Made by a program: the position numbers and the translations under genes. The notes under the pieces are model-generated. The model saw only the letters and a list, made by a program, of their open reading frames with translations, did not search any database and was not told where the DNA came from. Below are positions 1 through 32,783 of a stretch of DNA of 32,783 nt, piece by piece; position 1 is the stretch's first letter; each line of letters starts with the position of its first letter. The DNA comes from Alphaproteobacteria bacterium (GTDB taxonomy: Bacteria; Pseudomonadota; Alphaproteobacteria; Rhizobiales; Hyphomicrobiaceae), in the NCBI GenBank assembly GCA_022600345.1, contig JAHZKP010000084.1, positions 1 through 32,783 of the forward strand, given 5' to 3'.

Positions 1-140
1 AACCCGAAGGGCCGGGCGGATTTGCGCCAATCTCTGCGCAGCCCGTCTTGTCCGTAGCCCCGCTACGCACTGCGCCGGTCCACTTGATCTTGTCACTAAT
101 CCGCCTCGGCAGAATGGTTCGATTTGGTCGGAAAGTGCTC
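1..140 (-). repeat. Partial copy 1 of a MITE-like inverted-repeat element
   Basis: This is the reverse complement of the left part of the fuller copy at 4845-5138. Bases 74-140 match that copy without a mismatch, ending in the terminal sequence GGTCGGAAAGTGCTC. The window starts inside the element, so its other end is missing. No transposase is encoded. The near identity of two copies suggests recent spread or strong conservation; that is inference. Confidence 0.85.
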
Positions 141-155
141 TGGGTCCGCCTAGTT

Positions 156-225
156 GACTTGCGAGTGCCGGAACGCTTGCGTCGCGGATATCGATATGAA
201 TTGGTTGCCAGGGCACTCACAAGTC
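156..225. repeat. 14-bp imperfect inverted repeat
   Basis: GACTTGCGAGTGCC at 156-169 pairs with GGCACTCACAAGTC at 212-225 with one mismatch, around a 42-nt spacer. It lies just outside the repeat copy and before mutM. Function unknown. Confidence 0.5.
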
Positions 226-237
226 ATGGCGGCCCGT

Positions 238-354
238 CCTCTCCCTCCAGGGGAGAGGAGGTGTTTGAGGTGAGCGAAGCTATGAACCGCGAGGCCGGAG
301 ACTGCGGCCTCGGAGTACGCGCCGCCCCGATGGATCCTCCCGGGCTTGACCGGG
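238..354. repeat. Three short hairpins upstream of mutM
   Basis: CCTCTCCC/GGGAGAGG (238-258), GAGGCCG/CGGCCTC (291-311) and CCCGG/CCGGG (339-354) follow one another. The first and third resemble GC-rich intergenic palindromes scattered in many alphaproteobacterial genomes. None is followed by a T-run, so they are not clear terminators. No gene is seen in 141-385. Confidence 0.4.
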
Positions 355-385
355 GAAGCAACAGTCGTGAACTCAAGAGTGCAAC

Positions 386-1270
386 ATGCCTGAGCTACCC
401 GAAGTCGAAACGGTCAGGGCTGGCCTGGCCCCGGTGCTCACCGGTAAACGCATCGTGCGCCTTGAGCAGCGCCGCCCGAATTTGCGCTTTCCGTTTCCCG
501 CAAACTTCGCTCGCCGCCTTGAAGGCCGCCGCATAGAGAACCTGTACCGCCGCTCCAAATACCTCATTGCCAATATTAAAGGCGGCGAATCCCTGATCAT
601 GCATCTGGGCATGTCGGGCCGTTTCACGATTGTTCCCGCTGACAGCGAGGCCGATGCCTCCGGGAGTTTTACTTTTTCCACCGGCGCGAATCCGAAACAC
701 GACCACGTCACCTTCCGTACTGAGGATGGTGCAACCGTCACTTACAATGACCCGCGCCGCTTCGGGTTCATGGTGATGACGCCCACGGCCGAATTCGACA
801 GCCATCCGCTGATCCGCGATCTGGGACCAGAGCCACTTGGAAATGCGCTTCACGCAGGCCATCTGGCATCACGGGCGCTGGGCCGCAAGGCTGACCTCAA
901 AGCCTTCCTGATGGACCAGAAGAATGTTGCGGGCCTGGGCAACATCTACGTCTGCGAAGCGCTCTATCGCGCCGGGCTTTCTCCCAAACGCGTAGCATCG
1001 TGTTTGGCAAAGAAATCGGGCGCGCCAACCGGCCGGGCCGAACGCCTCGTCACAACCATCCGCGAAGTGCTGTCTGAGGCCATCAAAGCGGGTGGCTCGT
1101 CATTGCGCGATTATCGCGCCGCTGACGGCGCGCTAGGCTACTTCCAGCATTCGTTCGCGGTTTACGGCCGTGAGGGCGAGCCCTGCCGAACGCCAGGGTG
1201 CACGCGTAAGGTCCAGCGCATCGTTCAGGCCGGCCGCTCGACCTTCTATTGTGGCACATGCCAGCGCTAA
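386..1270 (+). CDS. mutM: Formamidopyrimidine-DNA glycosylase (Fpg/MutM)
   Basis: Bifunctional base-excision repair enzyme that removes 8-oxoguanine and ring-opened purines and nicks the abasic site. The 294-residue product begins [11 protein letters not shown], with the catalytic Pro2 and Glu3 of the family exposed after Met removal; a conserved lysine lies in the RRSKYLI segment near residue 58. The C-terminal zinc finger is complete, with Cys267, Cys272, Cys289 and Cys292. It is somewhat longer than the about 270 residues usual in enterobacteria because of an insertion near residues 85-105. The ATG is fixed by the conserved N-terminus. Its stop overlaps by 4 nt the end of a small gene on the other strand. 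The order mutM - enoyl-CoA hydratase - rpsT - dnaA is typical of Hyphomicrobiales. Confidence 0.97.
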
Positions 1271-1497
1271 GGTTTTCTGGACGGCCAGAAAGCAACAAGC
1301 AGTCCCGCAGCCAGGAACATGAGGCCAAAGAGGCCATAGACAAACGCGCTGTCGTGGTAGACCACCCCTGAAGTGGGATCAAAGCAGCGTCCCAAAGCAT
1401 TGAAGCAGGAGCGCCAGACGAAGTAGAACTGGTGGAAAGCAATACTGCTTAGACCACCGGTCAGAAATAAGACTGCTGCAATGGTGCGCCGGAGCAT
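1267..1497 (-). CDS. Small two-helix membrane protein, unknown function
   Basis: 76 residues from the internal ATG at 1497. Two hydrophobic segments are visible: about residues 5-20 (a run containing AAVLFLTGG) and about 52-70 ([18 protein letters not shown]), ending in a short basic tail. Two cysteines ([10 protein letters not shown]) sit in the loop between them and could face the periplasm. It is convergent with mutM, overlapping its stop, and divergent from the enoyl-CoA hydratase. No good ribosome binding site is visible, and an alternative start at 1539 would add 14 residues. I do not recognise the family. Confidence 0.5.
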
Positions 1498-1537
1498 AGT
1501 AATCGGTTGGCTTGAGTTTCGAAATGGAGAACTAATC

Positions 1538-2311
1538 ATGAGCTACGAAACCATACTGGTCGAGACCGTAGGCCGCGTCGGCACCATTACGCTGAACAGG
1601 CCCGAGGCGCTGAATGCCCTGAATTCAAAACTGATCGGCGAACTTGATTGCGCCCTGTCAGGTTTCGACCATGACGATGAGATCGGTGCAATTGTCATTA
1701 CCGGCTCTGAGAAAGCCTTCGCAGCCGGCGCCGATATCAAGGAGATGGCGCCCAAGTCCTACATGGACGTCTATAAGGAAGACTTCGCCGCCGGCTGGGG
1801 TAACGTTTCGCAATGCCGAAAGCCCGTCATTGCAGCCGTTTCAGGCTTTTGCCTGGGCGGCGGCTGCGAATTGGCGATGGCCTGCGACATGATCATTGCC
1901 GCCGATACCGCCAAGTTCGGCCAACCCGAAATCACACTCGGCATCATGCCGGGCATCGGTGGCACCCAGCGCCTGATCCGCGCGGTTGGCAAGTCGAAGG
2001 CCATGGAACTGTGCCTGTCGGGCCGCATGATGGATGCTGAAGAAGCCGAACGCTCCGGGCTTGTCGCCAGGGTCGTGCCCGCCGCCGATCTGTTGGGCGA
2101 AACCTCAAAGCTGGCCGCCAAGATCTCTTCCATGTCGCTGCCAGCGGTGATGATGACCAAGGAAACCGTCAACCGCGCCTACGAGACGACACTGTCTGAA
2201 GGCCTGCTGTTCGAACGTCGCGTCTTTCACTCAATGTTTGCAACCGACGACCAGAAAGAGGGCATGGCCGCCTTTACCGAAAAGCGCAAACCTGACTTCA
2301 AGCACCGTTAG
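1538..2311 (+). CDS. Enoyl-CoA hydratase (crotonase family)
   Basis: Hydrates trans-2-enoyl-CoA to 3-hydroxyacyl-CoA in fatty-acid beta-oxidation and related CoA pathways; cytosolic, normally a hexamer. The 257-residue product has the crotonase fold signatures: the [10 protein letters not shown] oxyanion-hole segment (about 61-70), GGGCELAM with catalytic Glu111, and [18 protein letters not shown] with catalytic Glu131. Both glutamates typical of true hydratases are present, which favours hydratase over isomerase or dehalogenase members. The start at 1538 is preceded by GGAGA at good spacing; an upstream in-frame ATG at 1481 gives an uncharacteristic 19-residue extension. The stop overlaps by 14 nt the end of the convergent membrane-protein gene. 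Substrate length cannot be told. Confidence 0.95.
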
Positions 2312-2927
2312 AGTCGGCCGCCGCTCGTCTCAGTCGCAAGTGTGTAATCGCGGCAATTACGGAAATGACAATCAACGCAAGCCCGCCGGCTATGAATACA
2401 TGGTTGGCGGGCCAGTCCGTCTTGATGCTGGCAAACTTCCCCGAGCCGATCAGGAAACCAAGCCCCATGGCCGCACCGGCCGCCTGCGCCATCGCCAGGT
2501 AGGCTGAAACATCCAAGCTCAAATCCGAACGAAACTGGCTTTCCTTGTCCCCCAGCAAGTGGACATAGCCAAGCAGCGCGCCTGCAATCAGAACCATCGC
2601 GATGGCGTACTGCCAGCTATGAAACCACCACAGTTCGGTCAGGCCATAGATCGCCAGAAGCGCCCCCGCCCCCCAGGCGTAGACCATCGCCATGAGCCGG
2701 CCGTTGCGGCGTGCAGTATTCAGCGGCGCTTCAGCATCGCTGGAAAGGGCACCCTTCGCATCCTTCAGGATCGGCCGGTTGGTCGCCAGCGCGGCTTCCA
2801 CCATCAACATCGCAAAGCCAAGTGCGGCGCCCAGGCAGGCAAATTTCGCCGCCCCCGCGACACACCAAACCATCAACGAGATCGACAACAAGATCCCAAC
2901 GATCACGACCGGCATGCGCGATTCCAT
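2298..2927 (-). CDS. Multi-pass membrane protein, paralogue A
   Basis: 209 residues with about six hydrophobic stretches: two near the N-terminus (about 4-50), a pair in the middle (about 85-135) and two towards the C-terminus. The start at 2927 has a purine-rich GGGAGGG upstream; an ATG at 2954 is possible but lacks support. It resembles the neighbour at 3115-3741: both share a WGA segment after an R-x-MG/MA motif, a K/E-rich soluble loop, an LGxLI-x(3)-GKF segment and a DWxAN motif before the last helix. The pair looks like a tandem duplication. I do not recognise a named family; a function in stress or respiration would be guesswork. Confidence 0.8.
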
Positions 2928-3027
2928 TAAGAAAGACCCTCCCCCGAGCACCAAGAGTGTACTGGATCAGAAATTTGCCTCCCGTCGTAAGGGAGCAAAT
3001 TCTGTGTATCTGGAACACTCGACACCA

Positions 3028-3060
3028 ACAAAACAGGCGGCCCGATTTCTCGGACCGCCT
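3028..3060 (-). terminator. Rho-independent terminator of paralogue B
   Basis: On the minus strand AGGCGGTCCGA and TCGGGCCGCCT form an 11-bp stem (one G-T pair) with a 4-nt loop at 3035-3060, followed by GTTTTGTT. It sits about 55 nt after the stop of the gene at 3115-3741. Confidence 0.8.
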
Positions 3061-3114
3061 ATTTAAATGACCGTATCATCTACGTCGCCAAGGTCGCGGA
3101 AGCAGACCTGGCCG

Positions 3115-3741
3115 TCAAGCGCCATGCCCGGCGACGTTGCCGTTTCCTTGCTCGTTCTTGTGTTTGGTCCACAGTGCGTTGGCCGTAATGATGGCAATGC
3201 TAAGCGCCCCAAAGAAGAAGATGTTGTTGGCCGCCCAGTCCTGCCAGCCGATATTCTTTCCAACCGTGACCGGGAATTTGCCGTCGATGATCAATCCCAG
3301 CATCGCGATCAACATTCCAACCCACTGACCGATGGAAAGATACTTTGCCAGGTTCAGCATCGTTTCATCCTTGCGGCCCGATTCTGCATCACGCTCCAGC
3401 GTTGCGGCAAAGAACATGCACAAGATGCCGACCAGCGCGAATACGCCGGTAAACACGAGCCACTCTTTCCACGACAGGATGAAGTAGTAGGTGACGAACA
3501 AGCTAAGTGCGCCCCAAACCCAGACCAGCCCCATGGCGCGAGCGGTGGTTGCTGCAACAATGTTTTCTTGCACACCAGCTTTGCGCTGTTGCCTGTTTTC
3601 TCCAACGGCCATGCCTGCGATCGACAGGCCGATCAGTGCGGCAACGGCGGTGTGAATGTTTGGTTGGCCGGCAGCAGCACTTAGAATTATAGCTGCAAGG
3701 CTGATCGTAAGCGTGATCATCCAGATGACAAGTGAAGCCAT
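3115..3741 (-). CDS. Multi-pass membrane protein, paralogue B
   Basis: 208 residues, several transmembrane helices (about 3-22, 30-45, 70-90, 95-112, 137-155 and 180-198). The start at 3741 is preceded by GGGAG 8 nt upstream, and upstream in-frame extension lacks membrane-protein character. It shares length, helix spacing and motifs (WGAL near 77, a charged loop ERDAESGRKDE, LGLIIDGKFP, DWAANN) with the adjacent gene at 2298-2927. It has its own terminator, so the two are probably separate transcripts or weakly coupled. Family unknown to me. Confidence 0.8.
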   Translation of the reverse strand: MASLVIWMITLTISLAAIILSAAAGQPNIHTAVAALIGLSIAGMAVGENRQQRKAGVQENIVAATTARAMGLVWVWGALSLFVTYYFILSWKEWLVFTGVFALVGILCMFFAATLERDAESGRKDETMLNLAKYLSIGQWVGMLIAMLGLIIDGKFPVTVGKNIGWQDWAANNIFFFGALSIAIITANALWTKHKNEQGNGNVAGHGA

Positions 3742-4011
3742 GCGGTCGTCTCCCGTAGATTTGAATGGGGCCCGGTAACAGCAGATCCGTCCCAACATCG
3801 GGCGGCGGGCAAGCGGAATAACCAGTAAATAACCAACGCAGCGTTCATATTTGCCTAACACGAATCGCTTTCGGAATTCGATATACAAGAAAAGTACACG
3901 CTTTGTGAGCCTCCCTGGATGTTGTTTTTGGACGGTGGCAGGAGGTTTTCCGAAAAGCCAACCTGCCTGACGCCCGGCAGGGCGCGCCCTCGCTGCTTGC
4001 CCAAACGGACG
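3742..4011. other. Divergent intergenic region
   Basis: Non-coding stretch between paralogue B (leftward) and the rpsT promoter. Its short open frames lack start signals and family resemblance. It is locally AT-richer around 3850-3905, where a leftward promoter is plausible, but no clear hexamer pair was found. Confidence 0.4.
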
Positions 4012-4040
4012 TTGACCCCCACGCCGACTGGGACTATAAC
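4012..4040 (+). promoter_or_regulatory. rpsT promoter
   Basis: TTGACC at 4012-4017 and TATAAC at 4035-4040 are separated by 17 nt, a near-consensus housekeeping sigma-70 promoter. Transcription would start about 4047, giving a leader of about 130 nt before rpsT. Confidence 0.7.
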
Positions 4041-4175
4041 GCTGACCACACACCCGCTCGGATCGCTCGATCTGGGCGGTTTATCTATTTTGCCGCCTCC
4101 TCCGTCGCAAACTCGTAAGCTTCAGTCGACGGGGTTGCTTAGGCGGCTTTCCGGTTCACGAAGGAAAACCATCGA

Positions 4176-4442
4176 ATGGCCAACACGAAATCGGCTAAGA
4201 AAGCCGTTCGCAAGATCGAATTCCGTACCGCGATCAATAAGGTACACCGTACCCGCATGCGCAACGAGGTGCGCCGCGTCGAGGAAGCCATCGCTTCCGG
4301 CGAGCAGGACAAGGCGCTCGCCGCGATGAAGCTCGCAGAGCCCCTGATCGCCCGCAGCGCCCAGCACGGTATCATTCACCGCAACAATGCCTCCCGCAAG
4401 GTGTCCCGCCTGACCCAGCGCATCAAGGCGATGTCGGCCTGA
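4176..4442 (+). CDS. rpsT: 30S ribosomal protein S20
   Basis: 88 residues, beginning [15 protein letters not shown] and rich in Lys and Arg, the full length of bacterial S20, which binds 16S rRNA in the body of the small subunit. AAGGA lies 9 nt before the ATG. It has its own promoter and terminator and is therefore monocistronic. Placement directly before the dnaA region is a common alphaproteobacterial arrangement. Confidence 0.97.
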
Positions 4443-4458
4443 TTTCCCGCACGTCGAA

Positions 4459-4539
4459 GCAGCCGGTCAGCGAACAGCCGGCCTGAGGGCCACCGTCTTG
4501 CCAGCGCGTGCCCCTTGGGACAGGTCGGCAACCGGCTGC
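4459..4539 (+). ncRNA. Structured 3' region of the rpsT transcript (candidate)
   Basis: GCAGCCGGT (4459-4467) pairs perfectly with ACCGGCTGC (4531-4539). Between them are hairpins GGCC-TGAG-GGCC and TGCCCC/GGGACA, giving a possible multi-branched RNA between the rpsT stop and its terminator. It may be a 3'-UTR element or a processed small RNA; no known RNA family is recognised. Confidence 0.35.
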
Positions 4540-4576
4540 CCGAAGACCCAGTGCCGCCCGATCAGACGCACCTGAC

Positions 4577-4613
4577 AACCCGCTCGCGAGGTATTTCGTC
4601 GGCGGGTTTTTTT
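4577..4613 (+). terminator. Rho-independent terminator after rpsT
   Basis: AACCCGC (4577-4583) pairs with GCGGGTT (4602-4608) and is followed by a continuous T-run to 4613. It ends the rpsT transcript. Confidence 0.85.
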
Positions 4614-4844
4614 GTGATCGATTGACGGCCATTCATGATTCCGCCCGCCCGATTAATCGGATTGGCCCGCGCCCCGGCAGTCCCTTCAGGCGGCAACAAT
4701 CAGATTGCCCTAATCATGCCGGTCCAGCGGCACCTCTGGCCGCGATGCCCCATCAGAGCCCGGTCGCATTCGAACAATTTGCGAAGAATCGGCCATCGCC
4801 CGGTTGGATCGAAAGCGCCCCTGCAGAGGATTCTAATCTCGCTT

Positions 4845-5138
4845 GAGCACTTTCCGACCAAATCGAACCATTCTGCCGAGGCGGATTAGTGACAAGATCA
4901 AGTGGACCGGCACAGCTCGTGGCGGTGCCACGGGCAAGACGGGACGCGCAGAGATTGGCGCAAATCCGCCCGGCCCGTCCAGTCGTAGATTGGCTCCGCC
5001 AATACGGGTTTCCAAGCGGCGGCCACCCAGTGCGTCGAGCGGCTTGGCCGATCACCCAGATCGACCCGCGCCACTCTCCTGCTGGATCGACTCGCCGCTT
5101 GAGAAACAGAATTGAATCGATTTGGTCGGAAATTGCTC
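4845..5138 (+). repeat. MITE-like element, complete copy 2 (294 bp)
   Basis: The ends are imperfect inverted repeats: GAGCACTTTCCGACCAAATC at the left and the complement of GAGCAATTTCCGACCAAATC at the right, with similarity continuing about 10 nt further. Copies 1 and 3 match opposite halves of it. No transposase fits in 294 bp; open frames inside are short. No clear target-site duplication is visible (left flank CTT, right flank TAA). It lies between rpsT and dnaA. Confidence 0.85.
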
Positions 5139-6499
5139 TAAACGCACTGGAATCGAAAAATCGCCATCGCCCAAACCCTTGGCGCGCCACCTTTGGTGGT
5201 AGTCATGGCCGTGCCGACCGACCTCGCTGAATTTTTCTCTCAAGCGTCACGCCGTTGCGTGTTCGCCACAGTCCACCCAACTTCCGCACTTCGCGACGGC
5301 CGCACCTGAACACATCTAACGTGAAGGATTCTGGAGACTTAGTCGATTCCGCGCCATCGCTCGACGGCCACAGACTCGTTTTTGGAAATCCCACTTCAAA
5401 GGGTTTTCATCGAGAGATAACAACTGTGCGACAAAGTGTAGAATTCACTCGTCCACCGGCCTGTTAAAAACCCCCGCCAACCTGTGGAAATTGGGCGTTT
5501 AAAAGCGTTGTTCGCGCACCGATCGACGTGTATGTCCAGCAAATTCAAGCCCCGGTTGACGCCCTGAAACACGGCACAACCAGACCTCTGGCCCACTTGC
5601 CCCTCCCGCCTTAACAAGCTATTAATCTCCCCCACTGCAGCGGTGGACAACATTGCTGCAGACGCGCCGGAAAAAATTTATCCAGGCGGCGAGATTTTGT
5701 AAGGCGTGTTCCCAGACCAGAGTTTTTGTTCCCAGTACTCCGGCTGGATTGTCGAAAAATTTGCGTGGCCACCGATGGTGGCCTGTAAGGGCTCGGAACT
5801 CGTTCCGTGTTCAACGGGAAGTTGCGCGTTGTTTGGGTAGGAGTAGTTCACTCCGTCTCCAAAGTTTAGGGCACAGCGCGTTTCGTCATGACTGTGTGGA
5901 GGGTAATGTGGGGTCTCGAAGAGCAATCTTCGTAGCGATCAGGACAACGTTTGAAATGAACGGTCTGATCGGTCCGAAACGGTTTGGTAAGAAGCAGAAT
6001 CAAGAACCGCCAACGGTTGGTTGCAGCGCCATTGCTGCGAATCACTGGCTAACTGATTTGCCCGCTGTGGGCAAGATGACGTCGCTGCAGAACCGCGGCC
6101 GTCCCGGGTCACCAGGCCATTCAATTGGTCGATCCTCTCAATGCACTCCCATGATGGGCACCCCGATTGAGGGGTTGGGAGCGCATCGATGTGATCCTCA
6201 GACGCCGATCTAAGTGACGCAATACAGCCGGATTGTAGCGACGAGATCCGGTCATAGAAGCGAGACCGAATAGTTGGCCGAATGAAGCCGGCAGGTTTCG
6301 CATAAGGGCAAGCCGGTAATAGGCAGCCGGCCCCGATTGTAAGCGCAGTCGTCCGCGCGCGTACCAAGTGCAATGCAAATGAGACTGGAGGCTCCAGCCG
6401 TGTCCGCTCCTCAATCTAAGAGGGGCGAACGCAAGAGCAGTGCCATGTCTCATCGCCAACAGAATTGAACATTACTTTTAGAGTGCGGGGACTAACATC
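5139..6499. other. Gene-free region upstream of dnaA, candidate oriC
   Basis: Roughly 1.36 kb with no convincing gene. A CtrA-type site is at 5611-5625. Weak DnaA-box-like 9-mers (two mismatches from TTATCCACA) occur at 5483-5491 (minus), 5642-5650 (minus), 5678-5686 (plus) and 6066-6074 (minus). TGTTCCCAG is repeated at 5707-5715 and 5727-5735, and AT-rich runs occur near 5671-5681. Hairpins are at 6146-6181 and a 13-nt palindrome CTGGAGGCTCCAG at 6385-6397. Position next to dnaA and the CtrA box make it a plausible origin, but the DnaA boxes are poor. Confidence 0.45.
5611..5625. promoter_or_regulatory. CtrA binding site, TTAA-N7-TTAA
   Basis: TTAACAAGCTATTAA matches exactly the full CtrA recognition motif known from Caulobacter and other alphaproteobacteria. 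It sits in the gene-free dnaA upstream region with weak DnaA-box-like sites on either side, which would allow cell-cycle control of initiation. Confidence 0.65.
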
Positions 6500-8119
6500 A
6501 TGCAGACGACATTGCAGGCCGAGGCAACGGCGCTGATTGCAGAACGCAACCTCAAGGCTGACACAGCGCCGGGCGCGGCGTCGACCAACCGAATGCCGGA
6601 AAAGAAGACGGCCGCAAGCAGTGCTGGCAACGCACTGGTGCCAGCCGGCGGCGGTGTCGGCGGCCAGAAAGTGCGAACCTTATTGCGCAAAAGGCTGGGC
6701 GAAGACGTCTATACGAGCTGGTTTAACGCCATCGAATTCGATGCCTTTGAAAACGGCGTTGTCGAGGTTTCCGTACCGGTAAAATTCCTCCGCAACTGGA
6801 TCCAGACACACTACATCGCCGACCTGCTTGAGTGCTGCCAGGCCGAATTCAAGGGCGCCGAAAAAGTCGAAGTCAAGCTGCGCCAGCCGCGCGCTGCCGC
6901 CCGGCCCGCACCAGCCCCGGTCGTTGCCGCAAAAGCCCCCGCGTCCCTGGAGCGCTCTGCGAATTGCGCACCGCGCGCCATGGGCCATGACGCAGTCGGT
7001 CCGATGACCGGCCTGCAGGCTTCGATTCCGCAACTGCCACAGCCAGGCCGCACCACAAAGGTCGGCGACTTCGAAGGGTCCCCGCTCGATCCGCGTTACA
7101 CCTTCGATACCTTCGTTGTCGGTTCTTCCAACCGCGTCGCCCATGCCGCAGCAACCAGGGTGGCAGAATCGCTCGGCTTCGAAAGCCCCGGCTTCAACCC
7201 ACTGTTCATTCACGCCCCCGTTGGTCTGGGCAAGTCGCACCTTTTGCAGGCCGCCGCCTGGGAAGTCACCCGCCGCCGCCCCGATGCCAACGTCCTTTAT
7301 CTGACCGCCGATGGCTTCCGCTATCGCTTCGTTGAAGCGCTGCGCAGCGAAGATCCACTGTCGTTCAAGGAGAAATTCCGCAAGGTCGACATTCTATTGA
7401 TCGACGACTTGGAATTCATGCACGGCGCCCAGACCGAAACCGAGTTCGATCATATCGTCAACGCACTTCTTGATGGCGGCCGCCAGTTGGTCGTCGCCTC
7501 CTCGCGCCCTCCCGCCCAGATCGAACGCCTCAACGAGCGCATGCGTTCGCGCCTCGCCCGCGGCCTGGTTACCGAATTGGGGGCATTCGACTACGAGCAC
7601 CGCGTCAGCGTCATCGAGATGCGTATCGCCGAAAAGCGCGTCATGGACCCTACCTTCAACCTCTCTCGCGAGGTTGTCGAACTGTTGGCCGACCGGCTCA
7701 AGGACAACGGCCGCGAATTGGAAGGCGCCGTCATTCGCCTGTTTGCCAATTGGCAGTATGTCCGCGCACCGATCACAGCCGATGTCGCCGAAACCGTCAT
7801 CCGAGATCTCGTCCAGGGGCTGGAGCCGCGCCGGATCAAGATCGAGGATATTTTGCGGGTCATCACGCGCCACTTCGGCGTGTCCAAGACAGACCTGCTG
7901 TCTCAGCGCCGCCACCGTTCGGTCGTCTGGCCCCGTCAGATCGGCATGTTCCTGGCAAAGCAGATGACCGCGCGTTCGCTGCCCGAAATCGGACGCCGCT
8001 TCGGTAACCGCGACCACACCACCGTCCTTCACGCCATCCGCAAGATTGACGGTGAGATCAACAAGAACCCACGCCTTCGCGATGAACTGGAAGATCTGAA
8101 AAAGCAGCTCAACAACTAA
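6500..8119 (+). CDS. dnaA: Chromosomal replication initiator protein DnaA
   Basis: AAA+ protein that binds DnaA boxes at the origin, melts DNA and loads the helicase. The 539-residue product has domain I (about 57-125), a Pro/Ala-rich linker (about 130-190), the ATPase with Walker A APVGLGKSH (239-247) and Walker B LLIDD (299-303), an arginine-rich segment (RMRSRLARG), and the C-terminal DNA-binding domain ending with the signature GRRFGNRDHTTVLHAI. It carries about 55 extra residues before domain I; ATG 6593 would remove 31 of them. The start at 6500 has a GGGGA upstream. A hairpin terminator follows, so dnaN is not simply its operon partner. Confidence 0.97.
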   Translation: MQTTLQAEATALIAERNLKADTAPGAASTNRMPEKKTAASSAGNALVPAGGGVGGQKVRTLLRKRLGEDVYTSWFNAIEFDAFENGVVEVSVPVKFLRNWIQTHYIADLLECCQAEFKGAEKVEVKLRQPRAAARPAPAPVVAAKAPASLERSANCAPRAMGHDAVGPMTGLQASIPQLPQPGRTTKVGDFEGSPLDPRYTFDTFVVGSSNRVAHAAATRVAESLGFESPGFNPLFIHAPVGLGKSHLLQAAAWEVTRRRPDANVLYLTADGFRYRFVEALRSEDPLSFKEKFRKVDILLIDDLEFMHGAQTETEFDHIVNALLDGGRQLVVASSRPPAQIERLNERMRSRLARGLVTELGAFDYEHRVSVIEMRIAEKRVMDPTFNLSREVVELLADRLKDNGRELEGAVIRLFANWQYVRAPITADVAETVIRDLVQGLEPRRIKIEDILRVITRHFGVSKTDLLSQRRHRSVVWPRQIGMFLAKQMTARSLPEIGRRFGNRDHTTVLHAIRKIDGEINKNPRLRDELEDLKKQLNN

Positions 8120-8157
8120 TCCCAATTTTCGCAGGCAGCGAAAACCAAACCGAATCC

Positions 8158-8184
8158 GGGCCGGCTTCCTGAGCCGGCCCGTTT
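8158..8184 (+). terminator. Terminator after dnaA
   Basis: GGGCCGGCT and AGCCGGCCC form a perfect 9-bp stem with a TCCTG loop (8158-8180), followed by GTTTC. It lies 38 nt after the dnaA stop. The T-run is short, so termination may be partial. Confidence 0.65.
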
Positions 8185-8224
8185 CGAACCTCCAGCGCCG
8201 CTAGGGCATGGCGCGGGAGGTTCG
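8185..8224. repeat. Long hairpin between dnaA and dnaN
   Basis: CGAACCTCC pairs with GGAGGTTCG, and inside it GCGCC pairs with GGCGC: a 14-bp stem with a single unpaired base on each side and a 10-nt loop. No T-run follows. It is separate from the terminator hairpin next to it. The rest of 8225-8545 holds no gene; the dnaN promoter should lie there but no clear hexamers are seen. Confidence 0.6.
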
Positions 8225-8545
8225 TGCGGGGGGCAGGGGTGGCGCTTGAACAAGGCGTCGCCCCTTGCTGCGTTGTGGGCAGCCTCATGCCTCACTATTT
8301 GCCTCATCAGTTTCCAAGTGTCGCCCGGAAGCCATAGTCTTACACGCAACGCCACTTGAAAAAGCCGGGCTGATCGGGTCAATTGGCGCTCCGCACGAAT
8401 CAGACCTGCGCGCCGATTCGCGGAATGAAGGTCGAAGCGCCGGCCGGAGGAGCGTTCAGCGCCGGGCGGTTTTTGCGTATCCTGGCGGCGATACAGCTTG
8501 AGTTTGAAGTCTAGAAATTGATGCCGGAACCGGCGAGGAGCGACT

Positions 8546-9673
8546 ATGCGGCTAGTGATTGAACGTGGGGAATTGCTACGCGCTCTGGGCCACGTCACCA
8601 GTGTAGTCGAGCGCCGCACGACGATCCCGGTTCTCTCCAACGTCCTCTTGCGGGCCTCAGGCGACACGCTGTCCTTCAAGGCCACCGACCTGGAGCGCGA
8701 AGTCGTCGAGGAAGTGCCAGCCTCCGTCGAGCAGCCCGGCTCGCTGACCGTGCCAGCACACTTGCTGCACGATATTGTCAGAAAGTTGCCCGATGGCGCC
8801 CAGGTTCAACTCGACCGCGACGCCGACCAGGAACGTTTGACCCTGTCGGCCGGTCATTCGCGATTTGCCCTCCAGACGTTGCCAGCCGAAGACTTCCCCG
8901 ACATCGCCGTTGGTGAACTGCCGCAAACCTTCGAGATCAGCGCCGGTGACCTCAAGCGCCTGATCGATAAGACGCGCTTTGCGATCTCGACGGAAGAAAC
9001 CCGCTACTACCTGAACGGCATCTACCTGCACACCGCTGGTACCGATGGCGAAGGCGACGCCCCGGTCCTGCGCGCTGTTGCCACCGACGGTCACCGCCTT
9101 GCCCAGGTCGATCTGCCGCTCCCCGATGGTGCCGACGGAATGTCGGGGGTCATTGTCCCGCGCAAGACCGTCCATGAGGTCCATCGCCTTCTGGAGGCTT
9201 CCGGCGGCTCGGTCACTGTTGGCGTGTCGGAAGCAAAAGTACGTTTCGGAATCGGCACCGTGACGCTCACCTCCAAGTTGATTGACGGAACCTTCCCCGA
9301 CTACGGCCGCGTTATCCCACAGGGCAACGACAAGGAGATGAAAGTCTCCAACGTCGAGTTCATGGGGGCTGTGGATCGCGTTTCAACGATTGCCTCCGAA
9401 CGCGGCCGCGCCGTCAAGCTGGCCGTCTCGACAAACCAACTGGTATTGTCGGTCAACAACCCCGAAGGCGGCAGCGCTACTGAGGAATTGGGCGTCGAGT
9501 ACGGCTCCGATGACCTGGAGATCGGATTTAACGCCCGATACCTTCTCGATATCGCCGGCCAGCTCGAAGGTGAAGATGCGACCTTCCTGCTATCCGATCC
9601 AGGTTCCCCCGCGATGGTTCGCGATTCTTCCGGCGACGGCGCACTCTACGTCGTCATGCCCATGCGCGTGTAA
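8546..9673 (+). CDS. dnaN: DNA polymerase III beta subunit (sliding clamp)
   Basis: 375 residues, the usual length of the ring-forming beta clamp that tethers the replicative polymerase. Three repeated clamp domains are recognisable: an N-terminal domain starting MRLVIERGELLRAL and including RTTIPVLSNVLL, a middle domain with ISTEETRYYLNGIYL and ATDGHRLA, and a C-terminal domain with GFNARYLLDI and ending VVMPMRV, which forms the hydrophobic peptide-binding pocket. GAGGAG lies at good distance before the ATG. recF begins 14 nt after the stop, so the two are likely cotranscribed. Confidence 0.97.
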   Translation: MRLVIERGELLRALGHVTSVVERRTTIPVLSNVLLRASGDTLSFKATDLEREVVEEVPASVEQPGSLTVPAHLLHDIVRKLPDGAQVQLDRDADQERLTLSAGHSRFALQTLPAEDFPDIAVGELPQTFEISAGDLKRLIDKTRFAISTEETRYYLNGIYLHTAGTDGEGDAPVLRAVATDGHRLAQVDLPLPDGADGMSGVIVPRKTVHEVHRLLEASGGSVTVGVSEAKVRFGIGTVTLTSKLIDGTFPDYGRVIPQGNDKEMKVSNVEFMGAVDRVSTIASERGRAVKLAVSTNQLVLSVNNPEGGSATEELGVEYGSDDLEIGFNARYLLDIAGQLEGEDATFLLSDPGSPAMVRDSSGDGALYVVMPMRV

Positions 9674-9687
9674 TCGGTTGCCCGGAA

Positions 9688-10908
9688 TTGACAGGTTCGC
9701 ACCCAGTAGATCCCCCGTCGTCTCCGCCGCCACAATCCCAAGCCGAGAGCGCGTTGCGCCTGTGGGTCGAGCGCCTCTCGCTCACTAGTTTCCGCAATTA
9801 TAAAAGCGCCGTCATCGCACCTGGCAATCAATCCGTCGTGCTCGTCGGGCCCAACGGTGCAGGCAAAACCAACCTCCTCGAAGCCGTCTCATTGATGGTC
9901 CCCGGCCAGGGCTTGCGCCGCGCATCCTATATCGACATGGCAAACATCGAAGCCGGCGGAAGCTGGGCGGTCGCCGCCAGGATCCACACCCGCAACGGTC
10001 CAGCCGACATCGGCACCGGCCAACAGCAAGCCCAGGCCGGCGCGCGTCGCGCTCCCACCGGCCGCATTGTTCGCATCGATGGCGAACAAAAGGGAGGTTC
10101 GGGCGTCCTTGCCGACTATCTGGAAGCCGTCTGGCTGACGCCCTCAATGGACGGCCTGTTTACAGGCCCGGCCGCCGAACGCCGACGCTTCCTTGATCGC
10201 ATGGTGTTGTGCTTCGATCCCGGTTTTCGCACGCTTGCCAGCCGTTTCGAGCGCGCCACTCAGGCCAGAAACCGCCTGCTTGCCGACGGCGTCCGTGATG
10301 CCGCCCAGTTAAAGGGCGTGGAATTGGTTATGGCTGAGGCAGGCGCAGCCGTTGCCGCCGCCCGCTATTCAACCGTTTCGCGCCTGTCCACCGTCATCGA
10401 GGCCCGCCGCACCCGAGCCCCCGACTCGCCATTTCCCTGGAGCCAGGTGCGCATCGAAGGGACGCTGGAAACCGAGCTGGCCGATGCTGCTGCCGTCGAC
10501 GTCGAAGATGCCTATGCCGAACGCCTTGCGTCCGCCCGCGAGCGGGACCGCGCCGCCGGCCGCACACTCGAAGGCCCCCACCGTTCCGACCTGATCGTGC
10601 ATCACGGCCCCAAACAGATGCCCGCCCGGCTCAGTTCAACCGGCGAGCAAAAGTCCCTCCTCATCGGCCTGGTCCTGGCCGAAGCCGAGTTGATCGCCAG
10701 ACGCCACGACGGCGCCGGCCCGCTCCTGCTGTTGGACGAAATTACAGCCCACCTCGATGAGGCCCGCCGCACCGCGCTATTCGAAGAGATCCTGCGTCTG
10801 GGCGGCCAGGCCTGGATGACCGGAACCGACCTGGAGGCGTTCTCCGCGCTGACCTCTCACGCAGCCTTTTTCAAGGTCGCGGGAGCCAATTTGACTCGAT
10901 TGCCTTGA
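9688..10908 (+). CDS. recF: DNA replication and repair protein RecF
   Basis: SMC-like ATPase that helps load RecA at single-strand gaps. The 406-residue product has Walker A GPNGAGKTN (about 54-62), the ABC signature region LSSTGEQKSL and Walker B LLLLDEITAHLD near the C-terminus, and the characteristic FRNYKSA near the N-terminus. The apparent start is TTG at 9688; no ATG or GTG exists before the conserved core. Another TTG at 9753 would shorten it by 21 residues, so the exact start is uncertain. It follows dnaN closely, the usual order. Confidence 0.95.
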   Translation: MTGSHPVDPPSSPPPQSQAESALRLWVERLSLTSFRNYKSAVIAPGNQSVVLVGPNGAGKTNLLEAVSLMVPGQGLRRASYIDMANIEAGGSWAVAARIHTRNGPADIGTGQQQAQAGARRAPTGRIVRIDGEQKGGSGVLADYLEAVWLTPSMDGLFTGPAAERRRFLDRMVLCFDPGFRTLASRFERATQARNRLLADGVRDAAQLKGVELVMAEAGAAVAAARYSTVSRLSTVIEARRTRAPDSPFPWSQVRIEGTLETELADAAAVDVEDAYAERLASARERDRAAGRTLEGPHRSDLIVHHGPKQMPARLSSTGEQKSLLIGLVLAEAELIARRHDGAGPLLLLDEITAHLDEARRTALFEEILRLGGQAWMTGTDLEAFSALTSHAAFFKVAGANLTRLP

Positions 10909-11187
10909 GGACTTGTCGCCCCGATCATCAAGAAGCTTCAAAATACCGCGCTGACAACATCGTAACGCGCTGTTTTTAATGGAATATCATCTGTTGATCA
11001 GTCGCACCCAAGTTGGGCTTTTTTCCCCCTTTTGGAGGGCTTGTATGCTAGATTGTCGGACGAACCGCGAAAAGCAACAGCCAAAACAACAACAACGACC
11101 AAAAGCGCGCTCCTCCCGCGTATTGCAGGCACGCCGTAGCCGCTTTTGCAAACTGACCTGCTCCCATCAAAGACGGAAAGACCCTAG
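10909..11187. promoter_or_regulatory. gyrB upstream region
   Basis: A 279-bp gap. A possible promoter is CTGACA (10951-10956) with TTTAAT (10975-10980), spacing 18. A short palindrome CCCAAGTTGGG at about 11007 followed by a T-run may terminate recF transcription. The short open frame here (10979-11191) is not convincing. Confidence 0.35.
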
Positions 11188-13632
<2,445 letters not shown>

Positions 13633-13639
13633 GTGGGCT

Positions 13640-13716
13640 CCCTCTCCCCGATTGCTCAACACTGCGCAAGCTGGTGTTGACGAACCCAGGGCCGTCGTGA
13701 GCAAACGGGGAGAGGG
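13640..13716. repeat. Large inverted repeat downstream of gyrB
   Basis: CCCTCTCCCCGATTGCTCA (13640-13658) pairs with TGAGCAAACGGGGAGAGGG (13698-13716) with one mismatch, and CAACAC/GTGTTG forms an inner stem (13657-13679). The long stem may serve as a terminator or be a mobile palindromic repeat. No T-run follows. Confidence 0.6.
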
Positions 13717-13807
13717 GACCAAGCCTCAGCAAGACAACCGCTTCCACCCCGCCACGATCCGCACTACAAGTTGACCTCCCCACTGCTAACCAGCGAGGAA
13801 AGCGATA

Positions 13808-14203
13808 ATGAAGGCAGCCCGCGTGCTGTGGCTGATCTTCGGGCTTGCAGCGGTCGGACTTGGCATTATCGGGATTTTCCTGCCGCTGCTGCCGACCACG
13901 CCGTTCATGCTGTTGGCAGCCTATGCCTTTGCGCGGTCTTCTCCGCGCCTGCACACATGGCTGGTGACGCATCCCCGCTTCGGACCCTCGATACATGCCT
14001 GGCATGCGCATGGCGCCATCAGCCGCAAAACCAAAGTTGCCGCCGTTGTCGCGATGATCGCCTCGCTTCTGCTGAGTATCGCCTTGGGCCTCTCGACAGC
14101 AATCGTTGTTATTCAGGCCGTTGTTCTGGCCTGTGCGGCTACCTTTGTCGTGACCCGGCCTGAAAAACCGACCGGGCAGGCTCAAGCGCCCAACGATTCT
14201 TAG
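13808..14203 (+). CDS. DUF454 (YbaN-like) inner membrane protein
   Basis: 131 residues with the DUF454 signature: an N-terminal helix, GIFLPLLPTTPFMLLAAYAFARSSPRLHTWL and HPRFG, then I-x-W and two further helices (about 76-118). Function of the family is not established. GAGGAAAG precedes the ATG. It stands alone on the plus strand and ends 15 nt from the end of the convergent ion-channel gene. Confidence 0.88.
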   Translation: MKAARVLWLIFGLAAVGLGIIGIFLPLLPTTPFMLLAAYAFARSSPRLHTWLVTHPRFGPSIHAWHAHGAISRKTKVAAVVAMIASLLLSIALGLSTAIVVIQAVVLACAATFVVTRPEKPTGQAQAPNDS

Positions 14204-14218
14204 ATTGGCCCGCAGCGC

Positions 14219-15040
14219 TCACTCACCCTTATCGGGTTCACCAGCCCGCAGCTTCACCAGTTCGCTTCGCAACGCGGCGATCTCTTGCCTCATCAGTTCC
14301 TGGTTGCGCAGGATCTGGATTTCCAGCTCCAGTTCTTCTTCGTGCGTGTAGGACTGCATGGAATCGACCACGACGCCGATGACGAGATTAAGCACCACCC
14401 AGCTCGATAGGACGATGAAGGTGATGAAAAACACCCACGCCACCGGATGCGTCTGCATGATCGCGCGTGCCAAGTCCGGCCACCCCTCAAGCGTCATCAC
14501 ACCGAATAGCGAAAAGGCACTGGCCCCAAGCCAGCCGAACGTTTCAGGGTGCGCGTCGCCAAAAAGCTTGGTCCCCATCACGGAGAATATGAACAGCAAT
14601 AGCAACAACAACAACATGATCGAGCCCAGCCTGGGCAGCGCCCGCAAGAACCCCTCGACCACGCGGCGCAGCGATGGCAGCACGGCAACCAACCGCAATA
14701 GCCGCAGTGCTCTAAGAGCCCGCAACGATGCAAAGGCTTCGCTTGCCGGCAGAACCGAAATGGCAACGACGATGAGATCGAACCAGTTCCACGCATCGCG
14801 CCAGAAGTAGCGCCGGAAGGTGAGCATCTTGAGGGCAATCTCGATGACGAAGATGAATACGATGATGTGGTTGAGGACTTCGAGCAGCCCCCCCATTGGT
14901 CGCTCGACGGATGGAATTGTTTCGAAAGCCAGCAGCACGGCATTGAACGCAATCAGCGCGACGATTCCAAACTCGTAAGTGCGCGATTTGAAGAAGCGGG
15001 GCAGGTCGGCCCACAGCGTTCGCAATTGGGTTTGGTTCAT
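14219..15040 (-). CDS. Voltage-gated cation channel, NaChBac (BacNav) family
   Basis: 273 residues, one six-helix subunit of a homotetrameric channel in the inner membrane. S1-S3 occupy about 23-98. S4 carries arginines at 107, 110, 113 and 116 (every third residue), the voltage sensor. The pore has S5 (about 137-157), the selectivity filter TLEGWPD (183-189) and S6 (about 201-228), followed by a Glu-rich coiled-coil tail typical of the family (about 233-265). NaChBac and NavAb have TLESW at this point; here Ser is replaced by Gly and an Asp follows the Trp-Pro, as in calcium-selective relatives. The start at 15040 has only a weak GGGA upstream. Physiological role unknown; possibly motility or pH/salt response. 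Confidence 0.92.
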   Translation of the reverse strand: MNQTQLRTLWADLPRFFKSRTYEFGIVALIAFNAVLLAFETIPSVERPMGGLLEVLNHIIVFIFVIEIALKMLTFRRYFWRDAWNWFDLIVVAISVLPASEAFASLRALRALRLLRLVAVLPSLRRVVEGFLRALPRLGSIMLLLLLLLFIFSVMGTKLFGDAHPETFGWLGASAFSLFGVMTLEGWPDLARAIMQTHPVAWVFFITFIVLSSWVVLNLVIGVVVDSMQSYTHEEELELEIQILRNQELMRQEIAALRSELVKLRAGEPDKGE

Positions 15041-15275
15041 TATCTGTCGTCCCGTCAGCGCGGTTTGTGGTCAGGCTTGTTCGAAGAGTTACCACGTCCC
15101 GGCGCACGAACCAGAATTTCCCCCACCCAATCGTCGTTTCGCACCAACCGTTAGTTAATTCTTCACCCTGCCTTCACTCGTCCCGGCCCTTTGTTCCGCG
15201 CGAAACACAGGCAACCGCGCCTGGGTGAGATCCTTTGTTCCGTGATCGCCACAACAAAACAACGGAGACGGAACA
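15041..15275. promoter_or_regulatory. Divergent promoter region with direct repeat
   Basis: Between the channel gene and the small secreted protein. CCTTTGTTCCG occurs twice about 43 nt apart (around 15188 and 15231) and could be a paired operator. No clear promoter hexamers were identified. Confidence 0.3.
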
Positions 15276-15572
15276 ATGCCTGACAAGTCAAGAGACTATA
15301 CCGCCCAAGTGGTCTGGGGGAGCCTTCTCGCTCTCGCAGCGGCTACGGTAATTTCCACGACGGCGCAAGCAGCGCCTCCCGGGTTCTGCCACAAGTATGC
15401 GAAGGCAGCCGTGCACCAGAACCATCGCAACATCATAAAGGGCTGCGGCTATTCGGGTTGGCGTTGGCATGCCTGGTATCAGGGACACTACAAGTGGTGC
15501 CGCTCGACATCGAAGGGCTTCGCTCGCTCCGAGCGGGTCAACCGCTTCATCCTGCTCAAGCAGTGCTGGTGA
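15276..15572 (+). CDS. Small secreted cysteine-containing protein
   Basis: 98 residues with a signal peptide (hydrophobic run about 14-28, cleavage probably after AQA at about residue 32). The mature part of about 66 residues has the pattern C-x2-YA-x2-AV-x-Q-x3-N, CGYSGWRW, H-x2-WC and an acidic-Arg segment ending in Cys. Similar small exported proteins, sometimes with the motif repeated, occur in Hyphomicrobiales; function unknown. ACGGAGACGG provides a ribosome binding site. The four cysteines suggest two disulphides in the periplasm. Confidence 0.75.
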   Translation: MPDKSRDYTAQVVWGSLLALAAATVISTTAQAAPPGFCHKYAKAAVHQNHRNIIKGCGYSGWRWHAWYQGHYKWCRSTSKGFARSERVNRFILLKQCW

Positions 15573-15600
15573 CGAAAGGTGCCACTGCTGAAGGAGCCAG

Positions 15601-16116
15601 TCAGGTGACCTGCTTGTGCTCCATCAGCACCGCGGGCATCCGTAACCCGTTCGGCATGGGTACGAGGACCTCGCGCACGCGCCTGAACCCAACCGATCGA
15701 TAGAAGGGTTCGGCGTTCAGGCTTGAATAGCATTCGAATTCGATAATGCCCTGCAATCTGGCGTCCGCCTCGCAAGCCTCATAGATTGCCCGCCCCAAGC
15801 CTCGCCGAAGCCACTTCGGATGCGTAGCGAAATGCCGGATGTGGCCGAGGCCGGTTTGATCATCCCCGGTGCCCGGCGGTCGCTCCGGCGTCCAGCCTCC
15901 GCAGGCGATGAGCTTGGCATCGTCGGTCTGGGCAACATAAAACGTGCCCGACAATAACAGCGTCGGATTGGCCTGGCAGATAACAGGCAGCAATTGCGAA
16001 AGCAGGGGCTCGTCATAGCTGCCGGCCATCAACGCAGGGTAGGATGCTGCGAGCAATTCAGTGACGGCTTCCAGATCAGCAATCGTTGTGGCTCGGATGG
16101 TGAAGTCATGAGACAT
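15601..16116 (-). CDS. GNAT-family N-acetyltransferase
   Basis: 171 residues. The GNAT fold is visible: an N-terminal beta strand-helix (IRATTIADLEAVTELL), a central strand with LIACGGW, the acetyl-CoA loop preceded by IRHFATHPKWLRRGLGRAIYE (motif A, R-x2-G-x-G/A), and YSSLNAEPFYRSVGF, the family's motif B. The chosen ATG at 16116 has GGCGGAG upstream; the longer frame to 16167 lacks support. Substrate unknown. It follows the LprI-like gene on the same strand with a 66-nt gap and may share its transcript. Confidence 0.9.
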   Translation of the reverse strand: MSHDFTIRATTIADLEAVTELLAASYPALMAGSYDEPLLSQLLPVICQANPTLLLSGTFYVAQTDDAKLIACGGWTPERPPGTGDDQTGLGHIRHFATHPKWLRRGLGRAIYEACEADARLQGIIEFECYSSLNAEPFYRSVGFRRVREVLVPMPNGLRMPAVLMEHKQVT

Positions 16117-16182
16117 CCAGAATACTCCGCCAGGCGAGGGGCAATCCGAAATCTTGACCGTGTTCAATTTCGATGGACCCTG

Positions 16183-16680
16183 TCAGGGAGAGATCGCAGC
16201 CTTTTCCAAGTCGAGCGCCCTCATGGCGGTTGTCTCCATCACGCACCACGAGGCCATCGGGCCGGCCATTGAACCACCTTCATAAAGAAGATAGGGCATC
16301 TCGCACTTCTGCTTGCGCCACTTGATCCAGGTGCGCTGCATATCACGAACCTTGTTGCCGCTTTTCTTCGAAAGATTGTCAAGGAGCTGCTTGTAGCTGC
16401 CGTTAAGTAGCTCATCCCAAACCGCGTTTTCCCTGACGTAGCAGTCTCGCATGCCCGCCGTGCTGCCCATATCAGGTTGCTCTTCGCACGCCCGCGCCGC
16501 CACCCCGATGCAGCGCGTCGCATGTCGATTGTCACGGCGCGCCTTCTCCAGGCAGGCTTCGATGGCGCCTTTGTCCACGGGCTTGTACCCCGCTTGCTGG
16601 CCAGCATTCGCCACCCCGGCAAGTATCAGCAACCCAGTTGACGCTGCGGCGAGAGCGGTGGCGATTGGCTTGCGTCCCAT
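16183..16680 (-). CDS. LprI/DUF1311-family periplasmic protein
   Basis: 165 residues with a signal peptide (about 1-26, ending VANA). The mature part matches the lysozyme-inhibitor LprI N-terminal family (DUF1311): C-x-EQPDMG, M-x-DC, WDELLN-x3-KQLLD, MQRTWIKWRKQKCEM and GGSMAGPMASWCVMETTAMRALDLE, with conserved cysteines for disulphides. In Mycobacterium LprI inhibits lysozyme; that activity here is only inferred from the family. It lies between a repeat (16711-16774) and the GNAT gene. Confidence 0.85.
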   Translation of the reverse strand: MGRKPIATALAAASTGLLILAGVANAGQQAGYKPVDKGAIEACLEKARRDNRHATRCIGVAARACEEQPDMGSTAGMRDCYVRENAVWDELLNGSYKQLLDNLSKKSGNKVRDMQRTWIKWRKQKCEMPYLLYEGGSMAGPMASWCVMETTAMRALDLEKAAISP

Positions 16681-16710
16681 GCGAATCCCTTTTTGCTGAA
16701 CTGTTCGCGG

Positions 16711-16774
16711 TCTAGCAGGCAGTCAATTTCGTCTCGCATCGCGACCTCACTGAGTTCTTCAACAGCCTGCTAGA
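16711..16774. repeat. Small palindromic repeat, copy A (64 bp)
   Basis: Perfect 10-bp terminal inverted repeats TCTAGCAGGC and GCCTGCTAGA flank a core that recurs in copy B at 19988-20156. It lacks the roughly 100 bp hairpin insert of copy B. The terminal sequence with AACAGCCTGCTAG resembles ends of insertion sequences common in proteobacteria, so a MITE origin is likely. Confidence 0.7.
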
Positions 16775-17510
16775 CACCCAACGATATTTCGGTTCCCTCC
16801 GTCCGGCAACCAGCCCCACACAACTTCAGGCCATGCCTATCGGTGTTAGCTCCTGCTAATTCTGCCAACGGCCTCGGAGGGAGGCTCGCCTTCAATGGCA
16901 AACGGCCGCCAGTCTGTTTAAACGTGCCATCCCCCGCAACGTCATTCCCGCCCCGGCTCGGAGGCCGGGATAAACTCCGGCGGGAACCTAAGCAAGCCGC
17001 TGTATTCACTGCCATTTCTAATGTTCTCCTAGGCGGAATGAATTGCCCGAGCGCGTAGCCTCAAGGATGGCTGGCAGAGGTTCCTTGATGCTTGCATGGG
17101 TCTCCACCTTCGTAGAGATGACGGAGGTGGGAGTGGTGATTTTGGGTGGCGCTTCGCGGCAGCAGTCACTGCGCGACGATAATTGCAGCATCGCCCGAGC
17201 AGTGAATTGTCGTAGCCCTTGTGATTCAGTCACCGAATCTTTGCACCTAGCGTCAACATGCGCTTGCGCAATGTTGCGCAATCAAAAAGCCCGGAGTTCT
17301 TGATCTGGCAACCAAAAATACAGTCCCAGGCAAGACGGCTGCAATCAATGGTGCTAACTTGCCGCGAGTTGTCGAAATTGGCTACGGGTTGCCGCGCGCC
17401 GAATGCCTTTTTTGGGGGGTGTTCCCCTCGGGACAGCATTCAACTCCAGGGGTCGCCATAACTGGGCTCAACAAGGTCAAACGTCCGAGCCCGAGGAAGG
17501 ATCACACGTC
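16775..17510. other. Gene-free intergenic region
   Basis: About 730 bp with no convincing gene. It contains GC-rich palindromes such as TTCCCGCC/GGCGGGAA (16945-16986) and CCACCTTCGT/ACGGAGGTGG (about 17105-17131); translations of the latter resemble intergenic palindromic repeats of alphaproteobacteria. A promoter for the DUF2147 gene presumably lies in 17400-17500 but is not identifiable. Confidence 0.4.
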
Positions 17511-18509
17511 ATGTCACTCACCATCCGGTTAACCCAAAGCGCCGCCCTGGCAACCGCACTTTTATGGACAGCATCCGCCCAGGCGGCTGATCCAAAAGGA
17601 ATTTGGTACGACCACAACGGCCGCGGTGCCGTCCAGATCAAGGATTGCAAGAGCGGCAAGGGCCTGTGCGGCTACGTCGTCCACGTCAAGAAAAAGAAGC
17701 ACGCCAAGCGCTGCGGCACGCAGATTCTGGGTAACGTCACATCCCGTGGCGGTGGCTGGATCTACTCGCCAAGCCGTGGCCGCAAATACACCGTCCGCAT
17801 CAAGCGCCTGAGCGATAGCAAGCTGCGCGTTGTCGGCAACGCTTCTTCACGCCTCTTCTCCAAGACCTTCACCTGGAAGAAGGCACCTGACGATCTCGAA
17901 CTGTGCGGTAAGTACGCAGTTGCCAAGAAGACCAGCGTAGACCGTGATGAGGATCGCGACACCCGCCGCACAAGCCGCCGTGACCGCGATGAGGATCGCG
18001 ACACCCGCCGTACAAGCCGCCGTGACCGTGATGAGGATCGCGACACCCGCCGTACAAGCCGCCGCGACCGCGATGAGGATCGTGACACCCGCCGCACAAG
18101 CCGCCGCGACCGCGATGAAGACCGTGACACCCGTCGCAGCCGCCGCCGTGACCGCGATGAGGATCGTGACAATGGCCGTCTGCCGCAGAGCGAAATCGAA
18201 GAACTTGAAGCAGCCGCTGCCCGCGAGCGTGATGAAGATGGTCGCCGCCGCTATGATGACGATCGCCGCGACAACGACCGCCGGTATGAGGACGAAGACG
18301 TCGCTGCAACGCCTGACGAAGAAGTCGAGGAAAACGAAGACACAGAAGGCGTTGGCAATGATCGCCCTGAAAACGAGGTCACCGAAGTCTTTGACCGCCT
18401 GATCGACAAGGCCAACGAGTACACAGGCGGTAACGGCAAGCGCCGCTGCAAGCTCCGCGTCCCATACGTTGATCGTGTCATCATGATCCCTTGCCGGGAC
18501 CGCGACTGA
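17511..18509 (+). CDS. Secreted DUF2147 protein with charged tandem repeats
   Basis: 332 residues. A signal peptide (1-25, ending AQA) is followed by a DUF2147 domain (about 27-135): GIWYDHNGRGAVQIKDC, LCGYVV, RCGTQILGN, GGGWIYSPSRGRKY and KTFTWKK. Residues 144-223 are five full copies and one partial copy of a 14-residue unit, DRDEDRDTRRTSRR, each 42 bp. After that comes an acidic low-complexity stretch and a Cys-containing C-terminal part with RCKLRVPYVDRVIMIPC. The start at 17511 has GAGGAAGG; the open frame extends to 17403 upstream without support. Function of DUF2147 is unknown. A terminator follows. Confidence 0.9.
   Translation: MSLTIRLTQSAALATALLWTASAQAADPKGIWYDHNGRGAVQIKDCKSGKGLCGYVVHVKKKKHAKRCGTQILGNVTSRGGGWIYSPSRGRKYTVRIKRLSDSKLRVVGNASSRLFSKTFTWKKAPDDLELCGKYAVAKKTSVDRDEDRDTRRTSRRDRDEDRDTRRTSRRDRDEDRDTRRTSRRDRDEDRDTRRTSRRDRDEDRDTRRSRRRDRDEDRDNGRLPQSEIEELEAAAARERDEDGRRRYDDDRRDNDRRYEDEDVAATPDEEVEENEDTEGVGNDRPENEVTEVFDRLIDKANEYTGGNGKRRCKLRVPYVDRVIMIPCRDRD
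17940..18179 (+). repeat. Tandem repeat, 42-bp unit, inside the DUF2147 gene
   Basis: Units begin at 17940, 17982, 18024, 18066 and 18108, with a partial unit from 18150. The first four encode the same 14 residues, and the fifth differs near its end. Third-position differences among units show they are not freshly duplicated. Copy number may vary by slippage. Confidence 0.9.
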
Positions 18510-18540
18510 ACGCTGGCAACAAATACAAACCGATAAGTAG

Positions 18541-18579
18541 ATCGCCGGAGCCCTAAGGGTTCCGGCGATTTTCGTTTTT
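18541..18579 (+). terminator. Terminator after the DUF2147 gene
   Basis: ATCGCCGGA (18541-18549) pairs with TCCGGCGAT (18561-18569), with CCC/GGG stacking inside, followed by TTTCGTTTTT. It begins 31 nt after the stop codon. Confidence 0.9.
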
Positions 18580-18728
18580 GAAGGCACCGTAATTCATGGG
18601 GCAGACAGCCGGGGCCTGGACAGACACAGCCAACTCAGTGCACTTCATGATCAGTCCGGTTTGGCTCGCAGCCGCACTTCACTAACTTTTGCGTGCGGCG
18701 GGCTGGGAAACGACAGGGGGAGCATTTC

Positions 18729-19991
18729 ATGGATCGCTCGAAGGCGCATCGCTGGCTTTATTTCTTCAGCCTCGTGCTGGCCGCCGAGAGCATCTACATG
18801 CTCCCCTACCTGCGCAAAACCTTCCAGACGTCGATGGAGGAAGCCTTCGGGCTGGGCGCCGTTGACCTTGGCCTCCTGAACACGATGTTCGGCATCATCG
18901 CGCTGCTGGCCTACTTTCCCGGCGGCTGGCTGGCCGACCGAGTTTCAGCCCGCAAGCTTTTGAGCTTCTCGCTGTTCTCAACCGGCCTGGGCGGGCTCTA
19001 CATGGCGACAATCCCCTCGCACATGGGCCTGACGATCCTGCATGCGGTCTGGGGGTGTACGTCGGTGTTGACCTTCTGGGCAGCGTTGATCAAGGCGGTG
19101 CGCTGCTGGGGCGGGCAGGATCAACAGGGCACAGGTTTTGGACTGCTTGAAGCCGGCCGCGGCGTTATCGCCGCCGTGCTCGCCTCTCTTGCAACCCTGA
19201 CGTTTGCTTATGGCGGAACCACCACCGGCGGCCTCGTCTCAGTTATCCTGTTTTATTCGTCGGCCACGTTTCTGGCAGGTGCGCTCGTCTGGTTCCTGGT
19301 GCCCGACACGCTATACGAGAACCCCGCCAACGACGGACCGGCAACGGGCAATAGCTCTCAGACCCCGGCCGCCCACGATGCCGAACCGGCGCACTGGTCA
19401 TCGATCCTGAAAACGCGGCATAACTGGTATCTGGCCGCCATCATATTCAGCGCCTACACGCTGTTCCTGGGAACCTACGACTTCCCCGCCTACGCCGAGC
19501 GCGGCTTTGTGCAGACCAAGCTGTTTGGTGCCCAACTGGCAACATTCCGCGATTGGCTGCGCCCCATTGCGGCGATCGCCGCCGGCCTGATTGCCGACCG
19601 CTTTCACGCGACAAACGTCATCAGCATCGCTTTCGTGGCACTACTGGCGATCTATTTGTCGCTGGCCGTCCTGCCTGCCGGTCCGGCGCTATTGTGGTTG
19701 TTCTGGGGGCAGGTGGCGATTGCGGCAATCGCGGTGTTTGCCTTGCGCGCGGTCTACTTCGCCCTGTTGGAAGAATCCAACGTCCCGGTCTCGCAAACCG
19801 GCATGACCGTCGGCTTTATTTCCGTCATCGGCTACGCACCCGATTTGTTTTCTCACGCCTTGGCCGGATTATTCGTCGACGGCTTCGGCGTCAGTCTTGG
19901 CTATCGCTATTATTTCGGCTTCCTGACGGTGATCGCCGGCATCGGGCTTTTTGCCACCATTCAAATCATTCGCGAACGTCATAGAACCTAG
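18729..19991 (+). CDS. Major facilitator superfamily transporter
   Basis: 420 residues with about twelve hydrophobic segments. The MFS motif A is present between helices 2 and 3 as GGWLADRVSARKLL (about 66-79), and a related GLIADRFHATN appears in the second half. A charged cytoplasmic loop with NDGPATGNSSQ separates the halves. The substrate cannot be inferred; it resembles organic-anion MFS members. ATG 18729 follows GGGGGAG; the open frame upstream to 18693 is not needed. Its stop codon lies in the left end of repeat copy B. Confidence 0.88.
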   Translation: MDRSKAHRWLYFFSLVLAAESIYMLPYLRKTFQTSMEEAFGLGAVDLGLLNTMFGIIALLAYFPGGWLADRVSARKLLSFSLFSTGLGGLYMATIPSHMGLTILHAVWGCTSVLTFWAALIKAVRCWGGQDQQGTGFGLLEAGRGVIAAVLASLATLTFAYGGTTTGGLVSVILFYSSATFLAGALVWFLVPDTLYENPANDGPATGNSSQTPAAHDAEPAHWSSILKTRHNWYLAAIIFSAYTLFLGTYDFPAYAERGFVQTKLFGAQLATFRDWLRPIAAIAAGLIADRFHATNVISIAFVALLAIYLSLAVLPAGPALLWLFWGQVAIAAIAVFALRAVYFALLEESNVPVSQTGMTVGFISVIGYAPDLFSHALAGLFVDGFGVSLGYRYYFGFLTVIAGIGLFATIQIIRERHRT

Positions 19992-20156
19992 CAGCCAATT
20001 TCGTCTCGCATCCCTCTGGGACACCGCACTTTTTCGCCTCGGCGGCGTCGCGGCACTGGCACGATAGACCCACATCGCGCTGCGCGCCGCTTCTGGCCGA
20101 ATGCGAAAAAGTGACGGGTGTCGCGACCTCACTGAGTTCTTCGACAGCCTGCTAGA
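19988..20156. repeat. Small palindromic repeat, copy B (169 bp)
   Basis: The left end CTAGCAGC-AATTTCG and right end GCCTGCTAGA match copy A at 16711-16774. Between them is an insert with long inverted repeats, CACTTTTTCGC (20027-20037) and GCGAAAAAGTG (20103-20113), extended by GACACC/GGTGTC. The MFS stop codon TAG at 19989-19991 is part of the left end. The structure lies between two convergent genes, so it may also act as a bidirectional terminator. Confidence 0.75.
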
Positions 20157-20187
20157 TCGGCACGCGCCCATCACTGGGGAATGCAGC

Positions 20188-20616
20188 CTAACCGGCCTTG
20201 GCAACGCGAGGTGCCTGCGTACCTTTGACGATCTCGCCCAGCGTGTAGTTTTCGAGAACGCCCAGAAAAGCTTCGGTCGCTTCGAGCATCGCCGGCTTCA
20301 AGGCGCAGCGTGGTTCGAATACGCAAGCCGGGCCGGATTCAGCCAGGCAGTCGACGACGGCAAAGTCCCTTTCCAGTTGGCGCACGACCTGGCCGACGTT
20401 GATCTGATCGGCCGGCGTATCGAGCTTGACGCCACCGCCGCGCCCCCGCTGGGTCGCAACAAAGCCTAGGCCGGAAAGTTGCGCGACGATCTTCATGACA
20501 TGGCTCTTGGGCAATGACAGCCGTTCAGAAATGACGTCGATTGAAATTTCCTCATCGCTCTTGGCAAGCAATATGAGGATCCTCAAGGCAAAGTCGCTGG
20601 CACGATTGAGCCGCAA
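20188..20616 (-). CDS. nsrR: Rrf2-family repressor, NsrR-like
   Basis: 142 residues, a winged-helix DNA-binding protein with an iron-sulfur cluster. The N-terminal HTH is followed by LPKSHVMKIVAQLSGLGFV and RGRGGGVKL, typical of NsrR, and the cluster ligands are Cys90, Cys98 and Cys104. NsrR senses nitric oxide and represses NO-detoxification genes. RirA, an iron regulator, has the same Cys spacing, but the surrounding residues (SKSH-like motif, GQVVRQLERD, ENYTLGEIV) favour NsrR. TTG at 20616 is preceded by GGAG. It is divergent from a globin gene, which supports the NO role. Confidence 0.82.
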   Translation of the reverse strand: MRLNRASDFALRILILLAKSDEEISIDVISERLSLPKSHVMKIVAQLSGLGFVATQRGRGGGVKLDTPADQINVGQVVRQLERDFAVVDCLAESGPACVFEPRCALKPAMLEATEAFLGVLENYTLGEIVKGTQAPRVAKAG

Positions 20617-20681
20617 GTCAAAGCTCCACGAATTAGCATTGTACTTATTTGCTGACTTACAGGGGTTGCCTGCACCGTTAA

Positions 20682-20695
20682 ATGATGAATATCAT
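20682..20695. promoter_or_regulatory. Candidate NsrR operator
   Basis: ATGAT-GAAT-ATCAT is an inverted repeat in the nsrR/globin divergent promoter region, with the AT-rich character of Rrf2 operators. It is a candidate; the surrounding 20617-20800 holds no gene. Confidence 0.4.
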
Positions 20696-20800
20696 ATGAA
20701 TGAGATTGTCGCGACGACAAAGTTGTCATGTCCGGGTCCAGGCTGGACGGCGGCAAACGGCGAATTTCAGACGAAGCGCGAGAGGGCGCACAATAACATC

Positions 20801-21304
20801 ATGACCCATGAGGCCCGCAACGAACTCAGGCCGCGCCCGGCACGCCAGCCGGCCCCTGTGCACAGCTCGATTACCGAGGACCAGATCTCGGACCTCGTTG
20901 ACCGGTTTTATGAGCGCGTATGGGTAGATCCCCGCCTGGGGCCGATTTTCGCAGGGCGCATTGGCGACAATCGTGACGCACATTTGGCCAAGATGAAGCG
21001 GTTCTGGTCGTCGGTCCTTTTGCGAACGCGCACCTTCGAGGGCCGCCCGGTGCCAGCTCATGTCAAATTGACCGAGGTCCAATCTGAGGACTTTAGGATC
21101 TGGCTCGGACATTTCCACCCAATCGCCGCCGAAGTGTTTTCAACCGAAGCCGCCCCACTTGTCAGTGAGATGGCCGAGCGGATCGCCAAGAGCCTGTGGC
21201 TGGCGATGTTTTCAACCCCCACGCTCCTGGACCCCGAATGGGCCGCATCAACGACGGCCAATTCGCCATCAACTGGCTCGAAATCCCAATTGCCCAAACC
21301 TTGA
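20801..21304 (+). CDS. Group III truncated haemoglobin
   Basis: 167 residues from ATG 20801. The group III (P-type) globin pattern is present: FYERVWVDPRLGPIF near the N-terminus, HLAKMKRFW with the probable distal His61, GRPVPAH with the probable proximal His87, and FRIWLGHF with the group III Trp101. The family is linked to NO and peroxide handling. A low-complexity C-terminal extension of about 25 residues is unusual. ATG 20696 would add 35 residues and would start right at the palindrome, so the start is uncertain; GAGAGGG lies upstream of 20801. It precedes the MoaD-like gene by 18 nt. Confidence 0.85.
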   Translation: MTHEARNELRPRPARQPAPVHSSITEDQISDLVDRFYERVWVDPRLGPIFAGRIGDNRDAHLAKMKRFWSSVLLRTRTFEGRPVPAHVKLTEVQSEDFRIWLGHFHPIAAEVFSTEAAPLVSEMAERIAKSLWLAMFSTPTLLDPEWAASTTANSPSTGSKSQLPKP

Positions 21305-21322
21305 TTGAGGGAGATGAATCAA

Positions 21323-21646
21323 ATGACCGCAGGACTTGGCCACAATGCCCGCAACGCTACCGTCAGCGTCGAAGCCCGCCTTTTCAACTCGCTGCAAAAA
21401 TACGCCGGTCCCGAAGGCTGGCGCTCGACGAAAAGCTTTCCCGCCGGCGCTACGATCTATGATCTGGCGGCCGAATTCGGACTGCCGCCCAAAGAGATCT
21501 TTCTCGTGATGAAAAATGGTCGCGATGTCACTGCCGGCCTAGTCGGGGCCCCGGCAAACCTGAATGCCGCCCTCGAAGATGGAGATGTGATCGCATTCTC
21601 AGGCCCGGTGCCATACAGTTATGGCCTGGGAGCACCGGTCGTCTGA
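21323..21646 (+). CDS. MoaD/ThiS-like ubiquitin-fold protein
   Basis: 107 residues from ATG 21323, which lies 9 nt after GAGGGAG; the ATG at 21314 is too close to it. The ThiS/MoaD-like pattern is visible: VEARLFNSLQKYA, a helix with TIYDLAAEFGLPPKEIFLVMKNG, and the segment LEDGDVIAFSGPVPY. In true MoaD and ThiS the chain ends with Gly-Gly for sulfur transfer; here it ends GLGAPVV, so it may not be activated that way. It is transcribed with the globin and probably with the cytochrome P460 gene. Partner unknown. Confidence 0.75.
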   Translation: MTAGLGHNARNATVSVEARLFNSLQKYAGPEGWRSTKSFPAGATIYDLAAEFGLPPKEIFLVMKNGRDVTAGLVGAPANLNAALEDGDVIAFSGPVPYSYGLGAPVV

Positions 21647-21707
21647 TAACAACAAGAAGCCAAAAGCAAAAAACGAAAACGACAAAGAAACCAACAAGGA
21701 GGAAACA

Positions 21708-22214
21708 ATGAAGACCAAAATAATTGCCGCAGCCCTAGCCATGATGATGTTTGCCCCAGCTCAAGCCGAAGAGCCGCGCATCGACTTCCCGGCTGACTAC
21801 AAGTCCTACAAGAACTACCTCAGCCTCGACCGCATCGGCGATAACAAGACCCAGATAATCAGGCTGTTCGCCAACAAGGTTGCCCAAGCCGGCCCGGGTG
21901 AAAAGGGCGCACTGCCCGATGGTTCCGTCCTGGTCGGTGAGATCTACAAGGCCGAAGTCGACGAAGACGGTGAAGCCAAGACCAGCGTCCTCGGCCGGCG
22001 GATTCGCAAGAAACTCGCGGCCATTGCCGTCATGGAAAAGCGCAAGGGCTGGGGTGAAAAATTCGACGCTGAACACAAGAACGGCGACTGGGACTTCGCC
22101 ATCTTCAGTCCGGATGGCAAGCGACTGGTGAAAAAAGACCTCAATTCATGCCGCGCATGCCACGCTCCTTTGACGGAAACAGATCACGTCTGGTCTTATG
22201 AGCATCTGCGCTGA
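21708..22214 (+). CDS. Cytochrome P460 family haem protein
   Basis: 168 residues. A signal peptide (about 1-20, ending AQA) directs it to the periplasm. The mature part has the P460 family pattern YKSYKNYLSLDRIGDNK, IIRLFANKVAQAG, ALPDGSVLVGEIYK, and a single c-type haem site CRACH at 148-152. P460 proteins oxidise hydroxylamine or bind NO (cytochrome c'-beta); whether the haem-crosslinking lysine is present cannot be decided by eye. AAGGAGG at good spacing precedes ATG 21708. It follows the MoaD-like gene by 61 nt and ends with a strong terminator. Confidence 0.85.
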   Translation: MKTKIIAAALAMMMFAPAQAEEPRIDFPADYKSYKNYLSLDRIGDNKTQIIRLFANKVAQAGPGEKGALPDGSVLVGEIYKAEVDEDGEAKTSVLGRRIRKKLAAIAVMEKRKGWGEKFDAEHKNGDWDFAIFSPDGKRLVKKDLNSCRACHAPLTETDHVWSYEHLR

Positions 22215-22238
22215 GCCTGAAGCATTGAAAATTCGGAT

Positions 22239-22276
22239 GGCCGGGGCATGCGATCAGCGCGTCCCGGCCGTTTTTT
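22239..22276 (+). terminator. Terminator after the P460 gene
   Basis: GGCCGGG (22239-22245) pairs with CCCGGCC (22263-22269), followed by GTTTTTT. It closes the globin/MoaD/P460 transcript. Confidence 0.85.
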
Positions 22277-22349
22277 GTTGTGCCGACGCCAGCGCCTTGG
22301 CGGTCAAGTGAAGCACCATTCTTGAAGCCGCCCCGCAGATCAGCTACGT

Positions 22350-22368
22350 GTTTAGAAAATTTCTAAAC
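22350..22368. promoter_or_regulatory. Irr iron control element (ICE box)
   Basis: GTTTAGAAAATTTCTAAAC is a near-perfect palindrome matching TTTAGAA-N3-TTCTAAA, the Irr site of Hyphomicrobiales. It ends 16 nt before the mbfA start, so Irr binding would block transcription under low iron. Confidence 0.85.
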
Positions 22369-22384
22369 AACGCGAGGGGGAAGC

Positions 22385-23365
22385 ATGATCCCGGGCTTGA
22401 ATTTGGGGCGCCGCCGGTTTTCCGATTTATCCGAGCAGGAAGTGCTGGCCCTGGCGATTTCGTCTGAGGAAGACGACGCGCGCATCTACCGGTCCTATGC
22501 CGAACGCCTTCGTGAGGACTTCCCCGATACCGCCAAGATTTTCTTGGGCATGGCCGCCGAAGAAGACGATCACCGCGCCCGCCTGATTGAAAAGCACAAA
22601 GCCCGGTTCGGCGACACCATCCCCTTGATCCGCCGCGAGCACGTCGCTGGCTACTATGCCCGTCGTCCCGTTTGGCTGATGGAAAACCTCGGCCTTGAAC
22701 GCATCCGCGAAGAAGCAGCCGGCATGGAGCGCGAGGCCCACAACTTCTATCTCAAGGCAGCCCAGGAAACCACCGATGCCGACACCCGCAAACTGCTGGG
22801 CGATCTAGCCGCCGCGGAAGCCGGTCACCAGAAGGCCGCCGAGAAGCTGGAAAAGGCCCATCTGTCTGAAGATTCGCGTGAAGAGGAAGATCGCTCGGCC
22901 CATCGCCAGTTCGTACTGACCTGGGTCCAGCCCGGCTTGGCCGGGTTGATGGATGGCTCAGTTTCAACGCTGGCCCCAATCTTTGCGACAGCCTTTGCAA
23001 CCCACGACACTTGGACGACGTTCCTGGTCGGACTCGCCGCTTCGGTGGGTGCCGGGATCTCCATGGGGTTCACCGAAGCTGCATCCGATGACGGTACGAT
23101 ATCCGGCCGCGGTTCACCGATTAAGCGGGGATTAGCCTCCGGCATCATGACCACTGTCGGCGGGTTGGGTCACGCCCTGCCCTACCTGATCCCCGACTTC
23201 TGGACCGCCACGATCATCGCGTTCATTATCGTATTTATTGAACTGTGGGCGATCGCCTGGATCCAGAACAAGTACATGGAAACGCCGTTCTTCCGTGCTG
23301 CTTTCCAGGTCGTCCTGGGCGGCGCATTGGTCTTTGCCGCCGGCATCATTATTGGTAGCGCTTAA
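22385..23365 (+). CDS. mbfA: MbfA, membrane-bound ferritin and iron exporter
   Basis: 326 residues, the usual MbfA length. The N-terminal part (about 1-165) is a rubrerythrin/ferritin-like domain with diiron ligands, for example AAEEDDH at 57-63 and AAAEAGH further on. The C-terminal part (about 172-326) is a VIT1/CCC1-like membrane domain beginning FVLTWVQPGLAGLMDGSVSTLAP with about five helices. Known MbfA proteins in Bradyrhizobium and Agrobacterium export iron and protect against iron and peroxide stress and are repressed by Irr. GGGGGAAG precedes ATG 22385. The ICE box directly upstream supports the same control here. Confidence 0.95.
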   Translation: MIPGLNLGRRRFSDLSEQEVLALAISSEEDDARIYRSYAERLREDFPDTAKIFLGMAAEEDDHRARLIEKHKARFGDTIPLIRREHVAGYYARRPVWLMENLGLERIREEAAGMEREAHNFYLKAAQETTDADTRKLLGDLAAAEAGHQKAAEKLEKAHLSEDSREEEDRSAHRQFVLTWVQPGLAGLMDGSVSTLAPIFATAFATHDTWTTFLVGLAASVGAGISMGFTEAASDDGTISGRGSPIKRGLASGIMTTVGGLGHALPYLIPDFWTATIIAFIIVFIELWAIAWIQNKYMETPFFRAAFQVVLGGALVFAAGIIIGSA

Positions 23366-23414
23366 CCTGGACTGTTCACCAACACGTGGGCGTCATGCAG
23401 TCCGGTCGCGGCGC

Positions 23415-23420
23415 TATAAT
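23415..23420 (+). promoter_or_regulatory. Possible -10 element for the PBP gene
   Basis: A perfect TATAAT lies 130 nt before the likely PBP start, but the -35 region (about 23392-23397) is poor. A perfect 9-bp hairpin CGGGGAGTT/AACTCCCCG follows at 23471-23492 in the presumed leader. Confidence 0.35.
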
Positions 23421-23551
23421 TCCTAAACCCTTGGAAAAGCGAATATTCCAACGAGTTGCGACATTCCGTGCGGGGAGTTTGTCAACTCCCCGTTAACGAT
23501 AGTTGGCGCAAGGTACCTGCCTGAGTGCGACGAACGGCGAAGTGGGCCCGG

Positions 23552-26386
23552 ATGCGCATGAACGAGTGGTGGGACGTACGCGCGGCAATGAAAATATTTC
23601 GCAACAAAAGCGAAGACGACGCCGAAGTCGAGACCGATCTCCAAGTCGAAGCGAAAGCCGAAATCGAGGCAGACGCACTTGGCCGGATCGAGCCGACGCT
23701 CGGCCCTATTTCATCCTCGCCGACGAAACCAACCCAATCAGCAAACCCGGCGCCCGACGCGGCTCTGATTGCAGCGACCGTGCATGCGGTCAATGCAGCG
23801 GCCGGCAACTGTCAATGTGCCGCTTGCATCGAGGCACGCGACGCCAAGACTTCGGCCGCCTCAGCTACCAGCCAAGCCGCAACAACAACCCCGACAGCCA
23901 CCGCCGCGTCTCGTGTCCGCTCTAAAACTTCCGCACCCGCTGCCGATGCTCCGCCAAACAATGTTCCCCCGGCAGATGCCGGGCAGCCAAAACAAAAGAA
24001 TAAATCGCGTCGCACCAGCGCCCTGGCCCGCCTGATTACGACGGCTGCCATCTTGGTGTTTGGCTGGCTGGCTGCGATGATGATCTACTACACGCTCAAA
24101 TACCCCGACCCCCTGTCGATCCACGCCGACAAGGCTCCGACCATTCGCATTCTGGCGCGCGACGGCAGTCTATTGGCAGAGCGTGGGCGCAAGCACCCTT
24201 TCATTCCCTTCGACCTGATCCCCACGCACGTCGTCGAAGCCGTGGTTTCCATCGAAGACCGGCGTTTTTACGATCACGGCGGCGTCGACTTTTCAGGAAT
24301 GGTGCGGGCGGCCTTCGCCAACTTGCGAGCCGGCCGCTATGCCCAGGGCGGCTCCACGATTACCCAGCAACTCGCCAAGAACCTCTACTTGTCGCCAGAG
24401 CGCACGTTGCTGCGCAAGCTCGATGAACTGAGCATCGCAATCTGGCTGGAGCTGCGCCTCAGCAAACAAGAAATCATCGAACTGTACCTCAACCAGGTCT
24501 ACTTCGGTGGCGGTGCCTACGGCATCGAGGCGGCAGCCCAACGACACTTCGGCAAGTCCGCCCGGGCGCTGTCGCTGGCTGAAGGTGCCGTCATCGCCGG
24601 CCTGCTGAAAGCGCCATCGCGCTATTCGCCTTCAAGCAGTCCTGCAGCCGCCCGCGCCCGAGGCCGCGTCGTGCTGCGCGCCATGCACGCTGCCAAATAC
24701 ATTTCCAGCGCCCAGTTGAAAAAGGCGCTCCGTCAGCCGGTGCGGTTCTCCAAGGCCAAGCCCAAGAACCTGGCCAGACAAACGGCCTATGCGACCGATT
24801 ATATCCTCGACCATATGCCCGCCCTGCTCGCCGGGGAAACCGGCCAGATCGTCGTCGAAACTTCGATCGATCTGCAACTCCAGCGCTTCGCTCAAAAAAA
24901 GCTGTCTGAGAAGTTGCGCCAGAAGGGCAAGAAGCTGAAGGCCGGTCAGGGCGCTCTGGTCGTCCTCGATCGAACAGGCGGCATTCGCGCCCTCGTCGGC
25001 GGCGCTGATTACGCCAAAAGCCAGTATAACCGGGCGACCAAGTCCCTTCGCCAGCCCGGTTCGACATTCAAGCCATTCGTCTATCTGACCGCCCTCGAAA
25101 GCGGCATGAAGCCCGAGACGATCACCTACGATCTCCCACTCAGCATTTCCGGTTGGGCGCCCAAGAATTCCAACGGCCAGTTCCGCGGCAAGGTCACGTT
25201 GCGGGAAGCTCTGGCAAAGTCCATCAACACGGTTGCCGTGCGCCTGGGGCTCGATTTCGGCCCATCGAATGTCGCAGCCCTGGCCAACAGGGTTGGCATC
25301 AAGGCCAAGCTGCGCTCAGACCCCTCTCTTGCCTTGGGCACCTCCGAAGTCACGCTTCTTGAACTGACCGGTGCCTATGCGTTGTTCTCCAACGGCGGCC
25401 GCCGCGTCCAGCCACACATCATCCGACGTATTCCCACCGTGTCGGGCCGCATCCTTTTCGCCCACGACGAGGCTGCCGATGACACCGTTGTAGCGCTGCG
25501 CCACGTCGGTGCGATGAACGACATGCTGAATGCCGCGCTGATTGTCGGCACGGGCCGCAAGGCGGCGCTGAAAAAACACCCCGCCGCCGGCAAGACCGGA
25601 ACCAGCCAGGGCTTCCGCGATGCCTGGTTTGTCGGTTACACCGCCCACCTGACAGCCGGCATCTGGCTGGGCAACGACAAGGGCAAGCCGATGAACCGCG
25701 TCGTCGGCGGCAGTCTGCCTGCCGACATCTGGCGCGAGGTCATGCACAAGGCCCACGCCAACCTTGCCCCCATGCCGCTGGCGGGAACGTTCCGCCCCGG
25801 AACCAGGATTGGCGATGGTCGAAAGCCATTCATTGCCCGCTTTGAAGGCGGCGCACGCAAGCGTGGCAGGCGGTCCAAGGCCGCTCTGACCCGCAAGCGC
25901 ACCGTCCAGAATTCCCAAAGAATTCGCATCACGCCACCTAAGAACACGGAGGCGAAACGCAAGCGGGCAGCGCGTAGCAAGACACCGGCTCGCAACAACA
26001 GCACCGCCATCAATAAGATTGCCAAGATCAAAAAGGCAGCGGCGAAGTCGAAGACCACGGCGGTGGCAAACGCAAAGCCGGTTGCCCCCCTAAAGCCGCC
26101 ACCGCTTCCCCAGCAGCAGCGTCGCTCACCCAAGCCAACTCCGCCGATCCATCCAACCGAAAGCATCTCGCCCGACTTTATCGCCCGCGCATTGAACGAG
26201 GTGCCCACCGGGCCAACACCTCGTTCCGATCGCACATATGCCGGCAACAGCAATGGCTTTGATCTCGATGCAATCAGGAAACGTCTCGATCAGGCCCCCG
26301 CCAACACGGTTCGCCGTCCGCCTTATATGGCTCTGGGGCGTGGCGCTATAACTTCGCGCCCCACGACTGGACGGCCTGGGCAGTAG
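23552..26386 (+). CDS. Class A penicillin-binding protein (PBP1a-like)
   Basis: 944 residues from ATG 23552; GTG 23525, ATG 23558 and ATG 23588 are alternatives and no ribosome binding site decides. A cytoplasmic N-terminus of about 155 residues precedes a single membrane helix (LARLITTAAILVFGWLAAMM). The GT51 glycosyltransferase domain has EDRRFYDHGG, GGSTITQQLAKNLYL and LNQVYFGGGAYGIEAAA; the transpeptidase has STFK (catalytic Ser), SIN and KTGTS. It polymerises and crosslinks peptidoglycan. Odd points: a CQCAAC cysteine cluster in the cytoplasmic tail and a Lys/Arg/Pro-rich C-terminal extension of about 190 residues. It ends 26 nt from a convergent gene. Confidence 0.93.
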   Translation: MRMNEWWDVRAAMKIFRNKSEDDAEVETDLQVEAKAEIEADALGRIEPTLGPISSSPTKPTQSANPAPDAALIAATVHAVNAAAGNCQCAACIEARDAKTSAASATSQAATTTPTATAASRVRSKTSAPAADAPPNNVPPADAGQPKQKNKSRRTSALARLITTAAILVFGWLAAMMIYYTLKYPDPLSIHADKAPTIRILARDGSLLAERGRKHPFIPFDLIPTHVVEAVVSIEDRRFYDHGGVDFSGMVRAAFANLRAGRYAQGGSTITQQLAKNLYLSPERTLLRKLDELSIAIWLELRLSKQEIIELYLNQVYFGGGAYGIEAAAQRHFGKSARALSLAEGAVIAGLLKAPSRYSPSSSPAAARARGRVVLRAMHAAKYISSAQLKKALRQPVRFSKAKPKNLARQTAYATDYILDHMPALLAGETGQIVVETSIDLQLQRFAQKKLSEKLRQKGKKLKAGQGALVVLDRTGGIRALVGGADYAKSQYNRATKSLRQPGSTFKPFVYLTALESGMKPETITYDLPLSISGWAPKNSNGQFRGKVTLREALAKSINTVAVRLGLDFGPSNVAALANRVGIKAKLRSDPSLALGTSEVTLLELTGAYALFSNGGRRVQPHIIRRIPTVSGRILFAHDEAADDTVVALRHVGAMNDMLNAALIVGTGRKAALKKHPAAGKTGTSQGFRDAWFVGYTAHLTAGIWLGNDKGKPMNRVVGGSLPADIWREVMHKAHANLAPMPLAGTFRPGTRIGDGRKPFIARFEGGARKRGRRSKAALTRKRTVQNSQRIRITPPKNTEAKRKRAARSKTPARNNSTAINKIAKIKKAAAKSKTTAVANAKPVAPLKPPPLPQQQRRSPKPTPPIHPTESISPDFIARALNEVPTGPTPRSDRTYAGNSNGFDLDAIRKRLDQAPANTVRRPPYMALGRGAITSRPTTGRPGQ

Positions 26387-26412
26387 TGAGAATTCTGCGG
26401 GGCTGATCGCGC

Positions 26413-27168
26413 TCAGTCTTCGCTGACGCCGTAGCGATGCAGATCCATTCCGTAGATCTGAAGCCAGTTCTTGGCCTCTTCCATGCGGGGAACCGCCCGG
26501 TCGACAAGCGCCCAGAACCGTGGGCCGTGATTCATTTCGCGCAAATGCGCCACTTCATGGGCTGCGACGTAATCCAGAACGAACGGCGGAGCCATCACCA
26601 GGCGCCAGGAAAACGACAGCGCACCTGTTGATGAGCATGATCCCCAGCGGCTCGTCTGGTCCCGGACCGTCAGCTTCTGGGGCGTCACGCCAATTCTGTT
26701 GGCGTGAAACGAAACGCGCTGTTCAAGATCCCTGCGCGCCTGTCGGAACAGCCACTTGCGCAGCCGCGAGGGACCGGTGTCTTCTAGCTGTGCAACGCGA
26801 ATTTCACGATAACCGCGCGAGGGCTGATGCAGTTTGACGACGCCGGCTCCGCGCACCGGCTTGACGAACACAATGCGGTGCGGCGTGCCCCTGAGCGGCA
26901 TCACGTTTCGATGTTCGAAGGGGACGGGATCGGGCAGGCTGCCAAGTCGCTCGCGAACCCAATCGATGTGGCGGTGGACGAACGACCCGGCTTCACCAAG
27001 GTCGCACTGCGAGGGAAGTGTCACGATGACCGCGCGACGCGTGCGGCTCACCCGCAGTGTCAGGCGCCGGGCTTTCGGATGGCGGCGCACTTCCACCGGA
27101 GCGCCCAGATCACCCAGGCGGGGGTCTTCCAACGAGACAGGTTTTCGTTCGCTTGCGGCCCGGGACAT
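26413..27168 (-). CDS. YgjP-like (DUF45) metallopeptidase
   Basis: 251 residues. The C-terminal half has the DUF45 pattern: RDQTSRWGSCSSTGALSF, WRLVMAPPFVLDYVAAHEVAHL with the zinc-binding HEVAH and a downstream NHGPRFWALV carrying the likely third ligand. The N-terminal half has the family's VRRHPKARRLTLRVS segment. Related YgjP proteins are presumed cytosolic zinc proteases; the physiological substrate is unknown. ATG 27168 was chosen because GCAAGG is 8 nt upstream; 27183 is possible. Confidence 0.88.
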   Translation of the reverse strand: MSRAASERKPVSLEDPRLGDLGAPVEVRRHPKARRLTLRVSRTRRAVIVTLPSQCDLGEAGSFVHRHIDWVRERLGSLPDPVPFEHRNVMPLRGTPHRIVFVKPVRGAGVVKLHQPSRGYREIRVAQLEDTGPSRLRKWLFRQARRDLEQRVSFHANRIGVTPQKLTVRDQTSRWGSCSSTGALSFSWRLVMAPPFVLDYVAAHEVAHLREMNHGPRFWALVDRAVPRMEEAKNWLQIYGMDLHRYGVSED

Positions 27169-27599
27169 CAAGAAGCCTTGCACGGGTAAACTGGGTTGTT
27201 CGTAGGGGTCCGGTCGTAGGGTCCAGCCCGGGTTTGAGGCTTAAAATGCGTCGGATATCGACGCTTGGCCTTCGGTCCGCCTGATGCCAGTTGATCGGTT
27301 CGTAACTCACCAAGTCTACCAGCTTCGCAAGCCTTCGCGCCAGTGCCATAACGCAACAAGATTGCCAGCCAATAGTGGTGTAACGCACGCGCATCACAGG
27401 CACCGCAAGAAAGCTGTCAAATCCGCGACGCTTTGCAAAAATTCAGCAATGTCAATAATTTGGCAGGGTGATCATCCGCCAAGGCAGGCGCGTCCCATTA
27501 GGAACACGTGAGATGAATTAGCAACATACCCCACGAACATACCTCTTGACGCATGGCCGAATCAAGGCGTCGCCGACCAAATCAGATTCGTTGGATTGC
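27169..27599. other. Gene-free region between the metallopeptidase and phaZ
   Basis: About 430 bp without a convincing gene. CCGACCAAATC at 27573-27583 matches the inner part of the MITE end and may be a decayed remnant or chance. No clear phaZ terminator was seen on the minus strand. Confidence 0.4.
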
Positions 27600-29117
27600 T
27601 TAACGCCCGCCAAATAATCCGTGCACAATCAAACTCGACGCCAGTGCCCAGAGTCTGAAGGGCGCCATTATGCCTGCCGCATGGTCCTGTTTGTCCGCCT
27701 GGGCAGCCGGCCGTGTTCCAAGCGGCAGTCCGGAATTCTTGAACCTGCAAACCATCGGGTCAGGCCTGGCATCGTTGGCTGCCGCAAATGTAAAAGCCAC
27801 ATCGGAAATTTCACAGGCGCTGGCGTGGGCAGCCGACTTGGTCGCCCTGCTATCGATTTTAGCCACCTCAACGATGTGCTCGGCACGGGCGTCGTGTGTG
27901 CGAACGAATTGGGTAATCCGCGGTGCAATATCGCGGCGGAACCGCGAGCCGTTGAAAATGCCATAATGGCCGACGCCGGGTACTTCGTAGTGGTGCCGCT
28001 TATCAGCACTGATGCGCGGGGTCAGATCATGGGCTGCGCGGCACTGCCCAATGCCGGTGATGTCGTCCTTTTCGCCCTCGATGGTCATCAGCGCAACCCG
28101 GTGAATGGCACCTGGATCAACCCTGCGCCCACGATGATACATCTCGCCCTTGGGCAGTGCGTGGCGAACAAACACAGTATCTATCGTCTGCAGGAAGAAT
28201 TCCGCAGTCAGGTCCATGACGGCCAGATACTCGTCATAAAAAATCCGGTGTTTTTCCGCCGAGTCGCAGTCGCCGTGCACCAGATGCATGAACATGTCTT
28301 TGTGCGCGACCATGTGGCGGTCGACATTCATGGTCATGAAGCCGGTGAGTTGCAAAAAGCCCGGATAGACCGAGCGGCCGTATCCCTGGTTTGGCCACGG
28401 CACCACCTCGATAGCGTTGCTGGCAAACCAGTCGGACCCCTTCTCTTCGGCCAGTTCGTTGACCGCTGTCGGGTTGACGCGTGTATCGACCGGGCCGCCG
28501 GCAAAGATCAGCGAGGCAGGGACGTTCGGATCGCCATCGGCCTCCATGAGAGAAACCGCGGCCAGGACCGGCACGCTGGGCTGGCACACGGCGAAGACGT
28601 GAACGTCGCCGCCGAAGTAGGAGATCATCTCCTGGATGTAATCGATGTAGGAATCGAGGTCGAAAGAGCCCTGTGAAACCGGCACCGACCGGGCGTCCTG
28701 CCAGTCGGTGATATAGACGTCGTATTCTGGAAGGAAGCGCTCCACCGTCCCGCGCAGCAGGGTCGCGTAATGACCCGACATCGGCGCTGCTAGCAGGATC
28801 TTTGGATCGCGGTCGTTGCGCTCATCGGTAATGGAGCGTGCAAACCGGATCATTTTGCAAAACGGCTTTTCCCAGACGGTCTCTTCGCGAACCAAGACCT
28901 GGTTGCCGTCGACGACCGTGGAGTGCAGACCGAAACTTGGCTTGGCATAGCGCCGTGTCGTGCGTTCGAAAACTTCGCACGCCGCCGCCGCATGTCGTCC
29001 TATCGAGGTATGCGTGAACGGATTGAACGGGTGCTTGAAAAAAGCTTCGTAGTTACCGGCAGCAGCGCGCGCAGGTGCGGCGGCAGCATGGCTGAGTTCA
29101 TACCAATTATAGAGCAC
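27600..29117 (-). CDS. phaZ: Intracellular polyhydroxyalkanoate depolymerase
   Basis: 505 residues from GTG 29117, which has GGAGGGGG at good spacing and gives the typical PhaZ N-terminus MLYNWYELSHA; the longer frame to 29192 lacks these. The enzyme mobilises stored polyhydroxybutyrate to hydroxyacids in the cytoplasm. The nucleophile is the Cys178 in FAVCQPSVPVL, a cysteine lipase-box as in Ralstonia PhaZ; DITGIGQC, HHYEVPGVGHYGIFNGSRFR supplies the distal catalytic His region. The C-terminus is about 75 residues longer than usual, with Ala-rich sequence. The gene is divergent from regB. Confidence 0.93.
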   Translation of the reverse strand: MLYNWYELSHAAAAPARAAAGNYEAFFKHPFNPFTHTSIGRHAAAACEVFERTTRRYAKPSFGLHSTVVDGNQVLVREETVWEKPFCKMIRFARSITDERNDRDPKILLAAPMSGHYATLLRGTVERFLPEYDVYITDWQDARSVPVSQGSFDLDSYIDYIQEMISYFGGDVHVFAVCQPSVPVLAAVSLMEADGDPNVPASLIFAGGPVDTRVNPTAVNELAEEKGSDWFASNAIEVVPWPNQGYGRSVYPGFLQLTGFMTMNVDRHMVAHKDMFMHLVHGDCDSAEKHRIFYDEYLAVMDLTAEFFLQTIDTVFVRHALPKGEMYHRGRRVDPGAIHRVALMTIEGEKDDITGIGQCRAAHDLTPRISADKRHHYEVPGVGHYGIFNGSRFRRDIAPRITQFVRTHDARAEHIVEVAKIDSRATKSAAHASACEISDVAFTFAAANDARPDPMVCRFKNSGLPLGTRPAAQADKQDHAAGIMAPFRLWALASSLIVHGLFGGR

Positions 29118-29430
29118 GGCGTTGTTCCCCCTCCGCCTGGCAAGTGATATCGCCCCTAAGGATGCCCATCGACACGCGATGTCGCGATCCAACTTGCCAG
29201 GTCCCCCAAGACCCCACTGTAGTGTTTGTGGCGCAATGTCACAGACAACGTTCGGCTAGTTGACGCCTTATTTTGAACAGCGAGTCGTTAACTTGCCCTG
29301 ATTCGGGTTGCCGAGGGAACCTGATTGAGCCCGTTCGAATGAGTTTGCGCACCTTCAAGGCACATAGGGCTATTCGGGCAACTGCACGCGGCTATCGCTT
29401 GGCAATTGATGGTGGCCTCAAGTGTTGGCG

Positions 29431-29445
29431 ACCAATACTATTGGT
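29431..29445. promoter_or_regulatory. Palindromic operator upstream of regB
   Basis: ACCAATACTATTGGT is a perfect 7-bp inverted repeat around one base, about 100 nt before the regB start and in the divergent phaZ/regB region. It has the form of a repressor site; the regulator is unknown. The rest of 29118-29545 holds no gene. Confidence 0.45.
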
Positions 29446-29545
29446 TATGTATTACCCAAGTCGGTGGCTGTGGTCTTCTGCTTGCCGATAGCGCGACTGA
29501 GCTTCTTGAAGTAAAGGTGTAATCAAGCTGTCTGCTCAAAGTGAA

Positions 29546-30886
29546 TTGTTCCGGCTGACCGGCTTCGGTCAAGAGCAAGTTCGACTGGCGACCATCGTGC
29601 GGCTGCGTTGGATTGCAGTCTTTGGACAGTTGCTTGCGATATGCTTCGTTTATTTCGGCCTCGGCTTCGAATTACCGCTGGCCTACTGTTTGGTGCTGAT
29701 TGCGCTGTCGGCGTGGCTGAATGTATTTCTGCTCCTGCAGTTTCCCCAGCGCCACCGCATGAGTGCGCCCTTTGCAGCTACGCTGCTAACTTACGACATG
29801 CTCCAACTCGCCGGCTTGATCTACTTTACAGGCGGCATTGGTAATCCGTTCGTCATGTTGCTGGTTGCGCCGTGCATCGTCTCCGCTGCAATTCTGCCCG
29901 CCGGCTTCACCATAGCAATCTGCGCCATTACCATCGTCTGCGCCTACGGTCTGACTTACGAATACTGGCCGCTGCCTTGGTATCATGGCATCAGGTTCGA
30001 ATTGCCCATCCTCTACAAGGTCGGCATCCTCACGGCCGTCGGATCGGGATTGGTCTTCCTGGCGTTCTATGTGCGCCGCCTGGCCCAGGAAAGCCGGGAC
30101 ATGTCGACGGCACTGACGGCAACCGAACTGGTCCTGGCGCGCGAACAAAAGCTGCATGCGCTAGACGGGCTTGCCGCCGCTGCCGCTCATGAATTGGGCA
30201 CTCCCCTTTCAACGATTTATCTCGTCGCCAAGGAATTGCAGGCGGAGCTGGGGCCCGATCATCCCAACGCCGCCGACTTGGCATTGCTTCAATCGCAATC
30301 CGATCGCTGCCGCGCCATCCTCAAAAAACTGACCCGCAAGCCCAGCGAGCAGGACCCGATGCATGCGGCAATCTCGATTGAGGAACTGATCAACGAAGCC
30401 GGCGCTCCGTATTCCGAATTGGGCAAAGTCCTGATGATTTCGGCGGCCCCTGCCGAGGGGGCAACAGGCGACGGTGCTGTTGAACCTGTTGGCCTGCGCC
30501 AACCCGGTCTGCTCTACGGCCTGGGCAACATAATCGAAAACGCAATCGACTTCGCCCGCTTTACCGTCAACGTTACAGCCCGTTGGGACAAAGATACCGT
30601 CATCGTAGAGATTCTCGACGACGGCCCCGGCTTTCCAGCCGATCTGATCGATTCAATCGGCGACCCCTATGTAACGACCAGGGGCGGGCATTCCGGCAAG
30701 CAATCCAAGGAGGCATCTGGTCTGGGGCTTGGGTTTTTCATCGCCAAAACGCTTTTGGAACGCTCAGGTGCGTCACTCGAGTTGGAGAACCGCTCCGGGG
30801 AAAAGACCGGCGCATTGGTCCGCCTGACGTGGCCGCGTTCAGCTTTTGCAGCCCCCGACGGCTGGCGCGCCCACCAGCTTGCCTAA
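29546..30886 (+). CDS. regB: Redox sensor histidine kinase RegB (PrrB/ActS)
   Basis: 446 residues from TTG 29546. Six N-terminal membrane helices (about 20-175) include the quinone-sensing motif GGIGNPF (96-102). The H-box AAAAHELGTPLSTI has phospho-acceptor His215, and the redox-active Cys255 lies in QSDRCRAIL. N and G boxes follow (NIIENAIDFA, DDGPGF, GLGLGFFIA). RegB phosphorylates RegA under reducing conditions. The start is unclear: AAAGGTG fits an in-frame CTG at 29528 better than the TTG. The gene precedes regA by about 150 nt and lies opposite phaZ. Confidence 0.95.
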   Translation: MFRLTGFGQEQVRLATIVRLRWIAVFGQLLAICFVYFGLGFELPLAYCLVLIALSAWLNVFLLLQFPQRHRMSAPFAATLLTYDMLQLAGLIYFTGGIGNPFVMLLVAPCIVSAAILPAGFTIAICAITIVCAYGLTYEYWPLPWYHGIRFELPILYKVGILTAVGSGLVFLAFYVRRLAQESRDMSTALTATELVLAREQKLHALDGLAAAAAHELGTPLSTIYLVAKELQAELGPDHPNAADLALLQSQSDRCRAILKKLTRKPSEQDPMHAAISIEELINEAGAPYSELGKVLMISAAPAEGATGDGAVEPVGLRQPGLLYGLGNIIENAIDFARFTVNVTARWDKDTVIVEILDDGPGFPADLIDSIGDPYVTTRGGHSGKQSKEASGLGLGFFIAKTLLERSGASLELENRSGEKTGALVRLTWPRSAFAAPDGWRAHQLA

Positions 30887-30890
30887 GAAG

Positions 30891-30906
30891 AAACCCGGCA
30901 GGGTTT
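30891..30906 (+). terminator. Short hairpin after regB
   Basis: AAACCC-GGCA-GGGTTT lies 4 nt after the regB stop. It is a weak stem without a T-run, so attenuation between regB and regA is possible but unproven. The following TTGATTTACTTATACT suggests a separate regA promoter near 30960. Confidence 0.35.
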
Positions 30907-31035
30907 GATGGAAGCATTTGCGCCACAGCAAGGGTTTCATCATAATCATGGCGGTCTTGATTTACTTATACTCACGAAGGACTTGGCGAGAACTTTCCAG
31001 ACACTATGCTGGCGCCAGTCAGGAGGATACGACCC

Positions 31036-31608
31036 GTGGACAATAACAACGAAGATCTCTCGTTTCGCCAGGATGAACTGCCCGAAGATGCTTCCCTGGT
31101 GATTATGGACGACGACAAGGCTTTCCTGCAGCGCCTTGGCCGCGCGATGGAGCAGCGCGGATTCGCCGTTCGCATGGCGGACACCGTGACCGAAGGTCTA
31201 AGCTTGGTTCGCCAGCAGCCACCCGCGTTCGCCGTCGTTGATATGCGCCTGGAAGACGGCAACGGCCTTGAGGTCGTCGCTGAACTCTCCAAGCTGCGCC
31301 CAAACGCTCGCGCAGTCGTCCTGACCGGCTATGGCAACATTGCAACCGCCGTAACGGCAGTTAAGTTGGGTGCGGTCGATTATCTGGCAAAGCCCGCCGA
31401 TGCTGACGAGGTCACCGACGCCCTGCTGGCCCCGCCCAATTCCAAGGCCGCTCCTCCAGAAAACCCGATGTCTGCGGACCGCGTCCGCTGGGAGCACATC
31501 CAGCGCGTCTACGAACTTTGCAACCGCAACGTTTCCGAGACCGCCCGCCGCCTCAATATGCACCGCCGCACCCTGCAGCGGATCTTGGCGAAGCGCGCCC
31601 CCAAGTAG
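31036..31608 (+). CDS. regA: Response regulator RegA (PrrA/ActR)
   Basis: 190 residues from GTG 31036, fixed by AGGAGG at 31021-31026. The receiver domain has the acidic pocket MDDD (24-27), phospho-acceptor Asp69 in VVDMRLEDG and the Lys of YLAKP. A Pro-rich linker leads to a Fis-type HTH ending NVSETARRLNMHRRTLQRIL (about 164-183), the highly conserved RegA signature. Phosphorylated RegA controls respiration, nitrogen and carbon genes in response to redox state. Partner kinase is the gene immediately upstream. Confidence 0.97.
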   Translation: MDNNNEDLSFRQDELPEDASLVIMDDDKAFLQRLGRAMEQRGFAVRMADTVTEGLSLVRQQPPAFAVVDMRLEDGNGLEVVAELSKLRPNARAVVLTGYGNIATAVTAVKLGAVDYLAKPADADEVTDALLAPPNSKAAPPENPMSADRVRWEHIQRVYELCNRNVSETARRLNMHRRTLQRILAKRAPK

Positions 31609-31843
31609 GTGCGCCCGCGCCGACGATCGAGTAGCACTTCGATTGTCGGCCGCTCGCCCGGCGGTGCCTTGCAGTTGTCATTTACAGATGACCTGTATTG
31701 GCACGCTGCCTAATGAACTGTTGAGGCTGCGGTAAGGGAAACTGGCGCCGCCCTCGACGTTTCGGAAATTCTTAAACCCTCCCCTCGATTGTGGCGCATG
31801 GGCAAATGTGTGCTCCGCCCGGGCCGAGCTGGAGGTTGAATTG

Positions 31844-32590
31844 ATGAAGTCGGTATTCGTTCGCGTTTTGCGCAAGTCGCGAAAGCAGTCCCCGTCGGCC
31901 TTTGCCAGCAACGAGAGCGGAACCATCGCCGTCCTGTTTGCGTTGCTGCTGGTGCCCATCCTTGGCATCGTCTTCGGCGGCATCGACTATAGCCGCGCCC
32001 TCACCGTTCAAGGCCAACTCCAGACCGCCGCCGACGCCGCCGCCGTCAGTGCGGCAGCCCGCCTTGGCGAGGGCAAGGACGCTGCAAAGGGAGCCTTTGA
32101 AGCCTCCTTCCGCGCCAATCTACCCGAGAACCTTCGCGATCAACCCTACGACCTGAAGATCGCCGGCAACGACAAACAGCTCAAAGTCGAAATCAATGCC
32201 AGCGTCCCCACCACGCTTGTCGCGATGCTGGGCGTCAGCAAGCTCGACGTGACGGCCGCCTCGACCGCCAAGCCACCACAGCCCAAACTGTTTGCTCGTA
32301 GCAAGGCTGGCGGCATCCCGCAGGAAGCCCTGCCGCAGGGCGCTGCCGGCGCGCAGGCTCGCGCCAAGATCCGCCGCGCCATGCGCCGCAATGGTGGGGC
32401 GGGCGGAATGGCCGCTCCCAAGTTGCCCGACCAGCGTGAGATGGAAGAAGCCCGCCGCAAAATCGAAAGCGCCATGCGTGCCGCCGGCGTTCCCGCCGAT
32501 ATCGCCCGCCAGGTGCAGATGCCCGATCCCGCGGAGATCAAGCGCATGAAGGAAATGATCGCCCGCGAATTAGGCGGTCTTCGGTTCTAG
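31844..32590 (+). CDS. TadE/TadG-like pilus-assembly protein, short
   Basis: 248 residues. The N-terminus has the TadG/TadE-like signature, ESGTIAVLFALLLVPILGIVFGGIDYSR (membrane helix about 27-49), followed by LQTAADAAAVSAA. The C-terminal half is Ala/Arg/Met-rich and not recognised. GGAGG precedes ATG 31844. Full TadG proteins often run to 400-600 residues with a von Willebrand domain; here none is visible. The stop codon TAG at 32588-32590 shares its last base with the first base of MITE copy 3, so the end of the gene may have been cut by the element. No other tad gene is in view. Confidence 0.8.
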   Translation: MKSVFVRVLRKSRKQSPSAFASNESGTIAVLFALLLVPILGIVFGGIDYSRALTVQGQLQTAADAAAVSAAARLGEGKDAAKGAFEASFRANLPENLRDQPYDLKIAGNDKQLKVEINASVPTTLVAMLGVSKLDVTAASTAKPPQPKLFARSKAGGIPQEALPQGAAGAQARAKIRRAMRRNGGAGGMAAPKLPDQREMEEARRKIESAMRAAGVPADIARQVQMPDPAEIKRMKEMIARELGGLRF

Positions 32591-32783
32591 AGCCCTTTCC
32601 GACCAAATCGATACAATTCTGCTTCTCAAGCGGCGAGTCGATCCAGCAGGAAGGTGATGCAATTCGATCTGGTTGATCGGATAAATCGCCTGACTCACTG
32701 GGCGGCCGCCGCTTGGAAGCCCGTATTGGCGGAGCCAATCTACGATTGGACGGGACGGGTGGATCTGCGCCAATATCTGCGCA
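32590..32783 (-). repeat. Partial copy 3 of the MITE-like element
   Basis: Begins with GAGCCCTTTCCGACCAAATC, the terminal repeat, and matches the reverse complement of the right half of copy 2. The window ends inside it. It is in the same relative orientation as copy 1 at the start; the overlapping ends (around 18-40 and 32761-32783) differ at two positions, so the two are distinct copies. Confidence 0.85.

Follow-up and report, generated by a model that had tools for sequence, protein, structure and literature searches.

A predicted NsrR-controlled operon joining a group III globin, a cytochrome c'-beta-like protein and a MoaD-like candidate accessory of Mo/W-pterin enzymes

An alphaproteobacterial contig of 32,783 nucleotides (JAHZKP010000084.1, family Hyphomicrobiaceae; the whole stretch is hereafter the window) carries a putative NsrR repressor gene divergent from genes for a globin, a MoaD-like protein and a secreted c-haem protein. 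On balance, we lean towards the reading that these genes form an NsrR-controlled operon whose MoaD-like product is an anaerobic, NO-induced accessory of Mo/W-pterin enzymes. Iron-sulphur and metal-pterin enzymes are targets of NO poisoning, and how anaerobes keep their Mo/W enzymes active when NO is present is, to our knowledge, not well described.

The locus and its predicted switch

The four genes proposed from the bare sequence, one on the minus and three on the plus strand, were confirmed by open reading frames and Pfam searches. The features of the locus are:

20188..20616, minus strand: Rrf2/NsrR-like repressor gene (TTG start, 142 aa; Pfam and solved-structure match)
20666..20695, plus strand: sigma-70-like promoter, a weak consensus match only (9/12), second hexamer within the operator
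20682..20704, unstranded: predicted NsrR-type operator ATGATGAATATCATATGAATGAG, top window score by consensus and matrix, enclosing the palindrome 20682-20695
20801..21304, plus strand: group III truncated haemoglobin gene (167 aa; His87, Tyr37; best match Ctb 2ig3)
21314..21646, plus strand: MoaD/ThiS-like beta-grasp family gene (N-terminal GHN motif, invariant C-terminal tail, no terminal GG)
21708..22214, plus strand: gene for a secreted c-haem protein of P460 fold, cytochrome c'-beta-like (CRACH motif, Gly77)
22235..22279, plus strand: intrinsic terminator, hairpin and T run (fold -29.7 kcal/mol)

Only 9 nt separate the globin and MoaD-like genes and 61 nt the MoaD-like and P460-fold genes; a Shine-Dalgarno-like run precedes the start of each of the latter two, and the strong terminator hairpin, which is absent from the list of a rule-based terminator scan, lies downstream of the third plus-strand gene. 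This layout fits the claim that the three genes run together, and their spacing points to co-transcription as a single unit. The scan for sigma-70-like promoters found 2, against 0.9 expected in shuffles.

Several lines of evidence bear out the NsrR identity of the repressor: its Rrf2 profile match (PF02082, E 6e-32), its closest solved structure, ScNsrR from Streptomyces (5n07, E 2.8e-19), and the alignment of Asp8, Cys90, Cys98 and Cys104 with all four cluster-ligand positions of that protein, whose Asp8 and three Cys we take to be the [4Fe-4S] cluster ligands. Against the NCBIfam NsrR equivalog PRK11014 it scores 95.7 bits, far below the cut-off of 182. The palindrome at 20682-20695 is likewise real, and forms the left portion of a longer NsrR-type site, 20682-20704, a predicted cognate operator located between the repressor and globin genes and adjoining its targets. 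With 13/20 specified positions of the E. coli-type NsrR consensus, this site is the unique top among all window positions, and it scores 14.3 bits (next-best window position, 5.4) with a matrix derived solely from other genomes, namely from six globin loci that also have an NsrR-like gene. It is nonetheless degenerate, with 13/20 positions versus 14-18/20 in the six training promoters. As an FNR-type box the 20682 palindrome has 2 mismatches, and that reading was dropped because 37 equally good matches occur in the window.

The group III assignment of the globin also held. Its match to PF01152 falls exactly at the family cut-off (E 4e-4), and its closest solved structure is Ctb (2ig3, E 6.6e-14; next, 9e-4), which places it nearer to the Ctb type than to groups I/II. 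We take His87 to be the proximal His and Tyr37 the B10-type Tyr.

The haem protein and the MoaD-like family

The third gene had been assigned to a periplasmic P460-family haem protein acting on NO or hydroxylamine. The P460 fold is upheld (PF16694, E 4e-20), and the protein has an N-terminus that by eye is signal-peptide-like and a c-haem motif, CRACH; its identity as a true, hydroxylamine-handling P460 is not, as neither the Lys nor the carboxylate position is kept. Gly77 aligns with a Met of N. europaea cytochrome c'-beta (7s5o), the closest solved relative, at the Lys cross-link position of P460, where 6amg carries Lys (by indirect alignment via a relative) and relatives of the window protein carry Gly, also Ala or Met. 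The segment KLAAIAVMEKR, which spans the distal carboxylate position, is identical in 7s5o, for which a review gives Met79 at the cross-link position and Ala109 at the carboxylate position. A P460 fold, CXXCH and the lack of a cross-link Lys are the marks of a cytochrome c'-beta, and judged by these residues the protein is closer to that group than to catalytic P460; the 'P460' label in the operon is thus replaced by a c'-beta type, for which NO binding is expected.

The term 'MoaD-like' holds by profile for the fold family and fails for the sulphur carrier. Homology to beta-grasp MoaD/ThiS proteins is weak but consistent: the window protein matches PF02597 ThiS below the cut-off (E 0.006) and MoaD 1vjk by profile (9e-4), and 13/15 family members match Ub-Mut7C and 10/15 ThiS (E<=0.1). 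A single-sequence structure prediction was poor (pLDDT 49.5) and did not confirm the fold. The C-terminal Gly-Gly is present in 0/15 members, so the protein cannot be thiocarboxylated as translated; on sequence grounds, the family is an uncharacterised relative of MoaD unable to carry sulphur in that form. Its tail, SGPVPYSxGxG..V, is invariant and the longest conserved stretch. Among 398 genomes sampled across the phylum, strong matches occur only in the window's genome and one other (G022), seven further matches being weak (36.6 bits or less), and the family therefore looks confined to the order. Within the window's own family, the window's genome is the only carrier among 21 listed, so the gene was either gained there or lost around it.

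Linkage, regulation and AOR association across genomes

A neighbourhood survey did not bear out the four-gene linkage. No globin, P460 or NsrR-like gene lies near the MoaD-like gene at any of the 14 other MoaD-like loci (0/14, called ORFs of the larger loci checked), the window locus alone placing it near globin and P460, and the idea of a conserved unit was rejected. Parts of the arrangement do recur: an NsrR-like gene adjoins the globin in 5/20 other globin loci (L014, L154, L155, L158 and L160, central part of each); at L135 the two are one gene apart, with a P460-type gene ~2.5 kb past the globin; and an Rrf2 gene is divergent from P460 in 2/16 P460 loci (L129, L130), both of the same genus. 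Globin relatives occur in 10/15 MoaD-like genomes versus 131/249 overall, so the distribution of the MoaD-like gene does not follow that of the globin. P460-type relatives are found in 8/15 versus 32/249, six of those eight belonging to one genus, g37.

What does support the unexpected link of the MoaD-like protein to an NO response is comparative regulation. In six g37 genomes a predicted NsrR-type site, scored at 15.6-22.5 bits with the same globin-locus matrix, precedes the unlinked MoaD-like gene, each the best among about 6,000-12,000 positions of its own locus; of the other gene-upstream regions at these loci, 42/43 score no more than 8.7 bits, and the remaining one belongs to a divergent gene sharing a MoaD-like site. 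Globins of the genus have such sites in 6/7 examined (14.6-21.3 bits; 8 found, G214 left out), and in five genomes (G033, G075, G141, G192, G234) the MoaD-like gene and the unlinked globin both carry one. These genomes encode an NsrR-like repressor; the full-length versions (L184, L187) keep Asp8 and the three Cys, and the others, N-terminally truncated as read, keep the Cys. Because unlinked globin and MoaD-like genes carry the same predicted switch, the MoaD-like partner is probably part of the NO response. P460-type genes have a site above 10 bits in 4/16 loci, including g37 genome G200 (24.9 bits), with gene starts approximate in L126, L134, L136, L137 and L138.

The matrix scan gave no NsrR-type site at eight other MoaD-like loci (best, 5.8 bits) and none above 12 bits at L214, L217 and L219, so that sites at MoaD-like genes are confined to two lineages, the window and g37, whose genomes count as one because they are related. 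The family tree places the window gene outside the g37 clade, which makes two independent NsrR recruitments likely, although the backbone is unresolved, with support below the strict mark. FNR/FixK-type boxes are more widespread: a perfect box lies upstream of the MoaD-like gene in 9/17 loci and a one-mismatch box in 5/17 more (L220, where the contig end cuts the gene, being excluded), and MoaD-like genes account for eight of the 13 perfect boxes present across 557 kb of loci. For the window gene, the best candidate, a one-mismatch box at 21068 inside the globin gene, is not claimed because at about 230 nt upstream it falls outside the range of 56-99 nt found elsewhere.

The family is probably tied to Mo/W-pterin enzymes. 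An AOR-family enzyme is encoded in 15/15 MoaD-like genomes versus 42/249 in the whole sample (Fisher 2e-13 by genome, 2e-7 by genus, values that ignore phylogeny). AOR occurs without the MoaD-like gene in 27 genomes, 23 of which were covered by a profile recheck for missed genes, and the window's genome is the only AOR genome among 10 listed of its family. The MoaD-like gene is no more than about 6 kb from AOR genes in G027, G165 and G678, with MoeA-like genes (by sequence reading) in between in the first two. In the window's genome (G000), aorABC-like genes are on contig C67, a GG-type MoaD is on C140 and the window MoaD-like gene is on C119, outside the aor operon and hence not in an AorD-type location. 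Neither an NsrR-type nor an FNR-type box was found in any of the 9 upstream regions scanned among 11 AOR loci (aorA start approximate in L152), so AOR does not share control by these factors with the MoaD-like gene.

Proposed mechanism, alternatives and known systems

The account that follows is inferred as regards the NO response and all of the MoaD-like protein's biochemistry. In the absence of NO, NsrR carrying its [4Fe-4S] cluster would occupy 20682-20704 and repress its own gene together with the globin, MoaD-like and c'-beta genes; NO would destroy the cluster and open the operon, as expected of NsrR proteins. Cytoplasmic NO would then be handled by the group III globin, and the c'-beta-like protein would bind NO in the periplasm, roles suggested by the families of the two proteins. 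Instead of donating sulphur, the MoaD-like protein would bind either a pterin enzyme or that enzyme's maturation partner, and its target would most likely be AOR, present in every sampled genome with the gene. More tentatively, and with considerable doubt, we suggest that its tail (SGPVPYSYGYG-type) binds the pterin enzyme or maturation complex and protects or re-routes cofactor assembly during NO. If that is so, the NsrR response would gain a third arm, cofactor guarding, in addition to NO capture in the cytoplasm and in the periplasm.

A rather unlikely alternative gives the MoaD-like protein a direct part in NO/redox defence, such as Fe-S/haem repair or shielding, with its AOR correlation reflecting an anaerobic life style only. 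FNR- and NsrR-type sites at MoaD-like genes, and AOR operons free of these boxes (9/9 regions), would suit this, but one denitrification marker, NirK (TIGR02376 above cut-off), does not follow the gene: across 80/249 genomes it occurs in just 1/15 MoaD-like genomes, plus one partial match below cut-off, in 2/27 AOR-only genomes and in 6/38 others, where AOR is found in 15/15 MoaD-like genomes. Some ubiquitin-like carriers are synthesised as precursors, and a protease might cut the MoaD-like tail (e.g. between YGYG and APVV) and expose Gly, yielding a sulphur carrier for an anaerobic, NO-resistant molybdopterin supply. The beta-grasp profile matches and conserved Gly residues close to the C-terminus agree with such a scheme, which we nevertheless judge unlikely: Gly-Gly is absent, the longest conserved stretch would oddly be discarded, and the genome already encodes GG-ended MoaD/ThiS-type proteins (contigs C128, C144, C140 and C49).

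Less probable again is that rearrangement placed the MoaD-like gene between globin and c'-beta as a passenger with no NO role. The lack of linkage at 14/14 other loci, the sole carrier among the 21 listed and the failure to track the globin all speak for it; against it stand the g37 orthologues, which have NsrR-type sites of their own while unlinked, as do the globins in five genomes, together with the tight spacing and a terminator after the third gene only. That the unit detoxifies NO plus hydroxylamine, with a catalytic cytochrome P460 acting on the second, seems very improbable: the PF16694 match would allow it, but Gly77 in place of the cross-link Lys and the absent distal carboxylate, with Ala at that position in the stretch identical to 7s5o, make hydroxylamine oxidation unlikely.

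The accessory reading remains the one we favour. With its fixed tail lacking Gly-Gly, its strict in-sample tie to AOR and its recurrent oxygen/NO-type regulation, this predicted NsrR target offers a direct experimental handle. The original prediction knew of no description of a MoaD-like protein in such a unit; in the open-licence literature searched we found no on-topic description of NsrR paired with MoaD, and none of P460, NsrR, globin and operon together, while a group III truncated haemoglobin and NsrR came up jointly in one review listed.

NsrR regulons include hmp, hcp-hcr, ytfE, norB and others. The window shares with them a [4Fe-4S] Rrf2 repressor, a palindromic operator and NO-handling targets (here predicted), but differs in what the repressor would control, namely a group III globin together with a c'-beta-like cytochrome and a MoaD-like protein. 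Campylobacter Ctb, a group III truncated haemoglobin of the same subgroup as the window globin, is linked to the NO response and controlled by NssR, whereas the window globin adjoins NsrR. With the cytochromes c'-beta NeCP-beta (7s5o) and McCP-beta (6hih) the haem protein shares the P460 fold, a c-haem and the lack of both Lys cross-link and distal carboxylate; it differs in having Gly where they have Met79 and Phe61, and in the NsrR-type sites that accompany its gene. Hmp and NorB are named in an NsrR context in an excerpt of one paper (PMC12774639), and, in the part of a 2005 survey consulted here, alphaproteobacterial genomes lack NsrR except for R. capsulatus E1F1 (PMC1274295). A table on Neisseria gonorrhoeae marks mobA, which is anaerobically induced, with NsrR (PMC3032703); as far as that table goes, both cases would put a pterin-cofactor gene under NsrR, but mobA makes MGD, whereas the window member is MoaD-like without Gly-Gly and sits in an operon with haem proteins. 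Another related pair is AorD and AorE of the Aromatoleum aromaticum AOR operon, MoaD-like proteins of a tungsten AOR that an excerpt of the report proposes as cofactor maturation factors (PMC6365974). MoaD-like proteins are tied to AOR in both settings; the GG-ended AOR-type MoaD is, however, a separate gene in several genomes, including the window's (C140), and the window family appears as a relative whose conserved tail lacks GG and which has predicted FNR/NsrR-type sites of its own.

Gene layout, repressor, globin and predicted operator

Four genes occupy the positions given in the original prediction, which had read them as an NsrR, group III globin, MoaD-like and cytochrome P460 cluster whose globin and P460 would handle NO or hydroxylamine:

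20188-20616, minus strand: NsrR-like repressor (Rrf2 family, E 6e-32)
20682-20704: predicted NsrR-type site
20801-21304, plus strand: group III truncated haemoglobin (best solved match Ctb, 2ig3)
21314-21646, plus strand: MoaD-like protein
21708-22214, plus strand: P460-fold haem protein (P0004)

The globin and MoaD-like genes are separated by 9 nt, and the MoaD-like and haem protein genes by 61 nt; a hairpin (-29.7 kcal/mol) with a T run forms a terminator 3' of the latter, and the next gene, for the MbfA iron exporter, starts past it. The repressor is indeed NsrR-like, its closest solved structure being Streptomyces NsrR (5n07, E 2.8e-19) and its Asp8, Cys90, Cys98 and Cys104 aligning with the ligands of that protein, although it falls well below the NCBIfam NsrR equivalog cut-off (95.7 vs 182 bits). 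The group III assignment of the globin is upheld by its match to Ctb (6.6e-14; second-best solved structure, 9e-4). At one other locus (L161) a small ferredoxin gene directly follows a group III-like globin, and at another (L016) it lies one gene further; the ferredoxin is a possible electron donor for the globin.

Two scans sought operators, one using an NsrR consensus of E. coli type and the other a matrix derived from the best sites adjoining an NsrR-like gene at six globin loci in other genomes (L014, L135, L154, L155, L158 and L160; window excluded). The palindrome noted previously at 20682-20695 is part of the 20682-20704 site, the window's single outstanding candidate in both scans (13/20 consensus positions, the unique top; matrix 14.3 bits, next 5.4 in the whole window), which fits the consensus less closely than the training sites do (14-18/20). 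Matches above 12 bits occur in 19 of 29 globin loci (L057-L085), within a stretch of ~2.6-3.4 kb each, a count that takes in a few of the matrix's own training promoters. A site exceeding 10 bits precedes the gene at four of 16 P460-type loci (L128, from the window's genus, 24.9 bits; L132, 16.6; L135, 15.9; L130, 11.6) and at none of the other 12.

The window also contains a dispersed repeat of ~166 bp (19991-20157) whose ends read CTAGCAGGCTGTTGAA. It shares 91-93% identity with the five full-length copies that were compared, its end recurs in at least 39 other places in the genome, many near contig ends, and it looks like a MITE-type element. A further ORF (17403-18509) carries tandem RDRDEDRDTRRTSR-type repeats and encodes a secreted-looking protein.

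The P460-fold haem protein

P0004 matches PF16694 (E 4e-20). With an 11-sequence profile, the nearest solved structure is 7s5o (1.2e-41), followed by M. capsulatus c'-beta 6hih and variants (3e-8 to 5e-8), with the P460s at 9e-5 (6hiu) and 0.09 (N. europaea P460, 2je2). Excerpts of a 2025 review identify 7s5o as N. europaea c'-beta, in which Met79 replaces the cross-linking Lys and Ala109 the distal carboxylate (PMC11928373). In the alignment, P0004 has Gly77 where 7s5o has Met79, whereas the P460 6amg keeps Lys at the corresponding place, in GTVIVKEL (indirect alignment); the P0004 stretch KLAAIAVMEKR, covering the distal carboxylate position, equals that of 7s5o without any change. Gly77 and this shared stretch make the haem protein c'-beta-like, so that NO binding is expected of it and hydroxylamine oxidation is not. 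The hydroxylamine role first assigned to it is thus unlikely, both the cross-linking Lys and the distal carboxylate being absent.

Sigma-factor and anti-sigma-like genes are predicted in the vicinity of a second P460-type gene of this genome (L139, contig C42), and the anti-sigma-like cluster is also close to P460-type genes of two further genomes (L138, L140; names by sequence reading).

Distribution and predicted regulation of the MoaD-like family

A sample of 249 genomes of the order yielded clear MoaD-like orthologues in 15, and a larger one of 397 yielded them in 19 (E 1e-10); across 398 genomes of the phylum, strong matches came from the window's genome and G022 only, both of this order, with seven further weak matches (<=36.6 bits). 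The four genes show no conserved linkage, as globin, P460 or NsrR-like genes are near the MoaD-like gene at 0/14 other loci (flanks up to ~1.5 kb, less at contig ends), and none of them was flagged among the ORFs called in the larger loci. Nor does the gene track the globin across genomes (10/15 MoaD-like genomes vs 131/249 overall); P460-type relatives occur in 8/15 vs 32/249, six of the eight being related genomes of another genus, g37. The window gene falls outside the g37 clade in a tree with an unresolved backbone.

The MoaD-like label stands in that profile comparisons relate the family, weakly but consistently, to MoaD/ThiS/Ub-Mut7C, but the C-terminus, SGPVPYSxGxG..V, invariant in 15/15 members, is without Gly-Gly; a GHN motif at the N-terminus is nearly invariant. 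GG-ended relatives are encoded on other contigs of the window's genome, one of AOR (tungsten aldehyde oxidoreductase) operon type: a GG-type aorD-like gene, together with a small companion, lies at the end of contig C140 (L049), and C67 (L142) carries aorABC-like genes with no MoaD gene called adjacent.

In six g37 genomes the MoaD-like gene lies elsewhere, adjoining lolD-like genes and, on contigs that extend far enough, dnaE-like ones (identified by sequence reading); it has an NsrR-type site, which scores 15.6-22.5 bits and is the top of the whole locus in 6/6. At these loci 42 of 43 other gene-upstream regions score <=8.7 bits, the 43rd being that of a divergent gene sharing one of these sites. 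Six of seven g37 globins examined (eight exist) also have one (14.6-21.3 bits), and five genomes have sites at both genes and encode an NsrR-like repressor, with Asp8 and the three Cys visible in the full-length L184 and L187 and the Cys alone visible in the truncated sequences of the remainder. Eight other MoaD-like loci lack an NsrR-type site (best 5.8 bits), as do L214, L217 and L219. A perfect FNR/FixK-type TTGAYNNNNRTCAA box lies 57-99 nt upstream of the MoaD-like gene in 9/17 non-window loci and a one-mismatch box in 5/17; L039 has none, and in L045 and L051 contig ends cut off the upstream region. By way of background, 557 kb of fetched loci hold 13 perfect boxes; MoaD-like genes account for eight of these, of which two are counted twice owing to overlapping loci. 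These upstream boxes and sites suggest widespread anaerobic control of the gene, and NsrR control in two lineages. A one-mismatch box just before the NsrR-type site, as in L046, L047, L048 and L050, would suit an FNR-activated, NsrR-repressed promoter. In G002 (L042, 3-8979) the neighbours of the gene include a Crp/Fnr-type regulator, together with a nirS-like cluster of cytochrome cd1-like and haem d1-type biosynthesis genes; xanthine-dehydrogenase-like genes lie on the opposite side of the gene (names by sequence reading).

Association with AOR and proposed role

The AOR marker, PF01314, occurs in every one of the 15 genomes with the MoaD-like gene, against 42 of 249 overall (Fisher p 2e-13 by genome, 2e-7 by genus; phylogeny ignored). 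Within the window's family, only this genome has AOR among 10 listed, and it alone carries the MoaD-like gene among 21 listed; in three f27 genomes (G027, G165, G678) AOR genes lie near the MoaD-like gene, with MoeA-like genes in between in two. A direct tie between the two is countered by the 27 AOR genomes without a MoaD-like gene (in 23 of them a profile search gave weak matches only, <=31 bits) and by the finding of no FNR or NsrR box upstream of AOR operons in 9/9 regions scanned. NirK, a marker of denitrification, does not follow the gene, exceeding its cut-off in 1/15 MoaD-like, 2/27 AOR-only and 6/38 other genomes, which makes a plain Cu-denitrifier life style improbable as the cause of the association.

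We propose that NsrR would repress the operon until NO lifts repression; the globin and c'-beta would then deal with NO, one on each side of the membrane, and the MoaD-like protein, produced together with them, would bind Mo/W-pterin enzymes or act in their maturation. Such a binding role is favoured because the protein as translated cannot act as a sulphur donor. Both halves of the idea have precedent in the excerpted literature: AorD and AorE of the A. aromaticum AOR, called MoaD-like putative maturation factors (PMC6365974), for maturation, and gonococcal mobA, listed under NsrR (PMC3032703), for regulation. The combination of the two halves, and the MoaD-like family itself, are new within the literature searched.
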